Assembly: GCF_000426305.1 (NCBI RefSeq)
Contig: NZ_AUFC01000019.1
Span: forward strand, 1 to 64,000
From: Anaerovorax odorimutans DSM 5092
Lineage (GTDB): Bacteria; Bacillota; Clostridia; Peptostreptococcales; Anaerovoracaceae
Direction of reading: 5' to 3'
DNA length: 64,000 bases
Shown: positions 1-64,000 of the stretch, piece after piece
How the letters are laid out: each line of letters starts with the position of its first letter
Position numbering within the stretch: the first letter of the stretch is position 1
Position numbers and translations under genes: made by a program
Notes under the pieces: model-generated
The model's input: only the letters and a program-made list of their open reading frames with translations
The model's database searches: none
Told to the model about the DNA's origin: nothing

Positions 1-24
1 GCCAGGATCAAACTCTTAATTAAA
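1..24 (-). rRNA. rrs: 16S rRNA, 5' end only (cut by window edge)
   Basis: Read on the minus strand, positions 16 to 1 give AGAGTTTGATCCTGGC, the conserved start of bacterial 16S rRNA. The mature 5' end should lie about 8 bases upstream of this, near position 24. The rest of the gene is outside the window. The leader and two strong promoters lie upstream, so this is the start of an rrn operon transcribed leftward. Confidence 0.93.
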
Positions 25-416
25 GTTGTATTTAAAAGCCGAAGCTTTAAAATCTGGTTCAGTAAAACGCATCGCGTTTCATTTTCTATCTTCATATTTG
101 TTATACGAATCTAGAATTATTGTTTTTTAAAGAAATTGTACGTTGACTCATTCGTTTATGAATTCATCTTACCAATCTTTGCTGATTGTTTGTACTTTAG
201 TCTCTTTCGAGAACTACTTAAAGTCCTCTTTGACTAAATTTCTACACTATGGAGTTTTCAAGGTTCAACGGACTTATTATTCTTTGCTAATCAAATGAAT
301 AAATGTCCTTCGTCAGTAATTACAAATACAATTGTAATCTGTGACATGGCTTAGCTTCTTTTAAGAAAGAGCTCCGTTGACTTCTCAACGCTCGTCCGCG
401 TCTAGCGAACTTTTTT
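25..416 (-). other. rrn operon leader
   Basis: This is the transcribed leader between the rrn promoters and 16S. On the minus strand it contains CTTGAAAACT near 253-262, which resembles the boxA antitermination element of clostridial and Bacillus rrn leaders. It also contains a short hairpin, AAAGC-TTCG-GCTTT, near 38-52, just before the 16S start. No open reading frame with a ribosome-binding site was seen. The boxA assignment is by resemblance only. Confidence 0.6.
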
Positions 417-445
417 AGTATATCTCATCTTGCTATCTTTGTCAA
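417..445 (-). promoter_or_regulatory. rrn proximal promoter
   Basis: On the minus strand a perfect -35 TTGACA (440-445) and a -10 TATACT (417-422) are separated by exactly 17 bases. The site drives the rrn operon leftward, with transcription starting near 410. Confidence 0.85.
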
Positions 446-510
446 CTACTTTTTCAACTTTTTTATTTTTGTTTAGTTTACTTGGTAATTTCGTTTTTGA
501 TAGCTTAACT

Positions 511-539
511 ATATTACCAAACACAATAACATATGTCAA
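511..539 (-). promoter_or_regulatory. rrn distal promoter
   Basis: A second minus-strand promoter has -35 TTGACA (534-539) and -10 TAATAT (511-516) with 17-base spacing. It lies 94 bases upstream of the first one. Tandem rrn promoters about 90 bases apart are common in Firmicutes. Confidence 0.8.
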
Positions 540-758
540 CCGTTTTTTCATAATTATTTAAAATTATTTTAAAAAAGGTTAAAACAATACATTCCTAGAT
601 AAACTACAATTCTAATATTACCATTTTCAAACTACTTTATTCATATCTATAATAACTATTTCTAAATTGGTGTGTAAACATAATTACTGTTCAAATATAA
701 AAAGCTATTGTTTTGCTATAAGGGGTATGGGTTATTTATATAAAAATATGTATATAAA
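540..758. other. intergenic, no recognised content
   Basis: This AT-rich stretch lies between the distal rrn promoter and the leucine operon terminator. I see no reading frame with a ribosome-binding site, no strong hairpin and no RNA gene. It may hold upstream elements for the rrn promoters. Confidence 0.5.
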
Positions 759-793
759 GAAAACGACAAACTTAAAATTATGCTTGTCGTTTT
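759..793 (-). terminator. leucine operon terminator
   Basis: An inverted repeat (GAAAACGACAA with TTGTCGTTTTC) lies 50 bases past the leuB stop. On the minus strand the 3' arm runs into a T-rich tail. It fits an intrinsic terminator for the leftward leu operon. Confidence 0.75.
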
Positions 794-840
794 CGTTATA
801 TTATTATATTGTTTATCTCGTTAATTAATTATCATATTAA

Positions 841-1911
841 TTATATGGCATTTACAATCAAGTCACCGGTTTCTTTTGTTCCTATAGGTTTCATGCCATC
901 TACCATAATATCCGGCGTTCTATATCCAGCTTTTAATACAGATTTAACCGCATTTTCTATATCATCAGCCTCCTTAGATAATCCAAAAGTATAACGAAGC
1001 ATCATAGCACTTGATAAAATAGTAGCCATTGGATTCGCTTTATTTTGCCCTGCAATATCAGGTGCAGAGCCATGTACAGGTTCATACATTCCAAAATTAC
1101 CTTTTGCAAGACTCGCAGATGGTAGCATACCTATAGATCCTGTAATCATACTTGCTTCATCAGAAAGTATATCTCCAAATATGTTGCTTGTTACAATAAC
1201 ATCAAACTGCTTAGGGTTTCTAACTAATTGCATTGCTGCATTATCAATGTACATATGATTTAGTTCAACCTCAGGGTAGTCTTTAGCCACCTCTGTCACT
1301 ATTCTTCTCCAAAGTCTAGAACTTTCCAATACATTGGCCTTGTCAACACTGGTTAACTTTTTCCCTCTTTTCATAGCCATATCAAAAGCAACAATAGCTA
1401 TTCTTTTTACTTCTTCTTCTGAATAAAGTTCTATGTCATATGCCGCAGGCCCAAGCTCTGTATCTTTGAAACCTTTTTCTCCAAAATAAATTCCACCAGT
1501 TAACTCTCTTACAACAAGAATATCCATTCCTCCACTTACTATTTCAGCTTTTAATGGACAAGCATCTGCAAGTTCTTCAAATAAAAGAGCAGGCCTCAGA
1601 TTTGCAAATAATCCAAGTTCTTTTCTTAATCCTAATAATGCTCTTTCCGGTCTCTTATCGCCAGGTAGAGTATCCCACTGCCATCCTCCTACAGCTCCCA
1701 AAAAAACTGCATCGCTGTTTTTACAAATATCTATTGTTTCTTGAGGAAGACATTCTCCTGTAGCATCTATTGCAGCTCCTCCGGCTAATACTGTCGTATA
1801 GTTAAATTTATGATTATATTTTTCTCCTATTTTATCCAATACTCTTACAGTCTGTTCCACTACTTCTGGTCCAATTCCATCTCCTGGTACTAATGCAATT
1901 TTGTAGTTCAT
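841..1911 (-). CDS. leuB: 3-isopropylmalate dehydrogenase
   Basis: This cytoplasmic enzyme oxidises and decarboxylates 3-isopropylmalate with NAD to give 2-oxoisocaproate, the third step of leucine synthesis. The 356-residue length is normal. The N-terminal GDGIGPEV motif (about residues 10-17) and the metal/substrate motif [12 protein letters not shown] (about 245-256) are present, with the [15 protein letters not shown] nucleotide-binding stretch near residue 280. It is the last gene of leuA-leuC-leuD-leuB, starting 30 bases after leuD, with AAGGAG upstream of the ATG. Control should come from the T-box ahead of leuA. Confidence 0.96.
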
Positions 1912-1941
1912 GACTTTTAATCACTCCTTATTTTAATTTAT

Positions 1942-2421
1942 TTATAGATTCTCTTTTACGTAATTTACTAAGCCTCCGCTTTCTATAATCTTTGTTATAA
2001 AGTCGGGGAAGGGTTCCGCTTGATATGTTTCATTTTTTGTATTATTTGTTATTATACCAGTTTGAAAGTCTACCGTTACTTCATCTCCTGCTTCAATTTT
2101 CTCTGCTGCCTCTTCACATTCTAATATTGGAAGACCTGTATTAAATGAATTCCTGTAAAAAATTCTCGCAAAGGTTGGTGCAATAACACAACTTACACCG
2201 GAAGCTTTAATAGCAATCGGCGCATGCTCTCTTGACGATCCACATCCGAAATTTTTTCCAGCTACTATAATATCTCCTTCTTGTACTTTAGATGCAAATT
2301 CTGCATCGATATCCTCCATACAATGAGATGCCAGTTCTGACGGCTCCGATGTGTTTAAGTGTCTTGCCGGAATTATTACATCTGTATCTACGTTTTCACC
2401 ATATTTAAAAACTTTTCCCAT
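1942..2421 (-). CDS. leuD: 3-isopropylmalate dehydratase small subunit
   Basis: This is the small (swivel) subunit that, with LeuC, converts 2-isopropylmalate to 3-isopropylmalate. At 159 residues it belongs to the short form found in archaea and many clostridia; the enterobacterial subunit is about 200. The family signature [15 protein letters not shown] is at about residues 60-74. It lies between leuC (39-base gap) and leuB. Because it pairs with the short LeuC form (425 residues), homoaconitase-type substrates cannot be fully excluded, but the leuA and leuB neighbours make leucine synthesis the clear reading. Confidence 0.95.
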
Positions 2422-2460
2422 TTTAAACTATTCCTTTCTTTTAATTAAAATATCCTAATT

Positions 2461-3738
2461 TTAAAATTCTTCTGGATTTGCAATACATCCTTTTACCGCT
2501 GATGCTGCTGCTACAGCCGGACTTGCAAGATAAACTTCAGAATCCACGTGACCCATTCTGCCTACAAAGTTTCTGTTTGTTGTGGCAACAGCTCTTTCTC
2601 CTGCTGCAAGAATCCCCATATGACCTCCAAGGCATGGTCCGCATGTTGGAGTAGAGAAAACCGCTCCTGCTTTAACAAATATTTCTGCATATCCAGCTTT
2701 AATACAATCAAGATATATTTGTTGTGTTCCCGGGAAAATAATACATCTTACATTTTTAGCAACCTTTTTACCTTTTAATATTTTAGCTGTTACTTTCATA
2801 TCTTCCATTCTTCCATTTGTACATGAACCAATAACAACTTGATCTATTTTTACATTACCGACTTCATCAATTTTCTTTGTGTTTTCAGGAAGATGCGGAA
2901 AAGCAACAGTTGGTCTGATTGCTGCCAAATCAATCACATACGTTTCATCATAAACAGCATTTTTATCTGGTTTATAAACCTTCATACTTTTCTTAAATGC
3001 TTTATTTTTATTTCTATGCTGCTTCATATATTCTTTTGTCTTTTCATCTACCATAAAGATTCCATTTTTTGCTCCTGCTTCAATAGCCATATTAGCCATA
3101 GCGAGTCTGTCATCCATGGAAAGATTCTTTAATCCCGATCCCATAAATTCCATAGATTTATAAAGGGCACCATCTACTCCAATCATACCAATAATATGAA
3201 GGATAACATCCTTACCGCTTACCCATTTTGATGGCTTTCCAACAAGTTCAAATTTAATAGCTGAAGGTACTTTAAACCATGCCTTTCCTCTTGCCATCCC
3301 AGCTGCCATGTCTGTAGAACCAATACCTGTGGAAAAAGCTCCTAATGCCCCGTATGTGCAAGTATGTGAATCTGCTCCAATGACAACATCTCCTGCAACG
3401 ACCAATCCTTTTTCAGGTAAAAGAGCATGCTCAATACCCATTTCACCAACTTCAAAATAATTTTCTATATCTTGTTTACCTGCAAATTCTCTTAGCATTT
3501 TACATTGCTCTGCCGCTTTGATATCTTTATTTGGTGTAAAATGATCCGGAACTAATACTACTTTATTTATATCAAAAACACCCTTTGCTCCCATTTTATT
3601 AAATTCTTTAATTGCCACCGGTCCTGTAATATCATTAGCCAAAACAATGTCTAAATTAGCTTCGATAAACTGACCAGGTTTTACTTCTTTTAGCCCTGCA
3701 TGCGCAGCTAAAATTTTCTGAGTCATAGTCATTGCCAT
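2461..3738 (-). CDS. leuC: 3-isopropylmalate dehydratase large subunit
   Basis: This is the aconitase-family large subunit that carries the [4Fe-4S] cluster and isomerises isopropylmalate. The three cluster cysteines are visible in the contexts [18 protein letters not shown] and TCGPCLGGH. At 425 residues it is the shorter archaeal/clostridial type. The ATG is 1 base after the leuA stop codon, so the two are almost certainly translationally coupled. The cluster would make the enzyme oxygen-sensitive, as expected in an anaerobe. Confidence 0.96.
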
Positions 3739-3739
3739 A

Positions 3740-5284
3740 TTAATTTACCTCCCTCATTTTTTTATGGTTTTCCTCATCATATATCATTTTATTTACAGCA
3801 TTTACATAAGCATAAATGCTTGCTTCAATTACATCTGTAGAAAGACCTCTTCCTGCAAAGACAGTACCTTCTTCATTACTTATTTTTACAAGAGCATCTC
3901 CTTGCGCATCTTTTCCTTCTGTTACTGATTTTAATTCGTAATCTTCTAATTTTAAAGACATTCCCACAATTTTTTCGATAGCTTTAAAAGCTGCATCAAC
4001 TGGGCCATCACCAGTTGAAACTCTTTCGATAAATTTGCCTTCTTTCATCATTTTTACTACTGCTGTTGAAGTAATACTGTTTCCGCTGTTAATCACAAAC
4101 TTGTCAACACTAAATGTTTTAGGAACTTGAACTGATTCCTTATCAATAAGTACTTCAATATCCCTATCATATACTTGCTTTTTCTTATCAGCAAGAACTT
4201 TAAACTTTTTAAAAGTAATATCGATATCTTCATCTGATAAATCATAACCCAAGGCTTTTACTTTATTTTTAAAGGCATGTTTACCTGAATGTTTTCCAAG
4301 TACCATATTATTGGCATTAAGTCCAACAGATTCTGGTGTCATAATTTCATACGTTTCTCTATTATTCAAAACACCATGCTGGTGTATACCTGATTCGTGT
4401 GCAAATGCATTCTCACCAACTATCGCCTTATTAGGCTGTACCTTTACACCTGTAATTCTGCTTAACAGACTGGATGAACGCATGATTTCCGTTGTTACAA
4501 TTCTTGTATCAGCATCCAGCATATCTTTTCTTGTATGCAATGCCATAACAAGTTCTTCCATTGCAGAATTTCCTGCTCTTTCTCCTATTCCATTGATCGT
4601 ACATTCTATTTGTGTTACTCCTGCTTTAATAGCTGCAAGAGAATTAGCAACTCCAAGGCCAAGATCATTATGACAATGTGCTGATATAGTCACATTATCT
4701 AATGAAGGTGCAAGTTTTCTAAGATTCATAAAAAATTCATAATGTTCATCGGGAGTAGTATACCCTACTGTATCAGGCAAATTGATAGTAGTGGCTCCAG
4801 CTTTAATAACTCCCTCTATAACTTTAGCTAAAAATTGAGGATTACTTCTAGTGGCATCTTCAGCTGAGAATTCAATATCACTGCAGTATCCCTTTGCATG
4901 TTTTACCATTTCAATAGCTCTTTCATAAACTTCATCTGGCGTCATCTGTAATTTATATTCCATATGAAGTGGTGATGTTGCTATAAATGTATGAATTCTC
5001 GGTGCAGCTGCATCTTTTAAAGCCTCCCAGGCTCTGTCAATATCTCCTTTTACTGTTCTTGCCAGGCTTGCCACCCTACAATCTTTAATAGTTTCTGCTA
5101 TTGTTTTTACAGACAGAAAATCTCCCGGTGATGAAATTGCAAATCCTGCCTCAATTATATCGACTTTCATTCGTTCTAATTGTTTTGCCATCTCTATTTT
5201 TTCTTTTAGATTCATACTGCAACCTGGTGACTGCTCTCCATCTCTAAGCGTAGTGTCAAAAATTTTAATCATTTTCATTCCCAT
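3740..5284 (-). CDS. leuA: 2-isopropylmalate synthase
   Basis: This enzyme condenses acetyl-CoA with 2-oxoisovalerate, the committed step of leucine synthesis. The catalytic TIM barrel starts with [14 protein letters not shown] and carries the metal-binding [13 protein letters not shown] motif. The C-terminal third is the LeuA allosteric domain, the usual site of leucine feedback. The open frame reaches 5323, but AAAGGAGG lies 7 bases before the ATG at 5284, so 514 residues is the likely product. A homocitrate or citramalate synthase is possible from the fold, but the operon with leuCDB and a Leu T-box argues against it. Confidence 0.95.
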
Positions 5285-5504
5285 TTTAAATCCTCCTTTA
5301 ATTAAGCGGAAACTTACTTTCAAAATAAAATGAAAGTTATCTGTAATTCAATTTAACTTACAGGTCCCAGGATATTTGGTATTACTTACTACAAAATTGA
5401 AATTTTTATATATGAAAGCTTTTAAAAATACATCTGCTCTCTTCAATTTTATTTAAATTGTAGTTTTTATTTATTTATATCTAAAAGAGATATTTCCTAT
5501 ATAT

Positions 5505-5787
5505 TAAAAAATCCCTGAAGTTTAATAATAAACCTCAGGGACGATATAATACTACCGCGGTACCACCCTAGTTACTGTCAAATACAGTCCACTCTTTAGA
5601 TTCCAACAAATCCTTGACCTTGATAACGGGGTCTTCCGTGATTCCTTAATAGATAACCGTTAGGGAACCCTGCTCAGGAGCGAGATATAATCCTTTTTAC
5701 GTATCGGTTTTCAGCTGCCACCGACTCTCTGTAACGTTTTTTCAGAATTAAAAACTCCGTCATTGCATTTAGAATTTTAAATCTATT
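5505..5787 (-). promoter_or_regulatory. T-box leader, leucine-type, for the leu operon
   Basis: On the minus strand the T-box sequence AGGGTGGTACCGCGG (about 5553-5567) is intact. A terminator follows (5505-5541), with arms CCCTGAGGTTTA and TAAACTTCAGGG and a run of T. An AGAGAG/CGGTGG stem I region lies further upstream. The candidate specifier codon is CTC (Leu), in ATATCTCG about 5676-5684, just 5' of the CTCC that closes stem I with GGAG. Uncharged tRNA-Leu should bind and favour the antiterminator. The leader is certain; the specifier assignment is inference, supported by the leu genes. Confidence 0.92.
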
Positions 5788-5793
5788 GCGTTT

Positions 5794-5822
5794 AGTATAC
5801 ATAAAAATTTTTATAATGTCAA
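5794..5822 (-). promoter_or_regulatory. leu operon promoter
   Basis: The minus strand shows -35 TTGACA (5817-5822) and -10 TATACT (5794-5799) with 17-base spacing, immediately upstream of the T-box leader. Transcription should start near 5787. Confidence 0.85.
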
Positions 5823-5863
5823 ATAGAATTTTTATGTATTTAAGAATATTTTTCAATCAAAGT

Positions 5864-7330
5864 TTAACATTTTGATGCATTGAATTCTTCTTCAATTTCT
5901 TTAGGAAGCTTGGTTGCAAGACTTATTAAAATAATAGCAATTGAAGATGCAATAAAGCCCGGAATAATTTCATAAATGCTGAATATTCCTCCCACCGATT
6001 TCATATAGTACCAAATTAAATCCACAGCACCGCCAATAATCATTCCTGCAATAGCGCCCTGCTTTGTTGTTCTTTTCCAAAACAAAGAGAATAAAATAAG
6101 GGGTCCAAAAGCAGATCCAAAGCCTCCCCAAGCGCAAGATACAAGTCCAAATACGGAGCTGTTTGGATCAAGAGCCAGTAAAATAGCTATTGCGGCAACC
6201 AAAACTACCGTAATTCTGCTAATCCAGACCATACCCATTTCATCTACATTGTTTTTAGAAATAAGTCCGTAAAGGTCTTTGGATACAGAAGATGCGGTTA
6301 CCAAGAGTTGAGAACTTGCGGTACTCATAATTGCTGCTAGTATTGCAGTTAAAAGCAGCCCTGAAACCACTTCATTAAACATTAAATGAATCATAGTCAT
6401 ATATATGGTTTCACCATCTTTTAAATCAGGAAGCATTGCTTTACCTACCATTCCGATAATTACTGCTGTACTTAGAGTAATTATTACCCATGTCATGGCT
6501 ATAATTCTTGATTTTTTAATATTGTCAGGCGATTCAATAGCCATAAATCTAACTAAAATATGTGGTTGACCAAAATATCCTAACCCCCATCCAAGGGCTG
6601 ATGCAAGAAGCAGTACATTTACAGAATCTCCATCCATAGGGAAAAATCCCAACTTTTCCGGTGTTAATTGTGCAAGCCTTGCAGCAACTTCTCCCGATCC
6701 TCCCATATCTGCTATTGCAATTACGGGTACTATAATCAATGCAAAAAACATGATTGTACCTTGAATTGTATCTGTCCAACAAACTGCTGAAAATCCGCCA
6801 AGTGCAGTATATGATAAAATAATTAATGCACCTATTATTAGGCCAATTGTATAATCAAGGCCAAATACTGTTGAAAATAACTTAGCTCCTGCCGAAAATT
6901 GTGCCGCCGTATAAATAAGAAAAAAGATAACTATAAACACTGATGATACAACTCTTAATATATGTTTGGTATCTCTAAAGCGATTTTCAAAAAAATCTGG
7001 GATGGTAATAGAATTTGATGATGTTTCTGTATATTTTCTTAATCTCTTCGCTACAAACAGCCAATTTAGATATGTACCTATGGCTAGCCCAACAGCTGTC
7101 CATATTGCTTCAGATGTACCTGCCCATATACCATATGCTAATCCGGGTAATCCAATTAACAACCATCCACTCATGTCTGAAGCTTGTGCTGACATTGCTG
7201 TTACCCAACTGTTTAACTTTCTACCACCTAGAGTATAATCTGATATATTCTTTGTCTTATTGTAAAATATAAATCCTATTGCTACCATAAGAGCTAAATA
7301 AATTATAAATATTACTGCTATCGTGTTCAA
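5864..7330 (-). CDS. sodium:solute symporter, PutP-like
   Basis: This is a 488-residue membrane carrier of the SSS family, with about 13 hydrophobic segments. The stretch YTLGGRKLNSWVTAMSAQAS (about residues 32-51) matches the start of sodium/proline symporters, and it is followed by DMSGWLL. Proline is therefore the likeliest substrate, taken up with sodium, but other SSS members transport pantothenate or sugars. The start is TTG at 7330, overlapping the TGA stop of the DUF951 gene, with AAGGAAGG upstream, so translation is coupled. It ends the glnA-serS-DUF951 unit. Confidence 0.85.
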   Translation of the reverse strand: MNTIAVIFIIYLALMVAIGFIFYNKTKNISDYTLGGRKLNSWVTAMSAQASDMSGWLLIGLPGLAYGIWAGTSEAIWTAVGLAIGTYLNWLFVAKRLRKYTETSSNSITIPDFFENRFRDTKHILRVVSSVFIVIFFLIYTAAQFSAGAKLFSTVFGLDYTIGLIIGALIILSYTALGGFSAVCWTDTIQGTIMFFALIIVPVIAIADMGGSGEVAARLAQLTPEKLGFFPMDGDSVNVLLLASALGWGLGYFGQPHILVRFMAIESPDNIKKSRIIAMTWVIITLSTAVIIGMVGKAMLPDLKDGETIYMTMIHLMFNEVVSGLLLTAILAAIMSTASSQLLVTASSVSKDLYGLISKNNVDEMGMVWISRITVVLVAAIAILLALDPNSSVFGLVSCAWGGFGSAFGPLILFSLFWKRTTKQGAIAGMIIGGAVDLIWYYMKSVGGIFSIYEIIPGFIASSIAIILISLATKLPKEIEEEFNASKC

Positions 7331-7527
7331 GTCTCTTTACCTTCCTTTGCTTTTATCTTTTTCACTCTTTTTTCTAAATCATGTCTTTTCAGCCATACTT
7401 CTGTGCCACATGTGATACACTTAATTCTAAAATCCATACCTGTACGCTTTACTTCAAAGCTATTGCCTCCACATGGATGTTTCTTTTTTAATTCGATTAT
7501 ATCTCCAACATTTATATTTAAAGGCAT
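7327..7527 (-). CDS. DUF951 family small protein
   Basis: This 66-residue protein is of the DUF951 family, found across Firmicutes, with no firm function. It shows a small beta-rich domain with HPCGG near residue 17 and CITCG near residue 38, which looks like a zinc-knuckle arrangement with a following basic tail (KRVKKIKAKEG). It sits between serS (25-base gap) and the symporter, whose TTG start overlaps its stop codon. Confidence 0.8.
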   Translation of the reverse strand: MPLNINVGDIIELKKKHPCGGNSFEVKRTGMDFRIKCITCGTEVWLKRHDLEKRVKKIKAKEGKET

Positions 7528-7552
7528 ATTTCACCATTCCTTTTAATAAATA

Positions 7553-8842
<1,290 letters not shown>

Positions 8843-10750
8843 CTAGAGTAAATTCTTTTTATATTCTATATATATATCCGTTAATTCCTGTACTTTTTCT
8901 TGCATTTCAATCTGTAATTCTGATGCATCATCATATTTTTTCTCATCTAATGCATTTTTTATTCTCGTTAATAAACATTTTTCTGTCATCTTATCTTGTC
9001 CCAGATAAACTCTTAGTTTTTGAATTCTATTCCAATTGTACATATCATAATCTGTACAATCATTATCAAGATGGCCCTTTCTACATTCTCTTACTAACTG
9101 CATGGTATTTGGAATAATTCTGTTATGCAGCTCTGTTGCCCATTGTGCTGTAGCCGCTTCTTTATATGAGGCTAATGTAATATCGTCAAAGACCCCACCT
9201 CTCATTAATATTCCCACCTTATCAGGGTATTTATCAAAAGCGGATATGTTTTCCCAAACTGTTGCAGGTGCTTTACCAAATATTTTGTTTCTTTCTTCTT
9301 CACTATATTCATCAAACACATCTTTTTCACTTCTATATACTCTGTCTTTTTCTAGATAAAAAGCTTCTTCTCCGTGTTTTTTAGAAAGAATTTCCTCTAG
9401 TTCCTTAGAGGTTTTTCCGTCTTCTAATGCAACTTTAATACCATCAAGCATAGCTAAATATCCTGTAGCTAATACTAGATAAGTATTACTCTTCGGATTT
9501 GGTGAGCGAAGTTCAAACCTTGTTGACAGAGGATTATTTTGATCTCGCACAAGACCAATTAATACAGTTCTGTTTCTTGAAGGATTTTCAGCCGTATGTC
9601 CTATAGAGGTTACTATGCAAATAGGTGCTTCAAATCCCGGCTTTAATCTATTAATTGCATCATTTGTTGCCGTAACAAACGGATTCATTACCTCATAATT
9701 TTTTAACATTCCCATAAGCGCGCCAAATCCAATTGGATTCATAAATTCTTTTTTTGCATCTTTTGGCGCAAATAAACTTATCATTTTTCCGCTTTTTAAT
9801 TTTGCCGCAACTCCCATATGTGTATGTTCACCGCTTCCGGCAACACCTTCAATTGGTTTTGCCATAAAAGTTACTTCAAGACCATGCGCCCTAAATATAT
9901 CTTTTACGATATATTTAATTTGCATTTCGTTATCTGCTGCTTGCAGTGCAGTACTATATTTCCAATCAATCTCCAGTTGTTCTAATATATGATCATATTC
10001 TCCGGAACTTCCAAGTTTAGCCGGAATTCCGCCAACCTCTTTATGTCCCATTTCCACTTCAAACCCATATTTATCTAAAATAATCAATGATTTTTCTAAA
10101 GCAGTTCTTACAGGACCTCTTGTTCTTTGCCAATATTGTTCTTTTAATTCTTGTGAAGTGGAAAGCTGCTCTTTATCTGCTTTATCTTCTGGAGTTCTAA
10201 CCCAAAATTCAAGTTCTGTGGCAGCAGTTAAAACTAAATCTTCTATTTCATCAGCTGAATCTATGTCTAAATCTTCTAAGACATATGGATTTTCTCTTAA
10301 AAGCTGTATCAATCCTTGTTTAAAAGTTTCTACTGCTTTTCTAAGCATTACTCTTGATCCAACTTCTGCAGTATCATTATGTACTAAAAAAGATGGAATT
10401 CTCAATGTTCCCACGGGAAGTTTTGTATCTTCTGTGAGAAAATTATAATTATAGTCTACATACCAATTTACATCTAAGTCAGGTATAATATCTACTTTTG
10501 CATTATTTAAAGCTGCAATTTTAGGAAGTACAACACTAGAGCCATCAGTTTGAACACCATGAACTAAAAATTTATCCATATCCTTTATAAATAAATGCAC
10601 CGGAATTTTTTCATCTGTGTCATGTCCTCCAATGTCCAGTCCCACAAGAGATACAAATTTAATCTCTGGATGAAGATTCAATAATTCAGTTATTTCTTCT
10701 TTTGAATGTTTTTCTTTTGGAATGTTAAATAACATTCTATCTATCATCAT
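8843..10750 (-). CDS. large glutamine synthetase family protein (635 aa)
   Basis: The protein has an N-terminal beta-grasp region (about 1-120) and a glutamine synthetase catalytic domain. Visible motifs are TELEFWV (metal site), GSGEHTHMGV (ammonia/metal loop), NRLKPGFEAP (ATP region), NRTVLIG and RFELRSPNP. It should make glutamine from glutamate, ammonia and ATP. At 635 residues it is about 190 longer than type I enzymes, and the extra length is a mostly helical C-terminal part from about residue 450. It lacks the typical KHNNWS loop that I associate with type III enzymes. GAAAGGAG precedes the ATG. Confidence 0.88.
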   Translation of the reverse strand: MMIDRMLFNIPKEKHSKEEITELLNLHPEIKFVSLVGLDIGGHDTDEKIPVHLFIKDMDKFLVHGVQTDGSSVVLPKIAALNNAKVDIIPDLDVNWYVDYNYNFLTEDTKLPVGTLRIPSFLVHNDTAEVGSRVMLRKAVETFKQGLIQLLRENPYVLEDLDIDSADEIEDLVLTAATELEFWVRTPEDKADKEQLSTSQELKEQYWQRTRGPVRTALEKSLIILDKYGFEVEMGHKEVGGIPAKLGSSGEYDHILEQLEIDWKYSTALQAADNEMQIKYIVKDIFRAHGLEVTFMAKPIEGVAGSGEHTHMGVAAKLKSGKMISLFAPKDAKKEFMNPIGFGALMGMLKNYEVMNPFVTATNDAINRLKPGFEAPICIVTSIGHTAENPSRNRTVLIGLVRDQNNPLSTRFELRSPNPKSNTYLVLATGYLAMLDGIKVALEDGKTSKELEEILSKKHGEEAFYLEKDRVYRSEKDVFDEYSEEERNKIFGKAPATVWENISAFDKYPDKVGILMRGGVFDDITLASYKEAATAQWATELHNRIIPNTMQLVRECRKGHLDNDCTDYDMYNWNRIQKLRVYLGQDKMTEKCLLTRIKNALDEKKYDDASELQIEMQEKVQELTDIYIEYKKNLL

Positions 10751-10845
10751 ACTTTTTACTCCTTTCGGCTATTTTTAATATTTATAAATTAAGTCCCTTT
10801 ATATTTGTTTATAGAACATATCTGTTTTTTGCCTGTTAACATTTA

Positions 10846-10894
10846 ATTATACCTTGCAAATTATAGTTTTTCCAGTTATTTTTATAATTTGCAA
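10846..10894 (-). promoter_or_regulatory. glnA-side promoter with a 12-bp inverted repeat
   Basis: On the minus strand TATAAT (10846-10851) is a good -10. Just upstream is a perfect inverted repeat: TTGCAAATTATA (10854-10865) with TATAATTTGCAA (10883-10894), separated by 17 bases. The -35 is weak (TGGAAA) and lies between the arms. This fits a promoter under the control of a DNA-binding regulator, but the regulator is unknown. Confidence 0.5.
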
Positions 10895-10904
10895 AAAATC
10901 TGCA

Positions 10905-10938
10905 TAAACAAAAACTCGCAATAGCGAGTTTTTGTTTA
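10905..10938 (-). terminator. terminator after the UPF0182 gene
   Basis: There is a perfect 15-bp inverted repeat, TAAACAAAAACTCGC and its complement, with a 4-base loop, 8 bases past the stop at 10947. The 3' arm on the minus strand carries a T-rich run. It separates this gene from the glnA promoter. Confidence 0.85.
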
Positions 10939-10946
10939 TATTTTAA

Positions 10947-13832
10947 TTATTCCTCCGAATTATTTCCTGTATTCTCATTTGAATCTGGTGACAAAAGATT
11001 TAAATATTTTTCCAGCTGTTTTAAATATTGCCCGTAAGTCGCCCAATCGCCATTTTGCTGTGCAGCCGTTGCATTTTTAAATGCTTCATTTGCAAGGGAA
11101 ATAATCTCATTAACACTAAGTTCTTCATCTTCTGTCTTTTCTATTTTGTTATCATTTCCTGTTAAATTTACTCCTGAACCATCTCCAAAAAGTGTATCAA
11201 GAGCTTCAGCTAAAGTCGGCTCATAAGCAATTCGGTCTCCATATGCAACAATTACTCTCTTTACTTCAGGTAAACTTGAATTTGATGCTTCTAAATATAC
11301 TGGTTCTACATACAATAAGGACTGTTCTATTGGAATAACAAACATATTTCCTCTTGTATACGTAGATCCCGAAGAATTCCAAAGAGAAAATTCTTTTGAT
11401 ATTTCTGTATGCTGATCTATCTGAGCCTCTATCTGCATTGGACCATATATAATTTTATCTTTTGGTAATTTATATATAATCAGCTCTCCGTAATGTTCAC
11501 CATCATTTCTTGCTACCAAAAGACCTGTCATATTTTTCTTACCTCTTGGTGTATATGGTACTGAATTAATAAATTCCACCTTATCTTCACCCGGAAGTTT
11601 CATAATATAATAATTCGCCGACATAGGAACTTCTTTTGTTCCATAAATCTCATTTGATACTGCCCATAAGTCTTCATCTTGATAAAATACCTTAACATCA
11701 TTCATATGATAACGTTTGTAAACATTTGCTTGTATATTAAATAACGTATTAGGATATCTGATATGTGCACGTAATTCTTCCGGCATTTGATCAAAAGACT
11801 TAAATAATTTTGGATAAATTTGTGCATAAGTCTTAGCAATAGGATCATTATCATCAACAATATAATAATTTACATCACCATTGTAAGCATCAATAACTAT
11901 TTTGACAGAATTTCTAATATAATTAATGCGGCTTTTTTCCGGGTCAAAAGGTTCTGAATATGGATAATAGCTACTTGTTGTATATGCATCTATCATCCAA
12001 TAGAGTTTTCCTCCTACTGTGACAATATACGGATCATTATCATAATCAAGAAATGGCATGATTTTTTCAATTCTATCCATAATGTTCCTATTTATTATTA
12101 TTTTAGAATCACTGTCAATATTTGTGGAAACAAGAAGTTTTAAACTTTGCTCACGAATGGCAAATAACACTCTGTTAAATAAATTTAATTTAATCCCTGC
12201 ATTGCCTTCATAAGTTGCATATTTATTGTTATCTCCATTTGGATAATCAAATTCTTTTTCCCCTGTATTTGTAAGTATATAATTATTTGTTAATTCTCCA
12301 AAATAAATTTCAGGTCTAGTTATATTTATTTCTTCTACTTCAGAAACCGGTGGAATACTGTCAATAAGCATATCCGGCTGTCCGCTGGCAGTTACCTTAT
12401 CTACTCTTGATAAAGTAATTCCGTAACCATGTGTATATTTAAGATGTGCATTAAGCCATTCTTTTCTAATCTGGTTTTCGTCTATTTCTCTTGCAGACAA
12501 GAAGGTCTGTGTATATTCACCGTTGACCATATATCTATCTACATCAACGTCATAGAAAGAATAATATAACCTTATACTTTGAGTTTGATTATAGAATTTT
12601 TTAGCAGGTTCATAATCATTAATACGGATATTAGAAATTGTACCCATATTGTTTTGAATATCTTGTTTGGTAAGTGTATTATCAGCAGCAAAGGCTTTTA
12701 CAACTACATCTTGCAAGTCATAGGCGGACTGAGTAAAGTGTATATTATTTTCTAAATATTGACCTTCTTTATTTATTTCATCAGGTGAAACTATCAAGTT
12801 TTGTACTAACAATGCTGCTCCTGAGCCTACTGCTCCAATTAAAATCATTATTACAGGAACAACTAAAATAGTTCTAAACTTTCTTTTTTTAACACCTACT
12901 ACAAACATTACCGCTGCTATAAAGGAAAGAACCATAAGAAGTCTGTATACCCATAGAGTAATATTTATATCAGTATATCCCGCACCGTAAAGAACACCGG
13001 TTTGTGAATATAATAAATTATATTGCTTTAAATAAAAGTTTGCGCCAACCATAATAAAAAATATAATCCCCAGTACGGTGAGCTGCGATGATGCAATATT
13101 AAAAAGTTCTTTTAAGTTATTGTCATTAAAATGCTTTTTAGGTTTTTGTCCAAGGCCTCCATTCATTGCTTGACCAAATTTATCAAAAGCATCTCCAAAT
13201 ACACCTCCAAAAGAATTATATCTTCTAGCCGCATCTTCTTGCTCTTCATATTCATACGAATTATCATTTTGCGGATCAAATATTTTTGGACGTCTTAATG
13301 AAAGTAATATAAAGTAATAAACTACAGTCAGTAATACAAACGCTACTACAATTCCAATTGAAATTTGATTGATTTGCCTTATAAATTCTAATTTAAAAAT
13401 ATAAAATGATACATCCATATTGAAAATAGGATCTGCAATATTAAAAGATGTACTGTTATAGAATTTTAATATTTCAAACCAAAGTCTGGTTACTGTAGCT
13501 AATGTTACAAAAATACCAAAAATAGCTCCAAATCCTAATGTAATTCTATTTAAAGCTTTTTCACTTACTGAAGTAGACTCTACAGTATCAACCTTTTTAT
13601 AATATCCCTTTTTTAAAGCTCTTAAATAAATATACGTTAATATGGAAATAATTATAAAGCTTGGAATCCCAATCTTTAATTGTGTAAATAACTGTTTAAA
13701 AAATACACTTGTATAGCCTAATTCTTTAAACCACATATAATCTGTTAAAAATCTAACTAAACCACCAAATCCAGACAGAATAACAAATAATATTATTATG
13801 GCTATACCTAAACCAAATTTTTTCTTTTTCAA
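10947..13832 (-). CDS. UPF0182 family membrane protein
   Basis: This is a 961-residue protein of the UPF0182/COG1615 family. Its N-terminal third has about seven hydrophobic segments (starting at residues 8, 50, 95, 158, 245, 290 and 325), followed by a large extracellular domain and an acidic, Asn-rich C-terminal tail (from about residue 885). The family is widespread in actinobacteria, cyanobacteria and clostridia, and its function is not established. It starts 26 bases after the PEP carboxykinase gene and ends at a strong terminator. Confidence 0.85.
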   Translation of the reverse strand: MKKKKFGLGIAIIILFVILSGFGGLVRFLTDYMWFKELGYTSVFFKQLFTQLKIGIPSFIIISILTYIYLRALKKGYYKKVDTVESTSVSEKALNRITLGFGAIFGIFVTLATVTRLWFEILKFYNSTSFNIADPIFNMDVSFYIFKLEFIRQINQISIGIVVAFVLLTVVYYFILLSLRRPKIFDPQNDNSYEYEEQEDAARRYNSFGGVFGDAFDKFGQAMNGGLGQKPKKHFNDNNLKELFNIASSQLTVLGIIFFIMVGANFYLKQYNLLYSQTGVLYGAGYTDINITLWVYRLLMVLSFIAAVMFVVGVKKRKFRTILVVPVIMILIGAVGSGAALLVQNLIVSPDEINKEGQYLENNIHFTQSAYDLQDVVVKAFAADNTLTKQDIQNNMGTISNIRINDYEPAKKFYNQTQSIRLYYSFYDVDVDRYMVNGEYTQTFLSAREIDENQIRKEWLNAHLKYTHGYGITLSRVDKVTASGQPDMLIDSIPPVSEVEEINITRPEIYFGELTNNYILTNTGEKEFDYPNGDNNKYATYEGNAGIKLNLFNRVLFAIREQSLKLLVSTNIDSDSKIIINRNIMDRIEKIMPFLDYDNDPYIVTVGGKLYWMIDAYTTSSYYPYSEPFDPEKSRINYIRNSVKIVIDAYNGDVNYYIVDDNDPIAKTYAQIYPKLFKSFDQMPEELRAHIRYPNTLFNIQANVYKRYHMNDVKVFYQDEDLWAVSNEIYGTKEVPMSANYYIMKLPGEDKVEFINSVPYTPRGKKNMTGLLVARNDGEHYGELIIYKLPKDKIIYGPMQIEAQIDQHTEISKEFSLWNSSGSTYTRGNMFVIPIEQSLLYVEPVYLEASNSSLPEVKRVIVAYGDRIAYEPTLAEALDTLFGDGSGVNLTGNDNKIEKTEDEELSVNEIISLANEAFKNATAAQQNGDWATYGQYLKQLEKYLNLLSPDSNENTGNNSEE

Positions 13833-13858
13833 AGAATCACCTCATTAACCTTTTATCC

Positions 13859-15505
13859 TTATTTAATAACGTTTTCTATAGCCTTCTTTGCAGCCTCAGG
13901 AAGTGCATCTCTTCCACCTTTTACTTCTTCTAATGAATCTAAATAATTCAACCTGTTATTCATGCTTTTAATTACAAGCTCTGTATACTCTTTATTACTA
14001 AAATCTGGGCTAAATCCTTCCACATCCATAGTTTTAAATCCGGTAAACGGGCCAAACTCCTTAAATTCAGCAGTTTCATCAACAATATTTTCTATTATTT
14101 CTATTGTCACTTCTTTAGGAATTTTTTTATCAAGGAAAAATCCTGTATTAATAATGAAACACTGTACTCCTCTTTTTTCAAATAAGTATTTAAATTTTTC
14201 ATAATCCTCAGAAAGAGCATAAGTTCTAAACGGGTTTGCATAAGGTTCGAATACTAACGCATTCTTATCTACACCTTCAGCTATTTTTTCCGCACTTGTT
14301 CTCTTTGTTGCAAGTGTTGCTCCCATTACCGAAGCTAATGTTGGATCTTCAATTTTAATAACAGGAGGAAGGGTATTATCCTTCATTAGCCAAACAATAG
14401 TATTAATGGGTTCATCCATTTTGTCAACTCTGTTAGCAGCCCATAACTTTGATTTAATAGCTCTTCCATTACCATTTCTGATGTCTTCTGTTACAAGTAC
14501 TAATTTACCGTCTGCATCAATTGTAGCTCCGCAATTTTGCGCTGTAATAAGATACTTGTTATCTTCTGAAGTAAGAGGATAATCTTGAGTTTTATCAAAA
14601 TAAGATGGTTCAAGCGCTACTGTTGATCCATTTTCACTAGAAATAATATAAGCATCATCATGTAATACGGTAACATCATATTTACCATTATGCTTTGCAT
14701 GTGTTATCGTTGATTTTCCCGAACCTGATAGCCCAAAAACACCCATAACATGTTTTTGGCCATCTTTTCTTATCATTCTTTTTAATCCACCATGGCATGA
14801 TGCATATCCATTTCTATTTGCTATACTCCAAGCTAAAGTCAAAGTTCCTTTTTTATGTTCGCCAAAATATCTCAACCCTAATAAGCAGGCACAATTATGT
14901 TCCGGATCAAAATACGCTAAACCGTCAGGAAATTTTGGATGGGAAAAATCAGGATCAGAAAGTATAAAAATATCCGGTTCATTTCCAACTGGCTTGGAGT
15001 TTGCGAACATATCATTATAAAAATCATTTATATATTGAAAATTTAATAACCAGTTATATAGTGTATTTTCATAAGTTTCCGGAATAAGCAAGTTTGCCTT
15101 TACAATAAAATCTGTATCTAACCCAATATAAGATTCGGTATGTAACATATTTTTATATCTCGTGTTATAAACCGCTTCTCTCAACACCTTTGCTATTTCA
15201 GCCTCGTCTACTCCCTTTTCTCCAAGAATTACCCTAGCTCCAGCAAATCTACCGACTGTAGTTCCATCATTAAAAAGTAAAATTTTTGCATCGTCAGGTA
15301 AACCAATTTTTTCGGGACAATATACAGGCATATCCGTGATTATAGTTCCACATGTATTTTTAGCCATTTCATAAACTTCTTTTAAGTCTATAACTTTCCT
15401 TACATTATTTCCATAAAATGCAGTTTCAAGGGTGGATCTTGACATGGAAAACGCAGGGTTTCCTGTAGTTATTTGATCTCTTTGAAATCTTGATTTGGTT
15501 GACAT
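13859..15505 (-). CDS. pckA: phosphoenolpyruvate carboxykinase, ATP-type, divergent
   Basis: The 548-residue protein has the ATP-PEPCK layout. An active-site His lies in SCHGGLKR, the P-loop is GLSGSGKST (about residues 257-265), and a metal-binding DD lies in LHDDAYII. The enzyme interconverts oxaloacetate and PEP using ATP; in anaerobes it often runs towards oxaloacetate. The P-loop has Ser where Escherichia coli has Thr, and the flanks differ, so it belongs to a distant branch. A close kinase relative with another substrate is possible but less likely. AAAGGAGAGAGG precedes the ATG. Confidence 0.8.
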   Translation of the reverse strand: MSTKSRFQRDQITTGNPAFSMSRSTLETAFYGNNVRKVIDLKEVYEMAKNTCGTIITDMPVYCPEKIGLPDDAKILLFNDGTTVGRFAGARVILGEKGVDEAEIAKVLREAVYNTRYKNMLHTESYIGLDTDFIVKANLLIPETYENTLYNWLLNFQYINDFYNDMFANSKPVGNEPDIFILSDPDFSHPKFPDGLAYFDPEHNCACLLGLRYFGEHKKGTLTLAWSIANRNGYASCHGGLKRMIRKDGQKHVMGVFGLSGSGKSTITHAKHNGKYDVTVLHDDAYIISSENGSTVALEPSYFDKTQDYPLTSEDNKYLITAQNCGATIDADGKLVLVTEDIRNGNGRAIKSKLWAANRVDKMDEPINTIVWLMKDNTLPPVIKIEDPTLASVMGATLATKRTSAEKIAEGVDKNALVFEPYANPFRTYALSEDYEKFKYLFEKRGVQCFIINTGFFLDKKIPKEVTIEIIENIVDETAEFKEFGPFTGFKTMDVEGFSPDFSNKEYTELVIKSMNNRLNYLDSLEEVKGGRDALPEAAKKAIENVIK

Positions 15506-15531
15506 ATTCCTCTCTCCTTTTATATTATTAA

Positions 15532-17700
15532 TTAAAATTTATAATAATTTACTATTTGAATCTTGTCCCCTACTACTTCTAAATGGTATATCCAATTATA
15601 ACTTTTAGAATTTAAGTTTCCATTTTCTTGAATTTCAATTTCTTCATGACACCATGTATAATAACCATTTTCTCCTTTTCTAATCTCTCCGATTTCCAAT
15701 AAGTTAAAAGTTTCTTTAACTTTACCCACTTTAGAAAAGGTTCTTGCATTTTCCTCTGCTTGACTACCACTTTTTATTAATTCAAAGACTTCATTATTTG
15801 CATTATTTAAATAATCTACCCATTTAGAGTCAAATTGTATCAAAGTCCCTACGATTTCATTATCATAATAAAGATCTTTTCCATTCTCAGATTTCATCCA
15901 TATATTATTTTCAATAGGTTTTGAATTATTTATATCTGAGAGGCCATAGTCTGTTCCTGAGATATACTTTAAAGAGTCATTCGCCTTAACTTCAAGAATA
16001 TTTTGGTTTTTATCTTTTTGATTTTCAATCAAAACGGATTTATCTGCTTCAGGACTAGAATCTAATTCTGATTCGCTATCCTGCTTAGTAGTATTACCTT
16101 CATTATTTATTTGAGAATCATCTTCTTCATTTGTTTTATTATCCGTTTCATTTTTTGTATTATTCCCTAAATCAGAAATAAATTGAACTACCTTCAATTC
16201 TTTTTCTGTTATAAATTTTGAAGCTTTACTATTTGGAGCAATAAATTTAATTCCTAAAAATGAAATTTCTAAAATTAAAATTAAAATAATTATTACTAGA
16301 AGTATTTTTAAAAAAATATTTCCTTTTTTACTTTTTTCTGTTTCTTCTGTTTCAATATTATTTTTAATTGTATTGCCTGATAAATTGCCAGGTTCATTCT
16401 CTTTATTAATTACGGTTTCACTATTTTCATTGTCTGCCTTTTTATCATTTATTTCATTATTTAGTATTTCATTTTTCTTCTTTTCATTTTCTTCTTTTAC
16501 AAGAATTTCATCTGTTGTTTTATTTATATTATCCTTAACCGTTTTATTAACTTCTAACAATTCTTCTGTTTCTTTTGTTTCTTCTGTTTCAAAACTTCTA
16601 AAGAAATTTTCTCTTGCCATCTTCATTTCTTCTAAAGATTCATTATCAAAATTATGTAATTTAAATTCAATATCAGAAGAATCTAAATCTTCTTCTATCA
16701 TTTCTTTTTTACTGTCTTTAATTTTATTATTTGTGTTATTATTAATTGATTCATTTTCATTTAAAATATCTGGTGAAATATTAAAAGTTTCATAATTAAT
16801 ATTTTCTATTGTATTACTTGCAAGTATATTTGAATTATGTTCCTTATATCTATGTTCTGAATTCTTTCTTATTCTTTCATATTCTTTATCTAAAAGTTTT
16901 TGAAATTCTTCATTTTTTTTATTAAATGTAAAAAATTCATTTTCATTTATATTTTTCAATTCTTCTTTTTGATTATTAAAAAATATATTTTTATCTTTAT
17001 GCATTTTTATTTCTGAAATGTCATTATGTGCCTTTATTTCTTTTTTTATCAATTCTTTTTCTATTTTTATAGTATCTTTACTGCTTTTAGCTTCATTATT
17101 AATTAAATTTGTATCATTTTCTTCACTAGATAATAATTCTGTTTCTTCAACTTTTCTGTTCTTTTCTTCTGTGTCTTTTATATGTATATCATTATAAATA
17201 CCGTTTATTTCTTTTGTACTATCCTTTTCTATATCATATTTATCTTTTGAATTCTCATTCTCATCCACAAAAAATAAAAAATCATTATTTGATTCATTTT
17301 CTTTATTTTCCGGTTCTATTTTTTTTGCTCTTATATTTTCATACGGATCCGGTCCCCATTTAAAATCAATTGCCTCTGTTTTCTTTGGTTTTGGGAAATC
17401 ATATATATTCCAAGAAAATTCATCTTCTGGTCTAATTTTTTCAACTGCTCCATCAGCCTCTTCTTTAGGTAAACTTGATTCTTCTTTTTCTATATTTTGT
17501 TTTTGCAGCTCATCTTCTTTATCTGGCTCTTCAATTATATTATCTTCGTTTTCGAATTTATTATATGAAGGATTAACGCTGATTTCTTCTTCTGAGTCTG
17601 TATCTTCTGTATCCAATTTTTCTCTTGTTACTTTTAAACCGCATATTTTACAAAATTGGTCTGTATCGTCAAGTAAATTATTACACTTTTTACAATACAT
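15532..17700 (-). CDS. zinc-ribbon membrane protein with long acidic low-complexity region
   Basis: The first 25 residues form a zinc ribbon (CKKCNNLLDDTDQFCKICG). About 440 residues rich in Glu, Asn, Lys and Ser follow, then a transmembrane segment near residues 505-528, and a C-terminal extracytoplasmic domain of about 190 residues. The zinc ribbon would be in the cytoplasm. The frame opens at 17715, but TGGAGG lies 8 bases before the ATG at 17700, so that start (722 residues) is preferred. I do not recognise the C-terminal domain. It is paired with the small membrane protein upstream (24-base gap). Confidence 0.75.
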   Translation of the reverse strand: MYCKKCNNLLDDTDQFCKICGLKVTREKLDTEDTDSEEEISVNPSYNKFENEDNIIEEPDKEDELQKQNIEKEESSLPKEEADGAVEKIRPEDEFSWNIYDFPKPKKTEAIDFKWGPDPYENIRAKKIEPENKENESNNDFLFFVDENENSKDKYDIEKDSTKEINGIYNDIHIKDTEEKNRKVEETELLSSEENDTNLINNEAKSSKDTIKIEKELIKKEIKAHNDISEIKMHKDKNIFFNNQKEELKNINENEFFTFNKKNEEFQKLLDKEYERIRKNSEHRYKEHNSNILASNTIENINYETFNISPDILNENESINNNTNNKIKDSKKEMIEEDLDSSDIEFKLHNFDNESLEEMKMARENFFRSFETEETKETEELLEVNKTVKDNINKTTDEILVKEENEKKKNEILNNEINDKKADNENSETVINKENEPGNLSGNTIKNNIETEETEKSKKGNIFLKILLVIIILILILEISFLGIKFIAPNSKASKFITEKELKVVQFISDLGNNTKNETDNKTNEEDDSQINNEGNTTKQDSESELDSSPEADKSVLIENQKDKNQNILEVKANDSLKYISGTDYGLSDINNSKPIENNIWMKSENGKDLYYDNEIVGTLIQFDSKWVDYLNNANNEVFELIKSGSQAEENARTFSKVGKVKETFNLLEIGEIRKGENGYYTWCHEEIEIQENGNLNSKSYNWIYHLEVVGDKIQIVNYYKF

Positions 17701-17724
17701 ATAATTATCCTCCATTATCTAACT

Positions 17725-18183
17725 TTATTCTTTTATTTGTTTTTCCAATTCTTCTATTGTATAAACTCTGCCTGATTTTCCCATATTTTCTGCTTTTTTA
17801 GAAGGAAATACCTGCTTTACCTTTGTTTTTTTAACAATATAATCATTTTCATTGTCATAATTTTCTATATCAAGAAATTCTTTATTTGATTTTATCTCTT
17901 TTTTATACTGTTGTTTTTCCAATATTTGTTCTATTTTCTGTAGTATTTCTTTATTACATACTTTTAACTCTACACTATTTACCTTTTCTTCTATATTTTT
18001 TAAAATTTCTACCTGTGTATTTACTTTCCAATACCACAGTCTAGCTTGTCTTAATATAACCCAAAAAAAACCAACTAATATAATCAATATGAAAATAGCG
18101 ATCAATATCAAAATTGATAATGGAACGCCTAAATTTTTAAAATATTCAATTATACTTATGAAAATATTTGTTTTTTCGCCCAT
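17725..18183 (-). CDS. small membrane-anchored protein of unknown function
   Basis: This is a 152-residue protein with one strong hydrophobic segment (about residues 18-45) near the N-terminus. A Lys/Glu-rich coiled-coil-like part (about 55-95) and a charged tail ending in YTIEELEKQIKE follow. It has no recognisable domain. It opens the unit with the zinc-ribbon protein and has a good promoter 41 bases upstream. No clear ribosome-binding site precedes the ATG at 18183, so the start is less certain than for its neighbours. Confidence 0.7.
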   Translation of the reverse strand: MGEKTNIFISIIEYFKNLGVPLSILILIAIFILIILVGFFWVILRQARLWYWKVNTQVEILKNIEEKVNSVELKVCNKEILQKIEQILEKQQYKKEIKSNKEFLDIENYDNENDYIVKKTKVKQVFPSKKAENMGKSGRVYTIEELEKQIKE

Positions 18184-18223
18184 ATGTAGTACCCGAATTT
18201 CTAAAATTCATTCACTTTTCATA

Positions 18224-18252
18224 ATTATAATACACATAAAGCTTAATATCAA
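18224..18252 (-). promoter_or_regulatory. promoter for the membrane/zinc-ribbon gene pair
   Basis: On the minus strand -35 TTGATA (18247-18252) and -10 TATAAT (18224-18229) have 17-base spacing. The predicted transcript starts near 18217, giving a leader of about 35 bases. Confidence 0.8.
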
Positions 18253-18467
18253 TCATAACAAATAAAATCAAAACAAAAAAACCCTATCTTAAGTATTTTC
18301 AGTACTAATTAAGTTAATTCAAAGTTAATTTTGATATGTTTTTACAATATTCTCAAAGAATATATCATACAAAAGATTTTTATTTGTATTTCAGCTTTTA
18401 TTCTAAATTTTTTATTATTGAATCAATTTTGAATTTACATTTCCTATTTTTTTAATAAATAAAAAGA
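18253..18467. other. intergenic, no recognised content
   Basis: The stretch is very AT-rich. It contains a run of A with CCCTATC near 18280-18296 and short direct repeats of AAGTTAATT near 18312-18332. No reading frame with a ribosome-binding site and no strong hairpin was found. Confidence 0.45.
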
Positions 18468-18490
18468 GCGGGGAAAAACCCGCCCTCTAT
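18468..18490 (-). terminator. probable terminator after the structured RNA element
   Basis: On the minus strand a G/C-rich hairpin with arms AGAGGGCGGG and CCCGCTCT (two-base bulge) runs into TTTTTATTT. It lies downstream of the 45-residue peptide gene and the nested hairpin, and could end that short transcript. Confidence 0.65.
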
Positions 18491-18514
18491 ATTATAAGAG
18501 AGATTTAAAATATA

Positions 18515-18574
18515 TAATAGCATGACGCCAACCAAAGTTGGCGCTTTTAATTTTACGAGGTTTCCATGCTATTA
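18515..18574 (-). ncRNA. nested hairpin element, unassigned
   Basis: A 60-base element has an outer perfect 10-bp stem (TAATAGCATG with CATGCTATTA). Inside it is a 7-bp hairpin, CGCCAAC-TTTG-GTTGGCG on the minus strand, with one unpaired base on one side and a 21-base strand on the other. It follows the 45-residue peptide gene by 29 bases and precedes a terminator. I could not match it to a riboswitch or ribozyme class. It may be a 3'-UTR structure, a small RNA or a regulatory RNA. Confidence 0.45.
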
Positions 18575-18603
18575 ATTTTACTAAATGATATTAATTCATA
18601 ATT

Positions 18604-18741
18604 CTAATAATCTGAATTAGTCATGTTTTCACAATTCTGTACATTGTTAGTAGCTTTTGACTTAGCGTTTTTTCTGCTCTTTCCTTCAGATTTGTTTGTT
18701 GAATTTGTCATTTCAGTATTTTGTTTTTTATTCTTTTTCAT
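18604..18741 (-). CDS. 45-residue hydrophilic peptide
   Basis: AAGGAGGGATGAGAA stands directly before ATG on the minus strand, an excellent ribosome-binding site. The product is 45 residues, rich in Lys, Asn, Ser and Thr, beginning MKKNKKQNTEMTNS and ending NCENMTNSDY. Small Lys/Asn-rich proteins of this sort occur as minor small acid-soluble spore proteins in Firmicutes. About 30 bases upstream are GAATA and CAAAATA with 17-base spacing, loosely like a forespore (sigma-G) promoter. The spore-protein idea is inference; the gene itself is supported by its start site. Confidence 0.6.
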   Translation of the reverse strand: MKKNKKQNTEMTNSTNKSEGKSRKNAKSKATNNVQNCENMTNSDY

Positions 18742-18914
18742 TTCTCATCCCTCCTTAATCATTATTTTGTTCAATGCTATTTTATATATTCTAGGAAAAA
18801 TTAGGAATTTTTATACATATTTTTATCTTTGTCTAAATATTTTTTGTCTAATCAATGATAATATTAATAATAGTGAATATGATGTAATGAGCTAAAAAGA
18901 AGGAGGAATTTCTC

Positions 18915-20255
18915 GTGAGTAAGGTAAAGGTAAAAGAAAAAATTGAAGCATTTGGATTAAAAAAAATAATTGGTTATTTGGATAACAATCCAGAAGAAAA
19001 TATCCCCAAAATATTAAATTGGGTAGAAAAACTTGACAAGGACAAAAGCTTTGCCTCTGCCGAGAAACTTGTTCGAAAAGCTTTAGCAGATCCTGATAAT
19101 AATTGGAATATTCTTATGAAAAGTCTTTTTACTGATATAGATAAAGACGTTAGAAAAAAGCTTTTTGAAAATTTTATTGTAAATTCTGTAGTTTTAGGCT
19201 GCCGAAGAAAACATGAAGCTGAAAAAGAATATAATTGTAATGTTCCATGGACTTTACTTATGGATCCTACTTCTGCTTGCAATTTACACTGCACAGGTTG
19301 TTGGGCTGCTGAATATGGTGATAAACTTTCCATGGACTTTGATATGCTTGACGATATTATAACGCAAGGTAAAGAACTTGGCATGCATATGTTTATATTT
19401 ACAGGAGGCGAACCACTGGTTCGTAAAGATATTGTTATAAAACTGTGTGAAAAACATAATGACAGCGTTTTTTTGTCATTTACTAATGGAACTTTAATTG
19501 ATGAAGCTTTTGCTGATGAAATGCTTAGGGTTAAGAATTTTATTCCTGCAATCAGTGTAGAAGGTTTTGAAAAAGAAACCGATATGAGAAGAGGAAAAGG
19601 CACCTATGCAAAAGTTATTAAAGCCATGGATATATTAAAAGCTAAGAAACTTCCGTTTGGGTTTTCTACTTGTTATCATAGACAAAATGCTGAAATAATT
19701 GGAAGTGAAGCTTATTTTGATGAAATGATAAAAAGAGGCTGCAAATTCGGATGGATTTTTACATATATGCCTGTAGGTACAGATGCTGTTACTGATTTAA
19801 TGGCAACTGCCGAGCAACGTGAATACATGTACCACCAAGTAAGAGACTTTCGAAGTAAAAAACCAATTTTTACAATGGATTTTTGGAATGACGGAGAATA
19901 CGTAGATGGATGCATTGCTGGAGGGCGCTGCTATTTACATATAAATGCAAATGGGGATATTGAGCCATGCGCATTTATCCATTATGCAGACTCTAATATT
20001 AAAGAAAAAACTTTACTTGAAGCTCTACAATCTCCATTATTTATGCAGTATAGACAAAACCAGCCTTTTAATGAAAATCATTTAAGACCGTGCCCTCTTT
20101 TAGATAATGTGGGAAGACTAGCTGATATGGTACATAAATCAGGTGCTTCATCTACTGACCTTCAAAATCCTGAGGATGTTGATGAATTAACAAATAAATG
20201 TATTGAAACTGCAAATAATTGGGAAAAAATTGCAGACAAACTTTGGGATAAATAG
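18915..20255 (+). CDS. radical SAM protein
   Basis: This is a 446-residue radical SAM enzyme with the cluster motif CNLHCTGC at about residues 119-126 and the SAM-binding TGGEP near 162-166. The C-terminal part has further cysteines (CIAGGRCYLHINANGDIEPC, then CP), resembling a SPASM-like auxiliary region. About 100 residues of a helical domain precede the radical SAM barrel. The start is GTG at 18915 with AAGGAGGAA 7 bases upstream. Substrate is unknown; no peptide precursor gene lies directly adjacent, although the 45-residue peptide is divergent 173 bases away. It ends at a terminator. Confidence 0.8.
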   Translation: MSKVKVKEKIEAFGLKKIIGYLDNNPEENIPKILNWVEKLDKDKSFASAEKLVRKALADPDNNWNILMKSLFTDIDKDVRKKLFENFIVNSVVLGCRRKHEAEKEYNCNVPWTLLMDPTSACNLHCTGCWAAEYGDKLSMDFDMLDDIITQGKELGMHMFIFTGGEPLVRKDIVIKLCEKHNDSVFLSFTNGTLIDEAFADEMLRVKNFIPAISVEGFEKETDMRRGKGTYAKVIKAMDILKAKKLPFGFSTCYHRQNAEIIGSEAYFDEMIKRGCKFGWIFTYMPVGTDAVTDLMATAEQREYMYHQVRDFRSKKPIFTMDFWNDGEYVDGCIAGGRCYLHINANGDIEPCAFIHYADSNIKEKTLLEALQSPLFMQYRQNQPFNENHLRPCPLLDNVGRLADMVHKSGASSTDLQNPEDVDELTNKCIETANNWEKIADKLWDK

Positions 20256-20290
20256 TTTTTTATAAATTGTGAGTATTATATAATGTTACA

Positions 20291-20323
20291 AAAATAAGAC
20301 AAATATTTTGTCTTATTTTTTTT
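20291..20323 (+). terminator. terminator after the radical SAM gene
   Basis: A perfect 13-bp stem (AAAATAAGACAAA with its complement, three-base loop) is followed by a run of T. It lies 36 bases past the stop codon. Confidence 0.85.
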
Positions 20324-20479
20324 GCACTATTAAAATACTTTAGAATTTAAAAAGGTATATAATATATTGTTGGATAAAGGTATATAATAAAAAAATTTTA
20401 TATTTTCCTGTTTAATTTTTTATTTATCTTTTAATATTTTAAAGTTGTATTTTTTTGCTATTGTTATTGAAAATATTTG

Positions 20480-20508
20480 TTGACAGCTTATACTCTATAT
20501 GTTATTAT
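20480..20508 (+). promoter_or_regulatory. tRNA-Lys promoter
   Basis: TTGACA (20480-20485) and TATTAT (20503-20508) have 17-base spacing, 30 bases before the tRNA. Confidence 0.75.
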
Positions 20509-20537
20509 TTTAAATGTTCCTAAAAGCAGGATATTAT

Positions 20538-20613
20538 GCATCATTAGCTCAGTTGGTAGAGCACCTGACTCTTAATCAGGGTGTCCAGGGTTCGAACCCC
20601 TGATGGTGTACCA
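20538..20613 (+). tRNA. tRNA-Lys (CTT)
   Basis: This 76-base cloverleaf has acceptor stem GCATCAT/ATGGTGT, D-arm AGCTCAGTTGGTAGAGC, anticodon loop CTCTTAA (anticodon CTT), T-arm CAGGG-TTCGAAC-CCCTG and an encoded CCA end. It reads AAG codons. It stands alone with its own promoter and terminator. Confidence 0.97.
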
Positions 20614-20616
20614 AAT

Positions 20617-20653
20617 AAAAAACCTTGAAACTACATGATTTCAAGGTTTTTTT
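20617..20653 (+). terminator. tRNA-Lys terminator
   Basis: A hairpin with arms AAACCTTGAAA and TTTCAAGGTTT begins a few bases after the tRNA CCA end and is followed by T residues. Confidence 0.85.
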
Positions 20654-20726
20654 AATTTTATAATTATGTAATATTAAAAAAAATTCATAAAAAATTCACA
20701 GTATAAATTTATTCATAAAAAGAAAC

Positions 20727-21176
20727 TCATTCATATATATTTCTATAAATTTTATTACTTATAAAATAAACCCCAAACATTAATAAAGTAACAATAATTG
20801 GAGAGATTAATAATAAAATTTCCATGCCTATATTTACTTCACCAATCTTATCATAAATGATGTAAGTAAAATTTTCATAATAATAACATCCCCAAAGAAA
20901 AATTGAAACAATCCATCCTACTAAGCATGACGGAATTAGTCCGTGAAATATATCTTTTATTTTTAAAGTATTCTTAGTAAATTTAAAAAATAAACCAAAA
21001 GGTAAATATATTAAAAATGTTTTTACTACTCTAGGAATAAACTCAGCTATAAAATTATAATTATCCCCTGCAAGAACAAATAATATGTAATCTCCCAGCC
21101 AAATGATTAAAACAGCATAAATTACTGCAATTATATTTAAGCTATTAGTTATTTGTAACTGTTTAAATTTTCTCAT
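20727..21176 (-). CDS. four-helix membrane protein, unknown function
   Basis: The product has about four hydrophobic segments in 149 residues and no signal peptide. It resembles small DUF3021-like membrane proteins in layout only, and I cannot assign a function. The open frame extends to a TTG at 21242, but a promoter (-10 at 21243-21248) lies on top of that codon, so it could not be transcribed. The ATG at 21176 has AAGGGG 9 bases upstream and is preferred. Confidence 0.65.
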   Translation of the reverse strand: MRKFKQLQITNSLNIIAVIYAVLIIWLGDYILFVLAGDNYNFIAEFIPRVVKTFLIYLPFGLFFKFTKNTLKIKDIFHGLIPSCLVGWIVSIFLWGCYYYENFTYIIYDKIGEVNIGMEILLLISPIIVTLLMFGVYFISNKIYRNIYE

Positions 21177-21242
21177 ATCATTAATCCCCTTACTACGAAA
21201 TAGTTTTCCCAAATCTCTTTTTATTATTTGCTTAACAGTCAA

Positions 21243-21272
21243 AGTGTACTATATGTTATAATACACTGTCAA
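21243..21272 (-). promoter_or_regulatory. promoter of the four-helix membrane protein gene
   Basis: On the minus strand -35 TTGACA (21267-21272) and -10 TACACT (21243-21248) have 18-base spacing. Its position decides the start codon of the downstream gene. Confidence 0.65.
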
Positions 21273-21393
21273 TAATTTTAATAAAATTATAATAAATATG
21301 GAATGAGAATATCAATAATTACATTTATTGCATAAAAAACTCTTTTCTGTTAAAATAATATAATCTGTATTAGAAAGGATAATAAAAAAATAA

Positions 21394-22986
21394 ATGATAA
21401 ATCAAGATTTAATATCTGCATATCAAAAACGCCGTATTTTTGGTATTATCTCCCACCCAGATGCAGGAAAAACCACACTTACGGAAAAGCTATTACTGCA
21501 TGGCGGAGCTATTCGCGAGGCAGGTACGGTTAAAGCTCGAAAAAACTCAAAATCCGCCACATCTGATTGGATGGAAATAGAAAAACAACGTGGAATCTCA
21601 GTAACTTCCTCTGTAATGCAGTTTAACTATAAAGATAAAGTAATATCAATCATGGATACTCCCGGTCATAACGATTTCGGAGAAGATACTTATCGTATTT
21701 TGACTTCTGTAGATAGTGCTGTTATGGTTATTGATGCGGCGAAGGGAATTGAGGCTCAAACAAAAAAGCTGTTTAAAGTATGTAGTATGCGTGGTATCCC
21801 AATCTTTACTTTTATAAATAAGCTTGATCGCTTATCAAAAGATCCATTGGAATCTATGGAAGAATTGGAAGAAGTACTAGGTCTGCCTTCTGTTGCAGTA
21901 ACATGGCCGATAGGCAATGGTCCTGATTTTGAAGGCATTTATGATCGTTTAACAAATGAAATTCATCTATTTCGTAAAAATAAATCAATAAAACTTGGAG
22001 AAGAAGGTGTTTTCAGCAAAGAATTGGACGAACTTTTATACTCTAATAACTTGGATAATTTGAGAAATGAAATTGAATTGATTGATGGTGCAGGCAATAC
22101 GTATGATCTAGATAAGATAAAAGAAGGAAAGCTCTCTCCTGTCTTCTTTGGTTCTGCATTAGCAGATTTTGGAGTAACAACATTTTTAAATCATTTTCTT
22201 GATATATCTCCTGCTCCTGGCATGCGAAAAACATTAACGGGCGAAGTTGATCCTGGCGATGATACTTTTAATGGATTTATTTTTAAAATACAAGCCAATA
22301 TGAATCCTGCACATAGAGACAGACTTGCATTTTTACGTATTTGTTCAGGAACTTTTGAGCGTGGTATGACAGTAACACTCACAAGAACAGGAAAACCTAT
22401 AAAGCTTACTCAATCAACACATCTTATGGCTAATGAGCGTGAAACAATAGATAAAGCTTATGCAGGTGATATAATAGGAATATATGATACAGGAACTTAT
22501 CAAATTGGTGACACATTAACAACAAGTAAAGAAAAAATATTTTTTGAACCACTTCCAACCTTCCCTGCCGAATTGTTTTCCCTTGTAAGCCCTATTAATT
22601 CATTAAAGGCTAAACATTTTCAAAAGGGTGTATCACAGCTGGCACAAGAAGGTGCTATTCAAGTTTATAAAAATGAATATAATGAAGTAATACTTGGTGC
22701 TGTAGGTGCTCTGCAATTTGAAGTTTTTGAATATCGTCTAAAAAATGAATACAATGCTGATATTCGTATGAATAGTTTAGACTTCACCATAGCTCGTTGG
22801 GTTAAAACAGACGATCTAAAAGCATTAAAAAGTAAATTAGACTCTCGCTGCATGTTAGTTTTCGACCATTTTGAAAGACCTCTTATTTTATTTGCTAATC
22901 AATTTACACTAAACTATTTTGTTGAACGATTTAATGATATAGAATTAATCGAACCTCTATCAGTTAATCAAACATTTAATGCTTAA
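21394..22986 (+). CDS. prfC: peptide chain release factor 3
   Basis: This is a 530-residue translational GTPase of the RF3 type, which recycles RF1/RF2 after peptide release. Motif G1 is HPDAGKTT near residue 21, with G3 DTPGH and G4 NKLD. The segment KSATSDWMEIEKQRGISVTSS is the typical switch region of RF3. It stands alone between divergent membrane protein and convergent amidase genes. TATAAT at 21359-21364 is a likely -10, with AAAGGA ahead of the ATG. Confidence 0.96.
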   Translation: MINQDLISAYQKRRIFGIISHPDAGKTTLTEKLLLHGGAIREAGTVKARKNSKSATSDWMEIEKQRGISVTSSVMQFNYKDKVISIMDTPGHNDFGEDTYRILTSVDSAVMVIDAAKGIEAQTKKLFKVCSMRGIPIFTFINKLDRLSKDPLESMEELEEVLGLPSVAVTWPIGNGPDFEGIYDRLTNEIHLFRKNKSIKLGEEGVFSKELDELLYSNNLDNLRNEIELIDGAGNTYDLDKIKEGKLSPVFFGSALADFGVTTFLNHFLDISPAPGMRKTLTGEVDPGDDTFNGFIFKIQANMNPAHRDRLAFLRICSGTFERGMTVTLTRTGKPIKLTQSTHLMANERETIDKAYAGDIIGIYDTGTYQIGDTLTTSKEKIFFEPLPTFPAELFSLVSPINSLKAKHFQKGVSQLAQEGAIQVYKNEYNEVILGAVGALQFEVFEYRLKNEYNADIRMNSLDFTIARWVKTDDLKALKSKLDSRCMLVFDHFERPLILFANQFTLNYFVERFNDIELIEPLSVNQTFNA

Positions 22987-23008
22987 AAACATTTTATTAT
23001 AAAAAACA

Positions 23009-23038
23009 AAAAGTCTCGTTACTAATAGCGAGACTTTT
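23009..23038. terminator. bidirectional terminator between prfC and the amidase gene
   Basis: AAAAGTCTCG and its complement CGAGACTTTT form a hairpin between two convergent genes. It has A-rich and T-rich flanks on both strands, so it can serve both. Confidence 0.8.
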
Positions 23039-23073
23039 ATATTATGTAATTTATTAATAAATTTAATTTAGTT

Positions 23074-24471
23074 TTATTCTTTATAAGGTTTAAAGAAATT
23101 AATAATTCCATTAGCATCAGCTTCTGCCAATTTCTGTCTAAATTCCGGAGATTTTAATAATTCTACTTCTTCCAAATTTGTATAAAAACCATGTTCTATG
23201 AGTACGGCCGGCATATCAGTATATTTTATGACATAAAACTCTGCTTCTTTAAGACCCCTGTTTTGTATATCTACACTTTTAATAGTTTCATCTTGAATTG
23301 ATTTTGCTAGTTCCTCAGCAATACCACCCTTTTTATAAACATAAATTTCCCAACCTTTTACTTTATTCCAATCACCATTTCCAAAAGCATTTGCATGAAT
23401 ACTTACATATATATCTGCATCAGAAGTATTTGCAACTGAACACCTGTCTTTTAAAGATGGATCTGTATCATCTTCTACTGTAAATAATACTTCTATCCCC
23501 TCAGCTTCTAAAAGCGGACGTATTCGATTTGCTATATCACGGTTAAATTCATATTCCATAAGTGATTCATCACAGCTTCTCTTGCCTGCTGTTGATTTCC
23601 CATGTCCCGGATCAAGCATAACAACTAATTTACCGTCTCCCATAGGGTCAAATTTTAATTTTGCAAAATCCAAATATATACTTTTTTTATCTTGGGAAAA
23701 AGATATAACCGGATTTGTCAGTTCCTTTAGATCAACAACAATACGAGTTCTCCCTTCATTTTCATCAAAGCCGGAACGAACATTTTTTATAACAGAAATT
23801 GCATTATCAACTGTTATATCTGTAACTTTGGTATTCAATCCAAAGTTAGAAATATCTATAAAAAATCTATTTGGATTTGTCAGGGTGTCTTGTGAATATT
23901 GTAAAATAGGTTCATTTGCCGTTATTGTAATTCTATGTTTATTATCATTCTCTGCAAAATTAATTCCCGTGATTTCTCCCAATAACTCATTAGATTTATC
24001 TTCATTGTCTTTTTGTTCATTTTCTTTTCCTTCTGATGGTGATATAAGAGAAACCGTTCTGGTTTTACCATCCCATTCCACATCAAACTTTAATGATTCA
24101 GAAACAAAACGTACTGGTATCAAAGTTCTATCATTAACTAGCTGTGCCGGTACATCTAAAATCTTTTTTTCCCCATCTACATATGCAATATTTGAATTTA
24201 TTTTTAAATCAACACGTTTTTGTTTATATTCAATTCCAATATCTGAGGGTTTTTCTTTCTCCCAATATACAGTTCCTCCTATTGCTTCAAAAACAGCTCT
24301 GGCAGGGACTAATGTTCTGTCACTTTTTATTACAGGTGCTACATCCGTAGTAATTTTTTCCCCATCAATTTGCAATATTATAGAATTATCTTGTGCATAT
24401 ACACTTATACAGCTGGCTATTAAAAGTACCGCTAAAACTATTACAGTTAGTATAATCCTTTTTTTATTCAT
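23074..24471 (-). CDS. N-acetylmuramoyl-L-alanine amidase with stalk and AMIN domains
   Basis: An exported cell-wall hydrolase. It has a signal peptide (about residues 1-26, ending VYAQ) and two copper-amine-oxidase-like stalk repeats (RTLVPARAVFEAIGG and RTLIPVRFVSESL). An AMIN-like domain (about 160-265) and a zinc-dependent Amidase_3 domain (from about 275) follow, with LDPGHGKSTAG, DANAFG-type SIHANAFG and a final IEHGF glutamate region. It cleaves the amide between muramic acid and the stem peptide. The ATG at 24471 is preferred over the TTG two codons upstream. Confidence 0.92.
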   Translation of the reverse strand: MNKKRIILTVIVLAVLLIASCISVYAQDNSIILQIDGEKITTDVAPVIKSDRTLVPARAVFEAIGGTVYWEKEKPSDIGIEYKQKRVDLKINSNIAYVDGEKKILDVPAQLVNDRTLIPVRFVSESLKFDVEWDGKTRTVSLISPSEGKENEQKDNEDKSNELLGEITGINFAENDNKHRITITANEPILQYSQDTLTNPNRFFIDISNFGLNTKVTDITVDNAISVIKNVRSGFDENEGRTRIVVDLKELTNPVISFSQDKKSIYLDFAKLKFDPMGDGKLVVMLDPGHGKSTAGKRSCDESLMEYEFNRDIANRIRPLLEAEGIEVLFTVEDDTDPSLKDRCSVANTSDADIYVSIHANAFGNGDWNKVKGWEIYVYKKGGIAEELAKSIQDETIKSVDIQNRGLKEAEFYVIKYTDMPAVLIEHGFYTNLEEVELLKSPEFRQKLAEADANGIINFFKPYKE

Positions 24472-24581
24472 TTTCAATCGACCCTTTTCCCTTTGACAAT
24501 TATTAACGTTTATTAGTATATTTTATGACTTTTTATCATAGTTTGTCTACTATTTTTACAATATTGCCTTAATAATGTAAT

Positions 24582-24614
24582 ATAATTGAAAGATTACTTA
24601 AATAATTGAAAGAT
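24582..24614. repeat. 13-bp direct repeat upstream of the NYN gene
   Basis: ATAATTGAAAGAT occurs at 24582-24594 and again at 24602-24614, a 20-base period or two helical turns. It lies about 90 bases before the NYN gene and upstream of TATAAT at 24654-24659, a place where a regulator could bind. Confidence 0.5.
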
Positions 24615-24695
24615 GACATTTGTTAAAATAACAAACTCATGTTATAGTTATTTTATAATAACATTTATTGGATTAAAGGAGAAGTAATTGATAAT

Positions 24696-25436
24696 ATGCA
24701 AAATGACAAAAGATATGCTGTCTTAATTGATGCAGATAACATCTCAGATAGATATGTAAAAATTATCTTAGATGAGATTTCCAACGATGGGGTAGCAACT
24801 TATAAAAGAATTTACGGAGATTGGACAAAACCATGTTTTTCCACATGGAAAAAAGTATTATTGGAGCATTCTATAACGCCAATTCAACAATACGGTTATA
24901 CCACAGGAAAAAATGCTACCGATTCTGCAATGATTATAGATGCTATGGATATACTATATTCAGGGAATGTAGAAGGATTTTGCCTAGTTTCCAGTGACAG
25001 TGATTTTACAAGATTAGCTTCCAGATTAAGAGAATCTGGCATGAATGTAGTTGGAATGGGTGAAAGTAAAACTCCAAAAGCTTTTATTTCTGCTTGTAAT
25101 AAATTTAAATATTTAGATTTAATATCTTTAGCAAATGAACCAAAATTAACATCTAAAAAACCTCTGTCAAATAACTCGGAAGATTATAAGAGAAAGCGTT
25201 TTGATGAAATAAAGAATTCAATTATTACTATAGTCAAAGAAAATTCCGATGAAGACGAATGGATGTTTATAGGGGATATTGGAAATAAGCTTCAGAAAAG
25301 ATATCCTGATTTTGATGTTAGAAATTTTGGTTATACTAAATTTACACCTTTTATCAAATCATTAGATTTATTTGAAATAAGAGCAGATAAAGTTAGCGGT
25401 TCAAATATTAAATTAATATATGTAAAAGAAAAATAA
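24696..25436 (+). CDS. NYN-domain protein with C-terminal OST-HTH-like domain
   Basis: The first 150 residues form a PIN-like NYN nuclease domain: LIDADN (residues 11-16), ATDSAMIIDAMD (about 73-84) and SSDSDF (about 97-102) carry the acidic metal-binding residues. The last 80 residues (from about 165) look like the OST-HTH/LOTUS RNA-binding domain. LabA-type NYN proteins usually cut or bind RNA, so this may be an RNA-processing or decay factor. AAAGGAGAAG precedes the start. The substrate is unknown. Confidence 0.85.
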   Translation: MQNDKRYAVLIDADNISDRYVKIILDEISNDGVATYKRIYGDWTKPCFSTWKKVLLEHSITPIQQYGYTTGKNATDSAMIIDAMDILYSGNVEGFCLVSSDSDFTRLASRLRESGMNVVGMGESKTPKAFISACNKFKYLDLISLANEPKLTSKKPLSNNSEDYKRKRFDEIKNSIITIVKENSDEDEWMFIGDIGNKLQKRYPDFDVRNFGYTKFTPFIKSLDLFEIRADKVSGSNIKLIYVKEK

Positions 25437-25490
25437 ATTTATAATTCTAAATAATGAAATCTATGTTGCCAGAATTTCTTTTAACTTCCA

Positions 25491-25519
25491 TATATACATG
25501 TTATAATATATACATGTAT
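25491..25519 (+). promoter_or_regulatory. promoter region with repeated TATATACATG
   Basis: TATAAT at 25502-25507 is flanked by two copies of TATATACATG (25491-25500 and again from about 25507), the second running into a palindromic TACATGTA. The layout places possible operator half-sites on both sides of the -10 of the 35-residue peptide gene. The -35 is weak. Confidence 0.45.
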
Positions 25520-25552
25520 ATAAATTCACAAAATATAAAGGAGGAATTACAA

Positions 25553-25660
25553 ATGAAAGCATTAGCAAGAGCAACCTTTGTCCTTGGAGTAGTTTCAACA
25601 TGTGTAGGTGCAGCAACTATTGTATTAAGCGCAATTAGAATGACTGTAGATGAAGAATAA
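25553..25660 (+). CDS. 35-residue single-pass membrane peptide
   Basis: AAAGGAGGAATTACAA precedes ATG, a strong ribosome-binding site. The product, MKALARATFVLGVVSTC through MTVDEE, is a basic N-terminus, one hydrophobic helix of about 20 residues and an acidic end. It could be a small membrane regulator, a holin-like or toxin-like peptide, or a transporter accessory subunit; the sequence does not decide. It has its own promoter region and stands between the NYN gene and the convergent ylmH gene. Confidence 0.6.
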   Translation: MKALARATFVLGVVSTCVGAATIVLSAIRMTVDEE

Positions 25661-25676
25661 GAAAAAATAATAAGAA

Positions 25677-26462
25677 TTAAATATATTTTTTAATAACAAT
25701 TAAAATTCTATTTTTTCTGGTGACCCCGCTTATACTTTTTAAAATTACTTTTCCCTTTCCGCGTAATACCAGCTTGTCCCCTTCTTTAATGATACGGTCA
25801 GGCTTATTAATTTGGAGACCATTTATAAATACTATACCGCTTTTAATTGCCTCACATGATTTTGTGCGATTTAAATTAAAAGCTGATGCTATAACATTAT
25901 CTAAACGTAAGGATGCTACGGTGTCCTTTTTTTCTTCGATTCTCGCTTTTGGAATATTTATATCTTCTGCTGAAATTAATTCCAGTTCAACATTTATATT
26001 TCCTGTTTTATTAAAATTTATTAATAAAAAATTGCTGATTTCTTTTAATACAATTACATCTGCTCCACTTTCATTTACCAATATATCTCCAATCATTTCA
26101 CGTTTAATACCAAGCCCTAATAAAGATCCTAAATAATCCCTATGTGAAAGCTGTTTGTAACTATTATGTGTTATTCTTAGAACTGTAAGAGGATTACTCT
26201 CTTTTTCTTCTTTAAAATAATTATTTAATTCCTCTTCATTAAAAGCATCAATATACTCAGGAAGAAACATAGCAATACATCTTTCTGCCTCAATATATCC
26301 TCCGTAGAAAATATAATTCTGATTTTTGTATTTTCTGCATACAGTTTCAGCTAAACTTCTTTGCCTTATATCTAAAAAAGAAGAATTGGTGACCATATAA
26401 TAGTCACCACATTGTTCTATTTTATCTTCTATCAATGCCGTTAATATTTCATCTTCTCTCAT
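25677..26462 (-). CDS. YlmH-like S4-domain RNA-binding protein
   Basis: The 261-residue protein matches the YlmH layout. It has an N-terminal alpha/beta domain, a middle part with LTVLRITHNSY and the HRDYLGSLLGLGIKREMIGD segment, and a C-terminal S4 domain (about 185-245, RLDNVIASAFNLNRTK). YlmH has been linked to ribosome-associated quality control and to cell division loci in Firmicutes. Here it is not near ylmE-G or divIVA, being isolated between a small peptide gene and sod. AGAGG precedes the ATG. Confidence 0.85.
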   Translation of the reverse strand: MREDEILTALIEDKIEQCGDYYMVTNSSFLDIRQRSLAETVCRKYKNQNYIFYGGYIEAERCIAMFLPEYIDAFNEEELNNYFKEEKESNPLTVLRITHNSYKQLSHRDYLGSLLGLGIKREMIGDILVNESGADVIVLKEISNFLLINFNKTGNINVELELISAEDINIPKARIEEKKDTVASLRLDNVIASAFNLNRTKSCEAIKSGIVFINGLQINKPDRIIKEGDKLVLRGKGKVILKSISGVTRKNRILIVIKKYI

Positions 26463-26499
26463 TATAAACCTCTAAATTTATTCTTCTATATTTTTTTAA

Positions 26500-27117
26500 T
26501 TAATACCCGGCAAACATTTCTGAAGCTTTTTTCCAGTTTGCTACTTTAAGCCAGGCACCAATATAATCTGATCTATTTGCTTTATATTGAATACAATACG
26601 CATGTTCCCAAATATCAATTCCTATAATGGGTGCCATATTCAGAGAAAATGGAGTTCCTTGATTTGTAGTATTTACAATTTCCAATTCACCTGATTGGTT
26701 TACTGCAAGCCACGTCCATCCTGATCCAAATACTTGCATAGCTTTACGTTTAAAAGCTTCCTGAAAATTATCAAAACTTCCAAAATGTTTATTTATTACT
26801 GCCATTAACTCTCCCGTCGGTCTTTCATTTGGAGGTGGAGTCATCATTTCAAAATATTGTTGATGATTATATACTCCACCAGCAAAATTATATATTGCCT
26901 TGGAAATGTCAGCAGGTAAATTAGGCAGCATCAATATTAACTGCTCACTTGATAACCCACACAGCTCAGGATTGTTCTTTATAACCTTATTTAAATTGTC
27001 TACATACTTTTTATATAACACATCATGATGTTCTCTTAACAATTCCTCACTTAAATATGGTTCTAATGCATTATAAGCATAAGGTAACGGTTCATATGCT
27101 ATTTCTTTACATTCCAT
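26500..27117 (-). CDS. sodA: iron/manganese superoxide dismutase
   Basis: This 205-residue enzyme converts superoxide to oxygen and peroxide. The metal ligands are visible: an early His in LREHHDVLYKKY, a second in YNHQQYFE, and the Asp and His of the C-terminal motif DIWEHAY. AAGGGAGAACATT precedes the ATG. It has no signal peptide, so it acts in the cytoplasm. In an anaerobe it would guard against oxygen exposure. A palindrome lies in the region shared with the divergent TSCPD gene. Confidence 0.95.
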   Translation of the reverse strand: MECKEIAYEPLPYAYNALEPYLSEELLREHHDVLYKKYVDNLNKVIKNNPELCGLSSEQLILMLPNLPADISKAIYNFAGGVYNHQQYFEMMTPPPNERPTGELMAVINKHFGSFDNFQEAFKRKAMQVFGSGWTWLAVNQSGELEIVNTTNQGTPFSLNMAPIIGIDIWEHAYCIQYKANRSDYIGAWLKVANWKKASEMFAGY

Positions 27118-27196
27118 AATGTTCTCCCTTCCCTGTTAAAAAATATTATTTTCAGCTCCTAACATTTATTTTATGATTTTAAGAATAAATGAATTC

Positions 27197-27215
27197 TTAA
27201 TTATAGAATAATTAA
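27197..27215. promoter_or_regulatory. 19-bp palindrome between sodA and the TSCPD gene
   Basis: TTAATTAT-AGA-ATAATTAA is a perfect 8-3-8 palindrome in the intergenic region of two divergent genes. It does not match the PerR or Fur consensus well. It could be an operator or chance AT-rich symmetry. Confidence 0.4.
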
Positions 27216-27307
27216 TTTAAAAACTGTTTATGTCAAAAATATTCATGGTATATAATAATAGACTAGTTTTAATTGATCTATAAGTATTTTTAAGGAAAGG
27301 AATAAAA

Positions 27308-27562
27308 ATGACTTACACATATAAAACCAAAGGAACTTGCTCTTCTTATATCCAATTTGAACTTGATGGAAAAGTAGTGAAGAATGTAAGTTTTAAAGGC
27401 GGATGCAACGGGAATCTAAAAGGAATTGCAAAATTAACTGAAGGAATGACAATGGATGAAATTAAAGAAAAATTATCAGGAATAACCTGTGGTCATAAAT
27501 CAACTTCATGTCCAGATCAATTTGCAAGGGCTTTAAACGAAATATCTAAACAGGACAAGTAA
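27308..27562 (+). CDS. TSCPD domain protein (TIGR03905 type)
   Basis: An 84-residue protein with the TSCPD motif as STSCPDQ near residues 69-75 and cysteines in TKGTCSSY, FKGGCNG and GITCGHK. The domain also occurs at the C-terminus of some B12-dependent ribonucleotide reductases and is thought to bind metal or nucleic acid. The free-standing form has no proven role. AAGGAAAGGA precedes the ATG. It is divergent from sodA and convergent with the HAD gene. Confidence 0.85.
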   Translation: MTYTYKTKGTCSSYIQFELDGKVVKNVSFKGGCNGNLKGIAKLTEGMTMDEIKEKLSGITCGHKSTSCPDQFARALNEISKQDK

Positions 27563-27576
27563 TAACACTTGTCTTA
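27554..27576 (+). terminator. weak hairpin after the TSCPD gene
   Basis: GGACAAG and CTTGTCT pair across an 8-base loop and are followed by TATTTAG. The short T-run makes it a weak terminator candidate. Confidence 0.4.
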
Positions 27577-27577
27577 T

Positions 27578-28243
27578 TTAGTTTATCATATATTCTAATA
27601 ACTGCCATGGCTCATCAATAATATAGTCTGCCTTGGCTTCTGACAACTCATCTCTTCCCCTATATCCCCATGATACACCTACTACAGGTAATTTTGAATT
27701 TCTTGCTGTTTCCACATCTATTTTTGTATCACCAACATAAACAGATTCTTCTTGAGTCGATCCAATCTGTTTTAAGGCTTCCAGTACATTATCCGGTTCC
27801 GGTTTCCTTTTTCTTTCTTTATTATCTCCAATAGCAACAGAGATTAAATCTCCAAAATAATGTTGACACATTTTTTGGGTTGCTTGATCTAATTTATTAG
27901 AAACAACAGCTGTTTTAATATTGCGTAATTTTAATTCTTTTAACAGTTCAATAATTCCATCATAAGGTTTTGAATGATTATACATATTTGTTAAATAATA
28001 ATTTGTGAATATATCAAAGCATCTTAGAATTTCCTGCCTAGTTGAATCTTTAGGCAAAGCTCTTGTGATTAACATAAAAATTCCATCACCTATAAAACTT
28101 TTAATCTCTGTAAATGTCCTTACAGGATAGCCTTGCTGTTTTAAAACTAGATTAACATTTTCCACTAAATCATCTATTGTATTAAGAAGTGTACCGTCCA
28201 AATCAAAGATTATAGTATTAAATTTCATTTTGTATGTATCCAT
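27578..28243 (-). CDS. HAD phosphatase, phosphoglycolate phosphatase-like
   Basis: This 221-residue HAD hydrolase has motif I FDLDGTLLNT (about residues 14-23), motif II in VVSNK, the KRKPEPD lysine and motif IV GDTKIDVETA. A helical cap domain sits between motifs I and II, as in phosphoglycolate phosphatase and pyrophosphatase PpaX. It should remove phosphate from a small metabolite in the cytoplasm; the exact substrate cannot be read from sequence. The ATG at 28243 has only a distant GGAG, so a start at the internal ATG five codons on is possible. Confidence 0.85.
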   Translation of the reverse strand: MDTYKMKFNTIIFDLDGTLLNTIDDLVENVNLVLKQQGYPVRTFTEIKSFIGDGIFMLITRALPKDSTRQEILRCFDIFTNYYLTNMYNHSKPYDGIIELLKELKLRNIKTAVVSNKLDQATQKMCQHYFGDLISVAIGDNKERKRKPEPDNVLEALKQIGSTQEESVYVGDTKIDVETARNSKLPVVGVSWGYRGRDELSEAKADYIIDEPWQLLEYMIN

Positions 28244-28608
28244 TTCTAATACTTTACTCCAATCGTCTTATTATCTATTAATTTTTTAAATAATTGCTTA
28301 ATATATTTTATAAAAAAGTGCAAATTATTATCGTACTTTATCTAGTCATAATAATATGGTAGAAACAAATCAGCTTATGCTAATCTTATACTTTTATTTT
28401 ATCATATTTTTATAATGGGTTAAACAGGAATAAAAAAGATTAAATTACGAAATTAAAGCTTTCTAATTTCATATATTGGTAATTTGATATTCTTAATGCT
28501 ATTGACTATTAATATCCATCAATATTCTAAAGCAATATTTCATACAAAATAAAAAGTATGTTACAATTAAACAATAAATGAAAATTTAGGTATTTAAAAG
28601 GAGGATTT
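28244..28608. other. intergenic between divergent genes, promoter region
   Basis: This 365-base region is AT-rich. It contains TTGACT at 28503-28508 and TACAAT at 28562-28567, the latter a likely -10 for the downstream cation exporter. No metal riboswitch (such as yybP-ykoY) or strong hairpin was recognised. Confidence 0.45.
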
Positions 28609-29787
28609 ATGAGAAAGTTATTAATAAAAACTTTTATAAAAAATTATGAAAATGTTAAAGATCCTAAAGTCAGAGAAAGCTATGGAAAACTTGCTGGTGC
28701 CGTTGGTATTTTTTCTAATTTACTTTTATGTATAATGAAGCTATCAATTGGATTTTTTGTAAGTAGTATAGCTATCATTGCAGATGGTATTAATAATTTA
28801 GCTGATGCTTCTTCTTCAATAATTACGTTAATAGGTTTTAAATTGGCAGCGATGCCTGAAGATGAGGAACATCCCTACGGTCATGCAAGAATAGAATATT
28901 TAACAGGACTTTTTATATCTTTTATAATAATAATTTTAGGATTTAAACTTTTAACATCATCTTTTGATAAAATATTACATCCTGACCCTCTAAAATTTAG
29001 TATTATTACTGTTATAATTTTAATAATATCTATCTTGATTAAAATTTGGCAATGTTTGTTTAATATTAAAACAGGAAAAGAAATTAACTCCTCTGCTTTA
29101 AAAGCAACAGGTACTGACAGTAAAAATGATGTAATTGCCACCAGTGCTGTATTGATCAGTATTATTATCGCCAGGCTCACAAATCTTCAACTAGATGGAT
29201 ATATGGGCTGTCTTGTAGCCTTATTTATAATGTATTCAGGTATACAGCTTATTAAAGAAACTTCCAGTCCCCTTCTCGGTCAGGCTCCTGATTCAGAACT
29301 CGTTAATGAAATAGAAAAAAGAATTAATTCCTATGATGAAGTATTGGGAATACATGATTTAGCAGTTCACGATTATGGACCCGGCAGAATATTTGCCTCT
29401 GTTCACGTTGAAGTAGATGCATACGGTGATCTTATCGCCAGTCATGATATTATAGATAATATTGAAAAAAGTGTAAATAAGGATTTGAAGATCAACCTTG
29501 TTGCCCATATGGATCCTGTAGATACCAAAGACCCCCTAGTGTTTGAACTTAAAGAAAAAATTAAAAATATAATTGAGCCCATTGTGGGAGTCCTTGATAT
29601 ACATGATCTTAGAATTGTATCTGGCTATACTCATACAAATATTGTCTTTGATGTGGTTATATCCTCAAAATGCAAATTAACACAATTGGAATTGAAGGAA
29701 ACTCTTGAAAAAAAGATAAAAGACATCAATCCAAAGTATTTTGCTGTAATAACTTTTGATAAATATTATGTGAAAAATGATAATTAA
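28609..29787 (+). CDS. cation diffusion facilitator family transporter
   Basis: This 392-residue CDF protein exports divalent metal ions, commonly Zn, Mn or Fe, in exchange for protons. About six transmembrane helices occupy residues 30-210, with metal-binding residues in IADGINNLADA and HPYGHARIEYL. A cytoplasmic domain follows, and it appears to be extended: two consecutive MtfA/ZT-dimer-like halves (about 215-300 and 305-390) are suggested by repeated HDL motifs. AAAAGGAGGATTT precedes the ATG. The stop is 1 base from the convergent permease stop, with no terminator visible. Confidence 0.9.
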   Translation: MRKLLIKTFIKNYENVKDPKVRESYGKLAGAVGIFSNLLLCIMKLSIGFFVSSIAIIADGINNLADASSSIITLIGFKLAAMPEDEEHPYGHARIEYLTGLFISFIIIILGFKLLTSSFDKILHPDPLKFSIITVIILIISILIKIWQCLFNIKTGKEINSSALKATGTDSKNDVIATSAVLISIIIARLTNLQLDGYMGCLVALFIMYSGIQLIKETSSPLLGQAPDSELVNEIEKRINSYDEVLGIHDLAVHDYGPGRIFASVHVEVDAYGDLIASHDIIDNIEKSVNKDLKINLVAHMDPVDTKDPLVFELKEKIKNIIEPIVGVLDIHDLRIVSGYTHTNIVFDVVISSKCKLTQLELKETLEKKIKDINPKYFAVITFDKYYVKNDN

Positions 29788-29788
29788 A

Positions 29789-30949
29789 TTATATTTTTCT
29801 CTCGATTTGTCTTATAATTTTTAACTTATGATTATAGAACAATAAACCTACAGGAATCCAAACAGCAGCAAAAATAATACTACCAATAACATAATGTCCT
29901 ATTACTTCAAAGTCTACGCCTTTTAACATTATATCCTTTAAGGGATTACTATAATAATACAACGGCCATAAAGCTTTCATAGCAGGCGCAAAACCCTTTG
30001 CCATCATATATTCAGGCCAGCTGTAACCACAGCTTAAAAGAGTAGGAATAGTGAGAAACATGGTAAATTGCGCACAATGGGTAACATCATCAAAAATAGC
30101 CGCTATTACTAAAGAAACACCTACCAAACAAGCAATAAAGATCACATGTAATAATAAAGTAAGCCATAAGCTTCCATACAATGGATAACTATATAGTTTA
30201 TTTACGATTAACAAACAAGCCAGCATACTAATCATGCTTACAACAGCATACATTCCTATTACTCTTGACATTCTGGCCACTTGTACTTTTTTGACTCTCG
30301 GATCCTCAGGTAATTTTTTTAATCTAGATTTCTCCATTAGTAAAATTGAAGGTGTTACTGATAGAAATGACTGCTGAATTAAAATTGCTAAAAATCCTGC
30401 ATATAAATAATAAAGATAACCCACTTGAGGATTATAAAGTGTTCTATCTACAACACTTAAAGTATATATATTCTGCTCCGCCTGATATGGAACCATTTCC
30501 CCCGCTTCAAGGGTTTTAAGCTGTATACCTGCATTTATGGTAGAAAAAACAGTAACTGCAAAAGCTTTAAGATTATTACCTATAACAATATTAGTAGAAT
30601 CAATTAAAACTAATGCTTCTGCTCCCTTTTTACCTTTTAAATCTTCGCCAAATTCTTTTGGAATAACTACAGCTCCTCTTATACGACTCATCATTAAATC
30701 TTCTTCCAACTTTTTCATATCGTCATAATTTTTTTCAATATCAAAAACAGGACAATCATAAAATTGATCTATCACATCCTTTGATGAAGGAGAATTATCC
30801 ATATCATAAATTCCTATAGGAATATCCTCTACAAAAATTGGACTCATAGCCTCACCAAATAAAAGTGTAAATAATATTGGTATAAAAAGTAAAATGAAAT
30901 ATGGTTTTACACGTTTAAACCATTCTTTAAAATTATCAAACATAATCAT
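29789..30949 (-). CDS. ABC-2 type permease, second of exporter cluster A
   Basis: A 386-residue ABC-2 permease has one N-terminal transmembrane segment, an extracellular domain of about 150 residues, and five or six C-terminal segments, as in the YbhR/YhgE type. The frame opens at 30964 (GTG), but GGGGGG lies 7 bases before ATG 30949, and that ATG overlaps the upstream TGA as ATGA, so coupled translation is clear. It ends the operon tolC-like, 100-aa gene, hlyD, permease, permease. No ATPase gene is in the operon. Confidence 0.85.
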   Translation of the reverse strand: MIMFDNFKEWFKRVKPYFILLFIPILFTLLFGEAMSPIFVEDIPIGIYDMDNSPSSKDVIDQFYDCPVFDIEKNYDDMKKLEEDLMMSRIRGAVVIPKEFGEDLKGKKGAEALVLIDSTNIVIGNNLKAFAVTVFSTINAGIQLKTLEAGEMVPYQAEQNIYTLSVVDRTLYNPQVGYLYYLYAGFLAILIQQSFLSVTPSILLMEKSRLKKLPEDPRVKKVQVARMSRVIGMYAVVSMISMLACLLIVNKLYSYPLYGSLWLTLLLHVIFIACLVGVSLVIAAIFDDVTHCAQFTMFLTIPTLLSCGYSWPEYMMAKGFAPAMKALWPLYYYSNPLKDIMLKGVDFEVIGHYVIGSIIFAAVWIPVGLLFYNHKLKIIRQIERKI

Positions 30950-32112
30950 AATACTACCCCCCACTCATCTTCTTCCATTTCTTCTTTGTGGGTTGTAAAA
31001 CGTTTAACCAGATACAGTATGAGTAATTCTGCTATTATAAATTTTACCATAAAAATCATATCAGGTAATAAATGATGAAATTCCATGGGCCTTAAACATA
31101 ATTCTCTTACCGCATCACCATAATAAGTAAAGGGAAGAAATTTTGATATCCATTGAAATGCTACTGGCATACCTATAACCGGCCAAGTATACCCTCCTAA
31201 AAACGTAGTAGGCAGTACAGTTAAAGCTGAAACTTGAGTAGCAAAAGTTCTATCGCTGAGAAAAGATCCTACAATATATCCTAATGCTGTGATACATATA
31301 GAAAACAATATAGTTAATAAAACTCCTCCAGCTAAAGTTCCTTTATACGGCATATCGTAAAATAAGAATTGAACTATTAGGCATAGGAAAATTGAAATTG
31401 CTCCCATAAAACCCCAACCAATAATTAATTTAATATTAGATAAAAAAGAGATTTCTTTCCTTTGATTTTCAAAACCTCTTTCCGATCCCATTATGGCAAT
31501 CCCTACTTGAATTAATCCCACTAACATCCCCGGAAGCAAAAAGTTTCTGAAATTTCTAGTAGGATTGTACAATTCTCTATAAGTAACTTGAATTGGAACA
31601 ACCTGATTCATAACTTGTGTAGGTACAACGGATTGTTTTCCTTCATAAATTTTCTTCATATAAGCAGCTTTTACCGTCATAACAATTTCCGTCATAGATG
31701 GTTTCGATACACCAACAACCGCCATTGTGGAACCATCATATATATTAAGAATTTTAGGTGCTTTTCCTTCTATCATATCTGAATAAAAATTTTGGGGTAT
31801 TATAACTCCTACAAAAGCTTTGCTTTCTTCTATCAATTGCTCTACTCTTTCATCTTTTTGTGCATATTCTATAATATTAAAAGATTCACTTTCGTCTATA
31901 TATCTTAAATAATCTCTGCTAAAATCAGAATTATCATGATCAACTACTACAGTAGGTATGGAAGATGCCACATTATCACTCATTTCATATCCTAATATAG
32001 TACCTGTAGCAAGAGGAATAATAATAAACATAAGAATTGTCATAACCAGTCTAGGATGCCTTTTCTTATAAAGATAAAAATATTTTCGTATATTATCAAT
32101 TTTATTATTCAT
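30946..32112 (-). CDS. ABC-2 type permease, first of exporter cluster A
   Basis: This is a 388-residue permease with the same layout as the next gene: an N-terminal helix (about 22-40), a large outer domain with SDFSRDYLRYIDESES, and a C-terminal bundle with SFLSDRTFATQVSALTVLP. The two are distant paralogues and probably pair in the membrane. It starts 2 bases after the HlyD stop. Partner ATPase is missing locally; the nearest one is at 37519. Confidence 0.85.
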   Translation of the reverse strand: MNNKIDNIRKYFYLYKKRHPRLVMTILMFIIIPLATGTILGYEMSDNVASSIPTVVVDHDNSDFSRDYLRYIDESESFNIIEYAQKDERVEQLIEESKAFVGVIIPQNFYSDMIEGKAPKILNIYDGSTMAVVGVSKPSMTEIVMTVKAAYMKKIYEGKQSVVPTQVMNQVVPIQVTYRELYNPTRNFRNFLLPGMLVGLIQVGIAIMGSERGFENQRKEISFLSNIKLIIGWGFMGAISIFLCLIVQFLFYDMPYKGTLAGGVLLTILFSICITALGYIVGSFLSDRTFATQVSALTVLPTTFLGGYTWPVIGMPVAFQWISKFLPFTYYGDAVRELCLRPMEFHHLLPDMIFMVKFIIAELLILYLVKRFTTHKEEMEEDEWGVVL

Positions 32113-32114
32113 TG

Positions 32115-33107
32115 TTATTCACCGGTCTTTTTCCCTAGATCAACCATTGCAGTTAACCCTGGATATACTTCTTGTTCCATATCTGAAAGTTCAATTTTTA
32201 CACCATAAGAAAGTATATCAAAATCTCCATTATTATTTGTAGCTCTTTTCGTTGCAAAGTCCGGATTTTTATTAATGTTTTTTACTACTCCTTTAAATTC
32301 CTCACCGGGATAAGCTGTCAATGTCACTTTTACTTCTTTTCCTTCCTTAACCATTGAAAGATCTGTTTCTTTTACATTTATTTCTACCCAAGGCTTCTCA
32401 TCGCTTGTTAACGTTAACAAGGGCATTCCTGTAGAGATAAGATTTCCTTGATTTACATTTAAAGAAGTTACCGTTCCGTCCATAGAGGCTTTGATTACTG
32501 CATCTTCTAGATATGAGTTCACCTCCGCAATTGCAGCATCTGCTTGTGCAACTTGTGCATTTGCTGCCAATTTATCTTCCTCTCTTGCACCCTGAACAGC
32601 CATATCATATGTTTGTTTTGCAGAAATATATTGTGCATATATTTCATCATATTTAGCCGCAGGTATGGCATCTTCATCATAAAGTGTTTTTATCCTGTTA
32701 TAAGTTTTTTCTGCATAATCATATGCTGCTTTTGCTTGTGCAACTTCTTGACTTCTCGCACCATTTGCTGCTTTCTCGGCTTGTGCCTCTGCTGCGAGCT
32801 TTGCTGCTTCAGCTTGTTTTTTCTTAGCTTCAATAGTATCGCTGGAAATAACTATAAGTGTGTCTCCCTTCTTTACTTTGTCACCTTCTTGAACCAGTAC
32901 CTGATCAACAATACCTGCTAATTTTGAATTTAAATCAGTCTCTGTGGTTTCTAAACTGCCTTGTACAATTAATTCTTCATCTTCTGATATATCTTTATTT
33001 GTTAAAAAATAAACCAAACATAAAGCAATAACTAAAACAATAATACTAAAAATAAATAACTTCTTTTTATTAAACGATTTTACTTTGCTTACATCACTAT
33101 TTCCCAT
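32115..33107 (-). CDS. HlyD-type adaptor (membrane fusion protein), cluster A
   Basis: This 330-residue protein has one N-terminal transmembrane anchor (about 14-34), then a biotinyl-lipoyl half motif (GIVDQVLVQEGDKVKKGDTL), an alpha-helical hairpin rich in Ala, Glu and Gln (about 90-200), and a second lipoyl half plus beta-barrel domain. It should bridge the permeases to the TolC-like protein. AAAGGAATAACAT before the ATG lies partly in the 3' end of the 100-residue gene. Confidence 0.9.
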   Translation of the reverse strand: MGNSDVSKVKSFNKKKLFIFSIIVLVIALCLVYFLTNKDISEDEELIVQGSLETTETDLNSKLAGIVDQVLVQEGDKVKKGDTLIVISSDTIEAKKKQAEAAKLAAEAQAEKAANGARSQEVAQAKAAYDYAEKTYNRIKTLYDEDAIPAAKYDEIYAQYISAKQTYDMAVQGAREEDKLAANAQVAQADAAIAEVNSYLEDAVIKASMDGTVTSLNVNQGNLISTGMPLLTLTSDEKPWVEINVKETDLSMVKEGKEVKVTLTAYPGEEFKGVVKNINKNPDFATKRATNNNGDFDILSYGVKIELSDMEQEVYPGLTAMVDLGKKTGE

Positions 33108-33112
33108 ATATG

Positions 33113-33415
33113 TTATTCCTTTCCTTGTTTATCGCCTTTTAATTTCATTAATCCTTTTGAAGATTTTACTATACCTTTAAAATCCTCTTTAATCATTTTA
33201 CCTTCTAATTTATAATTGACATGACCTACAGGAGTTTTTATTTCACCATAAATCTCAAAATCATCTACGGAAAGTATCCTACCTTTAATTTGATTTATAT
33301 TATTCAATATTTCTAAAGTACCACTTAATTCATTATCTTGTGATTCTATAATCATTTTTCCGTATTTTAATCCCAATGGACTTTTTAATGTAATTTTATA
33401 TAAACCATCAATCAT
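33113..33415 (-). CDS. small beta-rich protein of unknown function
   Basis: This is a 100-residue protein with no transmembrane segment or signal peptide. It seems made of about eight short beta-strands with alternating hydrophobic residues, starting IDGLYKITLKSPLGLKYGKM and including INQIKGRILSVDDFEIYGEI. The fold may be a lipocalin-like or small beta-barrel. I do not recognise the family. It lies between the TolC-like and HlyD genes in the exporter operon, and its last codons form the HlyD ribosome-binding site, so expression is linked. GGGG precedes its ATG. Confidence 0.75.
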   Translation of the reverse strand: MIDGLYKITLKSPLGLKYGKMIIESQDNELSGTLEILNNINQIKGRILSVDDFEIYGEIKTPVGHVNYKLEGKMIKEDFKGIVKSSKGLMKLKGDKQGKE

Positions 33416-33456
33416 CTTTATCCCCTATCTCCTTCTAAGGTTACTTTTTTAATAAT

Positions 33457-34782
33457 TTATAACGGTACAGTATAAGTTCCCACTGTCATTGATTTTTCAT
33501 AATCCATGATTGCAAGCTGATATTCAAGAAGGCTCTTTGAATATTCTAATTCTGCTTTGAAAGCACCTAACTGTGCCGATTGCATATCTGGCAATGTCAG
33601 CATACCTGCATTATAAGTAAGTTGTGCCAATCGAAATGTTTCCTTAGCCTTATCAACATTCAACTTTCCAACTTCAATTTGTTTCGCTCCATTTTTCATA
33701 GTCATATATTTATTTTTTACATCCATTTCAATAAGAAGAGGTGCATCCTTGCTTGTTTTTTCAGCAGACATAAGTTCTGCTTTTGCTTGTAAATAATCAG
33801 GACCACTTTGTGAGTAATTACTACCTACTTCTTTTAAATTAAGTGTCTTTAATTCCTTTAAAAAATCTGCTGCCAAAATTTCATTTCTATTCTTTTCTGC
33901 ATCTTTTATTGCAGTATCTAAAGGAATCTCACTTGGCGTTACGTTGCTTAAATTATCAATTAATGTAACATTTTTCATTAAATCAAATCCAAAGTATTTA
34001 TTAAGCGACATTCTTGCTAAGGAATAAGTTTTTTCCATATTTGCACAGTCAAGCTTAGCTTGATCTAAAGCAACTTCTGCTGATAATACATCTTGTTTAG
34101 CTAAAGTGCCTACTTCTTTTTGTATTTTTGTATTTTTTAAAATTGTTTCTTGTACACTTACATTATCCTTATAAATTCTTAATGCATCTTTTGCCTGTAA
34201 TGTTTGAAAGTAAGTCTTAATAGTTTCTGATTCAATAGAATTTAAAGCCGCTTCATAATTTCGCTGACTTTGATCTTTTGCAAAGGTTGCCGCCAATCTA
34301 GCCATATCTTTCTGCGTTTTGGATGGTGAATATAATTCATCATATTTCTGCTTTGCGGTTATATATCCAATTTGTTGTTCCACTGTAGGAGTATACCCCG
34401 GCTGTGACATTTGAACTGCCATCTTAGATAATGCATAATCTAGCCCATTATATGCGTTTTCAAGTCTTCGTATATTGGATATGGTATGGTAATAATTTTC
34501 CGTTTTTGCCTTATCTCCTGCTAAATTTATCTTTGCCGTCTCAATTCCCGAACTGCTTGTTATCATTAATTTCTTTGCTTCATCTAATGACAATTTAGTT
34601 TCATCTTCACTAAAATCTAAGTTATAGGTAATGGCACTCTTCGAGGTATTTTCTGTGTTATCTTCTGTACTATTTTCTGTAGAAGTTTCTGTGGTCTCAG
34701 TTTTAGGTTCTAATGAAAAAACCATAGAACTGCTACTGAAAATTAAGAGAGTTGCTATACCTGCACATAATATTCTTTTCAT
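33457..34782 (-). CDS. TolC-like exported coiled-coil protein
   Basis: A 441-residue protein with a signal peptide (about 1-23) and a Thr/Glu/Asn linker (about 27-50). Two copies of a long helical repeat typical of TolC/OEP proteins follow, the second ending in YNAGMLTLPDMQSAQLGAF and AELEYSKSLLEYQLA. In diderms such proteins form the outer membrane channel. The rest of the window reads as a monoderm Firmicute, so a wall-located or free role is possible. It opens the operon with a permease pair and HlyD. AAGGAG lies before the ATG. Confidence 0.8.
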   Translation of the reverse strand: MKRILCAGIATLLIFSSSSMVFSLEPKTETTETSTENSTEDNTENTSKSAITYNLDFSEDETKLSLDEAKKLMITSSSGIETAKINLAGDKAKTENYYHTISNIRRLENAYNGLDYALSKMAVQMSQPGYTPTVEQQIGYITAKQKYDELYSPSKTQKDMARLAATFAKDQSQRNYEAALNSIESETIKTYFQTLQAKDALRIYKDNVSVQETILKNTKIQKEVGTLAKQDVLSAEVALDQAKLDCANMEKTYSLARMSLNKYFGFDLMKNVTLIDNLSNVTPSEIPLDTAIKDAEKNRNEILAADFLKELKTLNLKEVGSNYSQSGPDYLQAKAELMSAEKTSKDAPLLIEMDVKNKYMTMKNGAKQIEVGKLNVDKAKETFRLAQLTYNAGMLTLPDMQSAQLGAFKAELEYSKSLLEYQLAIMDYEKSMTVGTYTVPL

Positions 34783-34825
34783 TAATTTTCGTCTCCTTTT
34801 TCTGATGTCTTATAAGCACTTTTTT

Positions 34826-34854
34826 ATTATATGTTTTTATAGTAATTATTGAAA
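34826..34854 (-). promoter_or_regulatory. promoter of exporter cluster A
   Basis: On the minus strand TTTCAA (34849-34854) and TATAAT (34826-34831) have 17-base spacing, 44 bases before the TolC-like start codon. Confidence 0.65.
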
Positions 34855-34872
34855 TCTACAGTGTTTTATGGC

Positions 34873-34915
34873 TGTCTAAAACTTAAACATTTAATATGAA
34901 TTGTCTAACAATTAA
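34873..34915. promoter_or_regulatory. direct repeat, candidate TetR operator
   Basis: TGTCTAAAACTTAA (34873-34886) and TGTCTAACAATTAA (34902-34915) share 12 of 14 bases and lie between the divergent promoters of cluster A and the TetR gene. The second copy overlaps the palindrome AATTGT-CTA-ACAATT (34899-34913). Confidence 0.5.
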
Positions 34916-34923
34916 CGATTATC

Positions 34924-34952
34924 TTTACAATAATATTGATATTCTTTATACT
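34924..34952 (+). promoter_or_regulatory. promoter of the TetR/ogt unit
   Basis: TTTACA (34924-34929) and TATACT (34947-34952) have 17-base spacing, 50 bases before the GTG start of the TetR gene. Confidence 0.7.
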
Positions 34953-35002
34953 ATTACATGAAGATTTAAAATTAATAGTATTAATAAATTAGGAGGTGTA
35001 TT

Positions 35003-35581
35003 GTGGCAAGTTCTGTTTTAACTGAAATGACAAAAAAAATAATGGCTGAGTCATTAAAAAAATTAATGGCGACAAAGCCTTTAAATAAAATCAGCATAAA
35101 AGAGATTACTGATGATTGTGGTGTAAATCGTCAAACTTTTTATTATCATTTTCATGATATTTATGATCTTCTTGCGTGGATGTATCATCAAGAAGCTCTT
35201 ATTCTTTTAAAACAAAATGATAGCTGCTTGACATGGGATGATGGTCTTATTCTACTTTTAAGATATATTCAAAAAAATGAAGCTATTGCTCTTTGTACTT
35301 TAAATTCACTAGGTCATGACCATTTAAAACAATTTTTTTATAATGATATTTACAGCTTTTCATTAACTATTGTTAATGAATTAGCTGAAGGATTAACTGT
35401 GTCTGATTACCATAAAAATTTTATTGCTCATTTTTATACTGTTGCTTTCGCAGGTTTAGTGGAAAATTGGTTACGTGATGGAATGAAAGAGTCGCCTGAA
35501 GAATTAGTACATTTAATTACTATTACAACTCATGATAACATGAAGCATGCTTTACAGCGTTTCGCAAAATTAGATACTTAA
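35003..35581 (+). CDS. TetR-family regulator, DhaS-like
   Basis: A 192-residue regulator. The N-terminal helix-turn-helix (about 20-65) reads KISIKEITDDCGVNRQTFYYHF, close to DhaS-type TetR proteins. The C-terminal helical domain would bind the inducer. The start is GTG at 35003 with AGGAGGTG upstream. It is divergent from cluster A, with candidate operator repeats between them, and is followed by ogt after a 24-base gap. It probably represses cluster A and itself. Confidence 0.88.
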   Translation: MASSVLTEMTKKIMAESLKKLMATKPLNKISIKEITDDCGVNRQTFYYHFHDIYDLLAWMYHQEALILLKQNDSCLTWDDGLILLLRYIQKNEAIALCTLNSLGHDHLKQFFYNDIYSFSLTIVNELAEGLTVSDYHKNFIAHFYTVAFAGLVENWLRDGMKESPEELVHLITITTHDNMKHALQRFAKLDT

Positions 35582-35605
35582 TTATTAAAATCAGAGAGGT
35601 ATTTT

Positions 35606-36073
35606 ATGGGAAATATTATTTTTTATAATTCACCATTAGGTAATATTGGTATCACAGAATCAAATGGTTATATAGATAATCTTTTTTTTCAAGATCTTGA
35701 TATTAATAATGAATATATAATAAACGAAACTCCATTATTAAAAGAAGCTAAAAAACAACTTGAAGAATACTTTTCCGGGAAGCGAAAGGAGTTTGATTTA
35801 CCTTTAGCTCCAGCTGGTACTGAGTTTATGAAAAAAGATTGGCAAGCTCTTTTACAAATTCCATATGGAGAAACAAGGAGCTATAAAGAAATTGCTGCTA
35901 TGATTGGCAAACCAAAAGCCTGCCGTGCTGTTGGCATGGCAAATAACAGAAATCCTATAGCTATTATTATTCCGTGTCATCGTGTTATCGGTTCAAATGG
36001 TTCATTAATCGGATATGCCGGTGGATTACATATAAAAAGTTATCTGTTGAATCTAGAAAAAAAATACAAATAA
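35606..36073 (+). CDS. ogt: methylated-DNA--cysteine methyltransferase
   Basis: A 155-residue DNA repair protein that moves an alkyl group from O6-alkylguanine to its own cysteine. The acceptor is C124 in IPCHRVIG, with a SYKEIAAMIGKPKACRAVG helix-turn-helix ahead of it. It follows the TetR gene with AGAGG before the ATG and probably shares its promoter. It is convergent with the AlkD-like gene (3-base gap), so two alkylation repair genes face each other. Confidence 0.95.
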   Translation: MGNIIFYNSPLGNIGITESNGYIDNLFFQDLDINNEYIINETPLLKEAKKQLEEYFSGKRKEFDLPLAPAGTEFMKKDWQALLQIPYGETRSYKEIAAMIGKPKACRAVGMANNRNPIAIIIPCHRVIGSNGSLIGYAGGLHIKSYLLNLEKKYK

Positions 36074-36076
36074 ATT

Positions 36077-36772
36077 TTAGCTTCTTTTCATACTTCTGAT
36101 TAAATCTTTTGAATCTTTATCCACCCGTAAAGATTCAATTATTTTTTGCAAAGCTTTATTATACGTAAAATCATCTAAATTATTATTATTTAAATATATA
36201 ATAGTTTTCTCTGGATATTTTACATAACAAACTGAAAGTGCCCATGCAACTGCCATTTTTACATAATATCCATCATTTTTTATTATATCTAATGTAATCA
36301 ATACCTGATCTATATAATCATCAACTATATAATAATCTAATAGCATAACAACACCAAAACGGATTTCAAAGATTTTATTTGATTTCAAATAGGGCTGTAA
36401 GAATTCCCATACTTCTTTTCTGTGTTTCTTAGTTTTTTTCAAACTGCTGCAAAAGCTGTCACATATACCCCAATTATTTATCTTAGGAATAAAATCAGCA
36501 GTATATTTCAGCATTTCTCCAATAGTCATTTTGGCATTTCCAATTATAAGACCTTGTATCATAATTTCTTCATAATATTCATCCTTATAATCTATTAAAT
36601 TTTTATCTAAATAAATTTTCCAATCACCTTTAACCATTTCTTTCGCAATTTTTCTTTGATCAGGTATACGTACTCCTAAAAGATTATTAATTCCAGGGAT
36701 TAAACCACTATGAAATTTTTTATATTTTTCATCAACTAATTCTGTAAGTTTTTTCCTTATTTTATTTTTCAT
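36077..36772 (-). CDS. DNA alkylation repair protein, AlkD-like
   Basis: A 231-residue helical HEAT-like-repeat protein of the AlkD family (glycosylases that remove N3- and N7-alkylated bases). Visible segments are VRIPDQRKIAKE, NNWGICDSFCSSL and FEIRFGVVMLLDYY, typical of the family. The catalytic residues of AlkD (Trp, Asp, Trp) are partly represented by the conserved NWGICD segment; I did not verify all of them. It lies upstream-to-downstream in the same direction as the second TetR gene, 25 bases after it. Confidence 0.85.
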   Translation of the reverse strand: MKNKIRKKLTELVDEKYKKFHSGLIPGINNLLGVRIPDQRKIAKEMVKGDWKIYLDKNLIDYKDEYYEEIMIQGLIIGNAKMTIGEMLKYTADFIPKINNWGICDSFCSSLKKTKKHRKEVWEFLQPYLKSNKIFEIRFGVVMLLDYYIVDDYIDQVLITLDIIKNDGYYVKMAVAWALSVCYVKYPEKTIIYLNNNNLDDFTYNKALQKIIESLRVDKDSKDLIRSMKRS

Positions 36773-36797
36773 TTTATACCTTTCTATTTTTATAAAA

Positions 36798-37361
36798 TCA
36801 ATTTAATTGCTTTACATATGTAATCGGCCCATTTAAGCTTACTTTTCTTACAAGCAATATTAAGTCTTCAATTGGAAATTCTAAGTCATTTTGTATCCAA
36901 TAAATTATTAACCCAATTTGTGCAGAAGCGATATATTCCAATACATAATCTAATTTTGTTCCTTTGTCTTTATCTGTGTAAGAAACTTTTTCTTTTAATA
37001 TATTTTTTGCTAATGTCTTTATCTTATAATTCATAAGTGAGCCGCTTTTACCTAATAAAATTTTAATATATTTCTTATTTTTTTGCAAAAATTTAAAATC
37101 AGGAATTTTAATCTCATCTCCACTGATTAATGCAGATATTATAAAATCCGCTCTCTTTTTTATTTCTTCAAAGTATTCATTTTCTATCTTTTCTAATAAA
37201 TCATAAATATCTTTATAATAAACATAAAAAGTTCCTCTATTTAAATTTGCTAAATCTGTTATTTCCTTAATACTTATTTTTTCTAATTTTTTATCTTCAT
37301 AAATTTGAAAAAAAGCATTTTTTATTTTATTTTTAGTAATTACCACTTTTTGTGAATCCAT
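36798..37361 (-). CDS. TetR-family regulator
   Basis: This is a 187-residue regulator with an N-terminal helix-turn-helix (about 10-55, KISIKEITDLANLNRGTFYVY) and a helical ligand domain. It is divergent from the second exporter set and precedes the AlkD-like gene in the same direction, so it may control both. It is only a distant relative of the other TetR protein, so they probably respond to different signals. The ribosome-binding site is AAGGTG. Confidence 0.85.
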   Translation of the reverse strand: MDSQKVVITKNKIKNAFFQIYEDKKLEKISIKEITDLANLNRGTFYVYYKDIYDLLEKIENEYFEEIKKRADFIISALISGDEIKIPDFKFLQKNKKYIKILLGKSGSLMNYKIKTLAKNILKEKVSYTDKDKGTKLDYVLEYIASAQIGLIIYWIQNDLEFPIEDLILLVRKVSLNGPITYVKQLN

Positions 37362-37402
37362 CTGTAAAATAACACCTTCTTTCCTTTATTTTCATTTACA
37401 TC

Positions 37403-37475
37403 CAACATATTTTATATTATTGTTTATTTTAATTTTATGCTTTTTAGGATATTCTAATATTATTACAATATGTTG
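37403..37475. promoter_or_regulatory. inverted repeat between TetR and ABC exporter genes
   Basis: CAACATATT (37403-37411) and AATATGTTG (37467-37475) are inverted 9-base arms in the divergent promoter region of the TetR and ABC genes. They could be two operator half-sites or separate boxes. TACAAT at 37464-37469 is a possible -10 for the exporter and overlaps one arm. Confidence 0.4.
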
Positions 37476-37518
37476 TTGGTTATCAAGGGGTATTTTAAAA
37501 GAAAGGACTATATAATTT

Positions 37519-38253
37519 ATGAATAATTCTGATTGTATTGTTTTAGATAAAGTAAATAAATATTTTGGAAATAAACAAGTATTGAAGAATATCTCTTTTA
37601 ATGTTCCTTACGGCTGTATATTTGGGCTTCTTGGTCCTTCTGGATGTGGAAAAACTACAACGGTAAAAATAATATCTGGAATTACAGAATCAAGTAGCGG
37701 AGATACATTTGTTCTCGGGGAAAAAATGCCAAAGCTTTTATTAATGAATAAAATTGGTTATATGGCACAATCAGATGCATTATATTCGGATATGTCTGCT
37801 GCGGAAAACTTAGCTTTTTTTGCTTCTCTCTACAACATGGATTCTAAAGAAGTAAAAAAAAGATTAATAGAAGTGATGGATTTAGTAAATCTTTCGGACC
37901 ACATGAATAAACCTGTAAAGGCCTTTTCAGGAGGAATGAAAAGACGGCTTTCTCTTGCTATGTCCATTATTCACAATCCTAAAGTACTGATTTTAGATGA
38001 ACCAACTGTTGGTATTGATCCACTATTACGTAAAAGTATTTGGAATGAATTATATAAAATGACATCTGCCGGTGTTACTATACTAGTCACAACCCATGTT
38101 ATGGATGAAGCAGAAAAATGCCATCAATTAGCCATGATGAGAGATGGTCTTTTAATTGCACAAGGATCACCTGCAGAATTGCAAAAACAAATAGGGGTGA
38201 AAAGTATTGAAGAAGCCTTTATTTATTATGGAGGTGGAGAAATTGAAGAGTAA
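37519..38253 (+). CDS. ABC transporter ATP-binding protein, cluster B
   Basis: A 244-residue nucleotide-binding subunit with Walker A GPSGCGKTT (39-47), signature FSGGMKRR and Walker B LILDEP, followed by a switch His in VTTHVMDEAE. It energises the ABC-2 permease downstream. The permease start lies inside its last codons, so the two are translationally coupled. No second ATPase occurs in this region, so it could also serve cluster A. Confidence 0.93.
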   Translation: MNNSDCIVLDKVNKYFGNKQVLKNISFNVPYGCIFGLLGPSGCGKTTTVKIISGITESSSGDTFVLGEKMPKLLLMNKIGYMAQSDALYSDMSAAENLAFFASLYNMDSKEVKKRLIEVMDLVNLSDHMNKPVKAFSGGMKRRLSLAMSIIHNPKVLILDEPTVGIDPLLRKSIWNELYKMTSAGVTILVTTHVMDEAEKCHQLAMMRDGLLIAQGSPAELQKQIGVKSIEEAFIYYGGGEIEE

Positions 38254-39259
38254 AATCATCGCGATACGTATATTAACTCAGCTTAAACATGATAAAAGAA
38301 CTTTAATGCTAGTATTGGCAGCACCTCTTCTCATGTTAACTCTCGTATACCTCATTTTAGATACGTCTGATACAGATTTTACAGTGGGTATAATTAATGC
38401 ACCCCAAAATTATGTTGAAAATTTATATAAAAATAATATAAAAACAATTAGATATAATGAAAATTCAAGCCAGAAAGCCTTAGAAAATGGAGATATTATA
38501 GCCACAGTCAATATGATCAGCGGAAAATTAAATATTAATATTGATGGAAGTAATTCTCAGAAATCAAATGCTGTTCTTACAATTTTAGAAGCTTCAAAAT
38601 TGAATCAAACTCAAAACAGACCTGACTTGAAAACAGAAGTTAATTATGTATATGGCTCATCAGATCTAGCTATGTTTGATAACTTCGGAGGAGCATTAAT
38701 AGGAATTTTAGTTTTCTTTTTTGTATTTTTGATTTCGGGGATATCATTTCTTAAAGAAAGAACTACCGGAACTTTAGAGAAACTTTTATCTACACCTATT
38801 AAACGATTTGAAATTGTATGTGGTTACGCAATAGGCTTTGGTATACTTACAATATTTCAATCGCTTTTAATTACTCTATTTGTAGTATATATTTTAGATG
38901 TTATGATGGTAGGATCAATCTGGCTTGTTCTGTTAATTACATTATTGTCTGCTATGACAGCTTTAACTTTAGGGATTTTAATTTCCACAGCTGCTGCTAG
39001 TGAATTTCAAATGGTTCAATTTATTCCTATAATTATTGTTCCTCAAATATTTTTTTCAGGTTTATTTGATCTTTCCCCCACTTGGAGTTTTATCGGTAAA
39101 TTTATGCCCCTTTATTATGTGGCAGACGCTCTAAATCAAGTAATGATTAATGGTAATGGTTTTTCTTATATTACATTAGATATTTTAATACTAATAGGTT
39201 TCAGTTCTGTATTTATTATAATGAATACTTTACTCTTAAAAAAATATCGAAGAATTTAA
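38243..39259 (+). CDS. ABC-2 type permease, cluster B
   Basis: A 338-residue permease with one N-terminal helix, an extracellular domain and about five C-terminal helices (from about residue 150). The frame opens upstream at 38207, but GGAGG stands 7 bases before TTG 38243, which overlaps the end of the ATPase gene by 11 bases, so a TTG start is the better choice. One permease per ATPase suggests a homodimer. Drug or lipid export is likely from family, not from sequence alone. Confidence 0.85.
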   Translation: MKSKIIAIRILTQLKHDKRTLMLVLAAPLLMLTLVYLILDTSDTDFTVGIINAPQNYVENLYKNNIKTIRYNENSSQKALENGDIIATVNMISGKLNINIDGSNSQKSNAVLTILEASKLNQTQNRPDLKTEVNYVYGSSDLAMFDNFGGALIGILVFFFVFLISGISFLKERTTGTLEKLLSTPIKRFEIVCGYAIGFGILTIFQSLLITLFVVYILDVMMVGSIWLVLLITLLSAMTALTLGILISTAAASEFQMVQFIPIIIVPQIFFSGLFDLSPTWSFIGKFMPLYYVADALNQVMINGNGFSYITLDILILIGFSSVFIIMNTLLLKKYRRI

Positions 39260-39273
39260 ATGGAGGTATCGAA

Positions 39274-40233
39274 ATGAAAAAAAAGATATTTATTTTAATT
39301 GTTCTATTAATTGTAATTGCTATATTAATAGTACTCTTTTTAAATAAAAACAATATTAAATTGACAGCTGAAGTGGAAGCAACCATGCTTCCTAGTACAT
39401 CGGAAGTATCAGGTAAGATTATAGAAATGCCTATAGAACTGGGACAAAATATTAATAAGGGTGATATTATTGCAATTATAGATAAAGCTGATTATGAATA
39501 CTCTCTTAAACAGCTTAAAATAAATTTAGAAAAAACAATACTATCTCTTAATGATATGAAAAAAAATACTAATGAAAATAATAGCGCACAAAATGAAATA
39601 AATATAGCAAATTCCAATTATAATACTGCCAATGCTGAAGCAGAAAAAGCACAGGAAGATTATGAACGAGCATTATCTCTTTATAATGATGGAGCCATTT
39701 CAAAAAACGAATTAGAAAATGCGAAACTTTCTTCAGACTTAGCTTCTTATTCTGTTGATACAGCAAAAGCAAAACTTAATAATGCCGAAAACAATTTATC
39801 TGAATCAACAATGCAATTAGATATTGAAAATATTGAAAATCAAATTCAACAAGCACAAGAAAAATTAGAAAAATATACTATAACAGCAGCAAAAAGCGGT
39901 ATTGTTATGTCTAAAAATTACGTGTTAGGTGATATTATTTCACCGGGATATAATTTAGCTGATATTTCAGTGGATGATGAAAAATACCTTGTCTTTTATT
40001 TACCAAAAGAACTTATTAATAAAATACAATATGATCAAAATATATCTTTTAAATACTCAGGAAAAATTCAAAAATCTAAGGTAAGATATATTGATGTTAC
40101 AAGTGAGTATACTCCTAAAGATTTTCAAACTACTGCCAATAAAAATAAAGAAAGCGTAAAAATAAAATTACTTCTTTCTAAAGATACTAAATTAAAACCT
40201 GGAGAAAAAGCAGAGATTATTTTTTCTAAGTAG
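39274..40233 (+). CDS. HlyD-type adaptor, cluster B
   Basis: A 319-residue adaptor with an N-terminal transmembrane segment (about 5-25), lipoyl half motifs (VSGKIIEMPIELGQNINKGD), a long Asn/Glu/Lys helical hairpin (about 85-190) and a C-terminal beta domain. It is distantly related to the cluster A adaptor. GGAGG precedes the ATG. It follows the permease by 14 bases, so the three genes form one operon. Confidence 0.9.
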   Translation: MKKKIFILIVLLIVIAILIVLFLNKNNIKLTAEVEATMLPSTSEVSGKIIEMPIELGQNINKGDIIAIIDKADYEYSLKQLKINLEKTILSLNDMKKNTNENNSAQNEINIANSNYNTANAEAEKAQEDYERALSLYNDGAISKNELENAKLSSDLASYSVDTAKAKLNNAENNLSESTMQLDIENIENQIQQAQEKLEKYTITAAKSGIVMSKNYVLGDIISPGYNLADISVDDEKYLVFYLPKELINKIQYDQNISFKYSGKIQKSKVRYIDVTSEYTPKDFQTTANKNKESVKIKLLLSKDTKLKPGEKAEIIFSK

Positions 40234-40322
40234 AGATTCTTGACGAAAAATGTAATATATTTTATAATTTAAAAGTAAATCGGCAATAAACGATTATTTA
40301 AATTATAAAAAAGGAGCAAAAA

Positions 40323-40640
40323 ATGAGACTTAGAAAAGAAGCTGATGATATGCAGGAAGAAGAAATACTGCTAGTTGCAAAAGTATCTGATGCCTTAGCA
40401 CATCCCGCAAGAATAAAAATATACAGATTTATTATGAAATGTAACAGAGAAAGAACAAGAGTATGTAATAAAGATGTTGTTGCTGCCTTTGATTACTCCC
40501 AGGCTACTATTTCCCAACACATAAAAAAGCTTGTACAGGCAGGTCTTATAGAAGTAAAAAAAGATGATAAATATTCCATATATTATGCTAATATTGGAAT
40601 CTTAATGAAATATTTAGATGCAACAAAAAAATTTGAATGA
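40323..40640 (+). CDS. ArsR-type winged-helix regulator
   Basis: A 105-residue winged-helix protein with AHPARIKIYRFI, the recognition helix region SQATISQHIKKLVQAGL and a beta-wing. The metal-binding CxC pattern of ArsR is absent, so it may sense another signal. AAGGAG precedes the ATG, 89 bases after the cluster B adaptor. It may be the last gene of that operon or separate. Confidence 0.85.
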   Translation: MRLRKEADDMQEEEILLVAKVSDALAHPARIKIYRFIMKCNRERTRVCNKDVVAAFDYSQATISQHIKKLVQAGLIEVKKDDKYSIYYANIGILMKYLDATKKFE

Positions 40641-40691
40641 CGCTTTTTTATATGAAATTTTTAATTTAATATAAGTGTATTTCTTTAACTT

Positions 40692-40724
40692 AAATAAGCA
40701 AGCAAATATTTTGCTTGCTTATTT
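40692..40724. terminator. terminator between the ArsR gene and the LtaS-like gene
   Basis: A perfect 15-bp stem AAATAAGCAAGCAAA with its complement and a 3-base loop is flanked by T-runs, so it can act in both directions between convergent genes. Confidence 0.85.
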
Positions 40725-40735
40725 TTATTAATATT

Positions 40736-42700
40736 TTATTCTGTTGTACTTAAAATCTCTTTATTCTTTTCTACTTGACTGACTTTCATTTTACTTACGT
40801 CATCTGGATCCACGTCTTCTAATAATCCTAATATAGTTGGACCTAAGAATATTGTATCTAATACTTCTCCGTCCATTGAGATTTTACTGAAAGGAGTAAA
40901 ATATTGACCTCTTATATAGTATTTTCCGCCAATTTCCACAACTTCATCAATCTTTATATCATTTACACCCATTTTTAGATCAGTGGGTTTAAATGGATTT
41001 TCTCCACCGTATATATAATGTTTACCATAAAGCATATCATATTGCAAAGCTTTTAAATTTTCCATATAATCTTTATCTTCTTTATGATTTTGATGATATT
41101 TAGTTAAAACACCTTCATGTATGGAAAGCCTGTTTAAAACTTCCGAACCAAGCTGATATGCATAAAGATCTTTATCTATGGCCTTCATATTAAAATTACT
41201 CCAAATAACATATTGGGTCTGATAAACATTACCGTTTTTTAAATCATTATCTGAAATAGTAAGCGGTGGAAGATGGTCTCCGTACATTACTAAAACTGTC
41301 TTTTCATTATAATTTGACAGCATATCCGTTAATTGTTTTATAAATTGATCCATCTCATGTATCTGTTCTAAATAATATTCATAAGCATAAGTTTCTCCTT
41401 TTGTCTTTATTCCTGAAACAGTAACTGATGGATTATCTATCATTTTTTTTGTTGGATACTGGCCATGTCCTTGTACTGATATAGTATATATAAAATCTTT
41501 ACCCTCCGTAGAATCTAATGCCGATTTTATTTCTCCTGTTAAAACATCGTCCTTTGCCCAATTTTTAGCAGTTTTAGAAACATTATTCATATATTCAAGA
41601 GAAGTAAATGTATCAAATCCCATCTTTGGAAAGACTATATTTCTTCCGTAAAAAGCACCTCTGTGGTTATGAATAGCATGTGCTGAATATCCTAAATTTT
41701 TCAAATCATAACAAAGGGTTTCGCAAGTTGATTTTTTTAATATAGATTTATACGGATATTCTCCGGGACCAAAGAATCTTACTCTCATCCCTGATAATAC
41801 TTCAAATTCTGTATTAGCAGTGCCTGCTCCAATAGATGGTACCGTTAAAAATCCTGATGAATATTTCTCTTTTAATTCCCTGAAATACGGAACAGGATCT
41901 TGAGAGAAAGTCAAATTCTTTTCGTATGTAGGATCAAAGAAAGATTCCAGCTGTAACATTATAATATTGGGGAAATCTTTACTGTCATTATTATTTTCCT
42001 TAGTTTGATTCATAGAAAGTTCATCAGGATCAAATATACTTAAAATTGTATCAGATGAGTAACCTTTTGGTGAATCAATTCCGGTATTTAACCAAGTGTT
42101 TACAAAACAATACGGAAAACCATAATCTCTGTATGCATAGCCTAAATTTCCAAAGTATATAGAAACCCAATTTCTATCAATTGCTAGATTAGTAGCTCCG
42201 GCCATTAAAATAACAAGAGCAAATATTCCTGCTATGGATTTTCTAAAATCAATCTTTTGCTTATGTTTTGGTGCAAAAATATATATAAGTATTAAGATAA
42301 TTGCAACTGCCACAAAACTGGCTATTATTGTAATTATCTCAGATACACTCAAATAATTCGTAATTAAAGCCAGCCCTGCATCAGCTAAAGCAAGGTCTTT
42401 AACCGTAAAAGGTGTCATTCTCGTATCTAAAATCACTCCGTTTGTAATGCCAAGACCCATCCATATTGTAGAAACAATCACATATATAAAAATCCTTCTT
42501 TTCACTAAAAATGCAACAGAAAATGTTACAAATATAATAAAAGAATTGAAGAAAAAGGTCATGGGAGATCCAATAATATATTCTAAACACTTTAATGCTG
42601 AATGTCTGCTTATTGTTTCTATTAAAAAATTTAAAACAATTGCTAATACTATACATAAAGCAATTGAATTGTGCAAATACTTTTCAAAAAACCTTTTCAT
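40736..42700 (-). CDS. LtaS-like phosphoglycerol transferase
   Basis: A 654-residue membrane sulfatase-family enzyme with five N-terminal helices (to about residue 170) and an outer catalytic domain. The nucleophile is Thr294 in GAGTANTEFE, with a metal ligand in QLESFF (about 250-255) and a C-terminal GDHLPPL. Such enzymes build glycerolphosphate polymers or modify the envelope. A C-terminal extension past residue 540 is unusual and unassigned. AAGGTGATAAA precedes the ATG. It is the last gene in the leftward rsmA-rnmV-divIC set. Confidence 0.88.
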   Translation of the reverse strand: MKRFFEKYLHNSIALCIVLAIVLNFLIETISRHSALKCLEYIIGSPMTFFFNSFIIFVTFSVAFLVKRRIFIYVIVSTIWMGLGITNGVILDTRMTPFTVKDLALADAGLALITNYLSVSEIITIIASFVAVAIILILIYIFAPKHKQKIDFRKSIAGIFALVILMAGATNLAIDRNWVSIYFGNLGYAYRDYGFPYCFVNTWLNTGIDSPKGYSSDTILSIFDPDELSMNQTKENNNDSKDFPNIIMLQLESFFDPTYEKNLTFSQDPVPYFRELKEKYSSGFLTVPSIGAGTANTEFEVLSGMRVRFFGPGEYPYKSILKKSTCETLCYDLKNLGYSAHAIHNHRGAFYGRNIVFPKMGFDTFTSLEYMNNVSKTAKNWAKDDVLTGEIKSALDSTEGKDFIYTISVQGHGQYPTKKMIDNPSVTVSGIKTKGETYAYEYYLEQIHEMDQFIKQLTDMLSNYNEKTVLVMYGDHLPPLTISDNDLKNGNVYQTQYVIWSNFNMKAIDKDLYAYQLGSEVLNRLSIHEGVLTKYHQNHKEDKDYMENLKALQYDMLYGKHYIYGGENPFKPTDLKMGVNDIKIDEVVEIGGKYYIRGQYFTPFSKISMDGEVLDTIFLGPTILGLLEDVDPDDVSKMKVSQVEKNKEILSTTE

Positions 42701-42722
42701 TTTATCACCTTTTCTATTTTAA

Positions 42723-43604
42723 TTAGTCTGTAAATGATTTACATTTTTTATCTATTTCATTCGCAATATTTGCAAATTCTGTAATATTCAAAGTTTCTGC
42801 TCTTCTGCTTGGTTCTATATCTGAGGCTTTTAAAATTTGTAAAATTTCTTCTTTTGACATACCATAAATGCCTGTTAAAGAATTAAGAAGTGTCTTTCTT
42901 CTCTGACCGAACCCTGACTTAATTACATTAAAAAACGTTTTCTCACTTATTAAATTAACCGGTTTTTCCTTTCTTATATCTAAACGAATTACAGAAGAAT
43001 CTACCTTTGGCTGAGGTATAAATACCTCCTTAGGCACATTTGCTATATGAGAAACACTGCAGTAATATTGAACTGCTACAGAAATAGCTCCATATATTCT
43101 TGAACCCGGTGCAGCCTTAATACGCTCTGCAACTTCTTTTTGAAGCATTATTGTAATGCTGTCTGCTTCTACTCCATCTTCTAATATTTTCATAATAATA
43201 GGCGTTGTAATATAATAAGGTAAATTACCGATTATTTTTACACCACTGATACTTTGATTTTTATTTTCTTCTATTATTTCTGATAAATTAGTCTTTAATA
43301 TATCTTTATTGATAACTTCAATATTATCATATTCTTTTAATGTTTCTTTTAAAATAGGAATAAGATTTTTATCAATTTCAACCGCAATTACTTTGGCCGC
43401 TTCTTTAGCAGCGAAAGTAGTCAATACTCCTACTCCTGGCCCGATTTCAATCACTAGATCTTTATCACAAATTAAAGAACCTTCTATTATTTTTTCAATT
43501 ATATTTTTATCAGTTAAAAAATTTTGACCTAAACTTTTAGAGAGTTTAAATCCATGCTTATCTTTTATTGCTTTTATGGTTTTTGGTGCATAAAGCTTGT
43601 CCAT
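42723..43604 (-). CDS. rsmA: 16S rRNA dimethyladenosine transferase
   Basis: A 293-residue methyltransferase (KsgA) that dimethylates two adenosines near the 3' end of 16S rRNA. Motifs: SLGQNFL near residue 23, VIEIGPGVGVLT (SAM-binding), NLPYYITTPI (catalytic) and FGQRRKTLLNSL in the C-terminal domain. Its start overlaps the end of rnmV by 31 bases, a common arrangement. The ribosome-binding site is weak (GAGA), which agrees with coupling. Confidence 0.96.
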   Translation of the reverse strand: MDKLYAPKTIKAIKDKHGFKLSKSLGQNFLTDKNIIEKIIEGSLICDKDLVIEIGPGVGVLTTFAAKEAAKVIAVEIDKNLIPILKETLKEYDNIEVINKDILKTNLSEIIEENKNQSISGVKIIGNLPYYITTPIIMKILEDGVEADSITIMLQKEVAERIKAAPGSRIYGAISVAVQYYCSVSHIANVPKEVFIPQPKVDSSVIRLDIRKEKPVNLISEKTFFNVIKSGFGQRRKTLLNSLTGIYGMSKEEILQILKASDIEPSRRAETLNITEFANIANEIDKKCKSFTD

Positions 43605-44119
43605 ATTTTCTCAAATTCCTCTCTTTTTACCCCATATTGATTTAATCTATTAACAAATTCTTTAGCATTGCCATATCCAATACCTAAAATTTTACCTATC
43701 CCCTCTCGATTTTTTGAAGCTTCAGACGCTCCTGCAAGCTTATATTTTATCATATCCTGCATTGTAAATTCAATTTTATTTTCAATAATTGTACATCTCG
43801 CTTTTGAAAGAGCTTCAATAATACTCTCTGCAGTTGCATTTTCAATTCCAATATCTCCATTTTTATTAGCTTCATTTCGAGTTAAATATGCATGTTTACT
43901 TTTAGGGAACTTTTCTTGTAACCTTTTCCTTATCTTTTCTCCTGCAAAATCAGGATCTGTAAATATAATAAGACCTCTTTCAATATATGCTTTTTCTATT
44001 AAATCAAATGTTTCTTTTTTTATACCAAATCCATGAGTTGCAATCGTAGTAGCTTCAACTGCTCTACTGATAGAGGCCTCATCATCTCTTCCTTCTACAA
44101 TAATTACTTCTTTTATCAT
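43574..44119 (-). CDS. rnmV: ribonuclease M5
   Basis: A 181-residue TOPRIM-domain RNase that trims 5S rRNA precursor. The TOPRIM acidic residues are seen in VIVEGRDDEASI and IFTDPDFAGEKIRKRL. The position upstream of rsmA is normal for Firmicutes. AGGAG precedes the ATG, 8 bases after divIC. Confidence 0.94.
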   Translation of the reverse strand: MIKEVIIVEGRDDEASISRAVEATTIATHGFGIKKETFDLIEKAYIERGLIIFTDPDFAGEKIRKRLQEKFPKSKHAYLTRNEANKNGDIGIENATAESIIEALSKARCTIIENKIEFTMQDMIKYKLAGASEASKNREGIGKILGIGYGNAKEFVNRLNQYGVKREEFEKIWTSFMHQKP

Positions 44120-44127
44120 TAAAGCTC

Positions 44128-44592
44128 CTATTCCGGTATAATTCCGCTGCTTGTAGATTTTTTTGTATTATCGGGAATAACATATAAAATTTCTCCCGGT
44201 TTTATCATTCTTAACATTTGCCTTGCCTGTTGTTCAATATATTCATCACTGTCTATCTGAGACAACTCGTATTCAAGTTTATCTTTTTCTTTATTTAGTT
44301 TTTTATTTTCCGCTTTCAATTGTGCTTCATTCATTCTTAAAGAAATTAAACTATATGCAGACATTCCAACTACTGTTATTATCAAAATGAAAATAACAGT
44401 ATAAATTAACCTTTTCCTTGCTGTTTTAACAGCTGCACGTCCTGTTTTTACGTATTTTTTATTCTTGCCTTTTGCTTTTGTCTTTGAAAGTTCTTTTCTT
44501 TTACGCCGTCTGTCTTCACGAGCTTCAGCCATGTCAATAACTCTACTTGTATCTTTAAATTCACGGCTACGTCTTTTCTTTCGTGTTAGCAT
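44128..44592 (-). CDS. divIC: septum formation initiator DivIC
   Basis: A 154-residue protein with a very basic cytoplasmic N-terminus (about 1-68), one transmembrane helix (about 69-90), an outer coiled coil (about 90-120) and a QMLRMIKPGEILYVI terminal segment. It matches DivIC/FtsB, which joins FtsL and DivIB at the division site. It lies downstream of yabP-yabQ, as in Bacillus subtilis and clostridia. AGGAGATAAG precedes the ATG. Confidence 0.9.
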   Translation of the reverse strand: MLTRKKRRSREFKDTSRVIDMAEAREDRRRKRKELSKTKAKGKNKKYVKTGRAAVKTARKRLIYTVIFILIITVVGMSAYSLISLRMNEAQLKAENKKLNKEKDKLEYELSQIDSDEYIEQQARQMLRMIKPGEILYVIPDNTKKSTSSGIIPE

Positions 44593-44631
44593 AAATTACT
44601 TATCTCCTATGAATAATCAATCATGATCATT

Positions 44632-44928
44632 TTAATGTTTTATTATACCATAAAAACACTTTTTCCACAAGAATACACCTACTCCAAAAGCAATAAAAGC
44701 ATGAATACTTATTTTGCCATAACTACAATAATATAGAAATGAAGAAATGATTAAAGCCGCAAAAATCCAAAATAATATATCTTCAATAAATAATACTACT
44801 TTACGAGGCTTTGTTTTATATTTTATCCAATCAAAAATTTCATAAAATATCATTATAGTCATTCCTGCATATAACATAATTAAAAATTCAAAAACTTGAT
44901 CTATAATGAGTTTATTTATGCCTGTCAT
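44632..44928 (-). CDS. yabQ: spore cortex biosynthesis protein YabQ
   Basis: A 98-residue membrane protein with about three hydrophobic segments (10-30, 45-65, 72-90), shorter than many YabQ proteins. It is recognised by position after yabP and by layout. YabQ is needed for cortex formation in sporulating Bacillus. Its ATG overlaps the yabP stop as ATGA, so the two are translationally coupled. Confidence 0.85.
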   Translation of the reverse strand: MTGINKLIIDQVFEFLIMLYAGMTIMIFYEIFDWIKYKTKPRKVVLFIEDILFWIFAALIISSFLYYCSYGKISIHAFIAFGVGVFLWKKCFYGIIKH

Positions 44929-45185
44929 TTTAATATTTTTCTCAGGAATCCTTTATCCTGTTTATCCTTTTTCTCTGTATATACGGCCGACATAATACTG
45001 CCTGTAATAATTGCCTTACCCTCTTCTAAATCCAACTTTTGTATATGCAACCCTTCCCCTTTAATTAAAATTCCACCACTTTCTAATAAAACTAAAATAC
45101 TTTGCTCATTAAAACTCTCTACATCCGAAACTTCTGTTATGGTAATTCTTTCTCTATTATCTATGCTGACTATATGATTTTCCAT
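44925..45185 (-). CDS. yabP: sporulation protein YabP
   Basis: An 86-residue YabP/YqfC-family protein (SIDNRERITITEVSDVESFN). It works with YabQ and the sporulation SigE programme in cortex formation. The frame opens at 45194 with GTG, but AAAGGAGG lies 8 bases before the ATG at 45185, so 86 residues is preferred. This ribosome-binding site is inside the hairpin that ends walK. Confidence 0.85.
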   Translation of the reverse strand: MENHIVSIDNRERITITEVSDVESFNEQSILVLLESGGILIKGEGLHIQKLDLEEGKAIITGSIMSAVYTEKKDKQDKGFLRKILK

Positions 45186-45190
45186 AAAAA

Positions 45191-45223
45191 ACACCTCCTT
45201 TTTTCTAATATATTAGGAGGTGT
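45191..45223 (-). terminator. walK terminator hairpin that contains the yabP ribosome-binding site
   Basis: On the minus strand ACACCTCCT (45215-45223) and AGGAGGTGT (45191-45199) form a 9-bp stem followed by six T residues. The 3' arm is the Shine-Dalgarno sequence of yabP. The hairpin starts 7 bases past the walK stop codon. Confidence 0.75.
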
Positions 45224-45229
45224 ATTAAT

Positions 45230-47047
45230 TTATTCTATATTTCGAATTCCTCTCATAGGTGCAAGGGGTAAAATAATTATAGCTTTAGTACCTTTTCCTT
45301 CTTTACTTTCTATTGTAATTCCTCCATTATGTTCTTCTACTATTTGTTTTGAAATAGCAAGTCCCAATCCGGTTCCTCCCATTGCTCTGGAGCGAGCTTT
45401 ATCAACTCTGTAAAAACGTTCAAAGACACGAGGAATTTCTGCTTCAGAAATTCCGATTCCATTATCGGTTATAATTATTTCAGCTTTAGAATCCTTTTTT
45501 ATAACATCTATATCTATTCTTCCACCGTCTTGAGTATATTTAATAGCATTGCTCAATACATTTAAAAATACTTGTTCCATTCTATCTTTATCAATTACAA
45601 CCATAACTTTGGAATTAATATCAAAAATACAGTTTAAGTGTTGGTTTTTGTTTTTTACAGTAAGTTCTACTTTTGTAACAACAGATTTTAGTAAACTAAT
45701 AAGATTACTATCCTTTTTAAACAGTTTTTCCTGTTGATAATCCAATCTTGAAAGCTGTAATAAATCTTTCACTAAGCGATTCATTCGATCCGCTTCTACA
45801 TCTATAATTTTCAAAAAACTTTGTGCTATTTCTTTATCCTCAACACCACCATCCATTAGTGTTTCAGTATAACTTTTAATAGATGTCAGAGGTGTTTTTA
45901 ATTCATGTGATACATTGGCAACAAAATCCATTTGCATATTTTCTAATTTCTGCCTTGCTGTAATATCCTGTATCATCATAATAATTCCTACATCAAGATC
46001 ATTTTCATCTTTAAATTTACCGTATCTTACTGCGAAGGTACATCCAGTATAATCAAAATTCTCCTCGCTTCCGCTGCCTTCACTGTTTTTCATAAGATTT
46101 TCCAAAATTAAATTACTATTGTAATCTTTAATTATATCATCATAATTTTTATTTTTTATATCATCTTCGCTAATATGCAGCATTTTCATTGCTGCCGGAT
46201 TTGCATGAATAATATTACCTGTTAAACTAACAGCAATAAGACCATCTGTCATATATCTTAATATTGTTTCAAGTTTAGTTTTTTCATTTGAAATCTCTGA
46301 AAGTGTAAGAGTAAGCTGCATCCTGAGAAAATTAAACATCTCCGCAAGGCGGCCTATTTCATCATCAGATTTAACACTAACCTCCTGACTGAAATCACCC
46401 TGCGCCATCTTTTCTGCTTTTTCTGTTACATCATTGATAGGTACAGTAATACTCTTAGCGATAATAAAACCTAATACAACTGTAATAAAAAGGGCCAATA
46501 CCATTGCTTTAACAAATATTTCTTTTGACCTGTTAATTGTTTTATAAATACTTGTTAAATCAGATCTAAGATATAAAACTCCTTTTGTATCTAAGTTTGA
46601 TATGGGAAATCCTAAATTTTTTGTTTGTTTTTGTGTTGTAGTCAAGCCATTAGATTCCGCTTTTTCACCATTTAGACCCTGCACAACAACATTTTTATCT
46701 AGTAGATCAATTGCATTGCTTTCTATAACATTTTCGTTATTGGATGCTATAATTTGGTAATCATCGTTTACAACAAAAATTTCTCCCTCAAACCCTTTTG
46801 TCCAAGCATCAATATTATCTTGAATTTCATCTTTATGTTTATTAAGATCATCATACTCACTCAGTGAAGTAATCATTCCGCTTTTATGAACTATCCTTGT
46901 CAAATTATCTCTTACCGAATCCATATAATAAGATTCCAGCTGGTTCATAATGAATATTCCTATTATAGTTGTAGCAATAAAAACAAGAAGAAAATATATA
47001 AAAACAATTTTCCATCGAATACTACTCCATGTTTTTTTCCAAATCAT
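45230..47047 (-). CDS. walK: sensor histidine kinase WalK-like
   Basis: A 605-residue kinase. Layout: transmembrane helix (about 14-33), outer sensor domain (34-180), second helix (181-203), HAMP (205-258), PAS (about 268-360), phosphoacceptor helix FVANVSHELKTPLTS (about 380) and ATPase domain with DNGIGI and GTGLGLAISKQ. WalK senses wall state and controls autolysins. The usual YycH/YycI partners are not next to it. AGGAGG, formed inside the last codons of walR, precedes the ATG. Confidence 0.92.
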   Translation of the reverse strand: MIWKKTWSSIRWKIVFIYFLLVFIATTIIGIFIMNQLESYYMDSVRDNLTRIVHKSGMITSLSEYDDLNKHKDEIQDNIDAWTKGFEGEIFVVNDDYQIIASNNENVIESNAIDLLDKNVVVQGLNGEKAESNGLTTTQKQTKNLGFPISNLDTKGVLYLRSDLTSIYKTINRSKEIFVKAMVLALFITVVLGFIIAKSITVPINDVTEKAEKMAQGDFSQEVSVKSDDEIGRLAEMFNFLRMQLTLTLSEISNEKTKLETILRYMTDGLIAVSLTGNIIHANPAAMKMLHISEDDIKNKNYDDIIKDYNSNLILENLMKNSEGSGSEENFDYTGCTFAVRYGKFKDENDLDVGIIMMIQDITARQKLENMQMDFVANVSHELKTPLTSIKSYTETLMDGGVEDKEIAQSFLKIIDVEADRMNRLVKDLLQLSRLDYQQEKLFKKDSNLISLLKSVVTKVELTVKNKNQHLNCIFDINSKVMVVIDKDRMEQVFLNVLSNAIKYTQDGGRIDIDVIKKDSKAEIIITDNGIGISEAEIPRVFERFYRVDKARSRAMGGTGLGLAISKQIVEEHNGGITIESKEGKGTKAIIILPLAPMRGIRNIE

Positions 47048-47050
47048 GCG

Positions 47051-47749
47051 TTATGGCCTCCTAAAGTAGTATCCAATTCCTCTTTTTGTCATAATATACT
47101 TAGGATCACTAGAATCATCTTCTAATTTTTCTCTAAGTCTTCGTACTGTAACATCTACAGTACGAATATCTCCATAGTATTCATAACCCCAAACTTCTTC
47201 AAGCAATTGTTCTCTTGAAAAAACTTTATTTTCTCTTTCTGCTAAGTACTTTAAAAGTTCAAACTCTCTAAGTGTCAGCTCAAGCGGCAAATCATTTTTT
47301 CTAACTTCATATCTATTTAAATCTATTGCGAGAGTGCCGAAATCTTTAATATTAGAAGGCTCTTTTTTAAGCTTATCAATTAAATCCGTACGCCTTATAT
47401 TAGCTTTTATTCTTGCTACCAATTCTCTCATACCAAATGGCTTCGTTATATAATCATCAGCACCAAGTTCAAGCCCCAGTACTTTATCCACTTCTTCTTC
47501 TTTTGCCGTAAGCATTAAAATTGGTACAGAACTTGTTTGTCTTACTTTTTTACAAACTTGAAATCCATCAAGCATAGGCAGCATAACATCCAATAAAATC
47601 AAATCAGGATTTAAAGTTTCTGCTTTGTTAAGACCATCTTTACCATCATAAGAAGTTTCAACTTCAAATCCTTCTTTTATTAAATTAAATTTTATTATAT
47701 CTGATATAGATTTTTCATCTTCTATTATTAGTACTTTTTTTAAGTCCAT
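47051..47749 (-). CDS. walR: response regulator WalR-like
   Basis: A 232-residue OmpR-type regulator. The receiver domain has the acidic pair EDEK, the phospho-Asp in LILLDVMLP and Lys in TKPFGMRE. The winged helix domain has VFSREQLLEEVWGY and DVTVRRLREKLE, followed by GIGYYFRRP, all typical of WalR/YycF. It likely binds upstream of cell-wall hydrolase genes. GGGGAGG precedes the ATG, with a consensus promoter upstream. Confidence 0.93.
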   Translation of the reverse strand: MDLKKVLIIEDEKSISDIIKFNLIKEGFEVETSYDGKDGLNKAETLNPDLILLDVMLPMLDGFQVCKKVRQTSSVPILMLTAKEEEVDKVLGLELGADDYITKPFGMRELVARIKANIRRTDLIDKLKKEPSNIKDFGTLAIDLNRYEVRKNDLPLELTLREFELLKYLAERENKVFSREQLLEEVWGYEYYGDIRTVDVTVRRLREKLEDDSSDPKYIMTKRGIGYYFRRP

Positions 47750-47788
47750 ATTAACCTCCCCTGTTTGCTGAATAATACCCTACGTGCC

Positions 47789-47817
47789 ATTATATCAAAC
47801 TAAAACCAATTAGTCAA
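47789..47817 (-). promoter_or_regulatory. walRK promoter
   Basis: On the minus strand TTGACT (47812-47817) and TATAAT (47789-47794) have 17-base spacing, 40 bases before the walR start. Confidence 0.82.
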
Positions 47818-47896
47818 AAATTCAGATAAAATCCCTTTTCACGATATATTAATTATTTGCATAATATAGATTAATTTATATATTGGAGTGATTATA

Positions 47897-49009
47897 ATGT
47901 CAGAAAATGAAACGAATTTTACTTCCGTTATTATATATTCAAATAGAACTATATCAGAAATAAAGGACTGTATTGCTAAATATTATGGTCATATTAAATA
48001 TGAATTACCTTTTATTAATGCAGTTGCTGTGGAAATTCCACAGGAAAATCGCAAAAATATTGCCCATAATAAAATGATCAGCAGAATATATGATGATGTA
48101 GCTGTATCAAAAACACCGATTTACAAACTTAAGCAAGACATTTCACAAGGAAATTCTGCTTCAACCTTCTACTCTTCAAGAGGTAAAGGTGTCGGAATAG
48201 CCATAATTGACACAGGAGTAGCCCCTCACTATGATTTAATAAAGCCTATAAACCGAATTATTGCTTTTAAGGATTTTATAGGAAAAAAAGAAATACCTTA
48301 TGATGATGATGGTCATGGAACTCACGTAGCAGGAATTGCATTAGGAAATGGATATTCATCAAGGAAATATATTGGTACTTCACCTTGTGCTAATTTAATT
48401 GCCGTAAAAGCACTAGATGACATGGGAAATGGAACTGCTTCTGATATTTTGGCCGGTTTACAATGGGTAATAAATAACCGAAAACGTTATAATATAAAGG
48501 TAATAAATTTATCCTTAGGCATTACAGTAGATGAAAACTGTGAAGATGATCCTTTAGTAAAAGGTGCTGAAGCCGCTGTAAAACATGGTATAACAGTTAT
48601 TGCGGCAGCAGGTAATAACGGCCCTGAAAAATGCACTATCAATTCACCTGGAATAAGCCCTTATGTAATTACTGTAGGTGCCACAGGATTTCCACCTGCT
48701 GTAGCCAAATTTTCAAGTAAAGGACCTACACATGCGGGATATATTAAACCCGATTTAGTAGCTCCAGGCGTTGATATTACATCATTAAGCAATAAAAATC
48801 CGAAAGGTTATGCGGTTCAATCAGGAACATCCATGGCTACACCAATAGTAAGCGGAGTAGCAGCTTGTCTGTATTCTTCAATGCCTTATTTAAAACCACA
48901 TGAAGTAAAAAAAATATTGATGAAAAAATGTTTACCTTTAAAAAAAGAAAGCCGTAATTCTCAAGGCCATGGGCTTTTAAATTACGAAATATTTTTAAAT
49001 AATTCATAA
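47897..49009 (+). CDS. intracellular subtilisin-like protease (S8)
   Basis: A 370-residue serine protease without a signal peptide. The Asp of the triad is in IAIIDTG, the His in DGHGTHVAG and the Ser in GTSMATPIVSG; the oxyanion Asn is in AAAGNNG. The first 75 residues resemble an I9-type propeptide. It is likely intracellular or secreted by a nonclassical route. GGAGTGATTATA lies ahead of ATG 47897, preferred over the GTG at 47888. It is divergent from walR. Confidence 0.9.
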   Translation: MSENETNFTSVIIYSNRTISEIKDCIAKYYGHIKYELPFINAVAVEIPQENRKNIAHNKMISRIYDDVAVSKTPIYKLKQDISQGNSASTFYSSRGKGVGIAIIDTGVAPHYDLIKPINRIIAFKDFIGKKEIPYDDDGHGTHVAGIALGNGYSSRKYIGTSPCANLIAVKALDDMGNGTASDILAGLQWVINNRKRYNIKVINLSLGITVDENCEDDPLVKGAEAAVKHGITVIAAAGNNGPEKCTINSPGISPYVITVGATGFPPAVAKFSSKGPTHAGYIKPDLVAPGVDITSLSNKNPKGYAVQSGTSMATPIVSGVAACLYSSMPYLKPHEVKKILMKKCLPLKKESRNSQGHGLLNYEIFLNNS

Positions 49010-49024
49010 TTACAATTTTAGATC

Positions 49025-49054
49025 AAAAAAAAGCCGGATTCTTCTGGCTTTTTT
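49025..49054 (+). terminator. terminator after the S8 protease gene
   Basis: AAAAAAAGCCGGA and TCTGGCTTTTTTT form a stem with one G-T pair and a 4-base loop, followed by T residues. It lies 15 bases past the stop. Confidence 0.85.
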
Positions 49055-49122
49055 TATTATTCACACGTCTCATAGTTTTTCATAGTATGTGTAATACAAA
49101 CTTTTTTAAAGGAGACTTTAAT

Positions 49123-49863
49123 ATGAAAATTACTTTTTTCGATTTGGGTAAATCAGATTGTATTCTTATTGAAATAAACGGAAAAATAATTATGATTGAT
49201 ACAAGCTTTACGGAAAACGGAGATTATATTTGTGAATTACTTCAGGACAAAGGTATAAGTTGTATTAACTATTTAATCTTAACTCATATGGATCGTGATC
49301 ACATAGGCGGAGCCTCTGAAATAATAAAAAGAATTCCCGTTGAAATAATAATTCAACCCGACTATAAAGTAAACACTCCACAATATAAAGCTTATCAAGA
49401 AACTTTAAAAGAAATGAAAAAAGAACCTATACTATTGCATCATAATATGACCATCTATATTAAGCCTGCTATTTTTACTCTTTTAGCTCCTAAAAAACAA
49501 CATTATAAAAAATCAAATGATTATTCCATAATTACAAAATTGCAATATTTAGGCTGCTGTTTTTTATTTACAGGCGATGCTGAAAGCGAACGCCTAAAAG
49601 AATTTATTAAAGAGAATAACACCATTTATGACGTAGTAAAAATACCACATCATGGTATACCTAATGAATATCTCAAACCTTTACTTATATCTACAAAACC
49701 AACTTATGCTGTTATTACTTGTGCCTATCTTCAAACACCTATTCACAGTACAATTAAATTATTAGATAAATTTAATGTAATAACTTATCTTACAAGACGC
49801 GGTGAAGTTATTATAAAAGATGATAAACACTTAGGAAGTTTAATTATCACTCAATCTGATTAA
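49123..49863 (+). CDS. ComEC/Rec2-like metallo-beta-lactamase-fold hydrolase
   Basis: A 246-residue MBL-fold enzyme with THMDRDHIGG as its metal-binding motif, FTGDAES as the bridging Asp region and KIPHHGIPNE for the later His. The pattern matches the MBL domain of the DNA-uptake protein ComEC as a free-standing protein, without the membrane part. It may act on nucleic acid, but the role is not established for the free form. AAAGGAGAC precedes ATG 49123, so the longer frame from 49087 is not used. Confidence 0.85.
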   Translation: MKITFFDLGKSDCILIEINGKIIMIDTSFTENGDYICELLQDKGISCINYLILTHMDRDHIGGASEIIKRIPVEIIIQPDYKVNTPQYKAYQETLKEMKKEPILLHHNMTIYIKPAIFTLLAPKKQHYKKSNDYSIITKLQYLGCCFLFTGDAESERLKEFIKENNTIYDVVKIPHHGIPNEYLKPLLISTKPTYAVITCAYLQTPIHSTIKLLDKFNVITYLTRRGEVIIKDDKHLGSLIITQSD

Positions 49864-49869
49864 AGTAGT

Positions 49870-51879
49870 TTATAAATAATTTAATGGATTTTTTTGCTGC
49901 CCGTTAATTTGTACTTCAAAATGCACATGAGGTCCTGTACTGTTTCCTGTACTTCCCACATTTGCAATATGCTGACCTTGATAAACTCTATCACCAACTT
50001 TTACAAAAATCTTACTGCAATGAGCATAAAGAGTAACTTTATTACCCCCATGATCGATTTTTATCATATATCCGTAAGATCCGCTGTAACCTGAAAAAAT
50101 TACTTTACCTCCATCTGAAGCTTTAATAGGTGTACCTGTGGATGCACCAATATCTATTGCAGGATGAAATCCACCCCATCTAGGGCCAAATCTTGATGTA
50201 ATTGTTCCTCTTACTGGATAAATAAAAGTCCCTGTTCCTACAAGTGGAGGTAATTTTTTAGTTCCCCTTAACACTATCTGTGATACAGGTTCTTTTATAA
50301 TACTTGAACTTATCTCTTTTTTATCAACTTCTACGCCATTATTTTTTATTATTCTGGCTACCACTTCTTTTTCACCATTTGAACCTTGCATTTTTACTGT
50401 ATTCTCACCTTCATATTTGGTAGATACATCTTCATATGCTATTTCATAAGGTATAGCTTCATTATAGGTAACCACTTCTTGTGTTTGTACTGTTAATAAA
50501 GGTTTATTCTGCGTTAATGTAATCTCCTGGCCAATAAATATTTTTTCTGGATCTATATCAGGATTTGATGCTAATAAATCTTTTTGCTTTAATCCATAAA
50601 TTTTAGCAATTCCAGATATAGTCTGACCTTGTTCTACCACATGTATTTTCTTTTCCTTTTGTCCTGTTAAAAGATAATTTAAGACTTCTTTTTTATTTTG
50701 TAGTTCTCCTAAATTTGTATTTACTTTTTTTATTGTAACATTTTCTTTAAATCCAATATTTTCATATTCAATATTTTCATCTTGTGATACATACATATTT
50801 TCTATTGTATTTAAAACATCTTCGATTAGCTTTTTGCTTTGTAATATTACAATCTTCTTATCATTAATACAAATAGAATACCCTTTAACTTTCATGTCCT
50901 TCATATATGTCAATCTGTTAAGAACGTCTTCTTTATCATCTATTTCCTTTCCCAATAAAAAAACTTTATTAAAAGTAATATCCTCATTTTTATCTATTTT
51001 TATTTCTGCATTATGTTCAAAATTTAGTTTATTCCCAATGGCATCAATAGTTTTGTAAACATCTTCTTGATTTTTAACAACTCCAAGAATTTTACCATTA
51101 TACATGTATTCATAAGCAGTCAGGCTCCCAATTAATGAAGTAATTGATATAACGCATACAATTCCTGTTACAGTATACATTATTACTTTTCTTTTATGAT
51201 TTTCGGCATAATATATACCTCTTTCAATCTGCCATAAAATGAAATCGTACTTTAATGATAAAAAATCTTCCAGCTTATTAATATTAATATCTGCTTTTTC
51301 TATAAAGTTAGCTAGTTTACTTGATATGAATTTCTCTTTTTTACTTAATTTATAGTAAATTTTAGTTATATTCTTTAAAGTAATTTTACATCTTTTAGTC
51401 TTTGATATTTTCGTCACAAATTTGGCTGAGCTTATGGAAGCTTTATTATAAGAATTTAAAATAATATTTTTAGCTTTTTCAAATACATTAAAAATTCTAT
51501 CTATCCGTTGGTCCAAAATTACACTAGGCTCTTTAACAGAATTATTTTTTCTTTTTTTTCTTCTTTCCTTTATCTTAATTTCTATATTTTCATTTTTATT
51601 TAATCTGCTTTCAATTTTCATTACTTCGTCAGAATACTTTATATCAGAAATACGTTTTATCTTTTCTTCAATATCTTTTTCAATCTCTGCTTTAAGACGT
51701 TCTTTAGTTATACCTTCCCATTCAGGATGCTCTTTGAAAACTTTATTTTTTATATCAAAATTAGGGACATGAGTCTGGCTCATATCCCTTGTCTCTTTTT
51801 CTTTTGTAATATCAGTTTTATTTTTTTTATTAAATATATTTATCAATCTATCTAAAATTTTTTTATAATTACCCTGCAT
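49870..51879 (-). CDS. LysM-G5-M23 cell-wall peptidase with large cytoplasmic N-terminus
   Basis: A 669-residue protein. About 230 basic, Lys-rich residues come first, then one transmembrane helix (about 233-257), an outer stalk, LysM (about 420-465, QGQTISGIAKIYG), a G5-like domain (about 475-555) and a C-terminal M23 domain. The peptidase ligands are in FHPAIDIG and HVHFEV. It should cut peptidoglycan peptides. The usual members of this group lack the long cytoplasmic part. GGAGGTAAC precedes the ATG. It is convergent with the MBL gene (6-base gap). Confidence 0.9.
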   Translation of the reverse strand: MQGNYKKILDRLINIFNKKNKTDITKEKETRDMSQTHVPNFDIKNKVFKEHPEWEGITKERLKAEIEKDIEEKIKRISDIKYSDEVMKIESRLNKNENIEIKIKERRKKRKNNSVKEPSVILDQRIDRIFNVFEKAKNIILNSYNKASISSAKFVTKISKTKRCKITLKNITKIYYKLSKKEKFISSKLANFIEKADININKLEDFLSLKYDFILWQIERGIYYAENHKRKVIMYTVTGIVCVISITSLIGSLTAYEYMYNGKILGVVKNQEDVYKTIDAIGNKLNFEHNAEIKIDKNEDITFNKVFLLGKEIDDKEDVLNRLTYMKDMKVKGYSICINDKKIVILQSKKLIEDVLNTIENMYVSQDENIEYENIGFKENVTIKKVNTNLGELQNKKEVLNYLLTGQKEKKIHVVEQGQTISGIAKIYGLKQKDLLASNPDIDPEKIFIGQEITLTQNKPLLTVQTQEVVTYNEAIPYEIAYEDVSTKYEGENTVKMQGSNGEKEVVARIIKNNGVEVDKKEISSSIIKEPVSQIVLRGTKKLPPLVGTGTFIYPVRGTITSRFGPRWGGFHPAIDIGASTGTPIKASDGGKVIFSGYSGSYGYMIKIDHGGNKVTLYAHCSKIFVKVGDRVYQGQHIANVGSTGNSTGPHVHFEVQINGQQKNPLNYL

Positions 51880-51971
51880 ATGTTACCTCCATACCATCTT
51901 TAATGAGGTATCTTCCATATGTGTTTGTTATGACTAACCATTAATTATTATACTAAATTTTTATAATTTTA

Positions 51972-53252
51972 TCAAAACATTTTTTGAATTTCATCCAGTC
52001 TCTTAGAAAAACAACTACATCTTTCTCCTGTATCTTTTATTCCTGTGTCTTTACACATATCACAATCATATTCTATATCCATATAATCTATTTTAAAATT
52101 ATTTTCTGTTAATAAATACGCTTTCTCATTATTTAAATTCTCAGCCTTTTGTTTTAAAGATTTAATTTTTGATTTTGTATCAAAAGCACCTGAAAGCATA
52201 ACTTTTGAAATTTGAATTCCAATCTCTCTGCTTTCTTCTTCAATTTCTTTAATTTCTGGAATTAAGAAATATACTTCTTCACGCCTAGCATTTGCCCTTG
52301 CCTTATTTCTTTCTCTTGTTTCCTCATATGATTTCATAACCAAACTAATATTATTTGGTTTTGACTCAACTCTGCTATTTTCATTCTGTACTATAGGCTT
52401 AGTATTACCACTATGCCATGCTTTTAATATACTATTAATATAATTCAAATTAGGATTAGATATTCCTGTTGTTTTATTACATGCTTCTAAAATTTTTTCT
52501 ATTCCAAAATTCATTTCATCCAACCAACTATCAATTATGGCTTTTTCTCCTTCAGTTGGATTACGCATAAAACCTAAAGCTTTAAGGACTCTTTTGTATA
52601 AATAATGTCTATTATCCGTTTCCTCTAAATATGCCTCCACCTGCTCAACATTTTTAAGTCCTTCATCAGCCCATTTTTTAACTATGGCTGCTATATATTT
52701 ATGATTACTGTGTTTTCTTTTTTTTACACAATATGCATAAGCATAAATAATAATCTCAGGAGATACGTTATAATCATTAATCCACGCTAAAATTTCTGTC
52801 AATTCTTTTCCTTCAAACATTCTGCCAGTGATTCTTTCTATCTCCTTATACATACTTTTTATTTCATCATTTCCGAGGAAATCTTTTATATCTTCAGGTA
52901 AATTTTCATCAGACTTTTTATCTTTTAGCCCTTTTATGTAGATTCTGTCTTTTAAACTTAAAAATTCAATTTTATAATGTAACTTATCCGTTGGTTTTTC
53001 ATAATGCTTTTTTATTACGCCCATATTCTCCCAGTATGACCATGCTTTTAAAACATCCTCGATTGCCATATTTAATTGCTTTGCTATAGCTTCATTATTC
53101 ATATGCATATCATGACCTGCATACATTAATGCAAATAAATATACTTTGACATAATCTCCTGGTGCACCCGCCATATATTCATTAATAAATATATTTTCCA
53201 CATGTGTATCACGTAAATAATAATCATTTATTTGTTCTCTTATAAAATTCAT
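51972..53252 (-). CDS. DnaD-domain replication protein
   Basis: A 426-residue protein related to DnaD/DnaB of Bacillus, which load the replicative helicase. An N-terminal winged helix (about 1-100) is followed by a DnaD-type helical region (KSMYKEIERITGRMFEGKEL, about 130-150). A second region with NYINSILKAWHSGN and a C-terminal CxxC...CxC part (CDMCKDTGIKDTGERCSC) follow. The C-terminal zinc-like cysteines are shared with DnaC/DnaI-type proteins and may bind metal. No dnaC-like helicase loader gene follows here. AAGGAAAATAA precedes the ATG. Confidence 0.85.
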   Translation of the reverse strand: MNFIREQINDYYLRDTHVENIFINEYMAGAPGDYVKVYLFALMYAGHDMHMNNEAIAKQLNMAIEDVLKAWSYWENMGVIKKHYEKPTDKLHYKIEFLSLKDRIYIKGLKDKKSDENLPEDIKDFLGNDEIKSMYKEIERITGRMFEGKELTEILAWINDYNVSPEIIIYAYAYCVKKRKHSNHKYIAAIVKKWADEGLKNVEQVEAYLEETDNRHYLYKRVLKALGFMRNPTEGEKAIIDSWLDEMNFGIEKILEACNKTTGISNPNLNYINSILKAWHSGNTKPIVQNENSRVESKPNNISLVMKSYEETRERNKARANARREEVYFLIPEIKEIEEESREIGIQISKVMLSGAFDTKSKIKSLKQKAENLNNEKAYLLTENNFKIDYMDIEYDCDMCKDTGIKDTGERCSCFSKRLDEIQKMF

Positions 53253-53297
53253 TTTTATTTTCCTTATCTTTAAAGCTTTATTATTTTTCTTGTTTTT

Positions 53298-53328
53298 AGA
53301 ATTTTTTCTAATAATAAGAAAAAATTCT
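53298..53328 (-). terminator. AT-rich hairpin between purA and the DnaD gene
   Basis: AGAATTTTTTC and GAAAAAATTCT form a perfect 11-bp stem with a 9-base loop. It lies past the purA hairpin and before the DnaD gene and could be a second terminator. Confidence 0.5.
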
Positions 53329-53345
53329 ATTATAAAGAGAAAACT

Positions 53346-54646
<1,301 letters not shown>

Positions 54647-54676
54647 TCACTCCTTTTCATTTGTAAAATTTATTAT

Positions 54677-54880
54677 CTATTTTTTATTTTCTAAATAATT
54701 ATCTAAATCTTTAACTAGGTTTTCTAAATTTACACTATGTGCATCTGCAGCCTCTTTTAAACTCTCATTATAAGAGCCTGGACAGCCTAAACAGTTTAAA
54801 CCATGACGAATAAATATTTCTGTAATATCAGGATTCATATCAAGAACTTCGCTTACAAGCATGTTTTCATTAATTAACAT
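54677..54880 (-). CDS. DUF1858 small protein
   Basis: A 67-residue protein of the DUF1858 family, also called ScdA/YtfE N-terminal type. It has INENMLVSEVLDMNPDITEI and the CLGCPG motif at about residues 31-36. The family is linked to iron-sulfur or redox chemistry but has no fixed role when it stands alone. AGGAGG precedes ATG 54880, while the frame opens upstream at 54940 inside dnaB. It sits between dnaB and purA. Confidence 0.8.
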   Translation of the reverse strand: MLINENMLVSEVLDMNPDITEIFIRHGLNCLGCPGSYNESLKEAADAHSVNLENLVKDLDNYLENKK

Positions 54881-54893
54881 TACTTTCCCTCCT

Positions 54894-56222
54894 CTAAGAA
54901 TTAATCCTACTTTTATCTGCGAAACGAGTATACTTTCCAAGCCAAGTGAGCTCTACAATACCTGTTTCACCTCCTCTTTGCTTAGCAATAATTACTTCAC
55001 AAATATTTGGTTTATCAGTAGTCTCTGGATTATAATATTCATCTCTGTATAAAAACATTACAATATCCGCATCTTGCTCAATAGAACCTGATTCTCTTAA
55101 ATCTGAAAGAATAGGTCTATGATCTGCTCTCTGTTCAGGTGCACGAGACAACTGTGAAAGCACTATAACGGGACAATCCATTTCTCTTGCAAGCTGTTTT
55201 AAAAGCCTTGAAATAGTACTTACCTCCTGTTGTCTACTTTCTGTTCGTCCTTCTAACGCCATAAGCTGTAGATAATCAATTATAATTAAGTCTAAACCTA
55301 CTTCTGCTTTTAATCTTCTGCATTTATTTTTCATTTCCATTACTGAAATTCCAGGTGTATCATCTATATTTATATTTGCTTTTGATAATGTATCTAAAGC
55401 TATATTAATTTGATCCCAGTCTTTCCTCTCAATATTACCTACTCTAAGTTTCTGCATCTCAATTTTGGATTCCATACTAAGTAATCTCTGCCCTAATTGT
55501 TCTGCGGCCATTTCCAAACTAAAAATAAGAACTTTCGCACCACTTTTAATTGCTGCATGCTGCGCAATATTCAATGCAAAAGCAGTCTTTCCCATACTTG
55601 GCCTTGCTGCCAACATAATTAAATCGGATTTTTGAAGACCTGCTGTCTTTGAATCTAAATCTATAAACCCTGTAGTCAACCCTGTTAAACTTCCTTCTAT
55701 TTTAGAAAGTTCATCTATTTTACTAATATTTTTCCAAAGAACGTCTTTTATATTCTGATAATCTTTTGTTTGTCTTGTTTGAGCAATTTCAAAAATTCCC
55801 CGCTCTGCATAATCCAAAACTTCTTCAGGCTCCATTTTTTCTTGATAGCCTTTTTCTATTATATCAGATGCAGTGCCAATAAGTCTTCGTAAAACAGCTT
55901 TTTCTCCTACAATTTTAGCATAATACGAAGCATTTGATGTTGAAGGAACCATAGATGAAAGTAATGCAATATATGCTCTTCCTCCTACCATTTCCAATGA
56001 TTTCCTTTTTTTTAGTTCTTCAGAAAGTGTAAGCGTATCAACAGGTTCATTTCTTCGATAAATCTCTAAAATAGCAGCAAATATCTCTTTATGCATTTCA
56101 TTATAAAAATCTTCGGGTTTTAATATTTCCATAACATCAAAAAGAGCTTCTTTATCAAGTATTACAGAACCTATAACAGATTTCTCTGCATCATCGTTAT
56201 GTGGTGGAACTCTTTCATTCAT
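54894..56222 (-). CDS. dnaB: replicative DNA helicase
   Basis: A 442-residue hexameric helicase (DnaC of Bacillus). It has an N-terminal helical domain to about residue 150 and a RecA-like ATPase with Walker A ARPSMGKTAFALN. Walker B is LIIIDYLQLM, followed by the QLSRAPEQR and RESGSIEQDADIV segments. It unwinds the fork with DnaG. GGGGTAAGAG precedes the ATG, 17 bases after rplI, which is the standard Firmicute order. Confidence 0.97.
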   Translation of the reverse strand: MNERVPPHNDDAEKSVIGSVILDKEALFDVMEILKPEDFYNEMHKEIFAAILEIYRRNEPVDTLTLSEELKKRKSLEMVGGRAYIALLSSMVPSTSNASYYAKIVGEKAVLRRLIGTASDIIEKGYQEKMEPEEVLDYAERGIFEIAQTRQTKDYQNIKDVLWKNISKIDELSKIEGSLTGLTTGFIDLDSKTAGLQKSDLIMLAARPSMGKTAFALNIAQHAAIKSGAKVLIFSLEMAAEQLGQRLLSMESKIEMQKLRVGNIERKDWDQINIALDTLSKANINIDDTPGISVMEMKNKCRRLKAEVGLDLIIIDYLQLMALEGRTESRQQEVSTISRLLKQLAREMDCPVIVLSQLSRAPEQRADHRPILSDLRESGSIEQDADIVMFLYRDEYYNPETTDKPNICEVIIAKQRGGETGIVELTWLGKYTRFADKSRINS

Positions 56223-56239
56223 TGCTCTTACCCCGTAAT

Positions 56240-56683
56240 TTAAACTTCAATTACAACCTTAAGTTTAGCTGATACTTCAGGATATACTTTAACATCTATT
56301 TGAAATTCACCAATCTGCTTAATAGGACTATCTAGAACAAATTTTCTTTTATCTATACTGATTTTATGCTGAGACTCTAATGCAGCCGCAATATCTTTTG
56401 TGGTAATAGATCCAAATAATCTTCCCCCATCTCCTGATTTTGTTTTAATAACAACTTTTAAAGTTCCAATTTTTTCTGAAAGTTTTTTTGCTTCTGCTAA
56501 TTCAGCTTGTCTCTTTTCTTCGTTTAAAGCTTTTACTTTTTCTAAGCTTTTAATATTTCCTTCCGTAGCTTCTGTAGCAAGACCTTTTGGAAGTAATAAA
56601 TTTCTTGCATATCCATCACTTACTTTTACAACATCTCCTGCTTTTCCAACACCTTTTACAGCTTTTTGTAATATAACGATCAT
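56240..56683 (-). CDS. rplI: 50S ribosomal protein L9
   Basis: A 147-residue L9 that binds 23S rRNA. The N-terminal domain (MIVILQKAVKGVGKAGDVVK) and long connecting helix are clear. It lies between gdpP and dnaB. TAGGAGGTAAC precedes the ATG. Confidence 0.97.
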   Translation of the reverse strand: MIVILQKAVKGVGKAGDVVKVSDGYARNLLLPKGLATEATEGNIKSLEKVKALNEEKRQAELAEAKKLSEKIGTLKVVIKTKSGDGGRLFGSITTKDIAAALESQHKISIDKRKFVLDSPIKQIGEFQIDVKVYPEVSAKLKVVIEV

Positions 56684-56727
56684 ATTGTTACCTCCTATGT
56701 CTTAATTTCCTAAGCTTAATTTTTTCT

Positions 56728-58692
56728 TTAATCTATTTCTTCTATAATTTCTTGTAATCTAATTAAAGTTTCTTCTACACTAATATCTACTTGTGCTCCG
56801 GCCTTTGTTAAATTTCCGCCTCCGCCCAATTTTTCCATAATAGTTTGAACATTAATTTCACCTAATGATCTCGCACTTATAACAGTAATACCTTCTTCAT
56901 TTTGACCTGCCACAAAGCTAGCTCTAATACCTTTAATATTTAATATTTCATCTGCTGCTTGTGAATTAAGTACTTGAACGTCAACTTGCCTGCTTGTGCT
57001 ATTTGATATGGCAATCCCATTTGGTAATAAGATAGCATTGGAAATAATCTCTGCTCTTTTCTTAAAATCATCTAAATCCGTTTGGAAAAATTGCCTTACA
57101 GTTGCTGTATCAGCTCCCATTCTTCTAAGCCAAGAAGCTGCTTCAAAAGTTCTTACCCCTGTTTTGATTGAAAATCTGTTTGTATCAACTGTAATACCTG
57201 CTAAAAGTGCTTCTGCTTCTAGTTTATCAATTTCTTTCTTGTCTCCAACGTATTGCAAAATCTCTGTAACAAGTTCACATGTGGATGATGCATATGCTTC
57301 CATATATGTTAATGTAGCATTATCTATAAATCCTTCTGTCTTTCTGTGATGATCTATAACAACAAGTTTATCAGATTTATTCAAAAGATCTGAACATTCC
57401 ACAAGACTTGGTCTATGGCAATCCACTACTACAATCAACGTATCTTTATCTACCAAAGTTAGAGCATTTTCACTATTAACAAATTTATATTCACCTTCCG
57501 TTACAGCTCTGTTATACATTTGTGTAAGAGAGTCATTATAAGAATTAATAACTATAACAGATTCCTTATTTCTGTTTCTTGCAATTCTACTTATGCCTAA
57601 TGCTGCACCAAAAGAATCCATGTCAGGCCTCTTATGTCCCATTACAATAACCTGTGAAGATTGATCTATAAGCTGCCTAAGTGCATGAGCCATAATTCTT
57701 GATTTACCTTTATTTCTCTTCTCAACTGTCTGAAGTCTTCCACCATAATATTCTATTTTACTTACTTTTTTAACTACAGCCTGATCTCCTCCACGACCCA
57801 ACGCCAAATCCAATGCCGCGGCAGCATATTCATCCTGTTGTGCGGGATTTTTTCCTCCCACTCCTATGCCTATACTAAGGGAAACGGGAAAATCAGCATC
57901 TGTTTCTATTTCTCTTATTTCGTCAAGAATATCAAATTTATTGGCTTCTAACTTTTCAAAATATTTATTTTCAAAAACAATAAAATATTGATGTGCTCTA
58001 TATCTGGTTATTGATGCAGACAGCTTAGAAGCCCATGTTCTAATAACTTTTTCGATTTCTGCAGCAATAATAGATTTTCTATCATCTGGTGAACTAGCTA
58101 TAAGTTCATCATAATTGTCAACATCAATATAAGCAAAACAATTTTTTTCATCTTTATATAAAACTTTTAATAATTCAAAATTTGTAACATCTACCCAATA
58201 TAAAACAACACTGCTATCTCTGTCTTCTTCTAAATAAGATGCAAGAACCTTATAAGTTTTACCGTTAGTTGTTACCAAAATTGGTTTTTCTGCTATATCT
58301 TCGGTATAAAAATCCTGACCTTTTATACCTGTAAGCTGTACAATATCCATACTAAGCATTTCTGCATTAGGATAGATTTCTTTAAATTTCTTGTTAAAAA
58401 GTGTTAGTTTTCCCTTATTATTAATCATACAAAGGGGTAATGGATGATTAATAATTGAATAACTTATTGTGTTATCTAATTCATTGGCAATATTTTTAAC
58501 ATAAATATTTGCCACCTTTCTCTGATCATCAGTTGACTTAATAAAATAAAATATTACACAAGCAACTAATGCAGAAGCAACTATACCAACCCATATATTA
58601 AAATATAATAAAACCAATGCAAAAAATATAAGTATAATTATACTAATCCTCAAATATGGAAACACAAGATTTTTCAATATTTTGTCACCCAT
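56728..58692 (-). CDS. gdpP: cyclic-di-AMP phosphodiesterase GdpP
   Basis: A 654-residue membrane enzyme that degrades c-di-AMP. It has two N-terminal helices (about 11-50), a PAS-like domain (75-160), a degenerate GGDEF domain (about 165-310) and a DHH-DHHA1 phosphodiesterase. The DHH motifs are KRPDMDSFGAA, DCHRP and DHHRK; DHHA1 has GGGGNLTKAG. AGGGAGG lies before the ATG. The operon order yybS-gdpP-rplI-dnaB is as in other Firmicutes. Confidence 0.96.
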   Translation of the reverse strand: MGDKILKNLVFPYLRISIIILIFFALVLLYFNIWVGIVASALVACVIFYFIKSTDDQRKVANIYVKNIANELDNTISYSIINHPLPLCMINNKGKLTLFNKKFKEIYPNAEMLSMDIVQLTGIKGQDFYTEDIAEKPILVTTNGKTYKVLASYLEEDRDSSVVLYWVDVTNFELLKVLYKDEKNCFAYIDVDNYDELIASSPDDRKSIIAAEIEKVIRTWASKLSASITRYRAHQYFIVFENKYFEKLEANKFDILDEIREIETDADFPVSLSIGIGVGGKNPAQQDEYAAAALDLALGRGGDQAVVKKVSKIEYYGGRLQTVEKRNKGKSRIMAHALRQLIDQSSQVIVMGHKRPDMDSFGAALGISRIARNRNKESVIVINSYNDSLTQMYNRAVTEGEYKFVNSENALTLVDKDTLIVVVDCHRPSLVECSDLLNKSDKLVVIDHHRKTEGFIDNATLTYMEAYASSTCELVTEILQYVGDKKEIDKLEAEALLAGITVDTNRFSIKTGVRTFEAASWLRRMGADTATVRQFFQTDLDDFKKRAEIISNAILLPNGIAISNSTSRQVDVQVLNSQAADEILNIKGIRASFVAGQNEEGITVISARSLGEINVQTIMEKLGGGGNLTKAGAQVDISVEETLIRLQEIIEEID

Positions 58693-58711
58693 TTTGTTTA
58701 CCTCCCTAATA

Positions 58712-58738
58712 AGCTTTAATTATATCATAATTAAAGCT
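58712..58738. repeat. 27-bp perfect palindrome upstream of gdpP
   Basis: AGCTTTAATTAT and its complement flank ATC between the yybS stop and the gdpP ribosome-binding site. On the minus strand TATAAT occurs within it. It may be a hairpin, an operator or part of a gdpP promoter. Confidence 0.5.
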
Positions 58739-58749
58739 ATAATTAAAGT

Positions 58750-59499
58750 TTAAGTACGTTTTTGAGTTAATCTTTTTCTGATTCCAAAAACAACTTCGGT
58801 TATTCCTAAGATAAACAATATTATTCTTCCAAAATTTATAAAAAACAATAGCACACATATAATCGCAGTTAATACTTTAGGTATTCTCCTCATATATAAA
58901 TAATAAGAAACAACAGCAATTCCTTGAATAGAAAATGCAAAATCAATTAAAATTTGTATATTTAACATTATTAAAGTTTTATCTATAATTCCCATATATG
59001 CGCTAATATACGCAAATAAATAAATAATAACTGAACCTAGTAATGAATTTCTTGGAAGAGTTAAATATCTGATAGGTTGTAACACGGATACGGAAACACC
59101 GCTTTTTAAAATTATTTTTGATATTATTAAATAGTCTAAATATGCAATAACCCATGTCCAAATAATAATAATTGATGGTATTATCATTTGCATAGTATTA
59201 ACCATATCATCAACAAATGTTAATAAATCATCTTCACTATAATTTTCCAATCCTAATATTTCTAGCAATTTTTCCGAATCCTGAAGTTCAAATGCTTCTT
59301 TGAAGGCTAAACCAAACATATTTGAAATGTTTGTTCCTGTTTGTAATTTTACAACAATAAATATAAAAATTATTGCTAAAATACTGGATATTATTCCTTG
59401 AAAAATCCCTCTATATGGATTTTTCTTTTCTATCATAAATTTAATCATAATAGGAATTGGAACAAAAATCATGATTAGTAATATTAAAAATGTATACAT
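58750..59499 (-). CDS. YybS-like membrane protein (DUF2232)
   Basis: A 249-residue protein with about eight hydrophobic segments, matched to YybS by position (rpsF-ssb-rpsR, then yybS, then gdpP). YybS proteins are often about 310 residues, so this is a short member. Function is unknown. AGAGGACTGAG precedes the ATG. Confidence 0.75.
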   Translation of the reverse strand: MYTFLILLIMIFVPIPIMIKFMIEKKNPYRGIFQGIISSILAIIFIFIVVKLQTGTNISNMFGLAFKEAFELQDSEKLLEILGLENYSEDDLLTFVDDMVNTMQMIIPSIIIIWTWVIAYLDYLIISKIILKSGVSVSVLQPIRYLTLPRNSLLGSVIIYLFAYISAYMGIIDKTLIMLNIQILIDFAFSIQGIAVVSYYLYMRRIPKVLTAIICVLLFFINFGRIILFILGITEVVFGIRKRLTQKRT

Positions 59500-59570
59500 C
59501 TCAGTCCTCTTTAATCAAAACTGTGGTCGCACCACTCCTCTAGGAAGATTATTATCTTCCTATATTAATC

Positions 59571-59595
59571 AAAAAAGAAGCGATTTCTCGCTTCT
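59571..59595 (-). terminator. rpsR terminator
   Basis: AGAAGCGA and TCGCTTCT form an 8-bp stem around a four-base loop on the minus strand, followed by TTTTTT. It lies 9 bases past the rpsR stop. A second hairpin (AGGAAGAT...ATCTTCCT, 59541-59562) follows at once. Confidence 0.85.
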
Positions 59596-59603
59596 CCCAC
59601 TTT

Positions 59604-59834
59604 TTAATCAGCTGTATAAGGCAATAATGCTACAATTCTTGCTCTTTTTATAGCTTTTGTAACTTCTCTTTGGTGAATAGCACAAGTGCCAGTAATTCTC
59701 TTAGGAAGAATCTTTCCTCTATCGGTTACATATTTCTTTAGTTTATCAACATCTTTATAATCTATAGTTTCTGTCTTATCAGCACAAAACTGGCATACTT
59801 TTTTTCTTCTCATACCACGTTTTTTATCCATCAT
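59604..59834 (-). CDS. rpsR: 30S ribosomal protein S18
   Basis: A 76-residue S18. It has a CQFC pair near residues 14-17 and a CAIH pair near 50-53, the zinc-binding form of S18 rather than the cysteine-free form. S18 pairs with S6 on the platform of the small subunit. AAAAGGAGGTATC precedes the ATG. Confidence 0.96.
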
Positions 59835-59886
59835 CGTAGATACCTCCTTTTGGTATTTTTGTTTTAAATTAGGCTATAAATTTAGC

Positions 59887-60315
59887 CTAAAAAGGTATAT
59901 CATCATCATCATCTAATGCTTGAAATCCTTCGGGTATTCCTACGGCGCCTTTTGTATCTTCTTGTCTTTGGAAACCATTTTCCATAGATCCAGAACCACC
60001 TTTATCGCCCCATTGTAAGAACTCAACTCTATCTGCAACAACATCAGTGGTATACACAGTAATTCCATCTTTATTTGTATAACTACCGGTTTGTAGCCTT
60101 CCTTGAACTCCCACAAGTCTTCCTTTAGCTAAAAATCTTTCACAATTTTCGGCCTGTTTTCCAAAAACTGTTATTCGTGGGAAATCAGTCTTTTTTTCTT
60201 TACCACCTACTCTATCTATGGCTATTGTAAAGGTAGCTACTGCCATCTGATTATCTGAGATATATCTGACTTCTGGGTCTCTTGTTAATCTGCCTATTAG
60301 GATTACACTATTCAT
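59887..60315 (-). CDS. ssb: single-stranded DNA-binding protein
   Basis: A 142-residue SSB with an OB fold (about 1-105) and an acidic tail ending DDDDIPF that binds partner proteins. The frame opens at a GTG two codons upstream, but GGAG lies 7 bases before ATG 60315. It lies 12 bases after rpsF. Confidence 0.96.
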   Translation of the reverse strand: MNSVILIGRLTRDPEVRYISDNQMAVATFTIAIDRVGGKEKKTDFPRITVFGKQAENCERFLAKGRLVGVQGRLQTGSYTNKDGITVYTTDVVADRVEFLQWGDKGGSGSMENGFQRQEDTKGAVGIPEGFQALDDDDDIPF

Positions 60316-60327
60316 TTCCACACTCCA

Positions 60328-60615
60328 CTATTTTTCATCTTTATTGATAATCATATGTCTTATTACTGCATCAGAAATCTTAAGTCTTCTATCTAGCTCT
60401 TTTGGAAGATCAGGATTTGCAGTAAACTGTATTACCACATAATATCCTTCATTTTTCTTCTGAATTGGATAAGCAAGCTTTCTGTTTCCCCAAACATCTA
60501 CATTAGAAACTTCTCCGTCTGCTGAAATAATTTCTTTCACTTTTTCAATAACATCATTCTTTTTTTCTTCTTCTAAAGCAGCTTCAATAATAAACATAAC
60601 TTCATAATTATTCAT
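60328..60615 (-). CDS. rpsF: 30S ribosomal protein S6
   Basis: A 95-residue S6 (MNNYEVMFIIEAALEEEKKN). It starts the rpsF-ssb-rpsR operon with AGGGAGGTG before the ATG. Two hairpins lie in the leader, but I did not find the CCG-bulge motif of the known S6:S18 autoregulatory RNA. Confidence 0.96.
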   Translation of the reverse strand: MNNYEVMFIIEAALEEEKKNDVIEKVKEIISADGEVSNVDVWGNRKLAYPIQKKNEGYYVVIQFTANPDLPKELDRRLKISDAVIRHMIINKDEK

Positions 60616-60641
60616 TTTTTCACCTCCCTATGGACTAAATG

Positions 60642-60664
60642 GCTCTCAAAATATTTTAGAGAGC
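60642..60664 (-). promoter_or_regulatory. rpsF leader hairpin
   Basis: GCTCTC and GAGAGC pair around an AT-rich loop, 27 bases before the rpsF ATG on the minus strand. A second, weaker hairpin (GCATTAA with TTAATGC) lies just upstream, near 60670-60700. Confidence 0.5.
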
Positions 60665-60706
60665 AGAGAGCATTAACTTGTCAATTTGAAAATTTAATGC
60701 GTTTCA

Positions 60707-60741
60707 ATTATACCATAAAAAAAATATTTTGCAAGCAAAAT
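60707..60741 (-). promoter_or_regulatory. rpsF promoter overlapping a hairpin
   Basis: On the minus strand TATAAT (60707-60712) and TTGCAA (60729-60734) are spaced by 16 bases. The -35 lies inside the palindrome ATTTTGCAAGCAAAAT (60726-60741), which is followed by eight T residues and so may end the upstream transcript. Confidence 0.6.
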
Positions 60742-60893
60742 CTTTTTTATGATAATTATTAAAAATTGCAATATTAAATGTTCCCTTTTTTAACTAAAGA
60801 TAGCACTACTTTGCGTACCATTGATAATGAGCTAAAGTGTAATACTTTTGATTGATAAGGACTTTTTCTTTTGTTTCTCTTTAATTTTAAATA

Positions 60894-61811
60894 TTACTTC
60901 CAAAGTTTGTCAGGATACAATCCCTTGTCCTTCATAGATTGTATGGCATCTACAACTGACTGCCTATCTTCTTTATATGTAACTCCATACCATTTATCTG
61001 TTGATTTTAAAACTTTAACAGAAGCCTTATTTTCCTGTAATAATTCATCTACAGCTAAAGGTAAAAAATATTCTGCTTTTAATGGATTTTCCTTTAATGC
61101 TTTATCTAAAAATATGGGAAATCTCTTCTCCATTTCTTTCATAATACTAGGAGTAAATCCCCAAAAATTCATAGAAACCGGTGTTCCTTTTGGTATTTCA
61201 ATCCATTCCTTTTCATCTTCTGTATAAGCAATTTTATCGTTTTTCCACATAATTTTTGTCTTTTCTTCAATATTTGTTAAGAATCCATTCTTATCTGTTT
61301 TACAAATACCTCTAGCCACGTGTCCATTTTCTGTTAATGTATTTTCAAGCTGATAGCCAATCATACAATATCTGTATTTATCATCATCTTTAGCTTTTTC
61401 TAAAAATTCATACATACTATGAAATGCACCTGCACCATAAAAATCATCTGCATTTATGACTGCAAAAGGTCCATCTATCATATGTCTGCAACTTAATACT
61501 GCATGACAAGTACCCCAAGGTTTAATTCTTCCCTCAGGAATTTTATATTCTTTTGGCAGATCATCAAGTTCTTGGAAAGCATATTCCACATCTATATATT
61601 TACCTGCTCTGTTGTCAATTATTTCTCTAAAATCTTTTTCTATTTCTTTTTTTATTATAAAAATGACTTTTCTGAATCCTGCCAGCATAGCATCATATAT
61701 TGAAAAATCAATAATTAATTCTCCTTCAGATCCAACTGGGTCTATTTGTTTTAAACCACCATATCTGCTGCCCATACCTGCCGCCATTACAATTAATATT
61801 GGTTCTTTCAT
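60894..61811 (-). CDS. nucleotidyltransferase, sugar-phosphate type
   Basis: A 305-residue protein with an NTP-transferase N-terminus, MAAGMGSRYGGLKQIDPVG (about 10-28), and INADDFYG as the metal-binding acidic motif. Related enzymes join NTP and sugar-1-phosphate to make NDP-sugars, but the family includes members with other alcohols. Neighbouring genes do not fix the substrate. AAGGGG lies before ATG 61811; the frame opens six codons upstream. Confidence 0.82.
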   Translation of the reverse strand: MKEPILIVMAAGMGSRYGGLKQIDPVGSEGELIIDFSIYDAMLAGFRKVIFIIKKEIEKDFREIIDNRAGKYIDVEYAFQELDDLPKEYKIPEGRIKPWGTCHAVLSCRHMIDGPFAVINADDFYGAGAFHSMYEFLEKAKDDDKYRYCMIGYQLENTLTENGHVARGICKTDKNGFLTNIEEKTKIMWKNDKIAYTEDEKEWIEIPKGTPVSMNFWGFTPSIMKEMEKRFPIFLDKALKENPLKAEYFLPLAVDELLQENKASVKVLKSTDKWYGVTYKEDRQSVVDAIQSMKDKGLYPDKLWK

Positions 61812-61994
61812 ACTATTACCCCTTCTCAATTATTTATTTTTATCTGTCTTTATTACTTATTTACTCAAATTTTTCATAATATAGTTAAATTTTATACTAA
61901 AATATATGCTTTTACAATGAAAAGTTACTTGATAATAAATGCGATTACCATATATAATATCTAATAATAGAAATTTGTAAAGGATGAATATATT

Positions 61995-62624
61995 ATGAAA
62001 AATAAAATTAATAATCGCATATTATTAATAGGCTATATGGGTTCAGGCAAAACTACTGTGGGAAAAGCTTTAAGTCAGCTAACCGACAGCCGATTTATAG
62101 ATATGGATAAAGAAATTGAATTAATTGAAAAAATGCCTATACGCAAAATTTTTATGCTCTTTGGTGAGCATGAATTCAGAAATAAAGAGGCTGAGCTTTT
62201 AGATAAGTTATGTAATATTACCAGTGCAGCTGATATAATGACAGGCGGTAAAGGTGCTATTGAAAAAATGATGGATAAAGCAAGCAAGTATTCAGCTTTT
62301 GAAAACTTAAAAGATGATATTATTGTTTCCTGTGGAGGAGGAATCATTTTAGACGATCTTAATTGTACAATTTTAAAAGATCAATTCACTATATTTTTAG
62401 ATGGTGATCCTAAGTTATTGTTTGAAAGAGTAAAAGAAGATAAAAGTAATGAAAGGCCTAATTCTTTTATGGATATAGAAGATGAAAATATACGTTTTTC
62501 TCAATTTTTAAAACGTTATGAATCTAGAAGACCACTTTATGAAAAATCATCAAAATACACTATAAATATTGATGGAAAAACCCCAGATGAAATTGCAGAA
62601 GAAATCATTAAAAAAATAAACTAA
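61995..62624 (+). CDS. aroK: shikimate kinase with an internal insert
   Basis: A 209-residue kinase that phosphorylates shikimate in aromatic synthesis. It has the P-loop GYMGSGKTTVGKAL (about 13-26), FIDMDKEIE for the substrate Asp, FRNKEAELL and SCGGGI. Typical enzymes have about 170 residues. Here about 32 extra residues (SAADIMTGGKGAIEKMMDKA and on) stand between the FRNKE helix and CGGG. AAAGGATG precedes the ATG. It is convergent with the acyltransferase. Confidence 0.82.
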   Translation: MKNKINNRILLIGYMGSGKTTVGKALSQLTDSRFIDMDKEIELIEKMPIRKIFMLFGEHEFRNKEAELLDKLCNITSAADIMTGGKGAIEKMMDKASKYSAFENLKDDIIVSCGGGIILDDLNCTILKDQFTIFLDGDPKLLFERVKEDKSNERPNSFMDIEDENIRFSQFLKRYESRRPLYEKSSKYTINIDGKTPDEIAEEIIKKIN

Positions 62625-62646
62625 CTGATCAGTTAGTTTATTTTTT
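62618..62646. terminator. palindromic terminator shared by aroK-like and PlsC-like genes
   Basis: AAACTAACTGA and TCAGTTAGTTT form a perfect 22-base palindrome, followed on the + strand by a run of T. It overlaps the stop codons of both convergent genes. Confidence 0.7.
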
Positions 62647-63387
62647 TATATCTTTATTCAATTCATCTAATTTAGTTTTGATAATTTTTTCAACTCTTTC
62701 TGACAAATTATTTGCTTCTAATTTAGACATCCCTTTTGTTTCTATTGCAGGATGAATAAAAAAATCTACTTTTGCTGGAGAAGCATATCCATTTTCTTCA
62801 AAAATACGCCATGTACCATTTAAAGTAATAGGGACTACAGGAACACCAGGTTTTGTAGCAAGTCTTAAACTTCCTTTTTTAAAACTACCCATCTCAGGCC
62901 CTTTACTCCTTGTACCTTCAGCAAAAATTCCAAGAGAAAATCCATTCTTTAATAATTCTATACCTCTGTCAATGGCTTTTAACGATTCCCTGGGATCATC
63001 TCTTTCTATAAATACACTTCTTATATCCTGAATCCATTTACCATATAAGGGTAATTGTCCAAGAGAACGTTTTGCTACAAATCCTAACTGTTTATTAGTA
63101 ATTGCTGCTCCAAATATAGGTATATCTCCATAACCTTGATGGTTAGATACAAATACAACAGATCTATCTTTTGGTATATTTTCTAATCCCGTAACTGTTA
63201 ATTGTATACCTAACTTCTTTACTATATCATTTCCCCATTTAGATGTTGATTTTAATATTTCTGTTCTTTCTTTATCAAAATCACCTAAATCTCTGTATTT
63301 TTTAATATTTTTATTGTATTTAGCAAGACTTATTAATTCCCAATACATCCAAATACCATATTCTATATTTTTTAATATTTTTTTCAT
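62638..63387 (-). CDS. 1-acylglycerol-3-phosphate acyltransferase, PlsC-like
   Basis: A 249-residue membrane acyltransferase that adds a second fatty acid to lysophosphatidic acid. The HX4D motif is NHQGYGD (near residues 80-86), followed by a conserved FIERDDPRESLKAI stretch and EGTRSKGPEMGSFKKG as motif III. It has one N-terminal hydrophobic stretch. AAAGAGG precedes the ATG. Confidence 0.9.
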   Translation of the reverse strand: MKKILKNIEYGIWMYWELISLAKYNKNIKKYRDLGDFDKERTEILKSTSKWGNDIVKKLGIQLTVTGLENIPKDRSVVFVSNHQGYGDIPIFGAAITNKQLGFVAKRSLGQLPLYGKWIQDIRSVFIERDDPRESLKAIDRGIELLKNGFSLGIFAEGTRSKGPEMGSFKKGSLRLATKPGVPVVPITLNGTWRIFEENGYASPAKVDFFIHPAIETKGMSKLEANNLSERVEKIIKTKLDELNKDIKK

Positions 63388-63635
63388 TTAAACCTCTTTC
63401 TAATTGATATATGAAAAATATTATTTATCAATTATATTAACATAAATGCAATATATATATCTACACAAATATTATAAATGAATAAAATATATAATTACAT
63501 ATAAATACTCTATTAATTTAGTATCTAATATAGTAGAATATTAAATAGTTACATATGTTTCAGCATCTATTATAACTAATAGCAGTAAAAATTTATAGCA
63601 TATAAACTGCTGTAAAATTTTAATAAGGAATTTAT

Positions 63636-64000
63636 ATGAATAAAAAGAAAAAATTAATTGTATTAATGAGCTTTTTAGTTATATTTATAATTATCTCATA
63701 TTATATATCAACTAATGAGTTCTTAAGTATTGATCGTATAATACAAAATAAAATTTATGGTTTACGTTTTGATTTTTTAACTAAAATACTAATTTTTATT
63801 ACATATTTAGGTAATTGGCAAACAATAGTAATTTTATGCTTATTAACATTATTTTTTCCATTTACCAGAAATAGATTTAGTATTCCACTTATTGTAAGTA
63901 CATTATTTTCTACTGTAACTTATTCTTTGATAAAATTATATTTCGCAAGACCTCGCCCAGATATTTCTTTTCATCTTATAAATCAAGGAGGTTACAGCTT
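63636..64000 (+). CDS. PAP2-family phosphatase, 5' part only
   Basis: The ATG at 63636 opens a frame that runs to the right edge (121 codons seen). The product has an N-terminal helix (about 6-23), two more hydrophobic helices, and KLYFARPRPD, the first PAP2 motif (KX6RP). GGYS at the edge leads into the expected PSGH motif. It should act on a lipid or undecaprenyl pyrophosphate outside the membrane. AAGGAATTT precedes the ATG. Confidence 0.82.
   Translation, partial: MNKKKKLIVLMSFLVIFIIISYYISTNEFLSIDRIIQNKIYGLRFDFLTKILIFITYLGNWQTIVILCLLTLFFPFTRNRFSIPLIVSTLFSTVTYSLIKLYFARPRPDISFHLINQGGYS

Follow-up and report, generated by a model that had tools for sequence, protein, structure and literature searches.

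The window analysed here is a stretch of 64,000 nucleotides from Anaerovorax odorimutans DSM 5092 (contig NZ_AUFC01000019.1, positions 1 to 64,000). On its minus strand, the sporulation genes yabP and yabQ follow genes for a response regulator and a sensor kinase, whose best NCBIfam matches are YycF (326 bits against a cut-off of 340) and WalK (531 against 725). Since both proteins score below the cut-offs, we refer to this pair as walRK-like. The genes after yabP-yabQ encode DivIC, then a Toprim/DUF4093 protein, which we take to be RNase M5-like, and then KsgA. A possible vegetative divIC promoter was noticed by eye inside yabQ (TTGTGG-17-TATAAT, with a TG before the -10; 44642-44670, minus strand), and this candidate was absent from the list returned by a scan of the window; if true, it would make divIC expression possible with yabPQ closed. 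The interval from the walK stop codon to the yabP start codon is 44 bases and contains the following features, listed with their neighbours:

44632 to 44928, minus strand: yabQ, which overlaps yabP by ATGA (PF09578; TIGR02893 over cut-off)
44925 to 45185, minus strand: yabP (PF07873; TIGR02892 over cut-off)
45186 to 45191, minus strand: T6 run after the stem, abutting the yabP ATG; the U-tract of a possible terminator
45191 to 45199, minus strand: 3' arm of a hairpin, AGGAGGTGT, which is the yabP Shine-Dalgarno sequence (SD), from pairing, folding and the comparison of SD-opening costs
45200 to 45204, minus strand: predicted yabP transcription start, an A-run just before the SD, placed from the position of the -10 element
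45200 to 45214, minus strand: hairpin loop of 15 nt, from folding
45207 to 45214, minus strand: predicted -10 element AATATATT, within the loop and 14 nt after the -35 block (sigma-E matrix)
45215 to 45223, minus strand: 5' arm (anti-SD) ACACCTCCT, in the promoter spacer and 6 nt past the walK stop codon (spacer-shuffle p 0.0065)
45229 to 45236, minus strand: predicted -35 element AGAATAAA, overlapping the walK stop codon (sigma-E matrix from other genes)
45230 to 47047, minus strand: walK-like sensor kinase gene, immediately upstream of yabP (best NCBIfam match under cut-off)
47051 to 47749, minus strand: walR-like response regulator gene (best NCBIfam match under cut-off)

Read along the minus strand, the walK TAA (45232-45230) is followed by six bases, the 5' arm, the loop, the 3' arm, the T run and the yabP ATG (45185-45183). 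The two arms pair at 9 of 9 positions to form a perfect 9-bp stem (45223-45191) with five G-C pairs, and the first T of the T6 run (45191) doubles as the last base of the 3' arm. The 50-nt stretch has a minimum free energy of -13.3 kcal/mol (z -3.9), which none of 200 dinucleotide shuffles equaled. A sequence-only reading of this DNA had identified the 3' arm as the yabP ribosome-binding site, paired exactly by the 5' arm, and we confirm a hairpin with the yabP SD as its 3' arm. That reading had also called the hairpin a walK terminator. A G+C-containing stem followed directly by T6 agrees with this name, but a loop of 15 nt is on the large side for a terminator of the intrinsic kind, and our terminator scan, which covered loops of 3-8 nt, did not return this hairpin. 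We therefore describe it only as a possible terminator. An Rfam search with 601 bases around the site gave two matches, scoring 21.3 and 20.5 bits where gathering requires 55 and 39.

Opening of the yabP SD requires 10.9 kcal/mol in RNA that reads through and 0.2 kcal/mol in the predicted own RNA of yabP. In a comparison of upstream-extended RNA from the 44 window genes whose SD matches at 5/6 or better, the yabP cost was the highest, the next being 6.4 and the median 1.85 kcal/mol. The cost depends on the 5' end of the RNA relative to yabP, falling from 10.1 kcal/mol at -38 to 5.4 at -35, 1.3 at -33 and 0.2 from -31, which describes a sharp accessibility switch between 5' ends at -37 and -33. 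The computed values bear out two earlier proposals, that read-through RNA has the yabP site closed (about 10-11 kcal/mol with the whole 5' arm) and that RNA starting in the loop or 3' arm leaves the SD free (at most 1.3 kcal/mol from -33 onward). The junction has two attributes of a hairpin that sequesters a ribosome-binding site only in read-through RNA, namely an SD in a stable 3' arm and a predicted own RNA without the 5' arm.

We searched for the promoter with a two-block sigma-E matrix derived from 47 upstream regions of spoIVA, spoIIIAA, spoIID and spoIIP in 14 family genomes. Eight of the original 55 regions were omitted for doubtful starts or the lack of a visible site; yabP was excluded from training, and the consensus used as seed was written down after an initial inspection in which yabP leaders were among the sequences viewed. 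The matrix converged on approximately [TG][TG][AC]ATAAA, a gap of 14 (weight 0.69) or 13 (0.21), and [CA]ATATA[TC]T. The best sigma-E-type site in the window, AGAATAAA-14-AATATATT, scores 14.3 bits with a gap of 14, and 0 of 50 shuffles were as good. Superimposing this site on the hairpin coordinates places the anti-SD arm in the promoter spacer, where shuffling of the spacer only gave the anti-SD p of 0.0065 listed above, and the -10 element in the hairpin loop. In the nearest relatives the loop carries [CA]ATATATT, with GAATAAA or a near match 14 nt upstream. The sequence-only reading had lacked a promoter; the sigma-E-type site supplies a candidate, positioned to start RNA within the zone in which the SD is free.

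The promoter motif alone is not rare in this A+T-rich genome: the short pattern ATAAA-N13-15-CATATA has 68 matches genome-wide, compared to 83 for the reversed control. Since the short pattern is not enriched over this control in the window genome, the promoter call rests on position and conservation. The genome encodes sigma-E (TIGR02835 over cut-off) and, in the available portions of two reports, B. subtilis yabPQ are sigma-E-activated (PMC517825, PMC3533761). We infer that sigma-E uses the nested site and that transcription starts just before the SD.

Several observations concern other sites. On contig C1 (minus) of the window genome, two sigma-factor pieces lie about 3.5 kb apart (L348, 17079-17369; L349, 13258-13617) and match TIGR02835 positions 23-119 and 111-229, a pattern that would fit a sigK gene interrupted by a skin-like element. 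At spoIIP (L224-L236), a sigma-E-type promoter apparently lies inside the 3' end of the preceding coding region, which ends ...GINITLHPGIYS and is presumably the end of gpr. In the yabP leaders of many other lineages (L065, L075, L077, L083, L289, L300, L304, L316, L325), GTTCTA rather than GMATAAA is found at or near the -35 place. TTGTCC or TGTCC recurs in the -35/-10 spacer of spoIIIAA and spoIID (e.g. L168-L171, L195-L197); we take this motif to resemble a SpoIIID site.

YabP was detected in 85 of 349 family genomes, that of the window included. Two of the 85 yabP loci were dropped (L076, N; L086, short upstream) and 83 were analysed, 29 of which have walK within 200 nt upstream (walK-adjacent) and 54 do not. 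We counted an SD hairpin as significant if at most 5 of 100 shuffles were as good, a promoter if it scored at least 10 bits, and the arrangement as nested if both were present in order. Walk-adjacent loci showed a hairpin in 20/29, a promoter in 22/29 and the nested arrangement in 16/29, compared to 11/54, 20/54 and 5/54 of the other family loci. The median opening costs for read-through and own RNA were 10.9 and 1.1 kcal/mol at walK-adjacent loci (own RNA being computable in 20/29) versus 4.6 and 1.8 kcal/mol at the others. In the remaining 9 of these 29 walK-adjacent loci the start is predicted within the SD core itself, so that leaders there would be very short. Leaders with walK upstream often display the same plan in different letters, with the SD as the 3' arm and T up to the ATG. 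The yabP leader of Sinanaerobacter chloroacetimidivorans (L027) is identical in sequence to the one in L051, where both the hairpin and the promoter are present. The earlier reading had proposed a check of the hairpin in relatives, and there it recurs with changed stem letters.

As controls we used ORFs selected from the retrieved loci according to a rule. Among these, 14/161 had a significant hairpin, 3/161 a promoter and 0/161 (strict) or 1/161 (loose) the nested arrangement; the median opening cost was 2.0 kcal/mol, and 6/161 cost at least 8 kcal/mol. With only 3/161 having a promoter of at least 10 bits, these ORFs are a better control for the hairpin than for nesting, for which spacer shuffles are fairer. 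Spacer shuffles gave p<=0.05 in 17 of the 22 walK-adjacent yabP with a promoter and in 7 of 20 other family yabP.

Since a MAFFT alignment of 11 leaders left the 5' arms out of register, we examined covariation by swapping arms: each leader was divided ahead of the SD, and the parts were exchanged among genera. Over all 29 walK-adjacent loci from 15 genera, which supersede an earlier, biased swap on 21 loci chosen for hairpins, the mean was 8.6 kcal/mol with the own arm and 6.3 with foreign arms. The own arm was favoured in 11/15 genera, and 1 of 10000 genus-level permutations reached the observed mean. The permutation result indicates that the stems change in step overall, and not in every genus, as foreign arms pair better than the own arm in 4/15 genera. 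Those four genera, and the ~9% of control ORFs (14/161) that reach the same hairpin threshold, are what could be said for chance complementarity between A+T-rich sequence and a G-rich SD. We find chance hardly credible, in view of the 0/200 shuffles at the window site, its rank as the highest of 44 window genes, the hairpins at 20/29 loci and the 1/10000 of the arm swap.

The hairpin could instead be a plain end-of-operon terminator packed against yabP, the overlap with SD and promoter saving space and SD occlusion being unselected. A T-run directly follows the stem, with TTTTT before the start at 17/29 walK-adjacent loci versus 4/54 other family loci, loops are short (4-5 nt) in several relatives such as L002, L049 and L079, and many other family loci carry, by eye, terminator-like repeats by the -10 that do not hide the SD. 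Against this, the SD is occluded without a T-run before the start in L004, L008, L012 and L068, and also at loci of the class sample described below, such as L329 and L336, and the 15-nt loop of the window is poor for a terminator. We consider a packed terminator with incidental occlusion unlikely. A hairpin that tunes yabP translation within its own sporulation transcript, starting inside walK, would have a parallel in the small hairpin at the B. subtilis sigG ribosome-binding site, which in the available text of PMC5942855 dampens translation 2-4-fold. We give this very little credence: no sigma-E-type site in the 110 nt upstream scores higher than the nested one, the same order is found in 16/29 relatives, and yabP would be shut off if its main transcript carried a hairpin of ~10 kcal/mol.

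Translational coupling would have a ribosome that ends at the walK stop codon open the hairpin, so that yabP is translated from walRK messages. In the window only 6 nt separate the stop codon from the 5' arm, so that a terminating ribosome could prevent pairing, and the gaps in L048, L051, L079 and L080 are 2-7 nt. The gap nevertheless varies from 2 to 77 nt among the 16 nested walK-adjacent loci, and the plan is also present at spoIVA with other neighbours. Moreover, the available part of PMC13323073 classes Bacillota as having runaway transcription, with polymerase outpacing ribosomes, which more likely lets the hairpin fold ahead of the ribosome. Coupling is, in our judgment, quite improbable.

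The arrangement is also found away from walK. The gene that precedes yabP in L121 and L122 would, as read by eye from its translation, encode a MurE-like ligase, and the hairpin, -10 and T-run are present. The murE-like stop codon lies inside the -10/loop, about 20 bases before yabP; since upstream coding here runs into the loop, a ribosome would disturb the 5' arm, which complicates insulation. In L052 a search of the locus gave no walK match; a different reading frame stops 160 nt upstream, and here too the hairpin is preserved.

Among other sigma-E genes, spoIVA shows the plan most often. Its leaders are nested in 7/11 (strict; e.g. L163, L165, L166), with spacer-shuffle p<=0.05 in 7/11; 11 of 14 rows were analysed, and counting the three omitted rows as misses gives 7/14 strict and 8/14 loose. 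Strict nested counts were 1/12 for spoIIIAA, with a strong nested plan in one genome (L180), 1/13 for spoIID, 2/10 for spoIIP and 0/11 for yqfC, and spacer shuffles gave p<=0.05 in 1/11 spoIIIAA, 2/12 spoIID and 2/10 spoIIP. The rows analysed were 12/14 for spoIIIAA, 13/14 for spoIID, 10/13 for spoIIP, 11/12 for yqfC and 2/14 for ylbJ, rows with a weak SD or doubtful start being omitted. The counts for spoIIIAA, spoIID, spoIIP and yqfC rule out the nested plan as a property of all sigma-E genes. Among the sigma-E genes examined in the window genome, the plan is clear at yabP only: its spoIVA has no significant hairpin (53/100 shuffles as good). The sigG gene of this genome likewise has no significant hairpin of the read-through type (11/100 shuffles as good).

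We extended the survey to a sample of the class, in which 117 of 147 genomes had a match; 90 loci were taken and 89 analysed, L334 having no open frame. A rule set the start codons, some of which are doubtful (e.g. L257, L263, L312). A promoter scoring at least 10 was present in 50/89 yabP leaders, and 10/89 were nested; a spacer anti-SD reached p<=0.05 in 8 of the 50 with a promoter (6 at 0.01; 8 of 25 families). By these criteria, 13/29 walK-adjacent, 49/54 other family and 79/89 class loci are not nested, and thus the feature is not required for yabP. The recurrence at spoIVA, behind a murE-like neighbour and in some other clostridial families suggests that the plan follows sporulation genes, not walK. 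Together with the genus-specific pairing, it indicates that the structure is kept on sporulation genes, with different genes upstream.

Hairpins that hide a ribosome-binding site only in longer transcripts have precedents. In the available text of PMC3014915, phage T4 gene e (lysozyme), soc, 49 and I-TevI have such a hairpin in early read-through transcripts, and the late promoters of gene e are located where the 5' strand of the hairpin is encoded, so that their RNA lacks this strand and is translated (PMC3014915). As far as that text goes, gene e resembles yabP in that longer upstream transcripts hide the SD whereas RNA from the own promoter is without the 5' strand, with the function shown for T4 and only predicted for yabP. 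The yabP case differs in being a bacterial sporulation gene with a sigma-E-type promoter, whose -10 falls in the loop and whose spacer includes the 5' arm, and in having a U-tract, which makes the hairpin a possible terminator. The transposase of IS10/Tn10 is protected from outside transcription by a ribosome-binding site that is hidden only in read-in transcripts, but this is a transposon gene and no developmental sigma factor is involved there. In riboswitches and attenuators, a single hairpin can terminate transcription or mask an SD; the proposed yabP switch is instead the start site and not a ligand, and there was no Rfam match at gathering. For B. subtilis sigG (spoIIIG), the available text of PMC5942855, citing Sun 1991 and Masuda 1988, proposes a large hairpin that blocks translation of spoIIG read-through. 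As described in that text, sigG is likewise a sporulation gene with a blocking hairpin that cannot form in RNA from its own promoter, but it has a forespore promoter and 20+ pairs, compared to a predicted mother-cell promoter and 9 pairs for yabP, whose hairpin may also serve as the upstream terminator. The switch logic is already known, insofar as these sources describe it for T4 gene e and B. subtilis sigG. The apparent novelty is how compactly the parts are combined: the spacer contains the anti-SD, the loop contains the -10, and the 3' arm is the SD, often with a T-run ahead of the ATG. The return of this layout at yabP and spoIVA in Clostridia likewise seems to be new. The titles and abstracts found in searches of the open-licence literature described no yabP or spoIVA leaders of this kind.

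We propose that the element is probably a developmental insulator forming part of a sporulation promoter. The computations show a hairpin, its overlap with the SD, a promoter-like site, a fixed order of these parts, a difference in accessibility and recurrence with changed letters, and the energetic and comparative results support the idea of insulation. In growing cells, polymerase arriving from walRK would transcribe both arms, and the hairpin and U-tract should end part of the transcripts. In RNA that reads through, the anti-SD arm would fold onto the yabP SD, and the computed energies are consistent with poor translation. Such partial termination and poor read-through translation are what we would expect in the cell. 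As yabQ overlaps yabP by ATGA, a closed yabP would probably lower yabQ too. In the mother cell, sigma-E polymerase would bind the promoter that has the anti-SD arm in its spacer and the -10 in the loop; the own RNA, beginning just upstream of the SD and without the 5' arm, would present a free SD, allowing yabP-yabQ to be translated. The sequence-only reading had walRK expression insulated from yabP-yabQ. Its insulation logic agrees with the energies and with the relatives, but the insulated party appears to be the sporulation gene, and the arrangement is not specific to walK.

Sporulation genes are packed behind growth genes, and leaky expression can harm: in the available text of PMC5942855, misexpressed sigG leads to inappropriate sigma-G activity during growth of B. 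subtilis. Some 50 bases appear here to unite a promoter, a possible terminator and a translational lock. More broadly, and tentatively, as we rate the generalization somewhat below even, clostridial mother-cell genes (yabP, spoIVA) may repeatedly have evolved an anti-SD between the -35 and -10 of their own sigma-E promoters, making these promoters self-insulating. If so, the same bases would serve in DNA as the promoter for the correct polymerase and would, in RNA arriving from upstream, lock translation, in many cases with a terminator tail attached, a recurrent device that silences developmental genes regardless of the upstream gene. The rule of an anti-SD in the spacer is searchable in genomes and testable with reporters. 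If true, it would give a reason for the timing of yabP and spoIVA behind different neighbours, and transcript levels across such junctions would overstate expression.
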